DNA from: Paraburkholderia aromaticivorans
Lineage (GTDB): Bacteria > Pseudomonadota > Gammaproteobacteria > Burkholderiales > Burkholderiaceae
DNA length: 64,000 nucleotides
Assembly (NCBI RefSeq): GCF_002278075.1
Contig: NZ_CP022990.1
Span: 1,364,001-1,428,000 of the forward strand
Reading direction: 5' to 3'
The notes beneath the pieces were generated by a model. The model had not been told where the DNA came from. It made no database searches and was given only the letters and a program-made list of their open reading frames with translations. How positions within the stretch are numbered: position 1 is the stretch's first letter; every line of letters starts with the position of its first letter. Position numbers and translations under genes: made by a program. Positions 1 to 64,000 of this stretch are shown here, one piece after another.

Positions 1-1063
1 ATGCCGCCTCCGGGCCGTACACCATCGCGTAGAAAATGCCGAAGGGCACCACGATCGCAGCCCAGATCAACAATGTATTGGCCGGCTGCATTTCGATCAG
101 CCAGAAAGCCGGAAACACCGACACGCCGCAAATCAGCGAGCCCCAGAAGTAGACGCGCGCGCGGCCGAGCTTGTCGGACATGCCGCCGAACAGCGGGATG
201 AAGAAGCACATCACGCCGGCCGCGATCATCACGCCGAGCAATGCGTCGGTGCGGCTCATCGAGACATGCTGCGTGAGGTAGCCGATCGAGAATACGGCGA
301 AGATATTGAAGAACACACCGTCGATATAGCGCGCGCCCATGCCGAGCACCACGGCACCGCGATAGCGCGTCATCATGTCGACGAACGGAATCTTGGCCTC
401 GCGCCGATTGCGTTTGAGCGCGATGAATTCGGGCGTCTCCATCACCTTGGCGCGAATATACAGCCCGATCAGCACCAGCCCGAGCGACGCGCCGAACGCG
501 ATCCGCCAGCCCCACGACAGGAACGCGGCTTCGGGCAGCAGACGCGAGAGGCTCGCGACCATCCCCGATGCGAGGCATAGCCCGATCGACAAACCGATCT
601 GCGGCAGGCTGGCATAGAGACCGCGTTGCGCCGGGGGCGCATATTCATAGGCCATCAAGACCGCGCCGCCCCATTCGCCGCCGAGCCCGATGCCTTGCAG
701 CACGCGCAGCGACAACAGCAGGACAGGCGCCCAGATGCCGATCTGCGCGTAGGTCGGCACGAACGCGACGCCTGCCGTCGAGATCCCCATGATGATCAGC
801 GTGAGGATCAGCGCCGACTTGCGGCCGATACGATCGCCGAAATGGCCGAATATCACGCCGCCGAGAGGCCGCGTGACGAAACCTACCGCAAAGGTCGAAT
901 ACGCGAGCAGCGTCGACACCAGCGGATCGTTGGCCGGAAAATAGAGCTTGTTGAAGACGATGCCGGCGACAACGCCGTAAAGAAAAAAGTCATACCATTC
1001 GACGGTTGCGCCGATCACGCTGGCGAACGCAACGCGGCGGATAGCGCGGGGATCGATTGCCAT
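1..1063 (-). CDS. MHS-family MFS transporter (metabolite:H+ symporter), C-terminus cut by window edge
   Basis: Inner-membrane secondary transporter of the metabolite:H+ symporter group (relatives: ShiA, ProP, KgtP); substrate unknown. The reading frame opens at an ATG (1063) preceded by GAGGAG and runs off the window after about 354 codons; family members are about 430 residues, so the C-terminal helices are missing. Visible marks are the N-terminal ASVIGATVEWYDFFLYG, typical of the MHS group, the cytoplasmic loop GHFGDRIGRKSAL between helices 2 and 3, and RVLQGIGLGGEWGGA in helix 4. It lies 171 bp downstream of the GMC oxidoreductase on the same strand, so it may import that enzyme's substrate. 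Family assignment is firm, substrate is inference. Confidence 0.88.
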   Translation of the reverse strand, partial: MAIDPRAIRRVAFASVIGATVEWYDFFLYGVVAGIVFNKLYFPANDPLVSTLLAYSTFAVGFVTRPLGGVIFGHFGDRIGRKSALILTLIIMGISTAGVAFVPTYAQIGIWAPVLLLSLRVLQGIGLGGEWGGAVLMAYEYAPPAQRGLYASLPQIGLSIGLCLASGMVASLSRLLPEAAFLSWGWRIAFGASLGLVLIGLYIRAKVMETPEFIALKRNRREAKIPFVDMMTRYRGAVVLGMGARYIDGVFFNIFAVFSIGYLTQHVSMSRTDALLGVMIAAGVMCFFIPLFGGMSDKLGRARVYFWGSLICGVSVFPAFWLIEMQPANTLLIWAAIVVPFGIFYAMVYGPEAA

Positions 1064-1234
1064 AGCAGCAGCTCCTCAATGGACAGCCATGCCGCCTGCG
1101 TCGGCACGCGGCCAGCCGGTAACCCCAGTTGTCTCCTCCGGGGCGGTTTATGTGCACCCCGCGAACCGTCCATGCATCGGACGACTCGCGGCTGCGTATT
1201 GCGGCGGACTGTGCCCGCCGTTGTTTTGCACCTG

Positions 1235-2890
1235 CTACGCGGCCACTTTCGCCGCCGGCGTCGTCGCCACACCGCGATCGACACCGTTGGCGTCGTGCAG
1301 AATCATGTCCGACGCCTTTTCAGCCACCATCACGATCGGAACGTTGGTATTGCCTGACACGAGCGTGGGCATGATCGAGCAGTCGACCACACGCAGCCCC
1401 TGCGTGCCGTACACGCGCAGGCGCTCGTCGACCACCGCGAGCGGATCGCCGGCCGTGCCCATCTTTGCTGTACCAGATGGGTGGAAAATTGTCTGTCCGT
1501 ACTCCCGGCAGAAATCCAGCAGTTCGTCGTCGGTCTGCGCATGCGCGCCTGGCCGCACCTCACGTTTCATCAGCGCGGCCATCGGCTCGGCGGCCGCGAC
1601 GCGGCGCGCGAAACGCACGCCGGCGATCGTCGTGCGCCGATCCAGATCGGTGTCCAGATAGTTCGGCTGAATGGACGGCGCTTCACGCGGGTCCGCGCTG
1701 CGAATGCGCACCGCGCCGCGCGATTCGGGACGCAACTGGCAGATCGAATAGGTGCAGCCCGGAAAGTCGTGGACGTTGCCGCCCGCGGAGTCCGCCGACA
1801 ACGTGGAGAAATGAAACTGGATGTCAGGTGTCGCCGATTCCTGCGGCAAGGCCCGGCAGAACATGCCGCCCTGGTTGATGCCGACCGCGAGCGGACCGCC
1901 GCGCATCAGCGCCCATTGCAGCCCCATTCTGGCGCGCCCCGTCCATGAACGCAGCAGATCGTTGGTCGTGATCGGTTTGGTGACTTCATAGATCAGCCGG
2001 ATTTGCAGATGGTCCTGCAGGTTCTCGCCGACGCCCGCGCGATTGGCCACCACGGGAATGCCGAATTCGCGCAGCAATGCGGCCGGCCCCACGCCGGACA
2101 GTTGCAGCAATTGAGGCGACTGCAGCGCACCGGCGGTCAGGATCACTTCGCGATTGGCGCGCACTTCCCGCAACTCACCGTGTTGCCGATACTGCACCCC
2201 ACAGGCGCGGGTTCCCTCGAACAGAATCTTCGAGGCCATCGCATCGGTTTCCACCCGCAGGTTCCTGCGTTGCCGCGCGGGCTTCAGATAGGCGACGGCG
2301 GTCGAACACCGAAAGCCGCGGCGGGTAGTCAACTGATAGTAGCCGACGCCCTCCTGATCGCCCGTATTGAAGTCCTCGATGGTTGCCACGCCTAACGAAT
2401 TCGACGCCGCAATGAACGCGTCGACCAGTTCATGCCGCTGTTTGATGGTCGAGGCCCACAGCGGGCCGTCGACGCCGCGCGTGGGCCCCTCGCCCAGTTC
2501 GTTGTGTTCCAGCCGCCTGAAATACGGCAGGCAGTCATCCCAGCTCCAGCCGCGATTGCCGAGCCGCGCCCAATGGTCGTAATCGTCCTTCTGCCCGCGC
2601 ACGTAGATCAGGCCATTGATCGAACTGCTGCCGCCCAGCGTGCGGCCGCGCGGCCAGTAGAGCCGGCGATTGTGCATGTTCGGATCGGGATCGGTATAGA
2701 AGCCCCAGTTGTAGACCGGGTGAAACATCGTCTTGCCATAACCGATGGGGATATGAATCCACATGAAGCGATCGGCCGGGCCGGCTTCGAGCAGACATAC
2801 CGAGTAGCGGCCGCCTTCGGAAAGCCGGTTCGCCAGCACGCAACCCGCCGACCCCGCGCCGACGACCACAAAGTCGAATCGGTCTGCCAT
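1235..2890 (-). CDS. GMC-family FAD oxidoreductase (choline/alcohol dehydrogenase-like)
   Basis: Flavoprotein of 551 residues that probably oxidises an alcohol to an aldehyde. The N-terminal dinucleotide-binding motif VVVGAGSAGCVLANRLSE lies at residues 8-25, the first GMC signature around GRTLGGSSSINGLIYVRG, the second as GALQSPQLLQLSGVG, and the catalytic His in HPSGTAKMG near residue 471. The ATG at 2890 is preferred over an in-frame ATG at 2908 because an AGGAGA ribosome site lies 9-10 bases before it. It is divergent from an IclR gene and upstream of an MHS transporter, so the three may form one substrate-uptake and oxidation unit. It could be annotated betA-like, but betaine aldehyde dehydrogenase and BetI are absent, so choline is not supported. 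Confidence 0.9.
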   Translation of the reverse strand: MADRFDFVVVGAGSAGCVLANRLSEGGRYSVCLLEAGPADRFMWIHIPIGYGKTMFHPVYNWGFYTDPDPNMHNRRLYWPRGRTLGGSSSINGLIYVRGQKDDYDHWARLGNRGWSWDDCLPYFRRLEHNELGEGPTRGVDGPLWASTIKQRHELVDAFIAASNSLGVATIEDFNTGDQEGVGYYQLTTRRGFRCSTAVAYLKPARQRRNLRVETDAMASKILFEGTRACGVQYRQHGELREVRANREVILTAGALQSPQLLQLSGVGPAALLREFGIPVVANRAGVGENLQDHLQIRLIYEVTKPITTNDLLRSWTGRARMGLQWALMRGGPLAVGINQGGMFCRALPQESATPDIQFHFSTLSADSAGGNVHDFPGCTYSICQLRPESRGAVRIRSADPREAPSIQPNYLDTDLDRRTTIAGVRFARRVAAAEPMAALMKREVRPGAHAQTDDELLDFCREYGQTIFHPSGTAKMGTAGDPLAVVDERLRVYGTQGLRVVDCSIMPTLVSGNTNVPIVMVAEKASDMILHDANGVDRGVATTPAAKVAA

Positions 2891-2991
2891 GTGCAATGTC
2901 TCCTGCATGTTTTATAAAAACCGGTATGTTTCGTTGAAATTTATGTTCAGCCCGTTTCCTGTTCAAGAAATTCCCGCTACTATCGGCTCAT

Positions 2992-3021
2992 GTGAAACAG
3001 AAACAGCGTTTTTTGTTTCAC
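2992..3021. promoter_or_regulatory. Candidate IclR operator: 8-bp inverted repeat in divergent intergenic region
   Basis: GTGAAACA (2992-2999) and its exact reverse complement TGTTTCAC (3014-3021) are separated by 14 AT-rich bases. The repeat lies midway between the divergent GMC gene (start 2890) and the first iclR gene (start 3096). IclR-family regulators commonly bind inverted AAC/GTT half-sites in such divergent promoters. The link to the neighbouring regulator is inference from position. Confidence 0.45.
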
Positions 3022-3095
3022 TTTTAGCAATTACCAACCGGCCTGCGCAACGTACGCGGACGCTGGCGAGTCACTGATCGAGAGCAAGGAGGTGT

Positions 3096-3932
3096 ATGCA
3101 AGCACTCTGCCCGTCGCCGCGCAGCGAACCCGTGGCCGAAGACTCGCGGGCTTTGCGTGCATTGGCCGTGCTCGAACAGCTGGCGGCCGCCGGGCAGCCG
3201 TTTTCGCTCTCGCAACTCTCGCTGCGCCTGCACATTCCCAAAGCGACGCTGATGCGGCTGATCGAGTCGCTCGAAGCGCAGGGCTACGTGACTCATCTGC
3301 CCGATTCGCGTGGCACGGACCGCGGCATCACGCTGGGTCCGAAAGCGGCGCAGCTCGCGCTCACCACGCTGTCCAACAATACGTTCGGGCGCGCCTGCCG
3401 TTCGCTGCTGCGCTCGCTCGTCGACGCGCTCGGCGAAACCTGCAACCTCACCGCGCTGGATCGCGACACCGTGCTCTATCTGGAGCGCGTGGAGACCGCC
3501 GAACCGCTGCGGCTGCATTTGCAGCCCGGCACGCGCGTGCCGTTGCACTGCACCGCCAGCGGCAAACTGTTCCTGTCGCAGATGCCGCCGGCCGAGCGCC
3601 GCCTGGTGCTCGCGCGGCTGACGCTGGAGCGAAAAACGCAAGGCACGCTGACGGAATTGAATCTGCTCGAGGCGGAACTCGACCGCCTCGCGGTGCGCGG
3701 AATCGGCATCGACAACGAGGAACTGGTTCGCGGCATGGTGGCGGTCGCGGTGCCTGTGCGCGATGCGGCGGATGGGCACGTGCTTGCCTCGCTGGCGATT
3801 CACGCGCCGACCGCGCGCGCGAGTCTGAACGACCTGCTGAAGGCCGTGCCGAGACTGAAGGACGCGGCGCTGAAGCTCGCCCCGCTGTTATCCGCGGGCC
3901 CTTCTGTGGAGCATGCGCACCATGAGCGTTGA
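3096..3932 (+). CDS. IclR-family transcriptional regulator (first of a tandem pair)
   Basis: DNA-binding regulator of 278 residues. Residues about 20-85 form the winged helix (LRALAVLEQL, FSLSQLSLRLHIPKATLMRL), followed by the IclR effector domain with GETCNLTAL, CTASGKLFLSQM and the C-terminal GIDNEELVRGMVAVAVPV. AAGGAGGTG sits directly before the ATG, so the spacing is short, but no other in-frame start fits the family's N-terminus. It is divergent from the GMC oxidoreductase, its likely target, and is followed at once by a second iclR gene with clearly related sequence, suggesting local duplication. The effector is unknown. Confidence 0.9.
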   Translation: MQALCPSPRSEPVAEDSRALRALAVLEQLAAAGQPFSLSQLSLRLHIPKATLMRLIESLEAQGYVTHLPDSRGTDRGITLGPKAAQLALTTLSNNTFGRACRSLLRSLVDALGETCNLTALDRDTVLYLERVETAEPLRLHLQPGTRVPLHCTASGKLFLSQMPPAERRLVLARLTLERKTQGTLTELNLLEAELDRLAVRGIGIDNEELVRGMVAVAVPVRDAADGHVLASLAIHAPTARASLNDLLKAVPRLKDAALKLAPLLSAGPSVEHAHHER

Positions 3933-3942
3933 GGCCGTCCCC

Positions 3943-4815
3943 ATGAGCGATCCATTCGATCCGGCGGAGTCATCCGCCGGCGTGCGGCCCGGCGGCGCGA
4001 AGGCCGGACGGCCCAAAGCGGAGTTGTACAATGGCGCCGATCCATTTTCCGGAACGGCAGGCATGACCAAAGCGGATACTCCGACGCTGCGCGCGTTTGC
4101 GTTGCTCGAACACCTCGTCAATTCGGACGGCCCGGTGTCGCTCGCCGATATCGCGCAAGACGTCGCGCTGCCCAAGGCGTCGCTGCATCGCATGCTTGCT
4201 TCGCTGGAGGCGGGCGGGCTCGTGATCCGTGAGCCCGGCCAGAAGAACGCGTATGTGATCGGGCCGCGCCTCGCGCAACTCGCGTTAGGGGTGGTGATGC
4301 ATTCCGGCGCGCGGCGCCTGCGTCATGCGATTCTCGCGCGTCTGGTGGCCGATCTCGGCGAGACCTGCAATCTCACCATGCTGCATGAAACCGAGGTGCT
4401 CTATCTCGACCGGATGGAAGCGCCATGGCCGTTGCGCCTCGATCTCAAACCCGGCTCGCACGTCCCCGCGCATTGCAGCGCGAGCGGCAAACTGCTGCTG
4501 GCCATGCTGCCGCGCGAACAGCGCTCGGCACTCGTGCGCGCGCTGAAACTCGAACGCTTCACGCCGAACACCATCACGGACCCGGAGCTGCTCGAAGCGG
4601 AACTGGACCGGACCGCGCACAAGCGCATTGCGATCGATAACGAAGAGTTTCTCGCCGGCATCGTATGCGTGGCGGCGCCGGTGGTAGACGAGAACGGCAC
4701 CTGCATCGCGGCGGTCGCCGTGCATGCGCCGGTCTCGCGCGCGCCGCTGTCTCGCGCGCTCGAATTCGTGCCGCGTCTTCAGGAAGCCGCGCGGGAACTC
4801 GCAGCCACCTTCTGA
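3943..4815 (+). CDS. IclR-family transcriptional regulator (second of a tandem pair)
   Basis: About 290 residues: a loosely structured N-terminal extension of about 40 residues, a winged helix (LRAFALLEHL, VALPKASLHRML), then an effector domain with GETCNLTML, CSASGKLLLAML and IAIDNEEFLAGIVCVAAPV. These motifs match the upstream iclR gene position by position, so the two are paralogues. In-frame starts at 3913 and 3922 would overlap the upstream gene; 3943 has a GAGG about 8 bases before it. Co-transcription with the first gene is likely because the gap is about 10 bp. It ends 40 bp before the convergent tauR gene. Whether it acts on the GMC operon or on the sulfonate genes cannot be told from sequence. 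Confidence 0.88.
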   Translation: MSDPFDPAESSAGVRPGGAKAGRPKAELYNGADPFSGTAGMTKADTPTLRAFALLEHLVNSDGPVSLADIAQDVALPKASLHRMLASLEAGGLVIREPGQKNAYVIGPRLAQLALGVVMHSGARRLRHAILARLVADLGETCNLTMLHETEVLYLDRMEAPWPLRLDLKPGSHVPAHCSASGKLLLAMLPREQRSALVRALKLERFTPNTITDPELLEAELDRTAHKRIAIDNEEFLAGIVCVAAPVVDENGTCIAAVAVHAPVSRAPLSRALEFVPRLQEAARELAATF

Positions 4816-4855
4816 CGCGAGCGCCCCTGCCTGTCTTACCCGGCGCGGCGCGGGC

Positions 4856-6382
4856 TCACGGCCCGGGCTTCTGCTTGCGCACGAGTTCGGCCAGCAGGCG
4901 CACGCCCGCGTCGATCTTGTCGAGCTTGATCGCCGAGAAGCCCATCCGGAAACAGTGGTTCTGCTCCAGTCCGTTCATGAAGAACACGCTGCCCAGTTCG
5001 ATCAGGATGCCGTGCTGTTCGGCGTCGGCGCCCAGACGCACGGCATCGAGCCAGGGCGGCCCTTCCACCCAGCAGGAAGCGCCGCCCGTAACCGGGATGT
5101 AGCGCGCTTGCGGCATGTACTTGTCCAGCGCCGCCATCAGCGCCAGCGCGCGTTCGCGGTAGGCGTGGGCCAGCCTGCGCAGTAACGCGTCGTGATGACC
5201 GAGCGCGAGAAACGTCGCGAACGCACGCTGGATGTACGCCGCCGGATGCCGCACCATCAGACGGCGCAGCGCGCGCAACTCTTGCACCAGTTCGCGCGGA
5301 CCCACGATATACCCGAGCCGCAAACCGGGCGCGAAGGTCTTCGACAGACTGCCGATGTAGATCACGCGGTCAGCCTTGTCCAGACTCTTGAGCGCCGGGT
5401 GCGGCAGGCCCGAGAAGTTGTTTTCGCTTTCGTAGTCGTCCTCGATCAGCACGAAATCGTGCTCCTGCGCGAGTTCGAGCAACGCATGCCGGCGATCGAT
5501 CGGCATGGTGGCCGTGGTCGGGCACTGGTGGCTCGGCGTCACGTAGACGTAATCGCATTGGGCGAACAGATGCGCGTCCTCGACGGGCCGCACGCCGCCC
5601 TCGTCAACCGGCAACGGCACCAGTTGCGCGTTGCGGTTCTCGAAGATATTGCGGGCGTCCGGATAGCCGGGGTTCTCGAAGCCTACCGTAGTGCGCTCGC
5701 GCGCCAGCAGATCGGCAACCAGATACAACGCCTGCTGACAGCCGATCGTGATGACGATCTCGTCCGGCATCGCAAACACGCCGCGCCGCGGCAGCACGCG
5801 CGTGCGGATTTGCTGGATCAGCGTGTCGTCGTCGCGGCCGATCAGATCCGGCGCCCAGTTGCGGATCTCCATCACCGAGAGCGCCTTCATGCAGCATTCG
5901 CGCCAGTCGTTGGTCGGGAACAGCGACTGGTCGAACTGCCCGTAGATAAATGGATATTCGTAGTCCTGCCAGTTGCCCGGCTTGACGATATTGCGCTGCT
6001 CGGACGGCCGCCGTTGCACACGCTGCGCCCAATCGGGCCGCGCGGGCGCCGCATCGTGCTCGCGGGCGGGGACCGTCTGCGTCGGCCTGAAGCCGTGCCG
6101 TCCCTCCAGCATGGCCGGATTGACGAAGTGCCCGCTGCGCTCGCGCGAAATCAGATAGCCCTCCTCCACGAGTTGCTGGTACGCCAGCACGACCGTATTT
6201 CTCGCGACGCTCAGCTGATCGGCCAGTTCCCGGCTGGACGGCAGCGCGGTTTGCGGCGGCAGTTGGCCGTCCAGAATCGCGGCCACCAGCATCTGGCGAA
6301 TCTGGCCTTGCAGGCTCATGTTCGAGTCGCTCGGACGCTGAAAACGCTGCGTCCAAAGGGCCGTCGCTGTACGGCTAGACAT
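4856..6382 (-). CDS. tauR: MocR-family regulator, probable TauR activator of taurine catabolism
   Basis: A 508-residue fusion of an N-terminal GntR winged helix (residues about 20-90, with LPSSRELADQLSVARNTVV) and a C-terminal fold-type I aminotransferase domain that binds PLP as an effector cofactor. The Lys in YIGSLSKTFAPGLRLGY is the Schiff-base residue, and IEDDYESE is the usual cofactor-ring segment. MocR proteins named TauR activate taurine genes in Rhodobacter and related bacteria; here the gene is divergent from tauABC with a 309-bp shared promoter region, which is the basis for the name. A three-site motif (positions 6543, 9623, 21695) is its probable operator. It could be another MocR member, but context makes TauR the best choice. 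Confidence 0.85.
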   Translation of the reverse strand: MSSRTATALWTQRFQRPSDSNMSLQGQIRQMLVAAILDGQLPPQTALPSSRELADQLSVARNTVVLAYQQLVEEGYLISRERSGHFVNPAMLEGRHGFRPTQTVPAREHDAAPARPDWAQRVQRRPSEQRNIVKPGNWQDYEYPFIYGQFDQSLFPTNDWRECCMKALSVMEIRNWAPDLIGRDDDTLIQQIRTRVLPRRGVFAMPDEIVITIGCQQALYLVADLLARERTTVGFENPGYPDARNIFENRNAQLVPLPVDEGGVRPVEDAHLFAQCDYVYVTPSHQCPTTATMPIDRRHALLELAQEHDFVLIEDDYESENNFSGLPHPALKSLDKADRVIYIGSLSKTFAPGLRLGYIVGPRELVQELRALRRLMVRHPAAYIQRAFATFLALGHHDALLRRLAHAYRERALALMAALDKYMPQARYIPVTGGASCWVEGPPWLDAVRLGADAEQHGILIELGSVFFMNGLEQNHCFRMGFSAIKLDKIDAGVRLLAELVRKQKPGP

Positions 6383-6494
6383 GCATCCTCCTCAAAGTGA
6401 AAAGACCGCGCCGGCCAGCGCGGCGCGGGGCGAGACAGCCGCCTGCCGCGATAGCGGCTCGTGGCGCGGGCCGGCCAGTGCGGCTCCGGGCGGT

Positions 6495-6538
6495 CCCTGA
6501 GCGATCCCTGAGCGGACCTCGAGCGGACCTCGAGCGCC
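6495..6538. repeat. Four tandem 11-bp repeats next to the TauR motif
   Basis: Four consecutive 11-mers of the form CCYYGAGCGnn lie head to tail at 6495, 6506, 6517 and 6528. Each spans about one helical turn and the array stops 4 bp before the probable TauR operator. It may be a phased protein-binding array or simple slippage; it is not coding. Confidence 0.6.
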
Positions 6539-6542
6539 GATG

Positions 6543-6583
6543 TGGACTCAACGATCGGCGCCGTCTGGCACTAACTTGCTCTA
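6543..6583 (+). promoter_or_regulatory. Probable TauR operator, tauR/tauA intergenic
   Basis: TGGACTCA at 6543-6550, 14 bases, then CTGGCACTA at 6565-6573; a further CTTGCTCTA follows at 6575-6583. The same two half-sites with exactly the same 14-base gap occur at 9623-9653 and 21695-21725, each in a promoter of this island. The TGGACTCA half resembles the direct-repeat element reported for TauR in Rhodobacter. Binding by the adjacent MocR protein is inference. Confidence 0.6.
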
Positions 6584-6691
6584 TTTTTTACTGACGATAC
6601 TCGACTCACCCCGTCCAAGGCGATCGGGACAAGCACCGGTCGTGGCCCCACGACTTCCATGCTCCACAGACAGCCACTTGTGAGACCTATT

Positions 6692-7750
6692 ATGAAACGC
6701 CATAAAAACCCGACATCACGGCCGTGGTTCCAATGGACGGCGCACTGCGTCCTGGCGCTGGCTTTCGCGGCTACGGCGGCCCTCGTGGCCACGCCCGGTC
6801 ACGCAGAAGACAAGGAAATCACGATCGCCTATCAGCAGATCGTCGATCCGTGGGTGGTCGGCATCGCGAACGGGTCCATCGAGAAGGCCACCGGCTACAA
6901 GATCAACTGGCGGCAATTCGAATCGGGGGCGAAAGTCGCGACCGCGTTGGCGTCGGGCGACGTCAAGGTCGGCGTGATCGGTTCCAGTCCGCTTGCCGCC
7001 GCCGTGAGTCAAGGCCTCGATCTGCAGCTCTTCTGGATACTCGACAACATCAACCAGGCCGAAGCGATGGTGGTGCGCAACGGCTCCGGCGTGACGAAGC
7101 CCGCGGACCTGAAAGGCAAGACCATCGGCGTGCCGTTCGTGTCTACCACCCACTATCACACCATGTTCGCGCTGCAGCACTGGGGCATCAATCCGTCTGA
7201 CCTGAAGATTCTCAACATGCAGCCCAATCAGATCGTCGCGGCCTGGTCGCGCGGCGACATCGACGCCGCCTACGTGTGGGATCCGGCGCTCGCCGAACTG
7301 AAAAAGAGCGGCAAGGTGCTGATCACGTCCGGCGATCTCTCGAAACTCGGCAAGCCGACCTTCGACGGCATTGCGGTCGATCGCAAATGGGGCGAGGATC
7401 ACAAGGACTTCATGGCCAGACTCGTCAAGGCCATCGCCGAAGCCGACCAGCAATACCGCAGCAATCCATCGCAATGGAATGCGGCCTCGCCGCAGGCCGC
7501 GGCCATCGCGAAGATGATCGGCGGCTCGCCGGCGGACGTGCCGGCGTCGCTGTCGCTCTATGCATTCCCCACGCTCGGCGAGCAGGCGTCCGCCCAATGG
7601 CTGGGCGGCGGTACGGCGAGCCGCGCCGCGCTCGCGCTGAAGGACACTTCGGAGTTCCTGAAGAGCCAGAAGCAGATCGGCGCTGTCTTGCCCGACTACT
7701 CGAAATTCGTCACGCCGGCCTATGCCGAAGCCGCCGCGAAACTCAAATGA
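6692..7750 (+). CDS. tauA: Taurine/sulfonate ABC transporter, periplasmic binding protein
   Basis: Periplasmic receptor of 352 residues for taurine or a related alkanesulfonate. A Sec signal peptide covers residues 1-38 with cleavage after GHA. The mature protein has the SsuA/TauA pattern: ITIAYQQIVDPWVVGIANG, then WRQFESGAKVATALASGDV, VGVIGSSPLAAAVSQG and LKGKTIGVPFVSTTHYH. The ATG at 6692 is chosen because the signal peptide starts there; an upstream in-frame ATG at 6659 would add 11 residues with no function. First gene of tauABC, which runs from the TauR-type operator to a strong terminator at 9535. Substrate is supported by the adjacent xsc and tauR rather than by pocket residues. Confidence 0.93.
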   Translation: MKRHKNPTSRPWFQWTAHCVLALAFAATAALVATPGHAEDKEITIAYQQIVDPWVVGIANGSIEKATGYKINWRQFESGAKVATALASGDVKVGVIGSSPLAAAVSQGLDLQLFWILDNINQAEAMVVRNGSGVTKPADLKGKTIGVPFVSTTHYHTMFALQHWGINPSDLKILNMQPNQIVAAWSRGDIDAAYVWDPALAELKKSGKVLITSGDLSKLGKPTFDGIAVDRKWGEDHKDFMARLVKAIAEADQQYRSNPSQWNAASPQAAAIAKMIGGSPADVPASLSLYAFPTLGEQASAQWLGGGTASRAALALKDTSEFLKSQKQIGAVLPDYSKFVTPAYAEAAAKLK

Positions 7751-7782
7751 CGTAACCGTGATCCAGTGGATCGGGAGGCAAG

Positions 7783-8598
7783 ATGGAAAACATGACTGTC
7801 AGGAACGTGAGCGTGGTGTTTCCGGGGCGCCGTCCCGGCCAGACCGTGCAGGCGCTCGACGATATCAACCTGACGATCCGCTCAGGTGACTTCGTGGTCG
7901 CGCTCGGCGCGTCCGGATGCGGCAAGACCACGCTGTTGTCGCTCATGGCCGGCTTCATCGCGCCGAGCCGGGGCGAGTTGCTGCTCGGCGGCGAACCCAT
8001 TGCAGGGCCGGGCGCGGACCGAGGCGTGGTGTTCCAGAAACACGCGCTTTTGCCGTGGCTCAACGTGATCGACAACGCGGAATTCGGTCTCAAACTGCAA
8101 GGCGTGCCGCGCGCGCAGCGGCGTGACATTGCCGTGCGCAACCTGGCGCTCGTCGGCTTGCAGGATTTCCACAAGCACATGATCTATCAACTCTCGGGCG
8201 GGATGCAGCAGCGTGTCGGCATTGCCCGCGCGCTCACCTGCGATCCGGCGATGCTGCTGATGGACGAGCCGATGGCCGCACTCGACGCGCTCACCCGCGA
8301 AACGATTCAGGAACTGCTGCTCGATGTCTGGAAGAAGACCAACAAGATGTTTTTCTTTATCACGCACAGCGTGGAGGAAGCGCTGTTTTTGGCAAGCCGC
8401 CTGATCGTGATGTCACCGCGTCCCGGCCGTATCACCCATACCTACGATCTGGACTTCAATCGCCGTTTTCTCGAAACGCGCGACGCACGGGCGATCAAAT
8501 CGAGTCCCGATTTCATCGCGATGCGCGAGCGCGTCCTCAACATCATCTACGGCGACGAGAAGATGCACGCCGCCGAGGCCGGAGTCGCTCATGTTTAG
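7783..8598 (+). CDS. tauB: Taurine/sulfonate ABC transporter, ATPase
   Basis: Cytoplasmic ABC ATPase of 271 residues that powers the TauA/TauC importer. Walker A is GASGCGKTT near residue 45, the Q-loop follows in [12 protein letters not shown], the signature is [15 protein letters not shown], Walker B is [12 protein letters not shown] and the switch His lies in [24 protein letters not shown] ribosome site precedes the ATG. The end overlaps the start of tauC by 8 bp, consistent with translational coupling. The nitrate/sulfonate/taurine subfamily is supported by the [15 protein letters not shown] segment and by its neighbours. Confidence 0.93.
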
Positions 8599-9511
8599 TT
8601 CAAAATCCGCGCATGCCATTTTGCACGGCGAGGCCGCCCCCATGGAGACGAACACCCCGGTCCGGCCACCCCGCAGCCCCCGACGCGGGCCACGTATCCT
8701 CGCGAAGAAACCCGCCCGGCCCGGCGACACGTTCGGCGTGCCGGGGCAAGGCAGCAGCGTCGTCACGAGCCTCATCACCGTGGCCGCGTTCATCGGACTG
8801 TGGTTCGCGGCCACCAACCTGCACTGGATCAAGCCGCTGTTTCTGCCGTCGCCGCAGGCCGTCTACGCGAAGTTCATCTTTGTCGCCACGGAAGGCTTTG
8901 CCAACTCCACGCTAGCGCAGCACACGGGGATCAGCCTGTTGCGGGTCTTCGGCGCATTCCTGCTCGCCTGCCTGACCGCGATACCCGTCGGGGTGATGAT
9001 GGGCGTGTCGCGCTTCGCACGCGGCGCATTCGATCCGCCGATCGAGTTCTACCGGCCGCTGCCGCCACTCGCCTATTTGCCGCTCATCATCATCTGGTTC
9101 GGCATCGGCGAATTTTCGAAGGTGTTGCTGATATACCTCGCCATTTTCGCGCCGCTCGCCATTGCGGCCCGTGCCGGCGTGCGTTCGGTTTCGATCGAGC
9201 AGATTCACGCCGCGTATTCGATGGGCGCCTCACGCACGCAGGTCGTGCTGTACGTGATCCTGAAATCGGCGATGCCGGAGATCTTTACCGGCATGAGAAT
9301 CGGCATCGGCGTCGGCTGGACCACGCTGGTGGCCGCCGAAATGGTCGCATCGACCAGCGGCCTCGGCTTCATGGTGCTCAACGCGGCGGAATTTCTGGCC
9401 AGCGATGTCGTGATCATGGGGATCATCGTGATCGGCTTCTTCGCGCTCTGCTTCGATTTGCTGATGCGTTATATCGAGCGGGTGCTGGTGCCCTGGAAAG
9501 GGAAGGTCTGA
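8591..9511 (+). CDS. tauC: Taurine/sulfonate ABC transporter, permease
   Basis: Inner-membrane permease of 306 residues with a Pro/Arg-rich N-terminal tail of about 55 residues and then about six transmembrane segments. The coupling loop EAA-like stretch is [25 protein letters not shown], and [19 protein letters not shown] is typical of the TauC/SsuC group. The ATG at 8591 overlaps tauB; an in-frame ATG at 8642 would still keep all helices and could be the real start. It completes tauABC and is followed 24 bp later by an intrinsic terminator, so the downstream aldehyde dehydrogenase has its own promoter. Confidence 0.92.
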
Positions 9512-9534
9512 CGCCGCGTCGCCGTGCTGCACGG

Positions 9535-9563
9535 ACAAGGGCCTTCGGGCCCTTTGTTTTTTT
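9535..9563 (+). terminator. Intrinsic terminator after tauABC
   Basis: AAGGGCC and GGCCCTT pair around a TTCG tetraloop (stem about 9537-9554), with weaker extension outward by ACA/TGT, followed at once by a run of seven T from 9557. A stable UUCG-type loop and T-tract 24 bp after the tauC stop make this a convincing Rho-independent terminator. Confidence 0.85.
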
Positions 9564-9622
9564 GCCCTTTCTTTTTCGGGCCTTTCTTTTTTTGGCCTTT
9601 TCGTCGCATCGCGACACGGCGC

Positions 9623-9653
9623 TGGACTCAGCGACTCCTCCAGGCTGGCTCTA
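9623..9653 (+). promoter_or_regulatory. Probable TauR operator upstream of the aldehyde dehydrogenase
   Basis: TGGACTCA (9623-9630), 14 bases, CTGGCTCTA (9645-9653). It has the same half-sites and spacing as the tauR/tauA site and shares GACTCCT in the spacer with the copy at 21695. It lies 85 bp upstream of the aldehyde dehydrogenase start. Confidence 0.6.
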
Positions 9654-9737
9654 CCCCGCTGCCGCGCCCAACGGCAATATCGGTCGCAACGGTAAGACTT
9701 TTACCTTCCACGAGCGTCGATTCAATCAGGGGGACAT

Positions 9738-11195
9738 GTGAACGCCATCGTCAAACCAGCAACGCCTGTTGGGGTTCGGCACGAGGCCATGCGTATCGGC
9801 GGTGAAAAAATCACGCGCACGGAAGTCATTGAAGTGTTCAACCCCTATACGCGCGAACTGGTCGGCACCGTTCCCAAAGCCACGGTGGACGACGTGCGCC
9901 ACGCTTTCGACTATGCCCGCGCCTATCGCGCCAGCCTCACGCGCTATGAGCGCGCGCAGATCCTGCGGCGCGCGGCGGAGATCGTGCGCGAGCGGACCGG
10001 TGAAATCGCCGATCTGATCACCGCCGAATCCGGGCTCTGCAAGAAAGATTCGCTATACGAAGCAGGCCGTGTCAGCGACGTATTGCTGTTCGGCGCCAAT
10101 GAGGCGCTGAAGGACGACGGCCAGATCTTCTCCTGCGATCTCACGCCGCATGGCAAACCGCGCCGCGTCTATACGCAGCGTGACCCGCTGCTCGGCGTGA
10201 TCTGCGCGATCACACCGTTCAATCATCCGATGAACCAGGTCGCGCACAAGATCGTGCCTTCTATTGCCACCAATAACCGGATCGTCGTCAAGCCGTCCGA
10301 GAAGGTGCCGCTGTCCACCTGTCTGCTCGCCGACATTCTCTATAGCGCCGGCCTGCCGCCACAGATGCTTCAAGTGGTGACGGGCGAGCCGAAAGACATT
10401 GCCGACGAACTCATCACGAACCGCCACGTCGACCTCATCACGTTCACGGGCGGGGTGGCCATCGGCAAAACCATCGCGAACAAGATGGGCTACCGGCGCG
10501 CGGTGCTCGAACTGGGCGGCAACGACCCGATCATCGTGATGGAAGACGCGGACCTCGACGAGGCCAGCACGCTGGCCGTTTCCGGCTCGTACAAGAACTC
10601 GGGGCAGCGCTGCACCGCCATCAAGCGGATGCTCGTGCATGAAGCGGTGGCGGAGCGCTTCGTCGAATTGCTGGTGGAGAAGAGCCGCGCAATCCGCTAC
10701 GGCGATCCGACCGATCCCGATACCGACATGGGCACCGTGATCGACGAGGAGGCCGCGAAGTTCTTCGAAGCCCAGGTCAACGACGCCGTCGGTCGAGGCG
10801 CGAAACTGCTGCTCGGCAACGTGCGCCGCGGCGCGCTCTATTCGCCGACCGTGGTCGATCGCGTCACGCCGGACATGCCGCTCGTGCGATATGAAACGTT
10901 TGGCCCGGTTTCGCCGGTGATCCGCTTCCGCGATATCGACGAAGCGATCCGTATTTCCAACTCGTCGGACTACGGACTGTCCTCTTCCGTCTGCACGAAC
11001 CGGCTCGACTACATCACGCGGTTTATCGCCGAGTTGCAGGTGGGCAGCGTGAACGTGCGCGAAGTGCCGGGCTACCGGCTCGAACTGACGCCGTTCGGCG
11101 GCATCAAGGATTCGGGGCTCGGCTACAAGGAAGGCGTTCAGGAAGCGATCAAGAGCTTCACCAACGTGAAAACGTACTCGTTGCCGTGGCTGTGA
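9738..11195 (+). CDS. NAD(P)-dependent aldehyde dehydrogenase, phosphono-/sulfoacetaldehyde dehydrogenase-like
   Basis: Cytoplasmic aldehyde dehydrogenase of 485 residues. Catalytic Glu258 sits in LELGGNDP and nucleophile Cys292 in NSGQRCTAIKRM; the cofactor loop is GVICAITPFNHPMNQ. The overall pattern, including the C-terminal FTNVKTYSLPWL, resembles the phosphonoacetaldehyde dehydrogenase group (PhnY). No phosphonate gene is nearby; between tauABC and xsc the likely substrate is sulfoacetaldehyde or another C2 aldehyde. The start is a GTG preceded by GGGGGA; an overlapping ATG-TGA start-stop lies two bases before it, and an in-frame ATG at 9792 is the alternative. Placed after a TauR-type motif. 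The family is firm; the substrate is open. Confidence 0.88.
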   Translation: MNAIVKPATPVGVRHEAMRIGGEKITRTEVIEVFNPYTRELVGTVPKATVDDVRHAFDYARAYRASLTRYERAQILRRAAEIVRERTGEIADLITAESGLCKKDSLYEAGRVSDVLLFGANEALKDDGQIFSCDLTPHGKPRRVYTQRDPLLGVICAITPFNHPMNQVAHKIVPSIATNNRIVVKPSEKVPLSTCLLADILYSAGLPPQMLQVVTGEPKDIADELITNRHVDLITFTGGVAIGKTIANKMGYRRAVLELGGNDPIIVMEDADLDEASTLAVSGSYKNSGQRCTAIKRMLVHEAVAERFVELLVEKSRAIRYGDPTDPDTDMGTVIDEEAAKFFEAQVNDAVGRGAKLLLGNVRRGALYSPTVVDRVTPDMPLVRYETFGPVSPVIRFRDIDEAIRISNSSDYGLSSSVCTNRLDYITRFIAELQVGSVNVREVPGYRLELTPFGGIKDSGLGYKEGVQEAIKSFTNVKTYSLPWL

Positions 11196-11263
11196 CGGCG
11201 CCGTGGGAGGCCGTCTGACGCCGCAGTCGGAGCCGAAACGGCCTGCGCACTGCATGCATCACT

Positions 11264-11280
11264 CTTTTTTTGATACAAAA
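11264..11280. promoter_or_regulatory. 17-bp element shared with the cobS promoter region
   Basis: CTTTTTTTGATACAAAA lies 40 bp upstream of the -35 of xsc; a 15/17 match occurs at 17982-17998 upstream of cobS. The centre forms a dyad TTTTG-N3-CAAAA. It is a candidate regulator site common to xsc and cobST; no regulator is assigned. Confidence 0.4.
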
Positions 11281-11303
11281 CGTTCCATTTATTTGAATTT
11301 AGG

Positions 11304-11332
11304 TTGACTCACTGAATCGCCTGCCCTACATT
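11304..11332 (+). promoter_or_regulatory. Probable sigma-70 promoter of xsc
   Basis: TTGACT (11304-11309), 17-base spacer, TACATT (11327-11332), in an AT-rich pocket 62 bp upstream of the xsc ATG. It is flanked by an imperfect 16-bp direct repeat, GTTCCATTTATTTGAA at 11282 and GTTCCACTTATTTCGA at 11363, which may be regulator sites. Confidence 0.55.
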
Positions 11333-11394
11333 TTAGACACCAAGCATTTTTCGGTATTTTTTGTTCCACTTATTTCGAGAATCGGAGACACCCC

Positions 11395-13227
11395 ATGAGC
11401 GAGCAGAATCCTTCCCCGCGCGACGTCACCGCCGAGAATCGTGTCGACGGCCCGCAGGCCATGACGCCGTCGGAAGCGTTTGTCGAAACCCTGGCGGCCA
11501 ACGGCGTGACCGATATGTTCGGCATCATGGGCTCCGCGTTCATGGACGCCATGGACATTTTTGCGCCCGCGGGCATCCGCCTGATTCCGGTGGTGCACGA
11601 GCAAGGCGCCGGCCACATGGCCGACGGCTACTCGCGCGTATCGGGACGCCACGGCGTGGTGATCGGCCAGAACGGCCCGGGCATCAGCAACTGCGTCACC
11701 GCCATCGCGGCCGCCTACTGGGCGCATAGCCCGGTGGTGATCGTCACGCCGGAAGCCGGCACCATGGGTATCGGTTTGGGCGGCTTCCAGGAAGCCAAGC
11801 AACTGCCCATGTTCCAGGAGTTCACCAAATACCAGGGCCACGTCACGCATCCGGCCCGCATGGCGGAATTCACGGGGCGCTGCTTCGACCGCGCGATGGC
11901 GGAAATGGGGCCGACCCAGCTCAATATCCCGCGCGATTACTTTTACGGTCAGGTCAAAGTGGAAATCCCGCAGCCGCAGCGTCTCGATCGCGGCGCGGGC
12001 GGTGAGCAACGTCTGAACGAAGCGGCCGAGCTGCTCGCGCAAGCCAAGTTCCCGGTGATCATTTCCGGCGGCGGCGTGGTGATGGCCGATGCGATCGAAG
12101 AATGCAAGGCGCTCGCCGAGCGTCTGAACGCACCGGTGGTCAACAGCTACCTGCACAACGATTCGTTCCCGGCCAACCATCCGCTGTGGTGCGGCCCGCT
12201 CGGCTATCAAGGCTCGAAGGCCGCGATGAAGCTGCTCTCGCGTGCCGATGTCGTAATCGCGCTCGGCTCGCGTCTCGGACCGTTCGGCACGCTGCCGCAG
12301 CACGGCCTGGACTACTGGCCGACCAACGCGAAGATCATTCAGATCGATGCCGACCACAAGATGCTTGGCCTTGTGAAGAAAATCTCGGTGGGCATCTGCG
12401 GCGATGCGAAGGCCGCCGCCGTCGCGCTGACCGAGCGCCTCGCCGGACGCAAGATTGCCTGCGACGCTACGCGCGAAGAGCGCGGCGCTCAGATCGCGGC
12501 TGAAAAAGCGGCCTGGGAGAAGGAGCTCGACGAGTGGACGCACGAACGCGACGCCTACAGCCTCGACATGATCGAGGAACAGAAGCATGAACGCACGCCC
12601 GGCGGCGGCGCCTATCTTCATCCGCGCCAGGTGCTGCGCGAACTGGAAAAAGCCATGCCGGAAGACGTGATGGTGTCGACCGACATCGGCAACATCAACT
12701 CGGTGGCCAACAGCTATCTGCGCTTTAACAAGCCGCGCAGCTTCTTCGCGGCGATGAGCTGGGGCAATTGCGGCTACGCGTTTCCGACCATCATCGGCGC
12801 CAAGGTCGCGGCGCCGCACCGCCCGGCCGTTTCGTATGCGGGTGACGGCGCATGGGGCATGAGCCTGATGGAAACCATGACCTGCGTACGCCACAACATT
12901 CCGGTGACGGCGGTGGTGTTCCATAACCGCCAGTGGGGCGCTGAGAAGAAGAACCAGGTGGACTTCTACAATCGCCGCTTCGTGGCGGGCGAGCTCGATA
13001 ACCAGAGCTTCGCGGAGATTGCCCGCGCGATGGGCGCCGAGGGCATCGTGGTGGATCGCCTGGAAGATGTCGGCCCCGCGCTCAAGCGCGCGATCGACGC
13101 GCAGATGAACCGCGGCAAGACCACCATCATCGAGATCATGTGCACTCGTGAACTGGGCGATCCGTTCCGCCGGGACGCGCTCTCCAAGCCCGTGCGCATG
13201 CTCGACAAGTACAAGGACTACGTCTGA
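11395..13227 (+). CDS. xsc: Sulfoacetaldehyde acetyltransferase (Xsc)
   Basis: Thiamine-diphosphate enzyme (EC 2.3.3.15) that converts sulfoacetaldehyde plus phosphate to sulfite and acetyl phosphate, the desulfonation step of taurine dissimilation. It has 610 residues, as expected. The catalytic Glu69 lies in IPVVHEQGAGHMADG, the ThDP motif GDG starts near residue 483 (GDGAWGMSLMETMTC) and ends at HNRQWGAEKKNQ. The characteristic C-terminal CTRELGDPFRRDALSKPVR is present. CGGAGAC precedes the ATG. Followed by pta and a sulfite exporter, which handle both products. Residue pattern and context distinguish it from acetolactate synthase. Confidence 0.97.
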   Translation: MSEQNPSPRDVTAENRVDGPQAMTPSEAFVETLAANGVTDMFGIMGSAFMDAMDIFAPAGIRLIPVVHEQGAGHMADGYSRVSGRHGVVIGQNGPGISNCVTAIAAAYWAHSPVVIVTPEAGTMGIGLGGFQEAKQLPMFQEFTKYQGHVTHPARMAEFTGRCFDRAMAEMGPTQLNIPRDYFYGQVKVEIPQPQRLDRGAGGEQRLNEAAELLAQAKFPVIISGGGVVMADAIEECKALAERLNAPVVNSYLHNDSFPANHPLWCGPLGYQGSKAAMKLLSRADVVIALGSRLGPFGTLPQHGLDYWPTNAKIIQIDADHKMLGLVKKISVGICGDAKAAAVALTERLAGRKIACDATREERGAQIAAEKAAWEKELDEWTHERDAYSLDMIEEQKHERTPGGGAYLHPRQVLRELEKAMPEDVMVSTDIGNINSVANSYLRFNKPRSFFAAMSWGNCGYAFPTIIGAKVAAPHRPAVSYAGDGAWGMSLMETMTCVRHNIPVTAVVFHNRQWGAEKKNQVDFYNRRFVAGELDNQSFAEIARAMGAEGIVVDRLEDVGPALKRAIDAQMNRGKTTIIEIMCTRELGDPFRRDALSKPVRMLDKYKDYV

Positions 13228-13285
13228 GCGTGTCAGGCGACGGCGGCCTCCGTGCTCAGGTGAACGGAGCCCGCCGCGCTCACAG

Positions 13286-13327
13286 GCCGGAAACAGAGTG
13301 CGCCGGCGCGGGCGCTCTGTCTCCGGC
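13286..13327 (+). other. Long hairpin between xsc and pta
   Basis: GCCGGA plus ACAGAG on the left pair with CTCTGT plus TCCGGC on the right around a GC-rich loop, with one internal mismatch. There is no T-tract, so it is more likely an mRNA-stability or processing element than a terminator. The 143-bp gap holds nothing else recognisable. Confidence 0.45.
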
Positions 13328-13370
13328 TGCTTCGTTGCGAGTCTTGCTATCTCCTCAATCGGCCACTGCC

Positions 13371-14408
13371 ATGAAAGCCATCAATCGCATCATTGAACAA
13401 GCGCGCCGTTCGCCGATGCGCATCGTGCTGAGCGAGGCCGAAGATCCACGCGTGTTGCAGGCGGCCCAGCGCGCGAGCCGCGAAGGCATTGCCCGGATTC
13501 TGCTCGCGGGCGACGCTGCGCGCATCCGCGAGGCCGCGGCCCGTTTCGACGTCGATCTGTCCGGTATGGAACTGGTGGACCCCGCCGCGTCGGCGCTCGC
13601 ACCGTCCTATGCCGACGAACTATTCGCACTGCGCGGCAAGAAAGGCATGACGCTAGAACAGGCGCAGCGCGAAATCCTCAACCCGCTCTGCTTCGCGAAC
13701 CTGATGGTGCGTCTCGGCCACGCTGACGGTTCCGTGTCCGGCGCCGTCAACACCACCGCCGACGTCGTGCGCACCGCGATCCAGATCATCGGCATCGCGC
13801 CTTCGTTCAAGCTCGTGTCGAGCTTCTTTCTGATGATGCTGTGCGAGCCGTTCCACACGCTCAAGGGCGGCCTGATTTTTTCCGACTGCGCACTCGTGGT
13901 GGAACCGGATGCAGGCCAACTCGCGGAGATTGCAATCGCTGCCGCGGACAGCGCAAAAAGCCTGCTGATGGACGAACCGCGCGTGGCGATGCTGTCGTTT
14001 TCGACCAGCGGCAGCGCCCACCATGCGGCCGTCGACAAAGTGGTCAACGCGACACACATCGTGCAGGAACGCCGCCCGCATCTCGCGATCGACGGCGACG
14101 TGCAACTCGACGCGGCGATCGTCTCCGAAATCGCGCTGCGCAAGGTCAAGCACTCGCAGGTGGAAGGCCACGCCAACGTGCTGGTGTTTCCGAGTCTCGA
14201 GGCCGGCAACATCGGCTACAAGCTGGCCGAGCGGATCGGCGGCGCGAAGGCGATCGGCCCCTTGCTGCAGGGCTTGCGCAAGCCCGCCAACGACCTGTCG
14301 CGCGGCTGCAGCGCCGACGACATCTACTACGTGACGGCCGTCACCGCGGTTCAGGCGCAAGCCGCGCTCACTGTTCCCACCGCGCTCCTCACACCGTCTC
14401 ATTCATGA
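13371..14408 (+). CDS. pta: Phosphate acetyltransferase
   Basis: Converts acetyl phosphate and CoA to acetyl-CoA (EC 2.3.1.8), linking the Xsc product to central metabolism. It has 345 residues, the short single-domain PTA_PTB form (EutD-like length) lacking the N-terminal DRTGG domain of long Pta. Family motifs are MRIVLSEAEDPRVLQAA at the start, MVRLGHADGSVSGAVNTTADVVRTA, VAMLSFSTSGSAHH and the C-terminal PANDLSRGCSADDI. The ATG at 13371 begins the conserved N-terminus; the frame is open upstream from 13230 but has no family resemblance. The last codons overlap the exporter start (ATGA). Confidence 0.94.
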   Translation: MKAINRIIEQARRSPMRIVLSEAEDPRVLQAAQRASREGIARILLAGDAARIREAAARFDVDLSGMELVDPAASALAPSYADELFALRGKKGMTLEQAQREILNPLCFANLMVRLGHADGSVSGAVNTTADVVRTAIQIIGIAPSFKLVSSFFLMMLCEPFHTLKGGLIFSDCALVVEPDAGQLAEIAIAAADSAKSLLMDEPRVAMLSFSTSGSAHHAAVDKVVNATHIVQERRPHLAIDGDVQLDAAIVSEIALRKVKHSQVEGHANVLVFPSLEAGNIGYKLAERIGGAKAIGPLLQGLRKPANDLSRGCSADDIYYVTAVTAVQAQAALTVPTALLTPSHS

Positions 14409-15166
14409 TCGTTCAGAAGTTGCTGCCTCTCCTCGCATTGATGGGTGTGGCGAGCTATTTTCAAACCATTACGGGCTTCGGCCTGAGCATGATCGTCATC
14501 GGCGCGGCCAGCGGCCTCGAACTGGCGCCGGTGACCAGTCTCGCCGCCTTGCTCAGCCTCGTGACACTCGCCAATAGCGCGACCGCCTTGCCCGGCAAAT
14601 TCCATCACATCGACTGGCGCGCGGTAGGGGCCGCCACGCTCGGCGTGCTGCCCTCCGTGGTGGTGGGCGTGCTGGTCCTGAATCTGCTAAGCCATGCGGC
14701 GTCCAGCGTGTTGCAACTGCTGCTCGGCGCCGTGGTGCTGTACGGCGGCCTGAGCGCGGCGCTGCGTCCGGCCCCGCTCGCGTGCCGCTCGGGCGATCGC
14801 AGTTTTTTCGTCAGCGGCCTGTTCGGCGGCCTGCTGAGCGGCATGTTCGGCGTATCCGGGCCGCCGTTGATTTTTCAGTTCTATCGTCAGCCGCTCTCGC
14901 TCATGCAGATCCGCTACGCGCTGATTCTGATTTTCACGGTGACCTCGATCACCCGCACGCTGTTCAGCGCATACCAGGGCCAACTGGACGCCGATCTCTG
15001 GATGCAGGCCGCGTTCGCGGTCCCGGTCGTCGCGCTCATGACGATGGTGGCCCGCCAGTATCCGCCGCCGCTGTCGGGGGTGATGACGCGCCGCATCGCG
15101 TACGCGATTCTGGTGGTGATCGGCGCTTCGTTGATCCTGCATGCGTTGCGGCAGTTGGTCCGCTGA
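14405..15166 (+). CDS. tauE: TSUP/TauE-SafE family sulfite exporter
   Basis: Inner-membrane protein of 253 residues with about seven to eight hydrophobic segments in two repeats. The repeat signatures are GFGLSMIVIGAASGLELAP near the start and GLLSGMFGVSGPPLIFQFY in the second half, both typical of the TSUP family. Its start overlaps the pta stop as ATGA, so it is coupled to xsc-pta, and the expected job is export of the sulfite released by Xsc. The name follows usage for taurine clusters (tauE/tauZ/safE); direction of transport is inferred from context. It ends 21 bp before the convergent cobT-like gene. Confidence 0.88.
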   Translation: MIVQKLLPLLALMGVASYFQTITGFGLSMIVIGAASGLELAPVTSLAALLSLVTLANSATALPGKFHHIDWRAVGAATLGVLPSVVVGVLVLNLLSHAASSVLQLLLGAVVLYGGLSAALRPAPLACRSGDRSFFVSGLFGGLLSGMFGVSGPPLIFQFYRQPLSLMQIRYALILIFTVTSITRTLFSAYQGQLDADLWMQAAFAVPVVALMTMVARQYPPPLSGVMTRRIAYAILVVIGASLILHALRQLVR

Positions 15167-15187
15167 CGCGCGAGCTTGACAGCCACG

Positions 15188-16912
15188 CTACCGGCGCGCG
15201 CCGATCCATCCGACGAGTTCGCCGAACAGCGCCATGTCAGGCGGCGTGGACAGATCGACCGCAAGACAACGGCGGTAATACGGACTCAGATCGAGTCCGA
15301 CGCCGAGCCCGAGCAATTCGACGTCGCGCGCGGCTTCGTTGCGCGCCACCACTTGCTTCAGGTGATTGTCGAGATAGTAGGGGTCGTTGACCTGGGCGGT
15401 CGCGCTGTCCATCGGACTGCCATCCGAGATCACGACGAGAATGCGCCGCGCCTCGGCGCGCGCACGCAGCCGCGCGCAGGCCCAGTCGACCGCTTCGCCG
15501 TCCACCCCCTCGCGGAACAGATCGGCCTTGAACAACGCGGCAATGTCGGCGCGAGCGCGCCGCCAGCTTGTCGCGGCATCCTTGAAGACGAGGTGAGCGA
15601 TTTCGTTGAGCCTGCCCGGATGATGCGGCCGGCCGCCGGCCAGCCAGTCGAGCCGGGCGCGGCCGCCGTTCCATGCGCCGGTCGAGAAACCCAGCACCTC
15701 GCTTGCGACACCGGCCTGATCGAGCGCGCGCGTGAGCACGTCGACCAGCATCGCCACCGGCTCGATATACGTTCGCATGGACCCCGAACAATCGATGAGA
15801 AAGCTCACCACGCAATCCGCCAGCGGCTTGTGCCGTTCGAGCACGAACAGACGCCGCTCGGCCGGCGAACTGACCAGTTGCGCGAGACGCCGGCCGTCGA
15901 TACGGCCCTGCTCTTCACCGAACGACCAGCCATCGCGCTGCGGCACCGCGAGCGCCGCCTTCAGCGCATACGCGAGCCGCGGCACGTTGATGCGCTGCGC
16001 GGCGATCCGCTTGTCGAGCTGGTCGCGATACTCGGCGAGCAGTTCGCTCCGGATCCGCGAACCCGGCACCAGCTCGCGGTCGTAGCGCGTGGTGTATGCC
16101 AGGTAGCGATGCCCGGCGTCGCGCAGAACACGGCTGTCGCCGGTGGCCGCGAGACCCATGTCGACCTGCTCGCCTTCGTCGGTATCGAACCAGAGGGCGA
16201 ACATGGCGCGCACGGCTTCGTCGTCTTCCGGCGCCGGCTCGTCTTCTTCGACAGACTGCGCACGGGCGTCACGCATCATCTGGCTGACGAGACGAAGCAG
16301 TTCGAGCGCATGAACCGCGAACCTCTCCTGGTCCAACCGATGCCGCCGCAGCGCCGCGAGCGGCACGCCCAGCGTCGGAGCGATTGCGGCGCGGGTGGCT
16401 TCAATCAAACCTTCCGTCTCTTCCAGCACGGGCCAGCCCGACAGGCGTGACCAGACGATCTGGGCCACCGTGAAAAACAGAATGCCCAGGTGCCCGTCGG
16501 TCAAGCCGGCACGATGGAAAGCGCGCGACCAGGTTTCGAAGCGATGACGCAGATTCTGCGCGAGCCCCGGCATGCTGGCGGGCGCGAGCGCTTCGCAACG
16601 CAGTTGCTCGAACAGCTCGAACAGGAGCCGCTCGACCGGCCCGGCGGGACACAAGCTCGCGTGGAGAATCGCATCGGAATGGGTGAGGCGCAACGCGGCG
16701 CCGTCCGCCGCGCCGCGCAACGAAACCAGATCGTCCACCTGCGGGTCCGTACGCAGATGCGGCGCATGAAGCGGTAATGGACGCAGGCCACGGCATAGAC
16801 GGCCGGCGCGGTAATGCAACGCGGCATCCCCGGTCAACGCCCGCACCGTCGCCGCGCACAGGTTCTGACGCTGCTCCGCGCGGCGGGTGGCTTGCCGCCG
16901 CGCGGCGGTCAT
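15188..16912 (-). CDS. cobT: CobT-like VWA-domain protein (cobaltochelatase subunit-like)
   Basis: 574 residues with an N-terminal CobT region (LTGDAALHYR, LDKRIAAQRINVPRLAYALK) and a C-terminal von Willebrand A domain whose MIDAS motif is DCSGS near residue 372 (VVSFLIDCSGSMRTYIEP), followed by ISDGSPMDSATAQVNDPYYL. CobT works with the AAA+ protein CobS in aerobic cobalt chelation by CobN. The start ATG overlaps the cobS stop (ATGA), so they form a two-gene operon. No cobN or other cobalamin gene is in the window, so a role as an orphan MoxR/VWA-type chaperone for an enzyme of the taurine island is possible. The frame is open upstream to 17278 but that part is antisense to cobS. Confidence 0.85.
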   Translation of the reverse strand: MTAARRQATRRAEQRQNLCAATVRALTGDAALHYRAGRLCRGLRPLPLHAPHLRTDPQVDDLVSLRGAADGAALRLTHSDAILHASLCPAGPVERLLFELFEQLRCEALAPASMPGLAQNLRHRFETWSRAFHRAGLTDGHLGILFFTVAQIVWSRLSGWPVLEETEGLIEATRAAIAPTLGVPLAALRRHRLDQERFAVHALELLRLVSQMMRDARAQSVEEDEPAPEDDEAVRAMFALWFDTDEGEQVDMGLAATGDSRVLRDAGHRYLAYTTRYDRELVPGSRIRSELLAEYRDQLDKRIAAQRINVPRLAYALKAALAVPQRDGWSFGEEQGRIDGRRLAQLVSSPAERRLFVLERHKPLADCVVSFLIDCSGSMRTYIEPVAMLVDVLTRALDQAGVASEVLGFSTGAWNGGRARLDWLAGGRPHHPGRLNEIAHLVFKDAATSWRRARADIAALFKADLFREGVDGEAVDWACARLRARAEARRILVVISDGSPMDSATAQVNDPYYLDNHLKQVVARNEAARDVELLGLGVGLDLSPYYRRCLAVDLSTPPDMALFGELVGWIGARR

Positions 16913-17898
16913 TGCGCCACCGTCGAGCGCGCCTCGCGCTCGGCCGCGCTTTCCAGTTCGGTATCGAAGCAGCGCTGGAAATACTCGGCCACGATGGGCC
17001 GTTCGGCCTCGTCGCATTTGTTGACGAAGGTCAGGCGAAACGCCATGGCCGGATCGCGGAAAATCTGGCAATTCTCCGCCCAGTCGATCACCGTGCGCGG
17101 CGACATCAGCGTGGACAGATCGCCGGTGGCGAAGCCTTTGCGCGTCAGTTCCGCGACGCTGATCATCGACTCGATGAGCGCGCGGCCGGCCTCGTCGGCG
17201 AGCTCCGGCACGCGTGCCAGCACGATGCCGGCCTCCTCGGCGCGCGGCAGGTAGTTGAGCGTGGCCACGACGTTCCAACGGTCCATCTGCGCGTGATTCA
17301 GCAACTGCGTGCCGTGGTACATCCCATTCAGATTACCGAGGCCGACCGTATTGGTCGTAGCGAACAGCCGGAAATAAGGATGCGGATGAATCACGCGATT
17401 CTGATCGAGCAGCGTGAATTTGCCGTCGCGCTCGAGAATGCGCTGGATCACGAACATCACGTCGGGACGGCCCGCGTCGTATTCGTCGAAGATCAGCGCC
17501 ATGGGCCGTTGCAACGCCCAGGGCACGATGCCTTCCTGAAACTCCGTGACCTGCAGGTCGTCGCGCACGATGATGGCGTCTTTCCCCACCAGGTCGAGAC
17601 GGCTGATATGCCCGTCCAGATTCACGCGCACGCACGGCCAGTTGAGCCGGGCCGCAACCTGTTCGATGTGAGTCGATTTGCCCGTGCCGTGCAGGCCCTG
17701 CACCATCACGCGGCGCTCGCGCATGAAGCCGGCGAGAATCGCCAGCGTCACTTCAGGATTGAAGCGGTATGCCTCGTCGACTTCCGGAACGTGGTCATCG
17801 CGTTCGCTGAAGGCCGGCACCATCAAGCCTGAATCGATGCCAAACAGCGTGCGCACCGGGACCATCCGGTCCGGTTTGCCTGTCACGATATCGGTCAC
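16909..17898 (-). CDS. cobS: CobS-like AAA+ ATPase (cobaltochelatase subunit-like)
   Basis: 329 residues, the normal CobS length. Walker A is GLHGTGKSTH near residue 70, Walker B ALIFDEYDAG near residue 127, sensor region LFATTNTVGLGN, and the C-terminal SPRTVIDWAENCQIF with AFRLTFVNKCDEAER is strongly CobS-like. Starts with GTG at 17898, eight bases after GGAGGAGA. CobS forms a hexameric chaperone-like complex with CobT; here the partner follows directly. It is convergent with xsc-pta-tauE and shares a 17-bp upstream element with xsc (17982-17998). Function beyond metal insertion is open. Confidence 0.87.
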   Translation of the reverse strand: MTDIVTGKPDRMVPVRTLFGIDSGLMVPAFSERDDHVPEVDEAYRFNPEVTLAILAGFMRERRVMVQGLHGTGKSTHIEQVAARLNWPCVRVNLDGHISRLDLVGKDAIIVRDDLQVTEFQEGIVPWALQRPMALIFDEYDAGRPDVMFVIQRILERDGKFTLLDQNRVIHPHPYFRLFATTNTVGLGNLNGMYHGTQLLNHAQMDRWNVVATLNYLPRAEEAGIVLARVPELADEAGRALIESMISVAELTRKGFATGDLSTLMSPRTVIDWAENCQIFRDPAMAFRLTFVNKCDEAERPIVAEYFQRCFDTELESAAEREARSTVAQ

Positions 17899-17981
17899 TA
17901 TGGTCTCCTCCGCACTTCGCCACGACGGTGGCCGACGCCCGGTCAGGCAGCGCGGCCTCGCCGGTCCATCATACGCACTTT

Positions 17982-17998
17982 CTTTTTTCGATACAAAT
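17982..17998. promoter_or_regulatory. 17-bp element upstream of cobS, shared with xsc
   Basis: CTTTTTTCGATACAAAT matches 15 of 17 positions of the element at 11264 upstream of xsc. It lies 84-100 bp upstream of the cobS start codon, in the 111-bp gap after the permease gene. Candidate shared regulator site. Confidence 0.4.
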
Positions 17999-18009
17999 CA
18001 TCTCGTTTT

Positions 18010-19440
18010 TTATCGATGATGGTGCCGGTACTCGACCGTTTCCGGCTCGCCGAAAATGGCGTCGCTCCTGCGGCCTCGCAGCGGATAAGCGAGCAGCAGC
18101 ACGCCCAGGCTCGCGACCCCGAACCATAGCGGCTGACGTTGCTCCGGAATGAAGGCCATCGCAACCAGAATGCCGACCATGCCGATGATCGCGACCCACG
18201 TGAGGTACGGGTAGCACCACATCCTCACCCGCAGCGTCTGCGGCGCATCCCGCTCGATGCGGGCGCGCAGCTTTAGTTGCGAGATCGCAATCAGCACATA
18301 GACGAAAATCGCCACCGTGCCGTACGAATTCACCAGAAACGCGAACACCGTATCCGGCGAGACATACGACATCACGACCGACGCATAGCCGAATACGGTG
18401 CCGATCAGAATTGCACGCACCGGCACGCCACGGCGGTTGACCCTGGCGAGCGCGGCGGGCGCGTCGCCGTGGCGCGTCAACGCGAAAATCATTCGCGACG
18501 CCGCGTAGAGTCCCGAATTGAGCGCCGACAGCACCGCCGTGAGCACGATGGCGTTCATGACGCTGGCCGCGGCCGGAATACCCATTGCGTCGAGCGCGCT
18601 CACATAGGGCGTCGCCATCTTCGGCGAGTTCCACGGCACGAGTGCAACGACGAGCAGGATCGAGCCGACATAAAAAACCAGCACGCGCGTGATCACCGAA
18701 TTGGTTGCTTTGGCGACCGCCTTCGCAGGCTCCTGCGCCTCGGCCGCCGCGATGGTGACGATTTCCGCTCCGAAGTAAAAGCCCGTGGCGGCGACCGCGC
18801 CGCTCAGTACCGGTCCGATTCCTTTGGGCATCAGGCCGCCGTGCGAGAGCAGCGTCGGCAGCACCTCCGTGACATGCTTCGACGCGGGCCACAGTCCCAG
18901 CACATACATGCCGCCGAGAAACAGAAACACCATGATCGCCGCGACCTTGATCGATGCGAACCAGAACTCGAATTCACCGTAACTGCCGACCGAGACCAGG
19001 TTGGTTGCGGTGAGCGTCACGAGCAAGACGAGACTGATCGCCCACGCGGGGACATCGGGCAACCAGAACTGCACGAGTTTCGCCCCCGCGACCGCCTCCA
19101 CCGCGACGACGATGACCCAGAAGTACCAGTACATCCAGCCGGTCAAAAAGCCGGCCAGATTGCCGGAGGCGCGCTTGCCGCCGAACGCCAGCCGCGCGTA
19201 TTCATAGAAGGAGCCGACGGCCGGCATCGCGCAGGCCATTTCACCGAGCATCCGCATGACCAGCACGACCAGCGCGCCGGTGATCAGAAACGACAATACC
19301 GCCGCGGGGCCGGCCTGCTGCACGACCACCCCGCTGCCCACGAAGAGCCCCGCGCCGATCACGCCGCCGAGGGCGATCATCGTCATGTGGCGCTGCTTGA
19401 GGCCCGCCTTCAATTCCGTTGTTTCTGTAGATCGCTGCAT
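18010..19440 (-). CDS. APC-family amino-acid permease (GabP/AnsP-like)
   Basis: Inner-membrane permease of 476 residues with about 12 hydrophobic segments. The first helix carries MIALGGVIGAGLFVGSG, the APC substrate-carboxylate motif, followed by the conserved EMACAMPAVGSFYEYA loop and GFYFGAEIVTIAAAEAQEP in helix 6. The ATG at 19440 follows GGAGGTGAC closely and is preferred to the longer open frame up to 19650. It stands between cobS and tauY on the same strand, so it may import taurine or another omega-amino acid in parallel with TauABC; beta-alanine/GABA-type substrates would also fit the family. Confidence 0.88.
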   Translation of the reverse strand: MQRSTETTELKAGLKQRHMTMIALGGVIGAGLFVGSGVVVQQAGPAAVLSFLITGALVVLVMRMLGEMACAMPAVGSFYEYARLAFGGKRASGNLAGFLTGWMYWYFWVIVVAVEAVAGAKLVQFWLPDVPAWAISLVLLVTLTATNLVSVGSYGEFEFWFASIKVAAIMVFLFLGGMYVLGLWPASKHVTEVLPTLLSHGGLMPKGIGPVLSGAVAATGFYFGAEIVTIAAAEAQEPAKAVAKATNSVITRVLVFYVGSILLVVALVPWNSPKMATPYVSALDAMGIPAAASVMNAIVLTAVLSALNSGLYAASRMIFALTRHGDAPAALARVNRRGVPVRAILIGTVFGYASVVMSYVSPDTVFAFLVNSYGTVAIFVYVLIAISQLKLRARIERDAPQTLRVRMWCYPYLTWVAIIGMVGILVAMAFIPEQRQPLWFGVASLGVLLLAYPLRGRRSDAIFGEPETVEYRHHHR

Positions 19441-19656
19441 GTCACCTCCACGTTCCGTCATCCGATCGCGAGCCGGGCCGGTCTGCCTGCGCAGCCGCCC
19501 GGGCCCGACGTCTTCAATACTGGATGGGGCGAGGACGCTTCGGCGTCTCGCCGGATGATTTGTGATGAAGCACCGCGCGCCGCTGGCGCACGGTGCAAGT
19601 GTGCACCGTTTGCCCCATGCGGGCGGCAAGATTCGAACCGCGCGCGACACGGCGGG

Positions 19657-21072
19657 TCAGGGTTTCTCGTCGCGGCGGAAATAGAGTTGATACAGCATCC
19701 GCTGGCCGATCCGCCGGAACGGCGCGAACGGATGTCCGGGCAAAGGCGACGTGAAGATCGGCAAGGTCTGCTTCGCGCCCTTTCCCGCAATGCGTTCGGC
19801 GAGCCGCCGGCCGGCCTGCTGCGAATACGACACACCGTTGCCGCCATAGCCGAGCGCGTAGTACACCGTCTGCATGGGATCCGGCTGATACACGCGCGGC
19901 ATCATGTCGTGGCTGACGTCCACCCAGCCCCACCATGAATAATCGATCGTGACGCCGCGCAAGGCCGGAAACTTGCGGACCATGCCTTCCACCAGCAGAT
20001 CGTAGTGGCGCGAATTCGGCGCATCGGCGCCGGTGATCGCGGAACGGCTGCCGATCTGCAAACGGTTGTCCGGCAGGAAACGATAGTAGAAGCGCAACGT
20101 GCGCGTATCCGTGAGCACCTGGGTCGTGCGAAAGTTGCACGCGGCGATTTCCTGCTTCGTGAGCGGGCGCGTGACCATCGAATTCGACAGGATCGGCATG
20201 ACGCGGCTGCGCAGCGAAGGGTGCAGCGTTTGCGCCGTGTACGCGCCGGTCGCAATGCCGACCGCCCGCGCGCGCACGGTGCCGCCGGGCGTACGCAAAT
20301 GATGCACGCCGTTGATGGTTTCCCAGCCGAGCACGGGGCTCGCCGGATGCACCCTGGCGCCTGCTTCACGGGCAAGTCGCAGATAGCCGAAGGCGAGCTT
20401 CAACGCATGAATGCCGATGCCCTCCGGCTCGTGAAGCGCGCCGGCCGCTTCCGCGTCGTTGACGTACTCGCGCTGGAGGGTGCGCTTGTCGATCAGTTCG
20501 GACGGGTAGCCGAACACGTCCTTCCAGACTTTGGCCTCGGCTGCGAGCTTCTGCATGATGCGCGGGCGGTGCGCAATCAGAAAATGGCCGCCCGGTTGCG
20601 GATCGCAATCGATCTCCGCGATCAGCGACTTGAAGTTATCGAACCCTTCCTGAATCTCGTCGTGCATTTTCAATGCGACGTCTTTACCCCAGCGCTCGAT
20701 CCATTGGGAACGCGACAGCCGGCCCGAGGCGTTCTGACCTTGCCCGCCGTTGCGGCTGCTGCAACCCCAGCTCGTCTTGTTGGCTTCCAGCACGACCGCC
20801 TTGATGCCGTGCTCCCGCGCGAGACAAAGCGCGGTAGCGAGCCCGGTATAGCCGCCGCCGATAATCGCCACATCCACGTCGACGTCCGCGGTGATCGGGC
20901 CGTCGTCTTCGGGCGGCGTGCCCGCGGTCGCGACCCAGTAGGTCGGCGCGTATTGCTTGCCCCAGCCAGGGCCTGGCGACACCAGCGGGTCGTACGCCGG
21001 ATCGTAGCGCGTATCGTCATCGCGGCGGGACGGCATGCCTTGCGCGACGCGTTCGATTTCACTGTGCTCCAT
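19657..21072 (-). CDS. tauY: FAD-dependent amine oxidoreductase, probable taurine dehydrogenase large subunit
   Basis: 471 residues of the DAO-fold flavoprotein family. The dinucleotide motif is AIIGGGYTGLATALCLA near residue 70, and TSWGCSSRNGGQGQNASGRL is the flavin-contact stretch seen in gamma-glutamylputrescine-oxidase-like enzymes. The C-terminal FAD contact is YALGYGGNGVSYSQQAGR. No signal peptide is seen. It is followed upstream (13 bp) by a small NTF2-fold gene, and a TauXY pair of this make-up deaminates taurine to sulfoacetaldehyde in Paracoccus-type bacteria. Since the island lacks a taurine:pyruvate aminotransferase, this pair supplies the missing step. The biochemical assignment is from family and context. 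Confidence 0.78.
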   Translation of the reverse strand: MEHSEIERVAQGMPSRRDDDTRYDPAYDPLVSPGPGWGKQYAPTYWVATAGTPPEDDGPITADVDVDVAIIGGGYTGLATALCLAREHGIKAVVLEANKTSWGCSSRNGGQGQNASGRLSRSQWIERWGKDVALKMHDEIQEGFDNFKSLIAEIDCDPQPGGHFLIAHRPRIMQKLAAEAKVWKDVFGYPSELIDKRTLQREYVNDAEAAGALHEPEGIGIHALKLAFGYLRLAREAGARVHPASPVLGWETINGVHHLRTPGGTVRARAVGIATGAYTAQTLHPSLRSRVMPILSNSMVTRPLTKQEIAACNFRTTQVLTDTRTLRFYYRFLPDNRLQIGSRSAITGADAPNSRHYDLLVEGMVRKFPALRGVTIDYSWWGWVDVSHDMMPRVYQPDPMQTVYYALGYGGNGVSYSQQAGRRLAERIAGKGAKQTLPIFTSPLPGHPFAPFRRIGQRMLYQLYFRRDEKP

Positions 21073-21085
21073 GTGAAGCTCCCGG

Positions 21086-21496
21086 TCAGCGTGCGAGGTT
21101 CTGCTTCGGACGTTCCTTGCGGAAAGCCCGCTTCACCGCGATGAGGCCGTCGCGAAACTCGAACAGGTCGCAACCTTCCGCCTCGATACGCCAGCCCTCC
21201 GCGTGCGTTCCCGTGAATACCCACTCGGACACGCCCCGTTCGCCGCTCACGTAGTGGCGGCCCTTGCCCCAATGTGCATCGGGAAAGGTCTTGAACACCG
21301 CTTCGAATGCCGCGCGCGTGGCCTCGCGGCCAACAAAGCGCGTACCGAAGACTTCCGGACCGCCTGCCGCATCGAATACGCAATCTTCCGTCATGAAGGT
21401 CATCAACGCGTTAGCGTCATGACGATTGAACGCGTCGGAAAACGCGGCCAGCGTGTCGGCCGTGACGTGCTGCAGTGGGGTCTGTGTTTGTGCCAT
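21086..21496 (-). CDS. tauX: SnoaL/NTF2-like small protein, probable taurine dehydrogenase small subunit
   Basis: 136 residues with the cone-shaped NTF2 fold pattern: FSDAFNRHDANALMTFMTEDCVF near the N-terminus, GREATRAAFEAVFKTFPDAHW in the middle and the C-terminal GCDLFEFRDGLIAVKRAF. The ATG at 21496 follows GGAGGAGAG; the frame is open further up to 21703 but without coding character. It lies 13 bp upstream of the flavoprotein gene and begins that operon, matching the tauX-tauY arrangement. An alternative is a ketosteroid-isomerase-related protein of unknown role. Its promoter region carries the TauR-type motif at 21695. Confidence 0.75.
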   Translation of the reverse strand: MAQTQTPLQHVTADTLAAFSDAFNRHDANALMTFMTEDCVFDAAGGPEVFGTRFVGREATRAAFEAVFKTFPDAHWGKGRHYVSGERGVSEWVFTGTHAEGWRIEAEGCDLFEFRDGLIAVKRAFRKERPKQNLAR

Positions 21497-21694
21497 TGCT
21501 CTCTCCTCCTGGATGACTTTCGATAAGGCATGAGACGCCGCCATCGGCTGGCGATCCGTGAGGAAATTGTAGGCAGGGGGTGTGTCCGGCCGGTAGGTCC
21601 AGTGCCGTGCTTTCGCCTGGTGCAGCACGTGGAAATACGGATCATGAACCGGGCCGCGGCGCGGGTGGCGCGCGCTTTGCGGCGTCTGCTGAAT

Positions 21695-21725
21695 TGGACT
21701 CATCGACTCCTGAGAACTGGCTCTA
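21695..21725 (+). promoter_or_regulatory. Probable TauR operator between tauX and the DUF3311/symporter operon
   Basis: TGGACTCA (21695-21702), 14 bases, CTGGCTCTA (21717-21725). The spacer shares CGACTCCT with the copy at 9623. The site lies in the divergent gap between tauX (start 21496) and the DUF3311 gene (start 21811 or 21853) and is oriented, as the other two copies are relative to their plus-strand genes, toward the symporter operon. Confidence 0.6.
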
Positions 21726-21810
21726 TGGTTCAGTTTTTTTGTTCGGCAACACTGCGAGTACCGGCCGTTACTTACACCGATTGCCTGTCCTTGCGCGACT
21801 GCCAGAGTTG

Positions 21811-22062
21811 ATGGCCGCGCGCGCCCATGACTTCACGCTGCGAGGAATCGAGGTGCTCAAACTGTTTATCGGACTCGGCATTCCCTATCTGGGCGTGATC
21901 GGCCTGCTGCCTTGGGTGGCTTCCGTCGACCGCTTCGTGCTGGGCGTGCCGTTCATCTACGCGTGGATCTTCGCGTGGTTCATCCTCACCTCCGGCTGCC
22001 TGATGATCTGCTGGCGCGTGTTCGACAGCCAGCACGACGAGTCCCACCCGCAAAACCGCTAA
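21811..22062 (+). CDS. DUF3311 small membrane protein
   Basis: 83 residues from the ATG at 21811, or 69 from a GTG at 21853 that has a better ribosome site (GAGGAAT) and fits the usual DUF3311 length. Two transmembrane segments: GLGIPYLGVIGLLPWVASVDR and the stretch around FIYAWIFAWFILTSGCLMICW. DUF3311 genes typically sit directly upstream of a sodium:solute symporter, as here (12 bp gap), and probably encode an accessory subunit. First gene of a four-gene operon. Confidence 0.8.
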   Translation: MAARAHDFTLRGIEVLKLFIGLGIPYLGVIGLLPWVASVDRFVLGVPFIYAWIFAWFILTSGCLMICWRVFDSQHDESHPQNR

Positions 22063-22074
22063 AGGAGTGTCCGG

Positions 22075-23460
22075 ATGGCCACCGCAGTCTTTCTCGGCTT
22101 CCTCGCTTTCTCGCTTTACCTCGCGATCCGTTCGAAGAAGGGTCGCGGTCCGCAAAGCGTGCATGATTTCTTCGTGGCGTCGCGGCAGTTCGGCGCCTAC
22201 CTCGTCTTCTTTCTCGCCGCCGGGGAGATCTACAGCATCGGCACGATGGTCGGCTTTCCGGGCGGCATCTATGCAAAAGGGCCGACCTACGGCGTCTGGT
22301 TTCTCGGTTACATTCTGCTCGCCTATCCCGTGGGCTATTTCATCGGCCCGAAGATCTGGCAAGCCGGCAAGCGCTATAACGCGATCACGCTGCCCGATCT
22401 GTTCAAGGGCCACTTTCAGAGCCGCTCGCTCGAACTGATCGTCGCGGGCTCCGCGATCGTCTTTCTGTTGCCGTGGGGCCAGTTGCAGTTCACCGGACTC
22501 GTCGCCGCGTTGAACGGTCTCGGCTGGAACTTCAAACCGCTCTATCTGATCCTGATCTCGGCGCTGCTCGCGTTCACCTATATCGCCATCGCGGGCGTGC
22601 GCGCATCGGCTTATATCGCCGTGCTGAAGGATATCCTGATGGTCGTCGCGATCGTCGTGACCGGCGTGGCCGTGTCGATGGAAGTGGGTGTCACCGATGT
22701 GTTTCATGCAGCCAGCCTGCATGTGAGCAACCAGATGAATCCGCACCAGCTGACCTTTTCGATGAGCACCATGCTGTTCCAGTCGCTCGGCTTCTACGTC
22801 ATGCCGTTCGCGGTGCAAAACTTCTTCACCGCCAAAAGCGCCAACACGATCCGCCGTACTCAGGTCGCGATGCCGCTTTACATGCTGATGTATCCGTTTC
22901 TCGTGGTCGCGTCGTACTATGCGATCAGTCAGAACCTGCATCTCGCCTCGCCCAACGAGGCGTTCTTCGCGGCCGCGATCCGGCTGTTGCCGGGCTGGCT
23001 GCTCGGCCTGGTCGCCGCCGGCGCGTCGCTGTCGGGCTTGCTCGTGCTGGCCGGCATCTGCCTCGCGATCGGCCCCATCGTCACACGCAATCTCTTGCCT
23101 GGCATGCCGGAGGCCCGTCAGAAGACCAGCGCGAAAGTGGTGATCGTGCTGTACCTGCTGGTGTCGATCGTGATGACGCTGCTCACCCCGAACCTGATGC
23201 TCACTCTGATCAACACCACGTATTACGGCGTGACGCAATTCTTCCCCGGCGTGATGGTCGTTCTGTTCGGACTGCGCGTGCGGCCGGCCGCCATCGCGTC
23301 CGGCATGTTGACCGGACAGGTGCTGGCGATCATTCTCTACGTGCTGCAGATCGATCTCGGCGGCTTCAATCTGGGACTGCTCTGCCTCGGCGTGAACCTG
23401 CTGGTACTCACCGCCGTGAATCTCACCGCAAAACCGAGCCGTGCGCACGCGCTGAGCTGA
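22075..23460 (+). CDS. Sodium:solute symporter (SSS family)
   Basis: Inner-membrane Na+-coupled importer of 461 residues with about 13 hydrophobic segments. Family marks are VHDFFVASRQFGAYLVFF, GEIYSIGTMVGFPGGIYAKG and AGVRASAYIAVLKDILM. AAAGGAG precedes the ATG. The substrate cannot be read from sequence. Its partners are a DUF3311 accessory protein upstream and an amidohydrolase plus COG0523 GTPase downstream, and the operon begins at a TauR-type motif, suggesting uptake of an organosulfonate or taurine conjugate. Pyruvate/monocarboxylate or pantothenate transport are the usual alternatives for this family. Confidence 0.88.
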   Translation: MATAVFLGFLAFSLYLAIRSKKGRGPQSVHDFFVASRQFGAYLVFFLAAGEIYSIGTMVGFPGGIYAKGPTYGVWFLGYILLAYPVGYFIGPKIWQAGKRYNAITLPDLFKGHFQSRSLELIVAGSAIVFLLPWGQLQFTGLVAALNGLGWNFKPLYLILISALLAFTYIAIAGVRASAYIAVLKDILMVVAIVVTGVAVSMEVGVTDVFHAASLHVSNQMNPHQLTFSMSTMLFQSLGFYVMPFAVQNFFTAKSANTIRRTQVAMPLYMLMYPFLVVASYYAISQNLHLASPNEAFFAAAIRLLPGWLLGLVAAGASLSGLLVLAGICLAIGPIVTRNLLPGMPEARQKTSAKVVIVLYLLVSIVMTLLTPNLMLTLINTTYYGVTQFFPGVMVVLFGLRVRPAAIASGMLTGQVLAIILYVLQIDLGGFNLGLLCLGVNLLVLTAVNLTAKPSRAHALS

Positions 23461-23492
23461 AACCGAGTTGAACGAACTTCAATCACCACCTT

Positions 23493-25154
23493 ATGACCCG
23501 ACGAGAAGAGCGGCACCCGGCGACACAAGTGTTCGTTGCGAAGAAAATCGTGACGATGAATCCCATGCAGCCGTATGCCACGCATGTGGCGATTCGTGAC
23601 GGCAAGATCCTGTCGGTGGGCGGCGCCGACGACGTAAAGCAATGGGGCGACGCTGACATCGTCGATACCTTCGCGGATAAGGTATTGATGCCCGGCTTCG
23701 TCGAAGGCCATTGCCATCTGATGGAAGGCGCGATGTGGGACGCCGTCTATGTCGGCTACTACGACCGCCGCGGTCCCGACGGCCGGCGCTGGCCCGGTCT
23801 GACGACGCTGGACGCCGTGATCGAGCGCCTGCGGGCCGCTCAGGCCGAAATGACATCGCCCGACGCCCCGTTGCTCGCCTGGGGCTTCGATCCCATCTTC
23901 TTCGGCACCACCCGTCTGAGCGTGCGGGAACTGGACACGGTGTCGGCCGAACGGCCCATCGTGATCCTGCATGCGAGCGTCCATCTGATGAACGTCAATT
24001 CGGCGATGTTGTCGCTCGCGGGCATCGACGCGGAAACGGATATAGACGGGATCGACAAGGACGAAAGCGGGCAGCCGACCGGCGAGCTGCAGGAGTTCGC
24101 GGCGATGTTCCCGGTCTACCGCGTGATCGGCGCCGGCCTTTCGATCGCCGCGAGCGAAAGCGCGAAGGCCATCTGGAATTTCGGCCGGGTTGCGCAACTC
24201 GCCGGCGTCACGACCGCTACCGATCTGGTCAACGACTTCTCCGAACTGGGCAATCGCAACCTGCGCGACGTCACCGGGCATGAAGCGTTTCCGGTGCGGA
24301 TCGTGCCCGCGTTCGCACCCCAACGCAGTCCTGAAGGCGGCGCTCAACAGGTGCTCGCCGCGATGCAAACCGCGACGCCGAAGCTGCATTTCGGCCCCGT
24401 CAAGTTCATCGTCGACGGGTCGATCCAGGGGTTCACGGCGCGCCTGAAATGGCCCGGCTATCTGAACGGCAAGCCCAATGGGCTATGGCTGATTCCGCCG
24501 AGCCAGTTCGTCGAGGTGTTCACGCCGTTTCACGAGGCAGGCCTGCAACTTCACGTGCACACCAACGGCAACGAGGCGACCGAACTCGTGCTCGATGCGT
24601 TCGAGCGGCTTCTCGCGCGCCATCCGCGCCGCGATCATCGCCATACGCTGCAGCACTGCCAGATGGCCGACGCGAGCCAACTCGCGCGAGCAAAGAGCCT
24701 CGGCCTGTGCATCAATTTCTTCTCGAACCATATCTACTACTGGGGCGATGCGCACTATACGCAAACCATGGGTGCGGACCGCGCGAATCGCATGAACGCA
24801 GTGGAATCCGCGCGCCGCCTGGGCATTCCGTTCGCTTTTCATTCCGACGCCCCCATCACGCCGCTCAATCCGCTCTTCACCGCGTGGTGCGCGTCGCAGC
24901 GCGAAACCGCGTCGGGCCGCGTGCTCGGTGAGAACGAACGCGTGCCGGTTGCCGACGCATTGCGCGCCATCACGCTCGGCGCTGCGTACACGCTGAAAAT
25001 GGACCATCTGGTGGGCAGTATCGAAGTCGGCAAATTCGCGGACTTCGCGGTGCTCGCGCAAGATCCGGCCGAAGTCGCGCCGCAGTGTTTGAAGGACCTG
25101 GAAGTGTGGGGCACGGTGCTCGGCGGCCGGGTCTTCCAGGCGCCGGCCGGATGA
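23493..25154 (+). CDS. Metal-dependent amidohydrolase (YtcJ/Amidohydro_3 type)
   Basis: 553-residue hydrolase of the amidohydrolase superfamily, probably cleaving an amide or related bond. Expected metal ligands are visible: HCH in VEGHCHLMEGA near residue 72, His in LHVHTNGNEA, His in HTLQHCQMAD and Asp in AFHSDAPITPLNP. There is no signal peptide, so it acts in the cytoplasm on imported substrate. The start at 23493 lacks a clear ribosome site; it is 32 bp after the symporter stop. Its end overlaps the COG0523 gene (ATGA). Together with the symporter it could release an amine such as taurine from an N-acyl compound; that is a hypothesis. Confidence 0.85.
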   Translation: MTRREERHPATQVFVAKKIVTMNPMQPYATHVAIRDGKILSVGGADDVKQWGDADIVDTFADKVLMPGFVEGHCHLMEGAMWDAVYVGYYDRRGPDGRRWPGLTTLDAVIERLRAAQAEMTSPDAPLLAWGFDPIFFGTTRLSVRELDTVSAERPIVILHASVHLMNVNSAMLSLAGIDAETDIDGIDKDESGQPTGELQEFAAMFPVYRVIGAGLSIAASESAKAIWNFGRVAQLAGVTTATDLVNDFSELGNRNLRDVTGHEAFPVRIVPAFAPQRSPEGGAQQVLAAMQTATPKLHFGPVKFIVDGSIQGFTARLKWPGYLNGKPNGLWLIPPSQFVEVFTPFHEAGLQLHVHTNGNEATELVLDAFERLLARHPRRDHRHTLQHCQMADASQLARAKSLGLCINFFSNHIYYWGDAHYTQTMGADRANRMNAVESARRLGIPFAFHSDAPITPLNPLFTAWCASQRETASGRVLGENERVPVADALRAITLGAAYTLKMDHLVGSIEVGKFADFAVLAQDPAEVAPQCLKDLEVWGTVLGGRVFQAPAG

Positions 25155-26080
25155 GTGCGATTCCGCTCGTCGTCATCGGCGGCTATCTCGGCGCCGGCAA
25201 GACGACCCTGCTCAACCATGTCCTGAGCCACGCCGGATCGCGGCGCATCACCGTGCTCGTCAACGACTTCGGCTCGATCAATATCGATGCATCGCTGATT
25301 CGCCAGCGCACCGACGACGTGATCAACCTGGAGAACGGCTGCGTCTGCTGTTCGATCGGCGGCCGGCTGGTCGAGGCGCTGCTCGCCGTGAGTGCGCGCC
25401 CCGATGCGCCGGATCTGCTGATCATCGAGGCGAGCGGCGTGTCCGACCCGGTGCGCATCGCGCAGATCGGCTTGCTGGATCGCGCGTTTCGGCTCGACGG
25501 CATCGTGGTGCTCGTGGACGCGGAGCGTGTCGAGTCAACGCTGGCCGATCCCTATGTCGGCGACATTGCGCGGCGGCAGATCGAAGGCGCTAGCGCCATC
25601 GTGCTGAACAAGATGGACCTGTTCAGCGAACCGTCGCGCGAAGCGCTCGTCGCGCGCGTCGAAGCGCTGGCGCGCAGCCGGATCATCGTGCAGGCGACGC
25701 ATGCGGCCGCGCCGCTCGATCTGATCTTCGACAGGCATGTGATGCCCGCGCGCGATACCGGCGCACTAACGCCGTCCGTCTCTCACACGCCGCGCGAGCT
25801 CGGCAGCTTTTCGATCGCCACCGACGCACGGCTGAGCCGCAAGAAACTCAAGGAAGCGCTGCAAAGCGTCTCGGCAAAACTGTTGCGCGCAAAGGGTTTT
25901 GTCCGGCTGGAGAGCGACGGCGCGTCGCATGAATTGCACGTGGTCGGCAACCGCGTGATGATCAGCGCGTCCTCTGCCCGGAGCGGCGCGCAGTCGCAGA
26001 TCGTTTTCATCGGCATGTTCGATCGGAACGACGAAGCCCAGGCGAGAGCCGCGCTCAAAGCCGCTGAAATCAGCACGTGA
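25151..26080 (+). CDS. COG0523 (CobW/ZigA-type) metallochaperone GTPase
   Basis: 309 residues. The P-loop GYLGAGKTTLLNHVL lies at residues about 9-23, the metal-binding CxCC in LENGCVCCSIGG near residues 60-71, switch segment IIEASGVSDPVRI, and the guanine-specificity motif NKMD. A C-terminal CobW_C-like domain follows. COG0523 GTPases deliver Zn or other metals to client enzymes. The start codon overlaps the amidohydrolase stop, so the metal-dependent hydrolase is the likely client. A role in cobalamin synthesis is less likely, although cobS/cobT-like genes lie 8 kb away. Confidence 0.87.
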   Translation: MSAIPLVVIGGYLGAGKTTLLNHVLSHAGSRRITVLVNDFGSINIDASLIRQRTDDVINLENGCVCCSIGGRLVEALLAVSARPDAPDLLIIEASGVSDPVRIAQIGLLDRAFRLDGIVVLVDAERVESTLADPYVGDIARRQIEGASAIVLNKMDLFSEPSREALVARVEALARSRIIVQATHAAAPLDLIFDRHVMPARDTGALTPSVSHTPRELGSFSIATDARLSRKKLKEALQSVSAKLLRAKGFVRLESDGASHELHVVGNRVMISASSARSGAQSQIVFIGMFDRNDEAQARAALKAAEIST

Positions 26081-26110
26081 CCCGGACCGCGCGGTAAGCC
26101 GCCAGAAAAC

Positions 26111-27034
26111 CTAGCGCCTTAACTCCGAGACGATCTTCTCCGCCAGAAAGTCGCACGGCGGGCGCTTCGACGCGGTGCTGCGCGCCAACACCATTTCGAG
26201 CGCCTGGATCTCGGGCAATCCATGCGTGCGCCCGAGGAGCGTGAAGTGCGCCGGGACCGCGCATCGCGCGAGCGGGACAATGGCCAGCCCCGCTTCGGCC
26301 ATCGACAGCAGCCCCAGCAGACTCGGACTCTCGTACGAGGTCCGATAGGGAATCTTCGCCCGCTCGAGGCTCCGAATGGCATTCTCCCGCGCGACGCTGC
26401 CCGGCAGAAACACGGCGATCGGCAGCGGCCTTTCGCGCCAGATTTCATCGGCGCTCGGCGCCGCCGCCCATTCCATCGGTTCGAGCCGGATGAACTCGCC
26501 GGACAAGCCCTTGACTCGTGTCGCGCACACGAGATCGACCGAACCGTCTTTCACCATCGGCGCCAAGGCGACGCTCGGCAGACCGACCACCTGAATCTCC
26601 ACCTTCGGATAGGTCGCGGAAAACTTCTTCAGGATCGGCGGCAACAGCGACGACGCGTAGTCGTCCGGCACACCGATACTCACGCGCCCGGTCACGTCCG
26701 GCCGCACCACCGCCGCCCAGGCCTCGTCGCGCAATGCGAGCATGCGCCGGGCGTAGGTCAGCAGCACTTCGCCGTCCTGCGTCGGGACCACATTCCTCGG
26801 CTTGCGCACGAACAGCGGCTTGCCGAGCGCGGTCTCGAGCGTCTTGATCTGCATGCTCACCGCCGATTGCGAGCGATGCACGACTTCCGCCGCCCGGCTG
26901 ATGTTGCCGGTGTCGGCGACGGCCACGATCATGGTCATCACGTCCAGGTCGAGCGCTTTCAAAGGTCTGGTATCAGAAAAGTAGATAGATTCGATCAATA
27001 TTACGCGATTTTCTAAGGTAGCGACATCGGGCAT
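26111..27034 (-). CDS. LysR-family transcriptional regulator
   Basis: 307 residues from the ATG at 27034. The helix-turn-helix is VADTGNISRAAEVVHRSQSA with the following VSMQIKTLETALGKPLFVR; a PBP2 effector domain follows (VSIGVPDDYASSLLPPIL). The ATG leaves only 23 bp to the divergent hydrolase gene and adds about 25 residues before the usual LysR N-terminus, so a TTG start at 26962 is a serious alternative; the AT-rich stretch 26970-27035 would then be promoter. Likely controls the divergent alpha/beta hydrolase. Effector unknown. Confidence 0.87.
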   Translation of the reverse strand: MPDVATLENRVILIESIYFSDTRPLKALDLDVMTMIVAVADTGNISRAAEVVHRSQSAVSMQIKTLETALGKPLFVRKPRNVVPTQDGEVLLTYARRMLALRDEAWAAVVRPDVTGRVSIGVPDDYASSLLPPILKKFSATYPKVEIQVVGLPSVALAPMVKDGSVDLVCATRVKGLSGEFIRLEPMEWAAAPSADEIWRERPLPIAVFLPGSVARENAIRSLERAKIPYRTSYESPSLLGLLSMAEAGLAIVPLARCAVPAHFTLLGRTHGLPEIQALEMVLARSTASKRPPCDFLAEKIVSELRR

Positions 27035-27057
27035 AGTGGCCGCAAAGGAGCCAGTCA

Positions 27058-27909
27058 ATGAACGCCCGTACCGATTTCTCAGTGCTTGCCGTGCCGGAAT
27101 TGTCGTTTGCGACCATCGCATCCGGCATCTGCGTGCCGTATGTCGAGTGCGGAGAGGGTGAACCGCTCGTGTTCGTGCATGGCTCGCTTTGCGACTATCG
27201 CTACTGGAGCGCGCAGACCGCGGCGCTGTCGCAGCATTTCCGTTGCATCTCGGTGAGCCTGAGCCACTACTGGCCGGCAAACGAGGCGTGCATTCAGGGC
27301 GAGTTCGGCTGGCAGACGCATGTCGCCGAACTGGCCGAGTTCATCGAGGCAATCGGCCTTGCGCCCGTCCATCTGGTCGGCCATTCGCGCGGCGGCTGCG
27401 TGGCGTTCCATGTCGCGCGGGAATATCCGCGGCTCGTGAAGACGCTGACGCTCGCGGACCCGGGCGGCCCGCTGCAGATGGAGGGCATGGCGGACGCGTC
27501 GCTGCCGCCCGCGACCAATGTGCTGCGCGCGCGCGTCGCCGAGCTGATCGAGAACCGGGAAATCGACGCCGGGCTGGAGCTTTTCGTCGACTCGGTGAGC
27601 GCGCCCGGCTCGTGGCGCAAGAGTCCGGCCGCCTTCCGCACCATGGCGATCGACAATGCGGACACGCTGCCCAAGCAGTTCCGCGATCCCCTGCCCGCCT
27701 ATTCCCACGAGGTGGCACGCGACGTGAAATGCCGGACCTTGCTGATCGACGGCCAGCGCAGCCCGCGCATGTTTCGCAATAACGTCGAAAAGCTCGCCGA
27801 GTGGATCGGCTATGCGGAGCGGCAAACCATCGCCGGCGCGTCGCACGGCATGAATGTCTCGAATGCCGGGGCCTTCAACCGGCTCGTGCACGCGTTCGTA
27901 AGCTTCTGA
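27058..27909 (+). CDS. Alpha/beta-fold hydrolase
   Basis: 283 residues. The oxyanion loop is FVHGSLCDYRYW, the nucleophile elbow GHSRGG near residue 107 (VHLVGHSRGGCVAF), and the catalytic His lies in IAGASHGMNVSNAGAF close to the C-terminus. AAAGGAG precedes the ATG. A cytoplasmic esterase/lactonase-type enzyme of unknown substrate, divergent from a LysR regulator that probably controls it. A 247-bp gap to the AraC gene follows. Confidence 0.87.
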   Translation: MNARTDFSVLAVPELSFATIASGICVPYVECGEGEPLVFVHGSLCDYRYWSAQTAALSQHFRCISVSLSHYWPANEACIQGEFGWQTHVAELAEFIEAIGLAPVHLVGHSRGGCVAFHVAREYPRLVKTLTLADPGGPLQMEGMADASLPPATNVLRARVAELIENREIDAGLELFVDSVSAPGSWRKSPAAFRTMAIDNADTLPKQFRDPLPAYSHEVARDVKCRTLLIDGQRSPRMFRNNVEKLAEWIGYAERQTIAGASHGMNVSNAGAFNRLVHAFVSF

Positions 27910-28156
27910 TTCCATTGCGGATGTTCGCCGGCGCGAGCCCTCGCGCCGGCCAGCGGCACGTCGCGCGCCTGTGCGTCGTTCTCCCCTGCGGCGTCCCCGT
28001 ACGGACTTACCCGAATGCAATTAAGTATCAGTTTGCGGCTCGATTTTCAGTGGCGGTATCGCTCCAGCAGGACTAACTTTCTCCCATAGCCCGGTGCAAT
28101 ACGTTGTGCGCGAACGACGCGCGACAAGAACAAGACCGGCTCAGGAGGAAGACAAG

Positions 28157-29152
28157 ATGCACACCGCCCAGGGTGCCGCCGCGCATGCGGACGCCCGCTG
28201 CGCCAAAATCGTCCCGCCGGATCTGGAACTGGTCGCCGTGCCGCGCGACGAGTCGTTCAAGGTCTGGTCGCACGGTTATCCCTATCGCACGGTGCGCTGG
28301 CACTTCCATCCCGAGTATGAAATTCAGCTGGTCACGTCGACCACGGGCAAATACTTCGTCGGCGACTACATCGGCAACTTCGCGCCCGGCAACCTCGTGA
28401 TGGTGGGCTCGAATCTGCCGCACAACTGGGTCAGTCATGTGCCGCGCGGCGATCGCGTGGATGAACGCTGTCTGATCCTGCAGTTCGATGTCGCATTCAT
28501 CGCGCGCGCCATCCAGGCGCTACCTGAACTCAGGCGAGCGGAGCCGCTGCTCGATGCTTCGCGTTGGGGCGTGCTGTTCTCACCGGAAACGGGCGCCGCC
28601 GCCGAACCCATCATGCGCGAACTGTTGCGTGCGCAAGGCATGCGGCGTATCACGCTGTTTCTCGCGTTGTTCGACCTGCTCGTGCAAAGCGCAGCGCCCA
28701 TCAAGCTGGCGAGCGCCGCTTATCGTGCCGACCCGGCACGCTACGCCGAGACGCCCGTCAATCACGTGCTTTCGTATATCGGCAAAAACCTGTCGCAAGC
28801 ATTACGGGAAGCGGATGTGGCCGAACTCGCCGGACAGAGCGTCAGCGCCTTCTCGCGATTTTTCCGCCGCCACACCGGCGTGTCCTTCGTGCAGTACGTG
28901 AACCGGCTGCGCATCAATCTCGCGTGTCAACTATTGATGTCAGGCGAGCTGAATATCACCGATATCTGCTACCAGGTCGGCTTCAACAACCTCTCGAACT
29001 TCAACCGTCAGTTCCTGTTGCTCAAAAACATGTCGCCCTCCCGATGGCGGGCTTTTCAGCGACTCAATGCGGCGAGCGCGACTGAATCGTCCGCTGCCGC
29101 GGCCGCCTCGCAGGCGTTCGGCGAGCGTATGGTCGGCGCCGGCATCGCGTGA
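28157..29152 (+). CDS. AraC-family transcriptional regulator of the ribitol operon
   Basis: 331 residues: N-terminal cupin sensor (WHFHPEYEIQLVTSTTGKYFVGDYIG; FAPGNLVMVGSNLPHNW) and C-terminal double helix-turn-helix (AELAGQSVSAFSRFFRRHTG, then ITDICYQVGFNNLSNFNRQF). The ATG at 28157 follows AGGAGGAAG; an open frame upstream to 28094 lacks such a site. Stands 146 bp upstream of the sugar ABC transporter, in the same direction, and is the only regulator near the ribitol genes, so it is the probable pentitol-responsive activator. Confidence 0.9.
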   Translation: MHTAQGAAAHADARCAKIVPPDLELVAVPRDESFKVWSHGYPYRTVRWHFHPEYEIQLVTSTTGKYFVGDYIGNFAPGNLVMVGSNLPHNWVSHVPRGDRVDERCLILQFDVAFIARAIQALPELRRAEPLLDASRWGVLFSPETGAAAEPIMRELLRAQGMRRITLFLALFDLLVQSAAPIKLASAAYRADPARYAETPVNHVLSYIGKNLSQALREADVAELAGQSVSAFSRFFRRHTGVSFVQYVNRLRINLACQLLMSGELNITDICYQVGFNNLSNFNRQFLLLKNMSPSRWRAFQRLNAASATESSAAAAASQAFGERMVGAGIA

Positions 29153-29298
29153 TCGATCGCCGCGCCGTCACAGCGCCGCAGCATGACTGGCGCTGATCCG
29201 CGCAGCAGCGGAAAACTAACGAACTTCACAAGAAGGCTCACCCAGGCCCAAACACGGCAGCAGTTGCGCCGGAATTTTTCAAAAAACGGAGACATGCG

Positions 29299-30357
29299 AT
29301 GACCAGATTTTCGAACCAACTCCTCGGCGCCAGCGCCCTGAGCCTGAGCTTGCTGAGCGGCACGGCCGCATGGGCCGCGCCCAGCGGCACGGTCGCCTTC
29401 CTGATGCCCGACCAGGCCTCGACGCGCTACGAACAGCACGACTTCCCCGGCTTCAAGACCGAAATGAGCAAGCTCTGCCCCGACTGCAAGGTGCTCTACC
29501 AGAACGCCAATGCCGACGTCGCGACACAGCAGCAGCAGTTCAACTCGGTGATCGCGCAGGGCGCCAAGGTGATCGTGCTCGACCCGGTGGACTCGACGGC
29601 CGCGGCATCGCTGGTTCATATGGCGCAAAGCCAGGGCATCAAGGTCATCGCGTACGACCGGCCGGTCCCTTCGACGCCCGCCAACTACTACGTGTCGTTC
29701 GACAACGAAGGCATCGGCAAGGCGATCGCGCAGTCGCTCGTCCAGCATCTGAAGGACTCGGGCGTGCCGACCACCAAGGGCGGCGTGCTCGAAGTCAACG
29801 GCTCGCCGACCGACGCGGCGGCGGGACTGATCAAGAAGGGCATCCACGCCGGCTTGCAGGGCAGCGGCTACAAGACGCTGGCCGAGTACGACACGCCGGA
29901 CTGGGCCCCGCCGAAGGCCCAGCAGTGGGTCAGCGGACAGATCACCCGCTTCGGGTCGCAGATCGTCGGTGTGGTGGCCGCCAACGACGGCACGGGCGGC
30001 GGAGCCGTCGCCGCGTTCAAGGCAGCCGGCGTCAATCCGGTGCCGCCGGTCACCGGCAACGACGCGACGATCGCGGGGTTGCAGCTGATCATCGCGGGCG
30101 ACGAATACAACACGATCCTGAAGCCGAGCGAGGTCGTCGCAGCGGCGGCGGCCAAGGTCGCGGTCGGCTTCCTGTCCGGCCAGACGCCGAAGGGTGAAAC
30201 GACGCTCTTCAACACGCCGACGCAGCTCTTCAAGCCGGCGGTCATCACGGCGAAGAACCTCAAGGCGGAAGTCGTCGACAAGGGGTTCGCGAGCGGCAAG
30301 GATCTGTGCACCGACCGCTACGCCGAAGGATGCAAGAAGCTCGGCATCACGTACTGA
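29299..30357 (+). CDS. Sugar/pentitol ABC transporter, periplasmic binding protein
   Basis: 352 residues of the ribose/xylose-binding type. Signal peptide 1-27, cut after AWA. Mature features are VAFLMPDQASTRYEQHDFPG, QQQQFNSVIAQGAKVIVLDPVDSTAA and VIAYDRPVPSTPANYYVSFDNEG, the last typical of XylF-like proteins. A CGGAGAC ribosome site precedes the ATG. It heads a transporter operon that leads into ribitol dehydrogenase, so ribitol or a similar pentitol is the expected ligand. Confidence 0.9.
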   Translation: MTRFSNQLLGASALSLSLLSGTAAWAAPSGTVAFLMPDQASTRYEQHDFPGFKTEMSKLCPDCKVLYQNANADVATQQQQFNSVIAQGAKVIVLDPVDSTAAASLVHMAQSQGIKVIAYDRPVPSTPANYYVSFDNEGIGKAIAQSLVQHLKDSGVPTTKGGVLEVNGSPTDAAAGLIKKGIHAGLQGSGYKTLAEYDTPDWAPPKAQQWVSGQITRFGSQIVGVVAANDGTGGGAVAAFKAAGVNPVPPVTGNDATIAGLQLIIAGDEYNTILKPSEVVAAAAAKVAVGFLSGQTPKGETTLFNTPTQLFKPAVITAKNLKAEVVDKGFASGKDLCTDRYAEGCKKLGITY

Positions 30358-30398
30358 TCCGGCGCACTTCCGGCCCAATTCCGGCGCAGGCCCTGGAC

Positions 30399-30420
30399 GG
30401 ACCCGGCGCGTGCCGGGTCC
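30399..30420 (+). other. Intercistronic hairpin after the binding-protein gene
   Basis: GGACCCGGC and GCCGGGTCC form a perfect 9-bp stem around GCGT, 41 bp after the binding-protein stop and 28 bp before the ATPase start. There is no T-tract. Such hairpins often protect the binding-protein mRNA and lower expression of the downstream membrane components. Confidence 0.6.
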
Positions 30421-30447
30421 CGCAACGCTTTATGAGGTATCCGTCCC

Positions 30448-31251
30448 ATGACTGATCTCGCCACAACACAGTCCAGGCGCGGCGAACTGGTGCTGAGCCT
30501 GCGCGGCGTCTCGAAGCACTTCGGCGCGGTCTCGGCCCTGACGGACATCGAGCTCGACGTGCATGCCGGTGAAGTGGTCGCCCTGGTGGGCGACAACGGC
30601 GCCGGAAAATCCACCCTGGTGAAGGTGCTTGCCGGGGTCCACCAGCCCAGCAGCGGCACCATCACCTTCGGCGGCAAGGAAGTCACGCTGGCCGATCCGG
30701 GCGCGGCGCTCGATCTGGGCATCGCCACGGTGTTCCAGGATCTCGCGCTGTGCGAAAACCTCGATGTCGTCGCGAACATCTATCTCGGCCGCGAACTGAA
30801 TCCGCTGCGCCTCGACGAAGTGGCCATGGAGGTGAAGGCCTGGACGCTGCTGAACGAGCTGTCGGCGCGCATTCCCAGCGTACGCGACGTGGTCGCCTCG
30901 CTGTCGGGCGGGCAGCGGCAGACCGTGGCGATCGCGCGTTCGTTGCTGCTGGACCCGAAGCTGATCATGCTCGACGAACCGACGGCCGCGCTCGGCGTGG
31001 CCCAGACCGCCGAGGTGCTGAACCTGATCGAGCGCGTACGCGACCGCGGCCACGCCGTCATCATGATCAGCCACAACATGGAGGACGTCCGCGCGGTGGC
31101 GGACCGCATCGTGGTGCTGCGGCTCGGCCGCAACAACGGCGTCTTCTATCCCGACTCGTCGAATCAGGAACTGGTGGCGGCGATCACCGGCGCGACCGAA
31201 AACGCCGTGTCGCGCCGCGCCGGCCGGCGCCAGACCGAGCTGGGCGCCTGA
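30448..31251 (+). CDS. Sugar/pentitol ABC transporter, single-domain ATPase
   Basis: 267 residues with one nucleotide-binding domain: Walker A GDNGAGKSTLVKVLAG, signature LSGGQRQTVAIARSL, Walker B LIMLDEPTAALGVAQT and switch His in VIMISHNMEDVR. Most sugar ABC systems of this class (RbsA, XylG) use a fused double ATPase of about 500 residues; this is the short FrcA-like form, presumably a homodimer. It follows the binding protein and precedes the permease by 14 bp. Confidence 0.92.
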   Translation: MTDLATTQSRRGELVLSLRGVSKHFGAVSALTDIELDVHAGEVVALVGDNGAGKSTLVKVLAGVHQPSSGTITFGGKEVTLADPGAALDLGIATVFQDLALCENLDVVANIYLGRELNPLRLDEVAMEVKAWTLLNELSARIPSVRDVVASLSGGQRQTVAIARSLLLDPKLIMLDEPTAALGVAQTAEVLNLIERVRDRGHAVIMISHNMEDVRAVADRIVVLRLGRNNGVFYPDSSNQELVAAITGATENAVSRRAGRRQTELGA

Positions 31252-31265
31252 ACCAAGGAACCATC

Positions 31266-32549
31266 ATGAGCAATCAAATGCAAGGCGCCCCGCAGCCTGA
31301 GCCGCAAGGCGAGCCGCAACCGTCCACGCTGCTCGATCGCAGCGATATCCGCGTGAAGCACGCCACCGGCATCGGCGGCACCGTTAGCGAATTCGTCGAA
31401 CGGGTGCGCTCGGGCGATCTCGGATCGCTGCCGGTCGTGGCGGGCCTGATCATCATCTGGACCGTGTTCACCAGCCTGAACCCGGTGTTCCTCTCCGCCG
31501 ACAATCTGGTGAATCTGCTGTTCGACTGCTCGACGGTCGGCGTGATCTCGCTCGGCATCGTCTGCGTGCTGATGGTGGGACAGATCGACCTCTCGGTGGG
31601 CTCGATGAGCGGCTTCGCTTCGGCGCTCGTCGGCATGCTGTGGGTCAATCACGGCTGGCCGGTGCTGCTGGCCATCGCCGCCGCCATCGCCGTCGGCGCG
31701 GTGGTCGGCGCGTTGTATGCGCTGCTGCTCAACCGGCTCGGCATGCCGAGCTTCGTCGCGACCCTGGCCGGGCTGCTCGCGATCCTCGGCATGCAGCTCT
31801 ACGTGCTCGGCGCCACCGGATCGATCAATCTGCCCTACGGCTCGGCGATCGTGAACCTCGGGCAACTCATCATCATTCCCGCCGTGATTTCGTATCTCCT
31901 TGCGCTGGCGCCGGGTGCGGTGATGCTGGCGCTCGGGCTGCGCACGCGTGAGCGCCGCCGTGCGTCGCAGCTCTCCGCGCCCTCGGTGGGCAGCCTGCTC
32001 GTGCGCGCCCTCGCCATAACGGTCCTGCTGGAGGCCGTGGTGGCCTACCTCAACCGGGGGCGCGGCGTCCCGCTGATGTTCGGGGTGTTCCTCGGCCTCT
32101 CGGTCGCGATGGACTATGCGCTCAAGCGAACCCGCTGGGGCCGCTCGATGCACGCGGTCGGCGGCAATCACGAGGCCGCGCGACGCGCCGGCATCAAGGT
32201 CGGCGCCATCTACACCAGCGCCTTCGTGCTGTGCGCGAGTCTTGCCGCGCTCGGCGGCGTGCTGACCGCGGCGCGGCTCGCCTCGGCCAGTCAGCAGGCC
32301 GGCAGTGGCGACGTGAACCTGAACGCCATCGCGGCGGCGGTGATCGGCGGCACGAGCCTGTTCGGCGGCCGTGGCAGCGCGTATTCGGCGGTGCTGGGCA
32401 TCATCGTCATCCAGTCGATTGCCAGCGGTCTGACGCTGTTGAACCTGTCGTCCTCGCTGCGCTTCATGATCACCGGCGCGGTGCTGGCGATCGCGGTGAT
32501 CGTCGACTCGCTCGCCCGGCAGTCCCGCGTCTCGCATGGCCGCGCGTAA
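31266..32549 (+). CDS. Sugar/pentitol ABC transporter, permease (XylH/RbsC type)
   Basis: 427-residue inner-membrane permease, about ten hydrophobic segments. A Pro/Gln-rich N-terminal tail precedes [19 protein letters not shown], then [20 protein letters not shown] and the C-terminal coupling region [20 protein letters not shown], all typical of BPD_transp_2 permeases such as XylH. ATG at 31266 follows AAGGAA. Located between the ATPase and ribitol dehydrogenase genes; the next start lies 25 bp after its stop. Confidence 0.92.
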
Positions 32550-32574
32550 TTCCAGCAATCCAGGAGAACAGCGA

Positions 32575-33303
32575 ATGACTGAATCCATCAAGGGAAAGGT
32601 TGCCGCCATCACGGGTGCGGCGTCGGGCATTGGGCTCGAGTGCGCGCGCACACTGATCGCGGAAGGCGCGAAGGTGGTGCTGATCGACCGTGCAAAAGAC
32701 AGGCTCGACCAACTTTGCAAGGAACTGGGGCCGAACGCGCTGCCGCTGGTCGTGGATCTGCTGCAGCCGCCGCAGGTTGCCGCGCTGCTGCCCGAGATCC
32801 TCCAGCTCGCCGGCGGGCTCGACATCTTCCATGCCAACGCCGGCGCCTACGTGGGCGGCGACGTGCTGGACGGCAATCCGGACGAGTGGGATCGCGTGCT
32901 GAACCTGAACGTCAATGCCGCGTTCCGCTCGGTGCACGCCGTGCTGCCGCACATGGTCGCGCAGAAATCAGGCGACATTATCTTTACGAGTTCCATCGCC
33001 GGGATCGTGCCGGTGGTGTGGGAGCCGATCTACACGGCGTCCAAATTCGCGGTGCAGGCCTTCGTCCACACAACGCGCCGCCAGCTCGCCAAACATGGCG
33101 TGCGGGTCGGCGCGGTGGCTCCCGGTCCGGTCGTGACGGCCCTGCTCGACGACTGGCCGAAAGCGAAGATGGATGAAGCGCTCGCCTCGGGCAGCCTGAT
33201 GCAACCCAGGGAAGTTGCCGATGCCGTACTCTTCATGCTGACGCGGCCACGCAATGTGACCATTCGCGATCTCGTGATCCTTCCCAACAACGTCGATCTG
33301 TGA
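32575..33303 (+). CDS. rbtD: Ribitol 2-dehydrogenase (SDR family)
   Basis: 242-residue short-chain dehydrogenase that oxidises ribitol to D-ribulose with NAD (EC 1.1.1.56). Strong resemblance to Klebsiella ribitol dehydrogenase: [18 protein letters not shown] at the nucleotide site, [11 protein letters not shown], catalytic YTASK, then [19 protein letters not shown] and the C-terminal [21 protein letters not shown] precedes the ATG at 32575. Placed between the transporter and a pentulose kinase, so import, oxidation and phosphorylation are encoded in order. Identification is from remembered sequence, not a search. Confidence 0.9.
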
Positions 33304-33351
33304 AACGCTCGACACGCCATCCCTAACCCGATAGTCAGCAGACCGCCAGCC

Positions 33352-35007
33352 ATGACCTCAGAGAACCCGACCTCCGCCGCAACCGACAGCACGACCAGCA
33401 GCGCGCGCGAGGCGCGCTATGTCATCGGCGTGGACGTCGGCACGGGCAGCGCCCGGGCTGGAATATTCGACCTTGCCGGCCGCATGGTCGGGTCGGCCAA
33501 ACGTGACATCACGCTGTTCCATGCGAGCGGTTCCATCGTCGAACAGTCGAGCGGCGAAATCTGGACGGCCGTGTGCGATTCCGTAAAAGAAGCGCTGTTA
33601 CAGGCCGCGGTGTTGCCCGAGCAGGTTGCGGGCATCGGCTTCGACGCCACCTGTTCGCTCGTCGTGCTCGGCGCGGGCGGCCAGCCGTTACCGGTGGGTC
33701 CGTCGGAGCAGGCGGAGCGCGACATCATCGTCTGGATGGATCACCGCGCCGTCGCACAGGCCGAGCGCATCAACGCGACGGGTCACGAAGTGCTGAACTA
33801 CGTGGGCGGCAAGATCTCGCCGGAAATGGAGACGCCCAAGCTGCTGTGGCTCCTCGAAAACAGGCCGGGCGTCTTCGCGGCGGCCTGGCAGTTCTTCGAT
33901 CTGACCGACTTCCTCACATGGCGCGCAACCGGCGACCTGTCCCGATCGACCTGCACGGTCACCTGCAAGTGGACCTATCTCGCGCACGAGCGTCGTTGGG
34001 ACGAAAGCTACTTTCGCAGCGTCGGACTGGGCGTGCTGGCGGACGAGGCTTTTGCGCGCATCGGTCAGAAGGTCGTCGACGCGGGCACGCCGCTCGGCAA
34101 CGGCCTGAGCGCGGACGCCGCCGCGCAGCTCGGCCTGCGAACCGGCACGCCGGTCGCGACGGGCGTGATCGATGCCCACGCCGGAGGGATCGGCACGGTC
34201 GGCGCCGACGGTGACGCCGAGTCCTGCCTCGCCTACGTGTTCGGCACCTCGTCGTGCACGATGACCACGACCCGCAGCCCGGTCTTCGTGCCCGGCGTGT
34301 GGGGACCTTATTTTTCGGCGATGGTGCCCGATGCCTGGCTCAACGAGGGCGGCCAATCCGTTGCCGGCGCGGCCATCGAACGACTGCTCGCCATGCATCC
34401 CGCGTCCGCCGATGCACGGCTTCGCGCGCAGCGCGAAGGCTTGTCATTGCCGGCGATGCTCGCCGCCCTCGCCGCGCAAGCGGCAGACAGTTTGTCGGAC
34501 GCCGTGTTGCTGGCCAACGGTCTGCATGTCGTGCCGGAGTTTCTGGGCAACCGTGCCCCGCTGGCCGACCCGCACGCCAGAGCCGTGATTGCGGGTCTTG
34601 GCATGGAAGACGATCTGGACAGCCTCGTCGCGCTCTATATTGCCGGCGTTTGCAGCATCGGCTACGGGCTGCGGCAGATCATCGAAGCGCAGGCCAACGC
34701 CGGTGCGCCGATCGAGCGGGTGGTGATCAGCGGCGGCGCCGGGCGGCTCGATCTCGTGCGGCAACTGCTCGCCGATGCGACCGGCAAGCCCGTGCTCGCC
34801 ACCCAGGCGGAAGAGCCCGTGCTGCTGGGTGCCGCAATGCTCGCAGGCGTGGCCGGCGGCCAGTTCGACGACGTGCGCTCGGCCATGGCGAGGATGTCGC
34901 AGATCAGCAAGACCTATGAGCCGGGTGCCGGCAAGATCGCGGCACTGCACGAGGCGCGCTACCGCGCCTTCCTGAAATTGCAAGGCGTGGCCACAGAAAT
35001 CCGCTAG
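33352..35007 (+). CDS. FGGY-family pentulose kinase, probable D-ribulokinase
   Basis: 551 residues of the FGGY sugar kinase family. The N-terminal phosphate/adenosine loop is VIGVDVGTGSARAGIFD near residue 24; WMDHRAVAQAERIN and the domain-boundary GVIDAHAGGIGTVG follow; the C-terminal IERVVISGGAGRLDLVRQ is the second ATP-site motif. This pattern and length fit the ribulokinase (RbtK/AraB-like FGGY) branch. It follows ribitol dehydrogenase by 48 bp and would convert D-ribulose to D-ribulose 5-phosphate for the pentose phosphate pathway. L-ribulose specificity cannot be excluded from sequence. Confidence 0.88.
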   Translation: MTSENPTSAATDSTTSSAREARYVIGVDVGTGSARAGIFDLAGRMVGSAKRDITLFHASGSIVEQSSGEIWTAVCDSVKEALLQAAVLPEQVAGIGFDATCSLVVLGAGGQPLPVGPSEQAERDIIVWMDHRAVAQAERINATGHEVLNYVGGKISPEMETPKLLWLLENRPGVFAAAWQFFDLTDFLTWRATGDLSRSTCTVTCKWTYLAHERRWDESYFRSVGLGVLADEAFARIGQKVVDAGTPLGNGLSADAAAQLGLRTGTPVATGVIDAHAGGIGTVGADGDAESCLAYVFGTSSCTMTTTRSPVFVPGVWGPYFSAMVPDAWLNEGGQSVAGAAIERLLAMHPASADARLRAQREGLSLPAMLAALAAQAADSLSDAVLLANGLHVVPEFLGNRAPLADPHARAVIAGLGMEDDLDSLVALYIAGVCSIGYGLRQIIEAQANAGAPIERVVISGGAGRLDLVRQLLADATGKPVLATQAEEPVLLGAAMLAGVAGGQFDDVRSAMARMSQISKTYEPGAGKIAALHEARYRAFLKLQGVATEIR

Positions 35008-35091
35008 ACCTGCCTTCGGCGAGGACGGCGGCGCATTGGACGAGATGCCTTTACAATCCAGCACTTCGATCCGACAACCGTGACACGCGCC

Positions 35092-35493
35092 ATGAAATAC
35101 CTTCTTGCATCGACACTCGCGGTCGGCATCGCGGCCGCGAGCGCGATGGCGAACGCCCAAACGCCCGCGGGCACGGACACGCCCAAACCGGACTGCGCGA
35201 TCGGGTATGTCACCGGCATTGGCGGAGCGCCGCAGAGCTTTCGCGAATACCTGGCAACGCCGGACAGAGACCGATATCGCTTCCTCGCCGACAACCCGAT
35301 CCAATGCAAGATCTCCGACGAGGGACGCGCGTCGGGCTGTACCGGCATTACAAGCCTTCGCAATGAAAAAGTCAGCGTGTACGACGACATCGACAGTACT
35401 ACGATGGCCGTGGTCGCGCGCGTCGAACTCGACCGGGGAACGTACCCGGTGATCATCGTCGTGCAAAAGCGCGACGTGAAATGCGAGGAGTGA
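35092..35493 (+). CDS. Small secreted protein of unknown function
   Basis: 133 residues starting MKYLLASTLAVGIAAASAMA, a clear Sec signal peptide with cleavage near ANA-QT (residue 20). The mature part has four Cys (in KPDCAIGYV, NPIQCKIS, SGCTGITSL and near the end RDVKCEE) that could form two disulfides. No family recognised. A GTG at 35080 is an in-frame alternative start but would place four residues ahead of the signal peptide. Stands alone between the ribitol operon and a decayed region. Confidence 0.7.
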   Translation: MKYLLASTLAVGIAAASAMANAQTPAGTDTPKPDCAIGYVTGIGGAPQSFREYLATPDRDRYRFLADNPIQCKISDEGRASGCTGITSLRNEKVSVYDDIDSTTMAVVARVELDRGTYPVIIVVQKRDVKCEE

Positions 35494-35544
35494 GTGCGCT
35501 CGCGGGCGCTATCCGGTGACGATCCCGATGGGTCGTCCGGTCTG

Positions 35545-35878
35545 TCAGTACGGCATTTCGCCTGGTTTCTCAGCGAGAAAGTCGATGAACGACCGAACCT
35601 TGGACGAGACCGTCTTCTTCCTCGGATAGACCGCCCAGATCGCGGCTTCTTGTTCGCGACCAACCCCGGTCCGGTTGCCGGCGCGTCACAACCCAGCTCG
35701 GCTGACAGGTCCAGCGGCACGACGCGCGTCGGCCCGTTCGCGTACAGGTCGGCGGGGAATGTCTTGAAGGGAACACGTGAAATCAGCTTCGCGCCAATCG
35801 GGTTGGCGGCCTTGGTGTATTCGAAATCAAGGGTTTGCCAGCTCCACTGCGTGTACAGCGGAGTCGTGAAGTGAATTT
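35545..35878 (-). pseudogene. Gene debris: LysR C-terminal remnant next to a second broken frame
   Basis: Minus-strand 35545-35670 encodes REQEAAIWAVYPRKKTVSSK followed by VRSFIDFLAEKPGEMPY and a stop, the typical end of a LysR effector domain, with no start and no DNA-binding part. Upstream in another frame, 35665-35878 encodes about 70 residues (TPLYTQWSWQTLDFEYTKAA onward to VPLDLSAELGCDAPATGPG) of a protein I do not recognise, also without a start. The rest of 35494-36150 shows no convincing gene. This looks like a deletion scar between two genes. Confidence 0.6.
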
Positions 35879-36150
35879 ACGTTCTGGCAAAGCGCGCCGG
35901 TAGCGCCCTCGGCGCAATTGAGTTTTCAGGTTTGGGGGCAAGGCAAGCGGCCGCGGTTGTGGTTTCGTGACAAGGCTTGATTCGCTTGCCGGGATGCGCG
36001 CCAAGCGCTAACGCGATTCGCGTTGCCCGTGTTGGTAGCGCGCTTCGCGTCCGAAATGAGAGGCATATGCGCATCGCCGGATTGTTCGCGTGGGCAACGG
36101 CCAACCTGGGCTTCTTGTGTCGCTGCGCATAGTCATCGCCGCGATGTTTT

Positions 36151-37557
36151 TTAGCGCTCGCCTCGCGAATCATCTTCGCCAAGAGCCTTTAGCCGCCGGT
36201 ACAGTGTGCGCTCGCTGATGCCGAGTTGCGCGGCGAGATCCCTGCGCATCCCCACAAAACCCGCCGCTATCCGCGACAGTTCGGCATCCGTAATTTTTGG
36301 GCGAAAGAATGGGTGCAAGGATGCGGCCTCGCGGCTCGCCGGCGATACGTCGGTCCTGACCATATCGGGCAAGTGTTCCGGCCGGATCACGCCATCGTCC
36401 GCCAGCAGGCTCGCGCGTTCGAGCACGTTGCGCAGCTCGCGAATGTTGCCCGGCCAGCTATAGGCGCACAGTCGTGCGAGCGCGTCCGCTGCGACCGAGG
36501 TCTTGCGCGGCGCGCTGCTCCGTCCCGAGGCGATGCGCTGCAACGTCGAATCCACCAGCAGCGGAATATCGTCGGCGCGCTCGCGCAGCGCGGGCAGGCG
36601 GATCGGGAACGCGCTGATCCGGAAATACAGGTCCGAGCGGAACTGCCCCGCCGCCAGCATCTGCTCGAGAGGCTTGTGCGTGGCAGCCACGAGCCGGAAG
36701 TCCGCGCGCTGCGTCTCAACGCTGCCGACGCGCCGAAACGATCCCGTCTCGATGAGACGCAGCAGCTTGACCTGCATCGATAACGGCACGTCGCCTATTT
36801 CGTCGAGAAAGAGAGTCCCGCCTTGCGCCGTCTCGACGAGTCCCGGCTTGCGGCTCGAAGCACCTGTGAACGAGCCTTTCTCGTAGCCGAACAATTCGCT
36901 CTCGAACAACGTCTCCGTGATGCCGGAGCAGTCGACCACGACGAACGGCCGTTGTGCCCGATCGCTTGCCTCGTGCAGCGCCTGGGCGAACAGTTCCTTG
37001 CCGGTGCCCGACTCGCCGAGCAGCAGCACCGGCAACATCGACGGCGCAACCCGCTGCAATGCCGAAATCGCCTCGTTGAATGCGGGTGAGCGGCCGACCA
37101 GCCCGTCCACGCTTGGCCGCGCGGACGCACCACGCACCGTCGAGAGCCGCTCGACATATGCGACGATCTCGCGCCGGGCGTCGAAGATGGGGCGCAGTTC
37201 CACATCCACATGCTCGGGTCCGCGCGGCGTGTGATGGATATGCAGCACACGGTCCGCGCTGCGGATTTCGGAGGCCCGCTTCATCGGGCAATGCTCGCCG
37301 GCCTGGTCGCACGGTACGTCGTAGTGGTGCGACACCTGGTAGCAGCGGCGGCCCACGTGCGGCTGCCCCGCGACACCGAACTGCCTCCGGTATGCGGTGT
37401 TCGCCGCAAGGATCCGATAGTGCGGGTCGAGCACGATGGACGGCTGCGGGTCGTATTCCAGATAGGAGACGAGCGCGGTGATCTCGGGCGCGTCTGGCAG
37501 CGCGGCCGTCGCATCAGGCGAGGCGGCTGGCGAGGATGCGGGCTCGGGCAGGATCAT
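36151..37557 (-). CDS. fisR: Sigma-54-dependent activator, FisR-like sulfane-sulfur sensor
   Basis: 468 residues: N-terminal PAS-like sensor (1-140), central AAA+ domain and C-terminal Fis-type helix-turn-helix (LAAQLGISERTLYRRLKAL). The AAA+ part has GESGTGKELFAQALHEAS (Walker A), ELFGYEKGSFTGA (the sigma-54 GAFTGA loop, here with S for A) and GGTLFLDEIGD. Three sensor Cys, 72, 83 and 90, have the same 11/7 spacing as the reactive Cys53, Cys64 and Cys71 of Cupriavidus FisR, which senses persulfide. Start at 37557 chosen; the frame is open to 37620. Divergent from a persulfide dioxygenase and SQR, the known FisR targets, with palindrome and sigma-54 promoter between. Confidence 0.88.
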   Translation of the reverse strand: MILPEPASSPAASPDATAALPDAPEITALVSYLEYDPQPSIVLDPHYRILAANTAYRRQFGVAGQPHVGRRCYQVSHHYDVPCDQAGEHCPMKRASEIRSADRVLHIHHTPRGPEHVDVELRPIFDARREIVAYVERLSTVRGASARPSVDGLVGRSPAFNEAISALQRVAPSMLPVLLLGESGTGKELFAQALHEASDRAQRPFVVVDCSGITETLFESELFGYEKGSFTGASSRKPGLVETAQGGTLFLDEIGDVPLSMQVKLLRLIETGSFRRVGSVETQRADFRLVAATHKPLEQMLAAGQFRSDLYFRISAFPIRLPALRERADDIPLLVDSTLQRIASGRSSAPRKTSVAADALARLCAYSWPGNIRELRNVLERASLLADDGVIRPEHLPDMVRTDVSPASREAASLHPFFRPKITDAELSRIAAGFVGMRRDLAAQLGISERTLYRRLKALGEDDSRGER

Positions 37558-37615
37558 GGTGGCGGACCGGAAATACGTCGAAGAACGAGCACTATACGCG
37601 GCAACTGCCAACTCC

Positions 37616-37645
37616 GCCACCGACTGCCATATGGCAGTCGGTGGC
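37616..37645. promoter_or_regulatory. Perfect 30-bp palindrome, candidate FisR upstream activating site
   Basis: Arms GCCACCGACTGCCAT and ATGGCAGTCGGTGGC meet with no spacer. It lies 59 bp upstream of the fisR start and about 115 bp upstream of the -24 element of the dioxygenase promoter, the normal place for an enhancer of a sigma-54 activator. Partial extra half-sites (CTGCCAACTCCGCC before, GGCAGTCAG at the right edge) surround it. Binding by FisR is inference. Confidence 0.7.
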
Positions 37646-37757
37646 AGTCAGCCGCCGGCGGTTCCCGTCCGCGCAGGTTCGTGCACAACGCCGTGCAGAG
37701 CCTGAAAGCCGATATAGATCATGGATTTAACAACGCGGCGCGAGACGCCGCCCCGAC

Positions 37758-37773
37758 TGGCACGATACTTGAT
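37758..37773 (+). promoter_or_regulatory. Sigma-54 (-24/-12) promoter of the sulfide-oxidation operon
   Basis: TGGCACGATACTTGAT matches the consensus TGGCACG-N4-TTGCW at all positions but one (GA instead of GC at -12). It lies 56 bp upstream of the dioxygenase ATG and downstream of the palindrome, and the adjacent regulator is a sigma-54 activator. Confidence 0.8.
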
Positions 37774-37828
37774 TCAAGTCGCTCCCGAATGCTGCTGGAC
37801 GCCCCGTCCGACAAGAGGAACGACCGCC

Positions 37829-38710
37829 ATGACCGCCAACCAGTTTGTCGTCGAAGGATTCTTCGATCCCGCCACGTGGACCATCAGCTATCTGCTGCTG
37901 GATCCGCACACCCGGCAATGCGCGCTGATCGACAGCGTGCTCGATTACGACCCGAAATCAGGACGCACCCGAACCGGGTCCGCCGACCGCCTCGCCGCGC
38001 GCGTCGAAGCGCTGGGCGCAAGCGTGCAATGGTTGCTGGAAACGCATGTGCACGCGGACCACCTGTCCGCCGCGCCGTATCTCAGGGAACGGCTCGGCGG
38101 GCGAATCGCGATCGGCGCGCAGGTGACGTGCGTCCAGCAGGTGTTCGGCCAGCTCTTCCACGCCGGTCGTGAATTTGCCGCCAACGGCTCGCAGTTCGAT
38201 CACCTCTTTGCCGACGGCGAAACCTTCGGCGTGGGACGGCTGCTAGTGCGCGTGATGCACACGCCGGGCCACACGCCGGCGTGCGTGACCTACGTGGTGA
38301 GCGATGGCGACGACCACGCGGCGTTCGTCGGCGACACGCTCTTCATGCCCGACTACGGCACTGCCCGCTGCGACTTTCCGGGCGGCGACGCAGCCACGCT
38401 GTACCGCTCGATCCGCCGTGTGCTCAGCCTGCCTGCGCACACCCGCCTCTACATGTGCCACGACTATCAGCCGGGCGGCCGCCCGGTGCAGTTCGAGAGT
38501 TCCGTAGCGGACCAACGCGAGCGCAACATTCACGTCCGCGAAGGGACGCCCGAGCAGGCCTTCGTCGCAATGCGCACGGCCCGCGATGCGACGCTCGAGA
38601 TGCCCGTCCTGATCCTGCCGTCCGTTCAGGTGAACATGCGCGCCGGCCATCTGCCCGAGCCCGAGAGCAACGGCGTGTCGTATCTCAAGATTCCGGTGAA
38701 TGCGCTGTAG
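37829..38710 (+). CDS. pdo: Persulfide dioxygenase, MBL fold (ETHE1/Blh-like)
   Basis: 293-residue metallo-beta-lactamase-fold non-haem iron enzyme; oxidises glutathione persulfide to sulfite. Iron/zinc-site motif HVHADH at residues 73-78 (LLETHVHADHLSAAPYL), then HTPGHTPACVTYVV, the Asp of AFVGDTLFMPDYGTARCDFPGG (a persulfide-dioxygenase marker) and the last His in LYMCHDYQPGGR. ATG at 37829 follows AAGAGGAA; the open frame begins earlier (37721) but overlaps the sigma-54 promoter. First gene of the operon with the SQR fusion and a sulfite exporter. Hydroxyacylglutathione hydrolase is the alternative but context favours persulfide. Confidence 0.88.
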   Translation: MTANQFVVEGFFDPATWTISYLLLDPHTRQCALIDSVLDYDPKSGRTRTGSADRLAARVEALGASVQWLLETHVHADHLSAAPYLRERLGGRIAIGAQVTCVQQVFGQLFHAGREFAANGSQFDHLFADGETFGVGRLLVRVMHTPGHTPACVTYVVSDGDDHAAFVGDTLFMPDYGTARCDFPGGDAATLYRSIRRVLSLPAHTRLYMCHDYQPGGRPVQFESSVADQRERNIHVREGTPEQAFVAMRTARDATLEMPVLILPSVQVNMRAGHLPEPESNGVSYLKIPVNAL

Positions 38711-38749
38711 AAGACGCGACGATCGCCGGCAGAACAGTTAGGAGAGGCA

Positions 38750-40405
38750 ATGAATATCAAAAGATTGACGGATGCGCTGAGCGTATCCCCGCAGATTCAG
38801 GTCGCAGACCTGCCGGCGTTGCGCGCCGCGGGCTTTCGCACGTTGATATGCAACCGTCCGGACGGCGAAGGCCCCGATCAGCCGACTTTTGCTGAAATCG
38901 CGGCGGCCGCGCGCGATGAGGGAATCGAGGCGCGCTATCTGCCGGTCGAATCGGGGAGGGTGAGCGACGCTGACGCACGGCTGTTCGGCGAATACCTGCA
39001 TGGCCTGCCGGGACCGGTGCTCGCGTATTGCCGCAGCGGTATGCGCTCGGCCACGCTGTGGGCGTTGTCCCGCGCCTCGGCCGAGCCGTTCGCCGGAATC
39101 GTCGCTGCCGGGAAAGCGGCCGGCTACGATCTGACCGGGCTCGCCGGCCGGATGGCGTCGCCCCTCGTGGTCTCGCAGGAGCGGCACGACATCGTGATCG
39201 TGGGGGCCGGCGCAGCCGGCATCGCAACGGCGTCGAGCCTGCTCGCGCGCTCGCCCGGCCTGGATATCGCCGTGATCGATCCGGCCGATACGCACTACTA
39301 CCAGCCGGGCTGGACGATGGTCGGCGCAGGCGTGTTCCGGCCCGAGACGACGGCACGCACGATGGACGACGTGCTGCCCGGCGAGGTGCGCTGGATCAAG
39401 GCCGCGGTGGCCGCGTTCGAGCCGGAGAACCATGCCGTGGTGCTGGAAGGCTGCCGCGTCGTCCGGTATAGCCAACTGATCGTCTGCGCGGGGCTCAAGC
39501 TCGACTGGAACGCCATTGAAGGGTTGCCGCAGACACTCGGCCGCAACGGCGTGACCTCGAACTACCGCTACGACCTCGCCCCGTACACGTGGCGTCTGGT
39601 GCAGGAGCTCAAGGGCGGGCGCGCGCTGTTTACGCAGCCGCCGATGCCGATCAAATGCGCCGGCGCGCCGCAAAAGGCGATGTATCTGTCCTCCGATCAC
39701 TGGCGGCGCGCCGGTCGGCTCAATGGGATCGATGTCGAGTTCTATAACGCGGGAGCGGTGCTGTTCGGCGTGGCGGACTACGTACCCGCGCTGATGAAAT
39801 ACGTCGAGAGCTACGGCATCAAGCTGAATTTCGGCCTCAACCTGAGCGCGATCGATGGCGAGGCGAAGCGCGCGACCTTCACGCGCACGATGGCGGATGG
39901 CGCGACCGAACGCTTCGAAACGGAATTCGACATGATTCACGTGGTGCCGCCTCAAAAGGCGCCCGACTTTATCGCCGCCAGTCCGCTCGCCGACGCGGCG
40001 GGCTGGCTCGACGTCGACCCGACGACCTTGCGACACAAGCGTTTTGACAACGTCTACGGGCTTGGCGACGTGACCAACACGCCGAACGCAAAGACCGCCG
40101 CCGCCGCCCGCAAGCAGGCGCCGGTCGTCGCGCACAACGTGCTCGCGGCGCTCGGCGCAATGCCGGGGATCGCAAAGTACGACGGCTATGGCTCGTGTCC
40201 GCTGACGGTCGAGCGCGGCAAGATCGTCCTCGCCGAGTTTCTCTACGGCGGCAAGGTCGCGCCGACCTTCCCCGGCTGGCTGATCGACGGCAAGCATCCG
40301 TCGCGGCTCGCCTGGCTGCTGAAGGAGCGCATCCTGCCGCCGCTCTATTGGCGCGGCATGCTCAGGGGCAAGGAGTGGCTCGCCCGTCCCCGGCTCGCCG
40401 AATGA
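38750..40405 (+). CDS. sqr: DUF442 (rhodanese-like) fused to type II sulfide:quinone oxidoreductase
   Basis: 551 residues. Residues 1-120 form a DUF442/TIGR01244 domain with the active loop CRSGMRS at Cys94 and could act as sulfurtransferase. Residues about 145-551 are SQR: FAD motif IVGAGAAGIA (152-157), redox Cys303 in IKCAGAPQKAMYLS and Cys483 in YDGYGSCPLT, about 180 residues apart as in human-type SQR, and the quinone-side C-terminus FLYGGKVAPTFPGW. It oxidises sulfide at the inner membrane and yields sulfane sulfur for the upstream dioxygenase. TTAGGAGAGG gives a strong ribosome site. Same operon as pdo (39 bp gap). Confidence 0.9.
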   Translation: MNIKRLTDALSVSPQIQVADLPALRAAGFRTLICNRPDGEGPDQPTFAEIAAAARDEGIEARYLPVESGRVSDADARLFGEYLHGLPGPVLAYCRSGMRSATLWALSRASAEPFAGIVAAGKAAGYDLTGLAGRMASPLVVSQERHDIVIVGAGAAGIATASSLLARSPGLDIAVIDPADTHYYQPGWTMVGAGVFRPETTARTMDDVLPGEVRWIKAAVAAFEPENHAVVLEGCRVVRYSQLIVCAGLKLDWNAIEGLPQTLGRNGVTSNYRYDLAPYTWRLVQELKGGRALFTQPPMPIKCAGAPQKAMYLSSDHWRRAGRLNGIDVEFYNAGAVLFGVADYVPALMKYVESYGIKLNFGLNLSAIDGEAKRATFTRTMADGATERFETEFDMIHVVPPQKAPDFIAASPLADAAGWLDVDPTTLRHKRFDNVYGLGDVTNTPNAKTAAAARKQAPVVAHNVLAALGAMPGIAKYDGYGSCPLTVERGKIVLAEFLYGGKVAPTFPGWLIDGKHPSRLAWLLKERILPPLYWRGMLRGKEWLARPRLAE

Positions 40406-40438
40406 GCGGCGGTCTGTCATCAACCCTCGAGTCTATCC

Positions 40439-41242
40439 ATGCTGATCTCACTTCTACTCGGCGCAATCGTGGGCGCGTTGCTCGGTCTCACGGGCGCGGG
40501 CGGCGGCATTCTCGCGGTGCCCGCGCTGGTGTTCGGGATGGGCTGGCCGATGCAGCAGGCCACGCCGGTCGCGCTCGTCGCGGTATCGAGCAGCGCGGCG
40601 GTCGGCGCGCTCGAGGCGTTCCGCAAGGGGCTTGTCCGCTATCGCGCCGCGCTGTTCATGGCGATAGCCGGGATTCCGGCGACAGCGCTGGGCGCCCGTC
40701 TCGCACACGCGTTACCGCAGCGTTTGCTGCTTACGCTCTTTGCCGGCGTGATGCTGGTCGTCGCGGTTCGGCTGCTGCGCCACACGCTCCGCAGCGGCGC
40801 GGCGCCCCAGCCTGAATCGGCGCTGTGCGTGGCGCGCCTCGATCCCGCGACCGGCCGGCTTGTCTGGTCGTGGGCGACGGGCGCGGCGCTCGCGGCGACA
40901 GGCGCGCTCACCGGACTGATGACCGGTCTGCTCGGTGTCGGCGGAGGCTTCATCATCGTGCCGATGATGCGCAAGCTGACCAACGTGCCCATGCACGGCG
41001 TGGTGGCCACTTCGTTGCTGGTGATCACGCTGGTCGGCGGCGGCGGTGTCATCGCCACGGTGCGCCACGGCACAGCGCTGCCGCTCGAAGTCGTGCTGTG
41101 GTTCAGCCTCGCCACAGGCGCGGGGATGCTGGCGGGACGCGTGGCGTCTCATCGTCTGCCGGGGCACCAGGTGCAGCTCGGTTTTGCAGCGATTCTGATC
41201 TGCGTGGCGCTAGGACTGATGGCGAAGGCCGCGATCGCCTGA
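40439..41242 (+). CDS. TSUP/TauE-SafE family exporter of the sulfide-oxidation operon
   Basis: 267 residues, about eight hydrophobic segments in two repeats, each with the TSUP signature: GLTGAGGGILAVPALVFGMG at the start and GLLGVGGGFIIVPMMRKL in the second half. It follows the SQR fusion by 33 bp and most likely exports the sulfite made by persulfide oxidation. It belongs to a different TSUP branch from the taurine-island exporter at 14405. Thiosulfate or other sulfur oxyanions are also possible substrates. Confidence 0.88.
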   Translation: MLISLLLGAIVGALLGLTGAGGGILAVPALVFGMGWPMQQATPVALVAVSSSAAVGALEAFRKGLVRYRAALFMAIAGIPATALGARLAHALPQRLLLTLFAGVMLVVAVRLLRHTLRSGAAPQPESALCVARLDPATGRLVWSWATGAALAATGALTGLMTGLLGVGGGFIIVPMMRKLTNVPMHGVVATSLLVITLVGGGGVIATVRHGTALPLEVVLWFSLATGAGMLAGRVASHRLPGHQVQLGFAAILICVALGLMAKAAIA

Positions 41243-41299
41243 CGCCGCTCAGTTGCTAGTGCGCGGCCTGGGTCGCGCGCAGCATCGAGCGGCACCGGT

Positions 41300-42181
41300 T
41301 CAGTCTTGCGGCTTCCCGGAACCGATGGTGTCCAACGACGACAACACGTCCTGCGGCAAATCAAGGTTCACGCTTTCGATGTTCTGCCTCAGATGCTCGA
41401 CCGACGAGGTGCCGGGAATCAGCAGTATGTTCGGCGAGCGATGCAGCAACCATGCAAGCGCCACCTGCATCGGCGTCGCGCCGCACTGGTTAGCCGCGTC
41501 GTTCAGCGCTTCGGCCTGCAGCGGAGAGAAGCCGCCGAGCGGAAAGAACGGCACATAGGCGATCCCATCTTCCGCGAGACTGTCGATCAGCACGTCATCG
41601 TTGCGATGCGCGAGGTTGTACAGGTTCTGCACGCATACGATCTCCGTCATCGCGCGTCCCTGCGCGATCTGCTTCGCCGTCACGTTGCTCAACCCAATGT
41701 GCCGAATCAAGCCTTTTGCCTGAAGCTGCGCGAGTGCGGCTAGCGGCGCTTCGATATCGCCCTCGGCCGGCGCGGTGACGTCGAACATCACGCGAAAGTT
41801 CACGACGTCCAGCACATCGAGACCGAGATGGCGAAGGTTGTCATGCACCGCCGACTCCAGTTCCGCCGCCGAGGCGGCGAGGTTCCACGAGCCATCGCTA
41901 CCTCGGCTCGCGCCCACTTTCGTAACGATAGTGAGCGCATCGGGATACGGATGAAGCGCCTCGCGGATGATCTGATTGGTCACGTGGGGGCCGTAGAAAT
42001 CGCTCGTATCGATATGGGTGATTCCGCTTTCAACGGCCGTACGGAGCACGGCTATCGCCGCGTTGCGGTCTTTCGGCGGACCGAAAACGTGTGGACCCGC
42101 CAGCTGCATCGCACCGTAGCCCATGCGCGTAACAGGGAAATCGCCAAGTTCAAACGTGCCTGCCCGCGTCACTTCAGTCAT
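41300..42181 (-). CDS. Aldo/keto reductase
   Basis: 293-residue NADPH-dependent oxidoreductase of the AKR fold. Motifs: MGYGAMQLAGPHVFG at the N-terminus, the catalytic Asp-Tyr segment ITHIDTSDFYGPHVTNQII, Lys in LTIVTKVGASRG, and the cofactor end IPGTSSVEHLRQNI. Divergent from a TetR gene (start 42271) which probably represses it. AGGAGTGC precedes the ATG. Physiological substrate unknown; xenobiotic aldehydes or quinones are usual. Confidence 0.9.
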   Translation of the reverse strand: MTEVTRAGTFELGDFPVTRMGYGAMQLAGPHVFGPPKDRNAAIAVLRTAVESGITHIDTSDFYGPHVTNQIIREALHPYPDALTIVTKVGASRGSDGSWNLAASAAELESAVHDNLRHLGLDVLDVVNFRVMFDVTAPAEGDIEAPLAALAQLQAKGLIRHIGLSNVTAKQIAQGRAMTEIVCVQNLYNLAHRNDDVLIDSLAEDGIAYVPFFPLGGFSPLQAEALNDAANQCGATPMQVALAWLLHRSPNILLIPGTSSVEHLRQNIESVNLDLPQDVLSSLDTIGSGKPQD

Positions 42182-42270
42182 CGATGCACTCCTTTTTTCG
42201 GGTTGATGTTTCTGTCGCTGAAACCTGCTCGAATAGAATACGAATAATCATTCAGATTGTGAATTCGCAT

Positions 42271-42906
42271 ATGCGCACCGATAACGGACAGGGGCTGAAC
42301 GCCCGCAAACAGCCGCAGCAGGCGCGTTCGCAAGCCACCGTGGACGCCATTTTCGATGCGACTATTCAGGTTTTGCTGGCCGAAGGGTTGCAGCGGCTCA
42401 CCACCATCCGGGTAGCCGAGCGAGCCGGTGTATCGGTCGGCACGCTCTATCAGTACTTTCCGCAAAAGCAGGCGCTTCTCTTTGCCGTGCTGCAACGACA
42501 TCTGGAAAGGGTGGTGAGCGCGACGGAAGCCGCCGCCGGGTCGGCGCACAACGCCACTTTGTCGGCAATGGTGAAGGCGGTCGTTGCCGCATTCGTGAAA
42601 GCAAAGACGGAGAACCTGGACGAATCGCGTGCGCTATACGCAGTTGCCCTCGAACTCGACTCGCGCGACTACGTACGCGAAGTGCAGACTCGCAGCCGCG
42701 TGGCGCTGGAGGCGATGCTGAAAACGGCTTCCGACGCGCAGTTTGACGACATTCCCACGACCACTTTCATGTTCATGGGCGCATTGGCCGGCCCTGTCCG
42801 TTCGCTGCTCGAGAACAAGCCGCCACCATCCATGATCCGCAAGCTACGCGGTCAACTTGAGTCGCTTTGTCTAGGGTATCTGGAACGCGAGGCGCGTCCG
42901 AAGTGA
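42271..42906 (+). CDS. TetR-family transcriptional regulator
   Basis: 211 residues; helix-turn-helix LTTIRVAERAGVSVGTLYQY with the following FPQKQALLFAVLQRHLE, and a C-terminal TetR ligand domain. The ATG at 42271 gives the usual short N-terminal arm (QQARSQATVDAIFDATIQVL). The 89-bp divergent gap to the aldo/keto reductase is AT-rich and holds GAAT-N4-ATTC around 42239-42250, a possible operator. Likely represses itself and the reductase. Confidence 0.88.
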   Translation: MRTDNGQGLNARKQPQQARSQATVDAIFDATIQVLLAEGLQRLTTIRVAERAGVSVGTLYQYFPQKQALLFAVLQRHLERVVSATEAAAGSAHNATLSAMVKAVVAAFVKAKTENLDESRALYAVALELDSRDYVREVQTRSRVALEAMLKTASDAQFDDIPTTTFMFMGALAGPVRSLLENKPPPSMIRKLRGQLESLCLGYLEREARPK

Positions 42907-43044
42907 TCGGTGAGCACGGGTCTCGAACGCGACAGGTGCCACACACGCTGAAATCCGCGCCACCCATGTGAAAACCGGCTGACATGCTGCCGGAAAAAGT
43001 CTAGCCGGCCTGCCCTCGTTGCGAGGGCGCGACCGTGCGCGACT

Positions 43045-43078
43045 GTCGCTGCCCGACGCCTTCGGGCCGGGCAGCGAC
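43045..43078. terminator. Hairpin region between convergent tetR and ilvD
   Basis: GTCGCTGCCCG (43045-43055) and CGGGCAGCGAC (43068-43078) form an 11-bp stem, with a smaller CCCTCG/CGAGGG hairpin nearby at about 43014-43028. No T-tract follows, so a bidirectional transcription barrier or processed 3' end is likely but unproven. Confidence 0.4.
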
Positions 43079-43149
43079 GCGATCGCCGGGCGTCCCCGGC
43101 GATCGACTCCTGGGTCCTGCGCGCCTGACTGCGACAGAACCGTTGCGCC

Positions 43150-45012
43150 TTACTTGCGCTTCAGTTGCGAGATATCCCGCACCGCGCCGCGGTCAGCGGA
43201 GGTGGCCAGCGCCGCATAGGCCTGCAACGCCTGCGACACCACGCGCTCACGCGCCGCCGGCATCCACGCCTTGTCGCCGCGCGCCACCATGGCTGCGCGG
43301 CGGCGCGCCAATTCCTCGTCCGTGACCACCAGGTGCATCTTGCGATTAGGAATGTCGATTTCGATCACATCGCCCTCTTCCACCAGACCGATCGTGCCGC
43401 CTTCGGCCGCTTCCGGCGACGCGTGCCCGATCACCAGCCCGGACGAACCGCCGGAGAAGCGGCCGTCGGTGAAGAGCGCGCAGGTCTTGCCCAAGCCCTT
43501 CGATTTCAGATACGACGTGGGGTAAAGCATTTCCTGCATGCCGGGGCCGCCCTTGGGGCCTTCGTAACGGATCACGACCACGTCGCCAGCCACCACTTTG
43601 TCGCCCAGAATGGCTTCGACGGCGTCGTCCTGACTTTCGTACACGCGCGCACGCCCGGAGAAAATCCACTGCGATTCGTCGACACCCGCGGTCTTGACGA
43701 TACAACCCTTGTCCGCGAGGTTGCCGTACAGCACGGCGAGGCCGCCGTCTTTCGAATACGCGTTCTCCTTGCTGCGAATGCAGCCGGTCTTGCGGTCCGT
43801 ATCCAGCGAGGCGAACGTGGCCTCCTGACTGAACGCGACGGTGGTCGGAATGCCGCCCGGCGCCGCGCGGAAGAACTTCTGCGCGGCTTCGCCGGCGCCG
43901 CCGGCGATGTCCCATTGGGCGATCGCATTGCCCAGCGTGCCGCTATGCACGTTGCCGCACGACAGGTCGAGCAGATCCGCGCGAGCCAGTTCACCCAGAA
44001 TACCGAGGATGCCGCCGGCACGGTGAACGTCTTCGATATGGTATTTGTCGGTGGCGGGCGCGGCTTTGCACAGGCAAGGCACTTTGCGCGAGATGCGATC
44101 GATGTCGGACATGGTGAAATCGACGCCGGCTTCCTGCGCCGCCGCCAGCAGGTGAAGCACGGTGTTGGTCGAACCGCCCATGGCGACGTCGAGCGCCATG
44201 GCGTTCTCGAATGCCGCCTTGCTCGCGATGCTGCGCGGCAGGACCGACGCGTCTTCTTCCTGATAGTAGCGGCGGCACAGGTCCACCACCAGACGGCCGG
44301 CCTGCTCGAACAGACCCTTGCGCCATGCGTGCGTGGCGACGATCGTGCCGTTGCCGGGCAACGCCAGACCGATGGCTTCGGTCAGGCAATTCATCGAGTT
44401 CGCGGTGAACATGCCCGAGCAGGAGCCGCACGTCGGGCAGGCGCTGCGCTCGATCTCCGCGACTTCCGCGTCGCTGACCTTCGAGTCGGCCGCCTTGATC
44501 ATCGCGTCGATCAGATCGATTTTGGCGATCACCTGCCCGTCTTTCGGCGACGTGACCTTGCCCGCTTCCATCGGACCGCCGGAGACGAACACGACGGGAA
44601 TGTTCAGGCGCATGGCGGCCATCAGCATGCCTGGCGTGATCTTGTCGCAATTGGAGATGCAGACCATGGCGTCGGCGCAATGCGCGTTGACCATGTACTC
44701 GACCGAGTCGGCGATCAGTTCGCGCGAGGGCAGCGAATACAGCATGCCGCCGTGGCCCATGGCGATGCCGTCGTCCACTGCGATGGTATTGAATTCCTTG
44801 GCGACGCCGCCAGCCGCTTCGATCTGCTTCGCGACCAGCGCGCCGAGGTCGCGCAAATGCACATGCCCCGGCACGAACTGGGTGAACGAGTTCACCACCG
44901 CAATAATGGGCTTGCCGAAATCACCGTCCTTCATGCCGGTGGCACGCCACAGCGCGCGTGCGCCGGCCATGTTGCGACCATGAGTCGAAGTTCGTGAACG
45001 ATATTCAGGCAT
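43150..45012 (-). CDS. ilvD: Dihydroxy-acid dehydratase (long, E. coli-type)
   Basis: 620-residue iron-sulfur dehydratase (EC 4.2.1.9) of valine/isoleucine/pantothenate synthesis, very close to E. coli Ilv[21 protein letters not shown] at the start, [48 protein letters not shown] and the C-terminal [21 protein letters not shown] at 45012 follows TGAGGAT; the frame is open to 45072. Beta-proteobacteria usually carry a shorter IlvD (about 560 residues), so this may be an extra copy. It stands alone, between a TetR and an AKR gene. Confidence 0.95.
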
Positions 45013-46446
<1,434 letters not shown>

Positions 46447-46515
46447 ACGAAAGAGACGAACGGCCGCTCAAGGATTGCCATGGACATCTGAACGTCCCTT
46501 CAATCTGGCTCGTCG

Positions 46516-47158
46516 CTAGATGAGCCCTTGAGCCGTCATGGCTAAGAGCAGCCGCTCGGCCCCGATGCCGAAACCGGCTCCCTCCCGATATGCCCCTCCG
46601 CCCACAACTTGTTGCTGCGCTCCGAGTTCGGTGCAACGCATCTCGAAGCCCTGCCCGTTCAGGTAGTAGCTGAGGCCTCTGCGGGCCGCGCCGTCGACTT
46701 CATAGTTCAGTCCGAGTGAATCGAAAAAGCCAATCGCTATAGCCTGGCTCCGCCTCGCAGCCCGTTCCGGGCTTGAGGACAGGTATTCGAATCCCAGTTG
46801 CGTAAACTCCCGATAGCGGCCGGCCTGCGGCCGCTCATATCGATAGCACCGTGCAACGTAAAACAGCATGCGTTCCTCTCGCCGACCGAGCAGTTCGTCG
46901 CACTTCTCCTGGAACAAAGCCGTGGCTTCCGGGATCAGGCAGCAGGGACGTCCCTTCTTATCCGGAAAGGCCCACATCTGATCGACGATCTCGCTGCCAC
47001 CCGCCTTCTGGATAAACGTGTCCTGCGACCACAAAGCGGGAACGATCGCCTCTTGCGCTCCCGCGTCAATGAAGATAGCTCCGGAACCTGTCCTCCAGAG
47101 CGCGTATTTGCGCAGCTTCCTTTCCAACGATAAAACGGGTTCCGCGAATCATGGTCAT
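46516..47158 (-). pseudogene. Short histidyl-tRNA-synthetase-like gene, with one frameshift
   Basis: A class II synthetase core of about 213 residues. Frame A starts at 47158 or 47152 (IRGTRFIVGKEAAQIRALED) and stops at 47066; frame B continues with IDAGAQEAIVPALWSQDTF. One extra C near 47070-47073 explains the shift. Motif 1 region EAIVPALW, motif 2 RYERPQAGRYREFTQLGFEY, the HisRS-like RRGLSYYLNGQGFE and motif 3 GGGAYREGAGFGIGAERLLLA are present. The insertion domain (about 100 residues between motif 2 and RGLxYY) and the anticodon domain are absent, so it is not a normal HisRS. A His-rich leader and terminator precede it. May be a true pseudogene, a sequencing error or recoding. Confidence 0.75.
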
Positions 47159-47181
47159 GAGATCCTCTCGAGTCTGAAAAT

Positions 47182-47205
47182 AAAAAAAGGCGCCTGAGGC
47201 GCCTT
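47182..47205 (-). terminator. Intrinsic terminator (attenuator) ahead of the HisRS-like gene
   Basis: Reading the minus strand, AAGGCGCC and GGCGCCTT pair around TCA and run into seven T. It lies 24 bp before the gene's start codon and about 48 bp after the leader-peptide stop, so it ends transcription before the structural gene unless an alternative structure forms. Confidence 0.85.
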
Positions 47206-47252
47206 GATCGTTTGTGCATGGAGCAGGAAGAACCGAACTCTCCAGTTCCTTG

Positions 47253-47333
47253 CTATGGACGTAACGAACCACGGCGCATTGAATTGCAGCCGTGATGATG
47301 GTGAGACCTGGTCGGGACGTTACGGAGTTCCAT
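47253..47333 (-). CDS. Histidine leader peptide (26 residues, four consecutive His)
   Basis: ATG at 47333 opens a 26-codon frame, MELRNVPTRS then HHHH at residues 11-14, then GCNSMRRGSLRP and TAG. It is followed by an intrinsic terminator and a histidyl-tRNA-synthetase-like gene, the order of a his attenuator. A GCGCC in codons 19-21 (ATG CGC CGT) is complementary to the GGCGC of the terminator's 5' arm and lies just past a ribosome stalled on the His codons, so an antiterminator is possible. The ribosome site is weak (GGCGAC). An imperfect hairpin or dyad (47344-47372, TTGACACACAA/TTGTGTGCAA) precedes it. Confidence 0.7.
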   Translation of the reverse strand: MELRNVPTRSHHHHGCNSMRRGSLRP

Positions 47334-47440
47334 GTCGCCGATATTGACACACAAAGCTGATGTTGTGTGCAAGTCGATTTGTCTCCGGGTGGTCCGATTG
47401 AACGACCGCACCGTTAAAACACGACGACGCAATTTCCGCG

Positions 47441-48007
47441 CTAACGAACAGTCGCATACACTCTGGTGTTCGACAGTCGCCCGCCCGGCTCGACCCGCGA
47501 GTGGCGCAGCGTCCCTTCGAAATCCATACCCACGCGCTCGCAGATCCGCCAACTTTTTGCGTTGAGTTCATCGACCATGGCTTGGACCCGCCGCGCGCGC
47601 AGATCCGCAAACGCGAATTTCAAAAGTGCGTCTACGCCTTCGCTTATCAAACCTCGCCCGAGATACTGCGTGCGGCCCCACCATCCAATGTCGAAGGCGG
47701 GAATGGACCAAACGGGCCGATGTATGCCTGCGCAGCCGACCACTGTTTCGGTGTTGCGGAGGAACATCAGGAAAGGAAAGTCGCGCCGCGCGGCGAAATC
47801 AGCGAATCCGTTTCGGCAAAATGCTTCGGATGCTTCGAGCGAGGGGGCGTCGAGGGCCCATGGAAGGGATGCGGGAAATTCTCTTAGCGCGTCCAGAGAA
47901 TCAACGGTAGCGTCGAAAACCATTTGCCCGTCGCCCGGGCGAGGGCATCGGACGGTCAGCCGTTCGGTCTGAAGCGCATCGCACACATCCAGCAGAATCG
48001 GTTGCAT
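47441..48007 (-). CDS. GNAT-family N-acetyltransferase (RimJ/RimL type)
   Basis: 188 residues: LQTERLTVRCPRPGDGQMVF at the N-terminus, FDIGWWGRTQYLGRGLISEG as the acetyl-CoA pyrophosphate loop region and ICERVGMDFEGTLRHSRV near the end, the usual RimL-like layout. The ATG at 48007 follows GGAGAGAC; the frame is open to 48082. Lies upstream of the His leader on the same strand, with 107 bp between. Acceptor substrate unknown (protein N-terminus, amino acid or antibiotic). Confidence 0.88.
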   Translation of the reverse strand: MQPILLDVCDALQTERLTVRCPRPGDGQMVFDATVDSLDALREFPASLPWALDAPSLEASEAFCRNGFADFAARRDFPFLMFLRNTETVVGCAGIHRPVWSIPAFDIGWWGRTQYLGRGLISEGVDALLKFAFADLRARRVQAMVDELNAKSWRICERVGMDFEGTLRHSRVEPGGRLSNTRVYATVR

Positions 48008-48122
48008 GTCTCTCCGGGTCGCCTTGTCGATCGGCCATTCGCCGCAGCGTTTGAATATACCGAGTAACAAAAGCCCGAGCAACGTCGCTTTGGATCACGC
48101 AAAAACGAGCGACCACCTCTCC

Positions 48123-48782
48123 TTAGTGCCGCCACGAACCATGCGGCAGTTCCACCTCTCGCTTCGCTTCAGCCAACCTCTCCAGAAGACCCGCCCGATC
48201 CAGCCGAACGCAATACGCGGGCTTCGCCCGTTCAAAGCGCCAGCTCGCGGACAACGAGCCCGCATCGACAGCGTCGAAACCGAATTGATCCAGAATACCG
48301 GCTACCACCTGCTTGGCCGCGAGGTCGTCGCCCGCCATTGGCAGCGCACGCCTTGCTGATTCTCCAGCCGGAGTGCCGTCCGTTTCGAGATCCTTTGCGA
48401 GAATCGCGTTGAAGGCCTTCACCAGCCTCGCTCCGCGCAAATGGCGCGCCATCAATTCACTGGTGGTTATGGCGTGCTGGTCCAGTACGTCGATATGACC
48501 ATCGCGCTCGGGATAATAGTTGCACGTGTCGATCACGATCTTCCCTTCCAGCTCCGCAACGGGCAGCGCGAGGTAATGGCGAAACGGCACCGCCACCACG
48601 GCCAGCTCGCCGAATACCGCGGCCTCACGCGCGGTGCCGACCCGGCAGCCAATTGCCGCGGCTGTGCTCATCAGCGTTTCCGTGCCCCGCGAGTTGCTTA
48701 TCATCACCTCGTGCCCGTGCTGTTTTGCCAGCGTCGCCATCGCCCTGCCAAGAAATCCCGCACCCAAAATACCCATCTTCAT
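48123..48782 (-). CDS. NAD(P)-binding oxidoreductase, F420:NADPH-reductase-like
   Basis: 219 residues with an N-terminal Rossmann fold, MGILGAGFLGRAMATLAKQH, then ISNSRGTETL, VIDTCNYYPERDGHID and LVKAFNAILAKDLE, as in the COG2085 (F420-dependent NADP oxidoreductase-like) family. F420 is not usual in this group of bacteria, so it is probably a plain NADPH oxidoreductase. ATG at 48782 follows AGGAGAT. Divergent from a LysR gene (129 bp), its likely regulator. Confidence 0.88.
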   Translation of the reverse strand: MKMGILGAGFLGRAMATLAKQHGHEVMISNSRGTETLMSTAAAIGCRVGTAREAAVFGELAVVAVPFRHYLALPVAELEGKIVIDTCNYYPERDGHIDVLDQHAITTSELMARHLRGARLVKAFNAILAKDLETDGTPAGESARRALPMAGDDLAAKQVVAGILDQFGFDAVDAGSLSASWRFERAKPAYCVRLDRAGLLERLAEAKREVELPHGSWRH

Positions 48783-48910
48783 TTTCAATCTCCTGTTGAA
48801 CTTGCCGGCGGCATCATCAACCGCCCGCACCGTGCAACTACTATGATTGAAAACCTGAACGAGATAAACGATGATTCCGGTTCGCCTGTAGAAACTATGA
48901 GTGGGGAATC

Positions 48911-49858
48911 ATGGACCGCCTGACCAGCATGGCCATCTTCGTCAAAGCCGCCGAAAGCGGCTCGTTTGCGGCAGCCGCTCTCGCCTTCGGCATTTCGTCG
49001 CAAATGGCCGGGCGGCATGTGATCGCGCTCGAAGAGCGGGTCGGCGCGCCGCTTCTTGCCCGTACCACCCGTCGCCAGAGCTTGACCGAAATCGGACAGA
49101 TATTTTATGAACGCTGCAAAGCCCTGCTCGCGGATGCCGAGGCGGCGGAATCGGTAGCCATGGACTTCTCAGCGTCGCCGCGTGGACGGCTGCGTGTCAC
49201 TGCCCCGGTTACATTTGGATCCTGTTGCCTGGCGCCGTTAATCACGCGCTATCTTCGCGCGCATCCCGACGTGCAGGTCGATCTCACGCTAACCGATCGT
49301 TTTGTGGATCTCGTGGATGAAGGTTATGAAGTGGCGATCCGGCTCGGCACCCTGTCGGATTCGTCGATGATCGCAAAACCGCTGATGCCGTATCGACTGC
49401 TCGCCTGCGCGTCGCCCGCTTATCTGCAGGAACGGGGTGAGCCCAAAACACCGGAAGCACTGGTCAAGCATGAGTGCCTTGGTTTTTCCTTCACGTCGCT
49501 ACCGCCGTACAACGAGTGGGTCTTCGGCAGTTCGCGCGGCAAGCATGCCGTGACCGTCACCGGGCGCTTTCAGGCGAACGATACGAAGGCACTGATTGCG
49601 GCTGCGGTTGACGGCTTTGGCATCGCACTCGCCCCGGAGATTGCCGTCAAAGAGGATATTGCCGCAGGCCGACTCGTGCGTCTTCTGCGCAAATACGAGG
49701 CGCCTGAACGGCCCATGCACGCGGTCTTTACCGCTAGACGGGTCACGCCGAAATTGCGCGCGTTCATCGACCTGGTGGTGGAAGAATTCGGACCTCGGGT
49801 TAGCACCGTCAATCGACGAGGGCGATCGCAAAGCTCCGCTGTGACTGAAGTACGATGA
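48911..49858 (+). CDS. LysR-family transcriptional regulator
   Basis: 315 residues: the helix-turn-helix region begins MDRLTSMAIFVKAAESGSFA and continues with LAFGISSQMAGRHVIALEER; effector domain contains RLRVTAPVTFGSCCLAPLI. This is the DsdC/AaeR-like branch that often regulates a divergent oxidoreductase, here the F420-reductase-like gene. GTGGGGAATC precedes the ATG. Effector unknown. Confidence 0.9.
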   Translation: MDRLTSMAIFVKAAESGSFAAAALAFGISSQMAGRHVIALEERVGAPLLARTTRRQSLTEIGQIFYERCKALLADAEAAESVAMDFSASPRGRLRVTAPVTFGSCCLAPLITRYLRAHPDVQVDLTLTDRFVDLVDEGYEVAIRLGTLSDSSMIAKPLMPYRLLACASPAYLQERGEPKTPEALVKHECLGFSFTSLPPYNEWVFGSSRGKHAVTVTGRFQANDTKALIAAAVDGFGIALAPEIAVKEDIAAGRLVRLLRKYEAPERPMHAVFTARRVTPKLRAFIDLVVEEFGPRVSTVNRRGRSQSSAVTEVR

Positions 49859-50002
49859 AGTCGACAAACAAGTCCGCCACGCTTTTCATGCGTCATGCAG
49901 GGTATCTGCCGCGCGATCCGGGCAATCGGTCGATGCATCACGCGAGGCAGCAGCAGGGAAAGCGCCAGTGAGAGATAGCCGCCCTCCATTGCGTCCGCTC
50001 GA

Positions 50003-52265
<2,263 letters not shown>

Positions 52266-52334
52266 TCGACTCGCAAGACGGCGGACAAAACGGAATTGTC
52301 GCGCGGAGAATCACGTTCATGTGATCGACCAGTG

Positions 52335-52361
52335 GGTCGAATATGTATCTCATATTCGACC
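52335..52361. promoter_or_regulatory. Perfect 11-bp inverted repeat, candidate operator of the GntR gene
   Basis: GGTCGAATATG (52335-52345), five bases, CATATTCGACC (52351-52361). It lies 85 bp upstream of the FadR-type regulator start, in a 180-bp gap with no other gene, and is typical in size for GntR autoregulatory operators. Confidence 0.6.
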
Positions 52362-52445
52362 ACATATTGAGCTTAAAGCAAAACAATCGACTCGATCATC
52401 ACAAATATGTCAGACTAAATCAGTGATCGAAATTGGAAAAGCAAG

Positions 52446-53093
52446 ATGCTTAAGCTGCATGAGTCGATCGTCACCGATCTGATCGAGTCGATCGTGTCCG
52501 GGCAATTTGCGCCGGGCACCTCGCTGCCGAACGAGATCGAACTCGCCGAGGCGAGAGGGGTCAGCCGTACCGCGGCGCGGGAAGCCATGCAGAAGCTGCA
52601 GTCCCTTGGCCTGATCGAAGTGCGTCGACGCAAAGGAGCCAGCGTGCTGCCCCGCGGCGCCTGGAATCTCCTCGACCCGAGCGTGCTCGAGGTGGCCGTC
52701 AAGTATGTGGCGGACGTCGACTTCTTTCATGATCTGATCGAAGCGCGTCTTCTGATCGAGCCTCGCGCCGCGGAACTCGCCGCACAACGCGCGAACGACC
52801 GGGATCTCGAACGCATCGGAGCGGCGCTCACGTCAATGGGAGCCGAGGCCGACGGAACACGCGGCCCCGGTTGGCACGACGCGGATCTGTCGTTCCATGC
52901 CTCGATCATCGACGCAACCGGGAACTGGGTTCTACGACAACTGATCGTGACGATCCGGGCAGCGCTTGCCGCCGAGATCCGCGTGACGGGCCAGCATGCG
53001 GCCGACCCGAGAGACTCCTTGCAAATGCACCAAAACGTCTTTGACGCGATTCGCCGGCGACAGCCCACGCAGGCGCATGCCGCCATGACCTAG
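52446..53093 (+). CDS. FadR-type GntR regulator of the sugar-acid operon, C-terminus possibly truncated
   Basis: 215 residues: winged helix (FAPGTSLPNEIELAEARGVS, RTAAREAMQKLQSLGLIEVR) and FCD ligand domain with metal ligands in FFHDLIEARLLIEPRAAELA and DLSFHASIIDATGN. The frame ends at a TAG (53091) and would continue for 22 more residues (LLLSTRRDLDAIGRG onward) to the next stop, a plausible FCD last helix, so an amber GAG-to-TAG change is likely. Precedes an IlvD/Edd dehydratase and a DapA-like gene, its presumed targets. Confidence 0.85.
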   Translation: MLKLHESIVTDLIESIVSGQFAPGTSLPNEIELAEARGVSRTAAREAMQKLQSLGLIEVRRRKGASVLPRGAWNLLDPSVLEVAVKYVADVDFFHDLIEARLLIEPRAAELAAQRANDRDLERIGAALTSMGAEADGTRGPGWHDADLSFHASIIDATGNWVLRQLIVTIRAALAAEIRVTGQHAADPRDSLQMHQNVFDAIRRRQPTQAHAAMT

Positions 53094-53212
53094 CTACTCC
53101 TCTCGACGCGGCGCGATCTCGACGCAATCGGTCGCGGCGAGGTACGCCGCTCGCAGGGATAGTCGATTAGCTGCTTGTCAGAAGTACTCAACCGGCACAC
53201 AAAGGTGACGAT

Positions 53213-54924
53213 ATGCGCAAACTCCGCTCGCAGAGTTGGTTCGGCAGGAACGACAAGGACAGTTTCATCCACCGCTGTGGATGAAGAATCAGGGCATTCC
53301 ACACGACGAATTCGACGGACGCCCGGTGATCGGCATCTGCAATACGTGGTCCGAACTGACGCCGTGCAACGCGCATTTTCGCGAGCTCGCCGAGTATGTG
53401 AAAAAAGGCGTGCACGAAGCGGGCGGCCTGCCGCTCGAGTTCCCGGTGATGTCGCTCGGCGAGTCGAATCTGCGCCCTACCGCGATGCTGTTCCGCAACC
53501 TCGCCTCGATGGACGTCGAGGAATCGATTCGCGGCAATCCCATGGACGGCGTGATCCTGCTGGTCGGCTGCGACAAGACCACGCCCGCGCTGCTGATGGG
53601 CGCGGCGTCGTGCAATCTGCCCGCGCTCGCGGTATCGGGCGGTCCGATGCTCAATGGCCGCTTTCGCGGCAAGAACATCGGCTCCGGCACAGGCGTCTGG
53701 CAGATGTCCGAAGAAGTACGCGCCGGTGCGATGACGCAGGAGGAATTCACCGAAGCCGAGTCGTGCATGAACCGCTCGCGCGGCCACTGCATGACGATGG
53801 GCACGGCCTCGACGATGGCCTCGATGGTCGAATCGCTCGGCATGGGCTTGCCGCACAACGCGGCGATTCCCGCGGTCGACGCGCGCCGTCAGGTGCTCGC
53901 GCATCTCGCGGGGCGCCGCATCGTCGACATGGTCCGCGAGGATCTGACGATGGACAAGATCCTCACGCGTCAGGCCTTCGAAAACGCCATCCGCACGAAC
54001 GCGGCGATCGGTGGCTCGACCAATGCGGTCGTCCATCTGATCGCGCTCGCCAAGCGTATTGGCGTGGAGTTGTCGCTGGAGGACTGGGAGCTGGGTTCGG
54101 ACGTGCCGTGTCTCGTGAATCTGCAACCGTCGGGCGAATACCTGATGGAGGACTTTTACTACGCGGGCGGTTTGCCGGCCGTGTTGAAGCAACTCGGCGA
54201 ACAGGGACTGCTGCATAAGGAAGCGCTGACGGTAAACGGCAAGACACTCTGGGACAACGTGCGCAACGCCCCGAACTATGACGAAAAGGTCATCACGACG
54301 TTCGCCGAGCCGTTCAAGCCGAAGGCCGGCATCGCGGTGCTCAAGGGCAACCTGGCGCCGAATGGCGCGGTGATCAAACCGTCGGCGGCGACCGCGAAGC
54401 TGCTGAAACACCGCGGCCGCGCCGTGGTGTTCGAGAACATCGAGGAACTGCACGCGAAGATCGACGACGAGTCGCTCGACATCGACGAGCATTGCATCAT
54501 GGTGCTCAAGGGCGCCGGGCCGAAGGGTTATCCGGGTTTCGCCGAAGTCGGCAACATGCCGCTGCCGAAAAAGGTGCTGCAAAAAGGCATTACGGACATG
54601 GTGCGCATTTCCGACGGTCGCATGAGCGGCACGGCGTACGGTGCCGTTGTGCTGCACGTGTCGCCGGAAGCGGCCGCAGGCGGCCCGCTCGCGTTCGTGC
54701 GAACCGGCGACATGATCGAACTCGATGTCGAAGCACGGCGCCTGCATCTGGACGTCAGCGACGACGAACTCGCGCGCCGGCGCGCCGCATGGCAGGCGCC
54801 GGAAGCGCCCAAACGCGGCTACTACAAGCTCTACGTCGAACACGTGCTGCAAGCGGACCAGGGCGCCGATCTCGACTTCCTGGTGGGGTCGAGCGGCGCG
54901 CCGGTGCCGCGCGATTCGCATTGA
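53213..54924 (+). pseudogene. IlvD/Edd-family sugar-acid dehydratase (L-arabinonate dehydratase-like), frameshifted near the start
   Basis: The gene should begin at the ATG at 53213 after AAAGGTGAC: MRKLRSQSWFGRNDKDSFIH, then a one-base deletion near 53276 shifts the frame (stop at 53282). The main frame resumes with WMKNQGIPHDEFDGRPVIGI and runs to 54924, about 570 residues in all. Cluster ligands and active-site motifs are intact: CNTWSELTPCNAHFRELAE, LLVGCDKTTPALLMGAASC, GHCMTMGTASTMASM and ISDGRMSGTAYGAV. It dehydrates a sugar acid such as L-arabinonate to a 2-keto-3-deoxy acid. An internal start (GTG/ATG near 53236-53281) could yield an N-truncated protein. Confidence 0.82.
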
Positions 54925-54951
54925 ACCCCGTCTCCCCAGCGGGTGATATCG

Positions 54952-55884
54952 ATGACACCCGACTCTCATTCTTCGCCGAGCGGCATCTGGCCTGTTCTGT
55001 ACGCCTACTTCGACGCCCACAACCAGTTGGATCGCGAAGCCATGCGGACGCAGATCGACGCGACGATCACGGCGGGCGCCCGGAGCATCGTCATACTCGG
55101 TCTCGCGACCGAAGTGAACCGGCTATCGCTTGATGAGAAACATCGACTGATCGACTGGGCAAGCGAAGACATCGCCGCACGTGTCCCGCTCGTCGTCACC
55201 ATCACGGGCGATACCGTGAACGCGCAAGTCGCAATGGCCGACTACGCCGTCGAGCGCGGCGCTTCGTGGCTGATCCTTCAGCCGCCGTCGATGCGGGACC
55301 AGCCGGAATCGTTCTACTTCGACTTCTTTGCAGCGGTGATGCAGCGCACGCGCGTCCCGGTCGGCATACAGAACGCGCCGGAATATCTCGGCGTCGGCTT
55401 GTCGGCTGAATCGATCGTGGCGCTGGCGAGTCGGTGTCCAGATTTTCGCCTGCTCAAAGGCGAAGGACCCGCGACCACGATTCAGCGCACGGTCGAGCGG
55501 CTGCGCGCGCTTGGCCATACGTTGCCGGTTTTCAATGGCAGGGGCGGACAGGAACTCGTCGACAATCTGCGCGCCGGCTGTGCCGGACTGATCGTCGCGC
55601 CGGACACATTCGACTGGCAGGTCGCAATGCAACAAGCGTTCGCTGACGGACTCGAACAGGATGCCGAAGCACTTTATGCCCAGGCCCTGCCGGCTATCGT
55701 CTTTGTGATGCAGTCGCTCGACGCGCTTACCTGCTATGGCAAGCGGATCGCCGCGTGGCGCATGGGCTTCGACGTGCAGCACGATCGCGGCGTCGCACCG
55801 ACCGCGTTCGGGCTGGAATGCGCACGACGCTTTGCAACGCGGTTGGGTGCTTTCCGGTCCCACGCCGGCTCCAACGACGCCTGA
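54952..55884 (+). CDS. DapA/DHDPS-superfamily protein, probable 2-keto-3-deoxy sugar-acid dehydratase or aldolase
   Basis: 310 residues of the N-acetylneuraminate lyase/DHDPS barrel family: GIWPVLYAYFDAHNQLDREA at the start, SIVILGLATEVNRLSLDEK (the phosphate-loop equivalent), the Schiff-base Lys in CPDFRLLKGEGPAT and FNGRGGQELVDNLRAGCAG. A GTG at 54943 is an alternative start. It follows the dehydratase by 27 bp and would act on its product; L-2-keto-3-deoxyarabonate dehydratase is the family member expected beside an arabinonate dehydratase. Pyrroline-4-hydroxy-2-carboxylate deaminase is an alternative, given an amino-acid-oxidase operon nearby. Confidence 0.85.
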   Translation: MTPDSHSSPSGIWPVLYAYFDAHNQLDREAMRTQIDATITAGARSIVILGLATEVNRLSLDEKHRLIDWASEDIAARVPLVVTITGDTVNAQVAMADYAVERGASWLILQPPSMRDQPESFYFDFFAAVMQRTRVPVGIQNAPEYLGVGLSAESIVALASRCPDFRLLKGEGPATTIQRTVERLRALGHTLPVFNGRGGQELVDNLRAGCAGLIVAPDTFDWQVAMQQAFADGLEQDAEALYAQALPAIVFVMQSLDALTCYGKRIAAWRMGFDVQHDRGVAPTAFGLECARRFATRLGAFRSHAGSNDA

Positions 55885-56157
55885 CGAACCGCTGATTGCT
55901 CCACTGCCGTGACTCACTGCGACGTGTACGAACCCAACCTGTCCGGCTGACGTCCGCTTTACAGGAAGCGGGCGCTGTTCCCGTTGACCACGATCCGTCT
56001 AAACGAACCATTATCGATCGACCGCGTGGGCTCAATCGTCCGATGCTCTGTCGTGGCTTCGCCGATACCGGCTGGACAGGTTGGCAGGTTGCTCGCCACG
56101 AGCGAAACCCTTACGGCGGCCGATCTTCTCAACTGGCAGGTTGGTACGCTCCGCCGT

Positions 56158-56955
56158 TCATTTCCCGTACATATCGAAGCTGAAATACTTCGCTTCCACC
56201 TTCTTGTACGTACCGTCGCGCAGAATCTCCGCAATCGCGCCGTTCAACGCGTCGCGCAGTTCCGGATCGCTTTTTCGCACGCCAGCGGCGTCGCCGTCGC
56301 CCATGATGATCGGGTCGTACACCGTGCCGCCGGCAAACGCGAAGCCCGCGCCGCTGGGCGTGTCCAGAAAGCCCTGCTGGCCCTGCACCGCATCCATGAG
56401 CACGCCGTCCACCCGCCCCGTGCCGAGGTCCGCGTACGCCTGATCATAGTTCTGGTACGACACCACCTGCGCGCCGGCCGGCGCCCATTTTTCGCGGGCG
56501 TAGGTTTCCTGCACCGTGCCTTGCTCGACCGCGATCTTCTTGCCGGCCAGTTTCGCGGCTTCCGGCTGCAAGCCCGCTTTCTGGCTGCCGATCAGACGTG
56601 TCTGGTTGCGATAGAGACGGTGGGTGAAATCGATCTGCTCGCGGCGCTTCGCGGTCGCCGCCATCGACGACAGAATCACGTCGAACTTGCGGGCCTGCAG
56701 GCCCGGAATCAAACCGTCGAAACTGGTCTGCACCCACACGCATTTCGCTTTTAGCTTCGCGCACAATGCGTTGCCCAAATCGACGTCGAAGCCGACCACC
56801 GAGCCATCTTTCGCCAGCGATTCGAATGGCGGATAGGTCGGGTCGATGCCGATGCGAATCGTCGACCAGTCTTTCGCGGACGCCGCGCATGACATCGCCA
56901 GCGAGGTCGCCATCACTACGCAGGAAGCCAATAGTTTCACGCTACAGTTCATCAC
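56158..56955 (-). CDS. Polar amino-acid/opine ABC transporter, periplasmic binding protein
   Basis: 265 residues. Signal peptide 1-27, cut after ASA. Mature part is of the Lys/Arg/Orn-binding type: IRIGIDPTYPPFESLAKDGS, VVGFDVDLGNALCAKLKAKC, FDVILSSMAATAKRREQIDF and VEQGTVQETYAREKW. It ends the four-gene oxidase operon (37 bp after the large subunit gene). The matching permeases and ATPase are not in the window. The ligand is probably the substrate of the oxidase, an opine or D-amino acid. Confidence 0.9.
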   Translation of the reverse strand: MMNCSVKLLASCVVMATSLAMSCAASAKDWSTIRIGIDPTYPPFESLAKDGSVVGFDVDLGNALCAKLKAKCVWVQTSFDGLIPGLQARKFDVILSSMAATAKRREQIDFTHRLYRNQTRLIGSQKAGLQPEAAKLAGKKIAVEQGTVQETYAREKWAPAGAQVVSYQNYDQAYADLGTGRVDGVLMDAVQGQQGFLDTPSGAGFAFAGGTVYDPIIMGDGDAAGVRKSDPELRDALNGAIAEILRDGTYKKVEAKYFSFDMYGK

Positions 56956-56992
56956 CGCACTCCAGGCAGGAACACATCAGGGAAAGGGAACA

Positions 56993-58447
56993 TCAACTCG
57001 GAAACTCGCCGCGCACGAAATCGCGGTCGGTAGGCAGCACGGTGGCGAGTTCGTCGATCGTCACCGGCTTGATCGGCGCGCGAATGCGGTAGTAACCCAC
57101 CTCGCGCGGCTGCCGGCCCTGCACTTCGGCGAGCAGTTCGCCGACCGTGGTGCCACACCAGCGCCCCTGGCACGGGCCCATGCCGCAGCGCGAAAACGCT
57201 TTCAACTGATTCGGACCGGCGCAATCGAGTCGGGCCAGCCGGCGAATCTCGCCCGCACTGACTTCCTCGCACCGGCACACGACGACATCCTCGGCGGGGC
57301 GGCGCAATGACGGCGGGGGCGTGTAAAGCGCGTCCAGAAACGGACGGATCGTCAGGTGGTGATCCAGCTCGGCACGGGCCGCGCGGCTCGCGCTCGCGCG
57401 GGTCGGCGGATCGATATGGCCGAGGTCGGCCGCGATATCGAGGGCCGCGAGTTCGCCTGCGTGCTCTGCGGCTTTTGCACCACCTATGCCCGCGCCGTCG
57501 CCGGCAATCCAGACGCGCGCCACGCTGCTGCGCCCCCAGCTATCCACTTGCGGCTGCCAGCACGCCTGCGCGTCGTCCCAGCGATGCGCGCAACCGATCG
57601 AGCGTGCCGCATTGCCGCCCGGCACGACGCCCTGATGTAGCAGAATCAGGTCCGCCGGAATTTCATACTGGTGGCCGCCCGCGCGAAACCGGATGGCCCG
57701 CGCCTTTGCGGGTAAATGCGGTTGCGCTTCGCCGAGCACCTCGACATCGCGGGCCGCGCGATAGAGTTCAATGCCGCTGCGCCGCACGGCGCGCATCATG
57801 CGCAGGCCTTTGAACAGATACTCGCCGGCTCGCCATGCCCGCGGCAAGTGGCGCAACGCGCCGCGCAGCGCGCCGCGCGGCGTCGTGTCGACAATCGCGC
57901 GCAGTGTGCGGCCTGCCTGTAATAACTGGCTCGCATAGAGCCACAGCAACGGTCCGCTGCCCGCCAGCACCGTGTTCGCGCCGGGCACGAGACCGCCGGC
58001 TTTCAGCATGGTTTGCGCGGCGCCGACACCCATTACGCCAGGCAGCGTCCACCCGCGAACCGGCCACGCACGCTCCTGGGCGCCGGTCGCCAGCAACAAT
58101 GCCTGCGCGCGCACGCGCAGCGTGCCGCCCGCTTCGCCCCGACAGGTGAGCATGGCCGACAGCGGCGCACCCGGCTCGATTTGCCACACCAGCGTTTGCG
58201 CGAAATACTGCGCGCCGCTCGCCATGAAGCGCGCGATCAACGGGCGGCCCGCCGCATAGTCCGCGCCGAGTACCTGGTCTGCATGGGCGAGCGGCGAGTG
58301 AGCCGCCTGTCGATAAATCTGGCCGCCGGCCTGCTTGCCCTCATCGGCGACGATCACCGTCAAGCCGCGTGCGCGCGCTTCGATTGCGGCCGCCATGCCG
58401 GCCGGACCGGCACCGACGATCAGCAGATCGCATTGCAGTTCGCTCAT
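56993..58447 (-). CDS. FAD/NAD-binding oxidoreductase alpha subunit (OoxA/HcnB/LhpB-type)
   Basis: 484 residues. The first dinucleotide motif LLIVGAGPAGMAAAIEARAR is at the N-terminus, a second Rossmann motif is TVLAGSGPLLWLYASQLLQA near residue 160, WIAGDGAGIGGAKAAEHAGE near 365, and a C-terminal BFD-like [2Fe-2S] domain has VVCRCEEVSAGEI with FSRCGMGPCQGRWC. Such subunits pair with a DAO-type beta subunit and a small ferredoxin-like subunit in octopine/nopaline oxidase, HCN synthase and D-hydroxyproline dehydrogenase. All three genes are here with overlapping ends (ATGA with the small subunit). Confidence 0.9.
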   Translation of the reverse strand: MSELQCDLLIVGAGPAGMAAAIEARARGLTVIVADEGKQAGGQIYRQAAHSPLAHADQVLGADYAAGRPLIARFMASGAQYFAQTLVWQIEPGAPLSAMLTCRGEAGGTLRVRAQALLLATGAQERAWPVRGWTLPGVMGVGAAQTMLKAGGLVPGANTVLAGSGPLLWLYASQLLQAGRTLRAIVDTTPRGALRGALRHLPRAWRAGEYLFKGLRMMRAVRRSGIELYRAARDVEVLGEAQPHLPAKARAIRFRAGGHQYEIPADLILLHQGVVPGGNAARSIGCAHRWDDAQACWQPQVDSWGRSSVARVWIAGDGAGIGGAKAAEHAGELAALDIAADLGHIDPPTRASASRAARAELDHHLTIRPFLDALYTPPPSLRRPAEDVVVCRCEEVSAGEIRRLARLDCAGPNQLKAFSRCGMGPCQGRWCGTTVGELLAEVQGRQPREVGYYRIRAPIKPVTIDELATVLPTDRDFVRGEFPS

Positions 58448-58737
58448 GCGAGCCTCGCTTTGCCGCGCATGTTGCGCACCTGCATGCCGGGACGAACGGG
58501 CGTCATGCAGGCCTGCTGGTTCGGCACGCCGTCGATGTCGACCAGACACTCGAAGCACACGCCCATCATGCAGAACGGGCCGCGCGGCTCGCCGCTCACC
58601 TGCGAGGCGCGGCACGTGTTGCGACCGCTGGCGAGCAACGCTTCGGCCACGCTGAAGTGTGCGGGCACCCGGCTCGTATGGCCGTCGAGGTCGATCGACA
58701 CCGTGGCGGCCGTGGAAAGTGGCAACAGTTCAAACAT
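58444..58737 (-). CDS. (2Fe-2S) ferredoxin-like small subunit of the oxidase
   Basis: 97 residues with four Cys in the order CRASQVSGEPRGPFCMMGVCFEC and a late Cys in NQQACMTPVRPG, as in the HcnA/OoxX-type small subunit that carries a [2Fe-2S] cluster. The ATG at 58737 overlaps the last codons of the beta subunit gene (8 bp); the stop overlaps the alpha subunit start. It would pass electrons between the two flavoprotein subunits. Confidence 0.87.
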   Translation of the reverse strand: MFELLPLSTAATVSIDLDGHTSRVPAHFSVAEALLASGRNTCRASQVSGEPRGPFCMMGVCFECLVDIDGVPNQQACMTPVRPGMQVRNMRGKARLA

Positions 58738-59857
58738 ATCCGACCTCTGTCGATGCATTGAAGCGCGCGGTCACGAACGGATCGATCACAGCCGGACGCG
58801 CGCCGCCCGCGATCCATGGCGCGATCGTGTCCGCGTGCGCGGCCGCGAGGGTGACGCCGCTATGGCAAATGGCGAGGAAAGCGCCCGGCTGCGCCGCCGA
58901 CTCCTCGTAGACCGGCAGACCGTCGGGCGTCATGATGCGCAGCGCGCCCCACGCCCGCACGATGCGCGCGTGAGCCAGCATCGGAAACGCGGTGCGTGCG
59001 CGACGGGCGATATCGGCCATCACGTTGCGGGTGGTGCCGTCGTCGAGGCCGACGTTTTCCGCGGAGTCGCCGAGCATGACCGAACCCTCGCGGGTTTGCC
59101 GAACCACGAGGGTCGGATAGTCGAGGAACGGCGCGAGCTTTTCCGTCACCATGATCTGGCCGCGCAGTGGCGCAATCGGCGCACGCAACCCGACCATCGG
59201 GCCGAGCCGCGCGTTGCCGAGACCCGCGGCGAGCACGACACGGCCGGCCTCGAATGTGCCGCCCGGCGTGACGACATCGAAGCGCCCCGCGAACGGACGC
59301 ACTTCGGTAACCTCATGACGTGGCAGATAAGCGCCGCCGCGCAACTGGAACGCCTGATGAAGCGCGCTCAGCGTGAAAAGCGGATTGGCGTGACCGTCGT
59401 TGCGCGAATACAGCGCGCCCGCCAGTTGCGCGGACGCCGCCGGCACGCGCCGACGCAGCGCTGCGTTGTCCAGCACCTGGTAGCCGAGCCCGGCTTCGCG
59501 CTGATGCAGCGATTCGAGCAACTTGTGCCCCGCTTCGAGTTCGGCGGCCGTTTCGCACAACTCGATTCCGCCGGGCCGATCGAAACCGGGATCCGTACCG
59601 GTTTCGCGCGTCAATTGCGCGGCGAACGAGCTCCATCGTTCCGACGATCCGAGCGACCATTGCGCGTAAGGCAGGCAGCGCGCGCCCTTGCCCTGCACCC
59701 AGACGAGGCCGAAATTGCCGCGCGCCGCGCGAAACGCGTTGTCGTCGCCATCGCATACCGCGACGCGCGCGCCCGTGCGCACCAGCCCGTAGGCGATCGC
59801 CATGCCCACCAGGCCGCCGCCGGCCACGACGATGTCGAACGTTCGTGGCACGCTCAC
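58730..59857 (-). CDS. DAO-type FAD oxidoreductase beta subunit (OoxB/HcnC/LhpE-type)
   Basis: 375 residues. The FAD motif FDIVVAGGGLVGMAIAYGLV is at residues 7-26, ARGNFGLVWVQGKGARCLPY follows, and the C-terminal flavin contact is ALRIMTPDGLPVYEE with ICHSGVTLAAAHADTIAPWI. This is the catalytic subunit that oxidises the C-N bond of an imino or amino acid. First gene of the operon; divergent from a LysR regulator (137 bp). The substrate (opine, D-hydroxyproline or another secondary amine) cannot be decided from sequence. Confidence 0.9.
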   Translation of the reverse strand: MSVPRTFDIVVAGGGLVGMAIAYGLVRTGARVAVCDGDDNAFRAARGNFGLVWVQGKGARCLPYAQWSLGSSERWSSFAAQLTRETGTDPGFDRPGGIELCETAAELEAGHKLLESLHQREAGLGYQVLDNAALRRRVPAASAQLAGALYSRNDGHANPLFTLSALHQAFQLRGGAYLPRHEVTEVRPFAGRFDVVTPGGTFEAGRVVLAAGLGNARLGPMVGLRAPIAPLRGQIMVTEKLAPFLDYPTLVVRQTREGSVMLGDSAENVGLDDGTTRNVMADIARRARTAFPMLAHARIVRAWGALRIMTPDGLPVYEESAAQPGAFLAICHSGVTLAAAHADTIAPWIAGGARPAVIDPFVTARFNASTEVGYV

Positions 59858-59994
59858 TGGCGCCGCACGGTGGGGCGCATATTATGGGTACGTCTCACGC
59901 AGGAAATCCCTTGAAAATGGAGCTATGCTCAAGGATCTCCCGCCGCAAATGACGTGTCCAATACCGTTTTTTCTATCACCCATACTCTAATGTT

Positions 59995-60897
59995 ATGGCT
60001 TCATCGGACCTTAAAATTCGCCAGGTCGAGGCGTTCCGCGCGCTGATGCAACGGCACACCGTGACGCGCGCCGCCCAGGCGCTGCACATCTCCCAGCCCG
60101 CCGTGAGCCGTTTGCTGGCCGACTTCGAGTCGGGCGTCGGCTTCCCGCTGTTCGAGCGGCAGCAGGGTCGGCTGCTGCCCACTGCGGAGGCGCGCGTGCT
60201 GTATGAAGAGGTGGAACGCGCGTTCGTCGGCATGGATCGCATTGCGCTTGCGGCCCAACAGATCCGCGCGATGAGGCGAGGTTCGCTGACCATTGCGGGG
60301 TCGCCCGCCGTGGCGCTCGAACTGTTACCGCAAGTGGTGGCCCGTTTTATCGCCGATCGTCCCGGCGTCGACGTCACGCTGCTCACGCATAGCGCGCAAA
60401 CGGTGGTCGAACTGGTGGCGTCGCAGCGCTGCGATATCGGTTTCGTCGCCGAGGCGACTCCGCATCAAGGCGTGCGGCTGGAACGCCTGAGCGAAGCGCC
60501 GATGCGTTGCATCGTGCCGTTCGGACACCGGCTCGAGAAGAAACGCCTGGTGCGTCCCGCGGACTTGCGCGACGAGGCGTTCGTTTCGTATCCCCGTTCA
60601 TTCGATGCGCGCAGCGCTATCGATCGCGTGTTCGTCGAGCACGGAGTGTCGAGGCAATTGGCCGTCGAGGCGCAACTATCGCGGACGATTGTCTCGCTGG
60701 TGGCCAATGGCGCCGGCGTGGCGCTGATTGATCCTGTCACCGCCGCGTATGCCGGCGAGCATGTCGCGGTCAAGGCGTTCGAGCCCGAGCTACGTGATCA
60801 GATCTATCTGGCGAGTGCGGCAGCACAACAGACTTCGACGCTTGCGACGGAGTTCGTTGTGCTGGCTCGTGAGGCGTTGGGACAACTTGTTGCGTGA
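59995..60897 (+). CDS. LysR-family regulator (OccR/NocR-like) of the oxidase operon
   Basis: 300 residues: helix-turn-helix MQRHTVTRAAQALHISQPAV with the following SRLLADFESGVGFPLFER, effector domain LTIAGSPAVALELLPQVVAR and GFVAEATPHQGVRLERLSE. The pattern is that of the NocR/OccR branch that responds to octopine, nopaline or related compounds. Divergent from the oxidase operon. Start fixed by the family's N-terminus. Confidence 0.9.
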   Translation: MASSDLKIRQVEAFRALMQRHTVTRAAQALHISQPAVSRLLADFESGVGFPLFERQQGRLLPTAEARVLYEEVERAFVGMDRIALAAQQIRAMRRGSLTIAGSPAVALELLPQVVARFIADRPGVDVTLLTHSAQTVVELVASQRCDIGFVAEATPHQGVRLERLSEAPMRCIVPFGHRLEKKRLVRPADLRDEAFVSYPRSFDARSAIDRVFVEHGVSRQLAVEAQLSRTIVSLVANGAGVALIDPVTAAYAGEHVAVKAFEPELRDQIYLASAAAQQTSTLATEFVVLAREALGQLVA

Positions 60898-60944
60898 GGG
60901 CAAGGATTTTATGACGGCTTCCAACTGGAGCTGCCGGGGCTCAC

Positions 60945-62624
60945 TCAGGCGACGACCTTCTGCTCTCCCGCAGCCAGCTCGCGCATGCGACGGGCTTCGT
61001 CGCGCAGGAACTGCTGGTAATCGTCCAGATCGCCGTCGAAGGGTTCGACGCCACCTTTGGTGACGAGCCAGAACTCGTCACATACCGCGCGCAACAGGGA
61101 CCGGTCGTGACTGACCAGCATCACGGTGCCTTCGAATTCGTTCAGTGCCATGCCCAGCGCTTCGCGTGTGGCCAGGTCGAGGTGGTTGGTAGGCTCGTCG
61201 AGCAGCAGCAGGTTGGGGCGCTGCCACACGATCATGCACAACACGAGCCGCGCCTTTTCGCCGCCGCTCATCGTGCTGACCGCCTGGTGGACCATGTCGC
61301 CACTGAAGTTGAAGGTGCCGAGAAAGGTGCGAAGCGATTGTTCGGTGCCACTCTGGCCTGGGGCACGCATGTGCGCCGGCGTGTCCTTGGCAAGGCGGAT
61401 CATGTGTTCCATCGGCGTGTCGAGAGGACGCAGCACGTCGAGTTCCTGCTGTGCGAAGTAGCCGATGTTCAGGCCTTTGCCTTCGCTGATTTCACCGGCG
61501 ATCGGCGCCAGCTCGTGCGCCACCGTCTTCACCAGCGTGGACTTGCCTTGGCCGTTGGCACCGAGAATGCCGATGCGCTGCCCGGCCAGCACGGATCGGT
61601 TGATGCCCCGCACGATGACCGTCGGCGGCGTGCCCGGCGGCGCGCCGGCCGGCGCCGCGTAGCCGAAGCTCGCGTCAAGCATCGACAACAGCGGGTTCGG
61701 GACGTTGAGCGGCTCCTTGAACTCGAAGGTGAATTCCGCGTCGGCGAGCACCGGTGCGATCTTCTCCATGCGTTCGAGCGCCTTGACCCGGCTCTGCGCC
61801 TGCTTCGCCTTCGAGGCCTTGGCCTTGAAACGGTCGATGAATTTCTGCAAGTGGGCGATCTTGTCCGCCTGCCTCGCCATCGCGGCCTGCTGCAACACCA
61901 GTTGCTCGGCGCGCATCTCTTCGAACTTGCTGTAGTTGCCGCCATAACGCACGAGCTTGGCGTTGTCGACGTGCACCGTCACCTGCGTCACCGCGTCGAG
62001 GAATTCGCGATCGTGGCTGATCACTACCAGGGTTCCTTGATAGCGCTTGAGCCACGCTTCCAGCCAGACCAGCGCGTCGAGGTCGAGGTGATTGGTCGGC
62101 TCGTCGAGCAACAGCAAGTCGGACGGGCACATGAGCGCGCGCGCCAATTGCAGTCGCATGCGCCAGCCGCCGGAGAAGCTGTTGACCGGCTGACTAAGCT
62201 GCGCAGCACTGAAGCCAAGGCCCAGGATCAGCGCTTGGGCACGCGCGGGGGCATCGTGCGCACCGGCGTCGTGCAGGGCCATGTAGGCGTGCGCCATGCG
62301 CATGCCATCGTCGCTGGCCTCGGCGGCGGCTACTTCGGCCTGCGCGGCCAGCAGTACGGTATCGCCGTCGATTACGAAGTCGGTCGCGCTTTGCTCGGTC
62401 TCCGGCATCTCCTGCGCGACCTGGCCCATCTTCCATGCAGCGGGAATCGAGAATTCGCCGCCGTCTTCGTGCAGCGTGCCGTTCAGCAGGCCGAAGAAGG
62501 ATGACTTGCCGGCGCCGTTGCGGCCGACAAGGCCAATCTTTTCGCCGGGGGTGAAGGTGACGGACGCATGGTCGAGAACGATATTGACGCCACGGCGCAG
62601 CGTGACATTACGGACGGAAATCAT
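60945..62624 (-). CDS. ABC-F family ATPase (YheS/Uup-like ribosome-associated)
   Basis: 559 residues with two ABC domains: Walker A GLVGRNGAGKSSF and GILGANGQGKSTL, signatures FSGGWRMRLQLARAL and MSGGEKARLVLCMIV, Walker B LLLLDEPTNHLDLDAL and LLLLDEPTNHLDLATR. The linker between (about residues 240-310, AEQLVLQQAAMARQADKIAH and on) is the coiled-coil P-site tRNA-interaction motif. There are no membrane helices; ABC-F proteins act at the ribosomal E site. Monocistronic, convergent with the LysR gene. Confidence 0.94.
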   Translation of the reverse strand: MISVRNVTLRRGVNIVLDHASVTFTPGEKIGLVGRNGAGKSSFFGLLNGTLHEDGGEFSIPAAWKMGQVAQEMPETEQSATDFVIDGDTVLLAAQAEVAAAEASDDGMRMAHAYMALHDAGAHDAPARAQALILGLGFSAAQLSQPVNSFSGGWRMRLQLARALMCPSDLLLLDEPTNHLDLDALVWLEAWLKRYQGTLVVISHDREFLDAVTQVTVHVDNAKLVRYGGNYSKFEEMRAEQLVLQQAAMARQADKIAHLQKFIDRFKAKASKAKQAQSRVKALERMEKIAPVLADAEFTFEFKEPLNVPNPLLSMLDASFGYAAPAGAPPGTPPTVIVRGINRSVLAGQRIGILGANGQGKSTLVKTVAHELAPIAGEISEGKGLNIGYFAQQELDVLRPLDTPMEHMIRLAKDTPAHMRAPGQSGTEQSLRTFLGTFNFSGDMVHQAVSTMSGGEKARLVLCMIVWQRPNLLLLDEPTNHLDLATREALGMALNEFEGTVMLVSHDRSLLRAVCDEFWLVTKGGVEPFDGDLDDYQQFLRDEARRMRELAAGEQKVVA

Positions 62625-62892
62625 AAGGAGCTACTTCGAAGAGGATAGGCATGATAGCCCACCGGACGGACAGGGCTGCCTCTTTTCTGACTAAGCCGAT
62701 TCCGTACACGAAGCTAAACCTGCCTGGATATCGCACCTCCATCGACCAGGGACCGGCTCGGCGGCGGCAACCCGCACCGGGAGAACTGCGAAGTCCTGTC
62801 GTGCGCATGTCGATTTCTCTTACGATCATTCGTCGTAGCCACTAGAGGCGCCTTTGCCTCCGAACACTATCGTCTTCTAAGGAGAAACCCAA

Positions 62893-63321
62893 ATGCGTGT
62901 CATGGTCATCGTCAAGGCAACCCCCGAATCCGAAGCCGGGCAAATGCCAAGCATGGAACTCATCGCAGCGATGGGCAAATATAACGAGGAACTGGTGAAG
63001 GCCGGGATCATGCAAGGCGGCGACGGGCTGAAACCGAGTTCGGCAGGCGCGCGCGTGAGGTTCTCAGGTAAGGACCGAACCGTCGTTGACGGTCCATTCG
63101 CCGAAGTCAAGGAATTGATCGCCGGATACTGGCTCTGGCAAGTTCAATCGATGGAGGAAGCGATCGAATGGGTAAAGCGCTGCCCGAATCCGATGGTAAG
63201 TGATTCAGAGATCGAGATTCGGCCTTTCTTTGAACCTGCGGACTTTGGCGAGGCCTTTACACCTGAGCTTCAAGAGGAGGAAAAGCGTCTGCGGCAGCAG
63301 ATCGACGGGCAGATACGCTGA
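62893..63321 (+). CDS. YciI-like (DGPF-domain) protein
   Basis: 142 residues of the YCII-related family: MRVMVIVKATPESEAGQMPS at the start, then MGKYNEELVKAGIMQGGDGL and the DGPF motif in DRTVVDGPFAEVKELIAGYW. AAGGAG precedes the ATG. The family is dimeric, cytoplasmic and functionally vague; members often accompany ECF sigma factors, but none is seen here. Divergent from the ABC-F gene with a 268-bp gap. Confidence 0.88.
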   Translation: MRVMVIVKATPESEAGQMPSMELIAAMGKYNEELVKAGIMQGGDGLKPSSAGARVRFSGKDRTVVDGPFAEVKELIAGYWLWQVQSMEEAIEWVKRCPNPMVSDSEIEIRPFFEPADFGEAFTPELQEEEKRLRQQIDGQIR

Positions 63322-63671
63322 CCATTTTCACCGCATCCGTCTTCAGCGTACGCGCAGGCAGCCCAAACCCGGCTGTCCGAGACTCGAGGCCGGTTTCCTG
63401 ACACCGTCCAGGGAGCCGTGCTGCGGTCGTGATTGACCATACGATTGAGCGTCCGCTATCAGCCGATCCGGCTGTCGCCTGCGGGTCGGTCGATCATGGA
63501 CGGTGGCATGAGTCGCGGATCGACCATAAACACGGCTCGACCACCCTTCCGGTCGAACCGATTGAACGCCCACTGCCCGTACCGGACACCATCTTAAAAA
63601 CCGTACAGGTACTGTACCGGCCACGCTCGCTAGAATGCTCCCATATCTTTCGACCGACAGCGGAGCCTTTC
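63322..63671. other. 350-bp intergenic region before the LysE gene, with candidate operator
   Basis: No gene is supported. Several copies of GATCGACCAT-like words in both orientations occur (63410-63545). Near 63600-63620 an overlapping repeat CCGTACAGGTACTGTACCGG, close to a dyad, lies 50-70 bp upstream of the LysE start and resembles sites of MocR/GntR regulators often paired with LysE genes; the regulator is not in the window. Confidence 0.4.
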
Positions 63672-64000
63672 ATGTCTTATCTCAGTCTCAGCGCGCTGCC
63701 CGCCGGCATCCTGTTCGCGCTCGTCACCACGATCACGCCCGGTCCGAACAACACGATGTTGCTGGCCTCCGGGGTCAACTTCGGATTTCGCCGCACGCTG
63801 CCGCATCTGTCCGGCATCAGCGCCGGTGTCGTGCTGTTGATGCTGTCGGTAGGCATCGGTCTGGGCGAAGCCTTCGTCCATTTCCCCGTACTGTACACCG
63901 TGCTCGAAATCGCGAGCGTCGCGTATCTGCTTTATCTCGCGTGGAAGATCGGCACGTCGGGTGAGTTGAAGGTGAAGAAAGGTGAGCGCCGGCCCATGAA
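63672..64000 (+). CDS. LysE/RhtB-family amino-acid exporter, cut by window end
   Basis: The first 109 codons are present; full members have about 205-210. It opens MSYLSLSALPAGILFALVTT, then the family signature ITPGPNNTMLLASGVNFGFR, and three hydrophobic segments. It exports amino acids or homoserine lactone-like compounds; substrate unknown. The ATG at 63672 follows GGAGCC at a suitable distance. Confidence 0.9.
   Translation, partial: MSYLSLSALPAGILFALVTTITPGPNNTMLLASGVNFGFRRTLPHLSGISAGVVLLMLSVGIGLGEAFVHFPVLYTVLEIASVAYLLYLAWKIGTSGELKVKKGERRPM

Follow-up and report, generated by a model that had tools for sequence, protein, structure and literature searches.

The frameshift site of Escherichia coli prfB reads AGGGGGUAU. 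This gene combines a short frame-0 ORF, an internal Shine-Dalgarno sequence 3 nt before CUU, a +1 slip of tRNA-Leu and an early in-frame stop; its CUU is followed by UGA, and its geometry is that of the CGGAGC-UAU-CUU studied here (PMC5009743 and PMC3711429, in the portions available to us). The his-operon attenuator consists of a short ORF with a His run, a pause hairpin, and a mutually exclusive antiterminator and terminator, and it controls biosynthesis genes. In bacilli, too, hisZ and the hisS paralogue are reported to be preceded by His leader peptides (PMC2965389, available part). In the CUU_AGG_C of yeast Ty1 and ABP140, CUU occupies the P site and a slow sense codon the A site, the slowness being due to a rare tRNA (PMC5009743, available part). 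His leader attenuation is already known, and a starvation-specific product of frameshifting at a hungry codon is without known example according to the same 2016 review, whose section 31 states of trans-frame proteins with starvation-specific function that 'no examples are known' (PMC5009743). No such product is named in the available parts of the later PMC11818727, PMC8915115 and PMC12719033. The portion of PMC3711429 that we had lists a single +1 cluster under 'tRNA synthetase', with the mark PV (phase variation), which may or may not include the gene described below. Most subscription papers and all bioRxiv preprints lay outside the scope of our literature search, in which we found no description of a His-codon or HisRS frameshift; this is hence no proof of absence.

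The locus that we describe, from Paraburkholderia aromaticivorans, has the sequence elements of prfB listed above and would share the slip of tRNA-Leu, and its product is likely to reduce its own frameshift. It departs from prfB in that the A-site codon is a His codon, CAY, instead of UGA, that the stop need not adjoin, that the product is HisRS-like, and that the Shine-Dalgarno sequence is weaker in the bacterial loci. It also has the His-run leader, pause hairpin and terminator of a his-operon attenuator, with a candidate antiterminator, placed here ahead of a lone HisRS-like gene and not of biosynthesis genes. The leaders of bacilli likewise consist of His codons before a HisRS paralogue; they belong to another phylum, and a frameshift is unmentioned in the available part of their report (PMC2965389). 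As in Ty1 and ABP140, CUU is the P-site codon and is followed in the A site by a sense codon, putatively a slow one, except that here the slowness would come from the charging of one tRNA and that a Shine-Dalgarno sequence is present (PMC5009743, available part). Attenuation and prfB-type frameshifting would be joined on one gene, seemingly for the same signal.

The window, that is the whole stretch of 64,000 nucleotides that was analysed (contig NZ_CP022990.1, positions 1,364,001 to 1,428,000), carries the gene and its upstream region on the minus strand. The first-pass annotation had placed the start of a class II synthetase core after the terminator and had missed the more unusual feature, the break in frame. 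No single ORF covers the gene, as the ATG at 47158 lies in a different frame from the 203-aa ORF ending at 46516, and the gene is split by a putative +1 frameshift. Behind a ribosome-binding site, GAGAGGA (47163..47169, minus strand, as all features below unless stated), which corresponds to an AG/GA-rich stretch before the ATG in relatives, the frame-0 ORF1 comprises 30 codons (MTMIRGTRFIVGKEAAQIRALEDRFRSYLH) and a TGA (47066..47158). The remaining HisRS-like catalytic core is encoded by the +1-frame ORF2 (46516..47070), and the joined product has 213 aa (P0123). The sequence around the break is TTC CGG AGC TAT CTT CAT TGA C, with a conserved +1 frameshift at 47074-47066. In it are found a Shine-Dalgarno-like CGGAG at the prfB distance (47079..47083), the shift codon CTT (Leu, 47072..47074), the putative hungry A-site codon CAT (His, 47069..47071) and the frame-0 stop TGA (47066..47068).

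Relatives were sought at three taxonomic levels. Matches were obtained in 25 of 398 genomes of the family (E 1e-10; ordinary HisS and fragments among them), 7 of 399 genomes of the order and 3 of 369 of the class, the own genome (8.9 Mb) being counted in both of the latter. Named genome contigs gave 29 loci, one of which is an ordinary HisRS, to which plasmids, phages and viral contigs were added; one further viral-contig scan yielded no relatives. The distribution of the gene across family genomes is patchy. The break itself is present in 57 non-redundant loci, 43 bacterial (including L055 and L056, each with one further break) and 14 phage. It was found in Paraburkholderia, Burkholderia, Trinickia, Achromobacter, Chromobacterium, Andreprevotia and Parachitinimonas, in further genera (L018, L072, L073 and L074), and in phage contigs. 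The sequence of L010 is identical to that of L035, and the genus mates include Paraburkholderia bryophila. As a check on the search pattern for the site, [CG]TTCA[TC], the 18 loci without a site were listed: 13 are in-frame relatives (L058, L059, L062, L064, L065, L090, L092, L094-L097, L099 and L100), and 5 are broken, fragmentary or partial (L021, L022, L023, L028 and L102). L098 was excluded, its upstream sequence being missing. Many database records of relatives are named ATP phosphoribosyltransferase regulatory subunit, and Pseudomonas proteins of the mini-HisRS type exist.

When only one genome shows a frame break, it mostly turns out to be a sequencing error, a pseudogene or two separately started ORFs, and at least five copies in our collection are truly broken (L021, L022, L023, L055 and L056). 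L022 has CTTCATTAA but seems to carry another indel, and the fragment L023 has TTTCAT. In L021 and in L068 (Paraburkholderia caribensis plasmid), the leader is kept and a deletion fuses it to a gene body without start region, a decayed copy. An error or a pseudogene would not, however, account for an identical break at the same bases in 57 loci, nor for selection in both frames. The latter was read from the 43 bacterial loci: upstream of the site, variation at frame-0 third positions was 0.39, 0.49 and 0.60 in three intervals; downstream, variation at +1-frame third positions was 0.59, 0.48, 0.50 and 0.38; and there was little variation from −12 to +8 around the site. Judged by these profiles, the wobble phase flips at the site and both frames are under coding selection. 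The two pieces could also be separately started ORFs. Against this, in 21 of the 57 loci the stretch from the last +1-frame stop to the site contains no ATG, GTG or TTG in that frame, and a separate start therefore does not explain those loci; moreover, the N-terminal piece belongs to the HisRS fold. We consider it most improbable that the break reflects error, decay or two independent starts, and retain a +1 frameshift within one gene. In L083, the shift is confined to GTT or CAC, since the last base of a +1-frame stop coincides there with the first base of the shift codon.

The shift codon is CTT in all 43 bacterial loci and in 50 of the 57 overall, and GTT in the other 7. UGA directly after CUU, the prfB criterion, was found in 0/57 loci; CAY stands there instead in 57/57 (CAT 49, CAC 8), a constancy that is partly by construction, because the site was sought with the pattern given above. 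The tRNA-Leu presumably has the anticodon GAG, in which case G-U, A-U and G-C pairs would remain after a slip from CUU to UUC. CTT makes up 9-11% of the Leu codons of the window and of 19 bacterial loci, compared to 24% for 13 phage loci. Hybridisation energies of the Shine-Dalgarno-like sequence, calculated in the 57 loci, had a median of −5.8 kcal/mol in the 43 bacterial loci and −9.7 in the 14 phage loci, compared to a control mean of −2.0, and fell in the top 10% of control positions in 22/43 and 11/14, respectively. The sequence is thus moderate in bacteria and strong in most phage loci; L013 is near the control mean, and among phages L078 and L088 are weak and L116 has none. GTT was seen solely in 7 phages (L079, L081, L082, L083, L085, L086 and L087), all with energies of −9.2 kcal/mol or below, as if a strong Shine-Dalgarno sequence offset a less slippery codon; GTT would re-pair less well than CTT. 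Folding of the stretch with a hairpin just upstream of the shift site was no better than that of shuffles (z −0.33). The exact prfB pattern, AGGGGGTAYCTTTGA, was not found in the window's genome. When 1.01 Mb of collected sequence was scanned for a Shine-Dalgarno sequence, NTT, a codon, an early stop and a long +1 ORF, 53 sites were obtained, 47 of them with a His codon; the 6 non-His sites are an alternative register in L060 and 5 others.

The slow step could be the stop codon, as in prfB, with tRNA-His slipping from CAU to AUU. The codon following CAY is indeed a stop in 52 of the 57 loci (TGA 41, TAA 11), but it is CGA in 3, GGA in 1 (L056, a broken copy) and CTC in 1; in bacterial loci the stops are TGA or TAA with a varying fourth base, and tRNA-His would pair poorly with AUU. 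We hold a slip provoked by the stop to be very unlikely. A second alternative is that the frameshift is real but constitutive: the proportion of trans-frame product would be set once and for all by the Shine-Dalgarno sequence and CUU, and a His codon would be present only because the following residue is required in the +1 frame. Slippage could be promoted by the prfB-like geometry alone, several phage Shine-Dalgarno sequences are very strong, and the yeast CUU_AGG_C of Ty1 shifts strongly by itself (PMC5009743, available part). The residues at the joint speak against a constitutive shift. In 56 shifted sequences the residue after the joint is I in 47, T in 8 and M in 1, whereas at the same place the 13 in-frame relatives and L093 mostly carry other residues (E 7, K 2, I 2, A 1, Y 1, T 1). 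The RNA therefore seems to dictate the residue. CAY stands in all 57 loci, and in the 8 with CAC, His is kept in frame 0 although the +1 frame then changes Ile to Thr. The same gene also has a His-codon attenuator, and the CTT-CAT pair is repeated at another position in the phage locus L093, where CGG AGG CGA CTT CAT occurs earlier in the gene. In the tree (quick method; weak inner branches, 30 of 65; fewest changes, 3), L093 falls outside the main cluster of shifted loci, and its signal looks like a second origin. With these observations, we hold a constitutive shift to be unlikely and favour one that depends on the His codon.

Properties of the joined protein were compared with those of ORF2 alone. 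Against TIGR00442 (HisS), the score rose from 99.6 to 112 bits and the match now begins at profile position 3; against PF13393, it rose from 39.7 to 47.4 bits, with a match from position 1; and against the HisRS chain 1adj, from 61.7 to 70.8 bits, from query residue 3. No gap opens at the joint when the protein is aligned to the HisS of the same genome, and AlphaFold2, run on 24 sequences, gave a mean pLDDT of 90.3 with one helix (residues 13-31) passing through the joint at residue 29. If the slip occurs on CUU, the predicted tryptic peptide over the joint is SYLIDAGAQEAIVPALWSQDTFIQK. As proposed in the first-pass annotation, the protein has a HisRS-like class II core: alignment with the own HisS and the invariant alignment columns show that it retains the blocks that we take to be motif 2 (YRYERPQAGRYREF) and motif 3 (GFGIGAERL), together with RGLxYY and GGGAY. 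HisS and HisZ share this core and these motifs, but the protein has 213 aa, lacks the insertion and anticodon-binding domains, and lies far below both cut-offs (112 bits for TIGR00442, cut-off 286.75; 54.7 bits for the HisZ profile TIGR00443, cut-off 271.65). The own genome has two longer PF13393 genes, a 446-aa HisS and another taken for HisZ by eye.

The product is most likely a standby HisRS charging tRNA-His. The switch could also operate as we propose on a product with a different task, another acceptor or a regulatory role, as for other lone synthetase cores. The missing insertion and anticodon-binding domains are in keeping with this, and one lone GluRS core, YadB, has the modification of a tRNA base as its task (PMC9437257, available part). 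On the other side, motif 2, RGLxYY and motif 3 are retained, the scores are closer to hisS than to hisZ, and a tRNA-His(gtg) lies within the collected stretch in 11 of the 14 shifted phage loci (exceptions L084, L088 and L116), directly after the gene in L060, L078, L082 and L093. We regard another function as a serious possibility, though not the favoured one; it is compatible with the switch mechanism.

Upstream of the gene, the leader peptide ORF (MELRNVPTRSHHHHGCNSMRRGSLRP and a stop) lies at 47253..47333, and its residues 11-14 are the four His codons to which the first-pass annotation had drawn attention. With a criterion of at least 3 His within 5 codons, a His-rich leader was found in 40 of the 43 bacterial loci; in L008 and L016 it is weaker, and in L055 it is masked by N. 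The intrinsic terminator described there was also recovered (47180..47205): an 8-bp stem with a 3-nt loop, AAGGCGCC-TCA-GGCGCCTT at 47205-47187, followed by the T tract TTTTTATTTT. A perfect stem and T tract are found in 41 of the 43 bacterial loci, the others being L045 and L047. The distances needed correction, from 48 and 24 bp to 47 nt between the leader stop and the stem and 28 nt between the stem and ATG 47158. In L020 and L047 (Paraburkholderia tropica group), the usual leader stop is lost and the peptide ends in SLRPSL-stop or SLRPSH-stop; in L047 the terminator is gone and the frameshift site retained.

The GCGCC of leader codons 19-21 is, as had been noted, complementary to the GGCGC of the terminator 5′ arm. 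It forms part of a putative antiterminator whose 5′ arm (GCGCC..GGU.CGUU) lies at 47263..47277 and whose 3′ arm (AACGAUC..GGCGC) lies at 47199..47212, overlapping the terminator 5′ arm. A pause hairpin is formed by the last His codon and the downstream GCGCCGUGGU (47268..47296). In 26 aligned loci, 95.3% of cells were paired for the pause hairpin, compared to 27-54% when slid by 1-3 columns, and two-sided changes occurred in 3 pairs, a number that shuffles match 1/500 times. For the antiterminator, 91.9% of cells were paired compared to 30-57% when slid by 1-3 columns, with little covariation: two-sided changes occurred in 1 pair, matched by shuffles 172/500 times, and the covariation score was equalled by shuffles 94/500 times. 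Across the alignment of the leader region, two-sided changes are few and the RNAalifold covariation term is 0.04. The comparison of orthologues that had been suggested as a check thus bore out the conserved His run and stem, but the covariation expected of the stems was sparse and weak. The second check, RNA folding, agreed with the proposal, as the leader region folds better than 200 of 200 shuffles (z −4.36). No Rfam family was matched in the window at gathering threshold, and thus none by the attenuator. Conservation gives good support to a His-codon attenuator ahead of this non-canonical HisRS-like gene. The first-pass reading of a histidyl-tRNA-responsive switch is borne out in part, with leader and terminator conserved; the arrangement is less novel than first thought, because bacilli offer a precedent in the leaders of their hisS paralogue and hisZ (PMC2965389, available part).

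Relatives differ in which His element they carry. A terminator and a His-rich leader were recognised by eye in two of the in-frame relatives, L058 and L064 (the latter a Pseudomonas silesiensis plasmid); in a third, L059, neither was seen by eye. Most shifted phage forms have no terminator upstream, i.e. no attenuator; the phage loci L060, L083 and L093 have an upstream stem with T tract, and L060 also a short ORF with two His. Around this gene family, His control thus appears as attenuator alone, as attenuator plus frameshift, or as frameshift alone. Of the comparative evidence, these three combinations argue most strongly that the histidine supply is read by the frameshift as well.

The conserved split gene, the shift site, the attenuator elements and the HisRS-like product are established by sequence comparison. 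From these, we infer the slippage, its response to His-tRNA and the activity of the enzyme. Since the gene appears to need a +1 frameshift at a His codon besides its attenuator, two putative His-dependent elements follow each other. At the level of transcription, a ribosome stalled on the leader His run would free GCGCC...CGUU, which would pair with the terminator 5′ arm and let RNA polymerase read on. At the level of translation, ribosomes starting at ATG 47158 would reach CUU with CAU in the A site and the Shine-Dalgarno-like sequence just behind. With plentiful His-tRNA, CAU would be decoded, the stop would come next, and a 30-residue peptide would be released. With scarce His-tRNA, the pause would let peptidyl-tRNA-Leu slip from CUU to UUC, and the +1 frame would yield the 213-aa protein. 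Being apparently readable only via a +1 slip at a His codon, the enzyme would be made chiefly when His-tRNA is short, and by charging tRNA-His it would close a negative feedback loop comparable to that of release factor 2. We are rather confident that the locus is a two-tier, histidyl-tRNA-controlled gene for a minimal HisRS-like enzyme. Weighing against this are the moderate Shine-Dalgarno sequences of bacteria, the poorer re-pairing expected of GTT, the weak covariation of the antiterminator, the loci with a weaker leader or no perfect terminator, the missing attenuator of most phage forms, and the patchy occurrence and broken copies of the gene. We also think it probable that it is the first hungry-codon switch to be found in nature: a programmed +1 frameshift that responds to the charging state of a single tRNA, self-limiting, with a functional enzyme made only when that aminoacyl-tRNA is short, which apparently arose twice in one gene family, occurs in bacteria as well as in giant phages, and is combined in the former with an attenuator for the same signal. 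The gene is in any case a concrete candidate for a starvation-specific trans-frame protein, with a clear off/on prediction. If the proposal is true, annotated proteins of the family have a wrong or missing N-terminus. In giant phages, the gene might serve as a standby that keeps up the charging of tRNA-His while infection proceeds.

In viral contigs of up to 578 kb (L060, L078-L087, L093, L116 and others), HisRS-like genes lie inside tRNA arrays, with up to 43 tRNA genes in a 10-kb stretch of L087, and a tRNA-His is often their direct neighbour. ARAGORN predicted no tRNA in the window. No conserved neighbour was found in the 24 regions compared, as the groups shared by at least 4 regions were only the gene itself and two groups of overlapping ORFs. 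PADLOC returned no match for the joined protein or for the upstream acetyltransferase. On the giant-phage contig L078, two tandem tRNA-Pyl(cta) predictions at 9388-9544 (minus strand) might point to TAG recoding. In the window, the large flanking ORFs at 43150-45072 (minus strand) and 53236-54924 (plus strand) resemble by eye the dihydroxy-acid dehydratase family.
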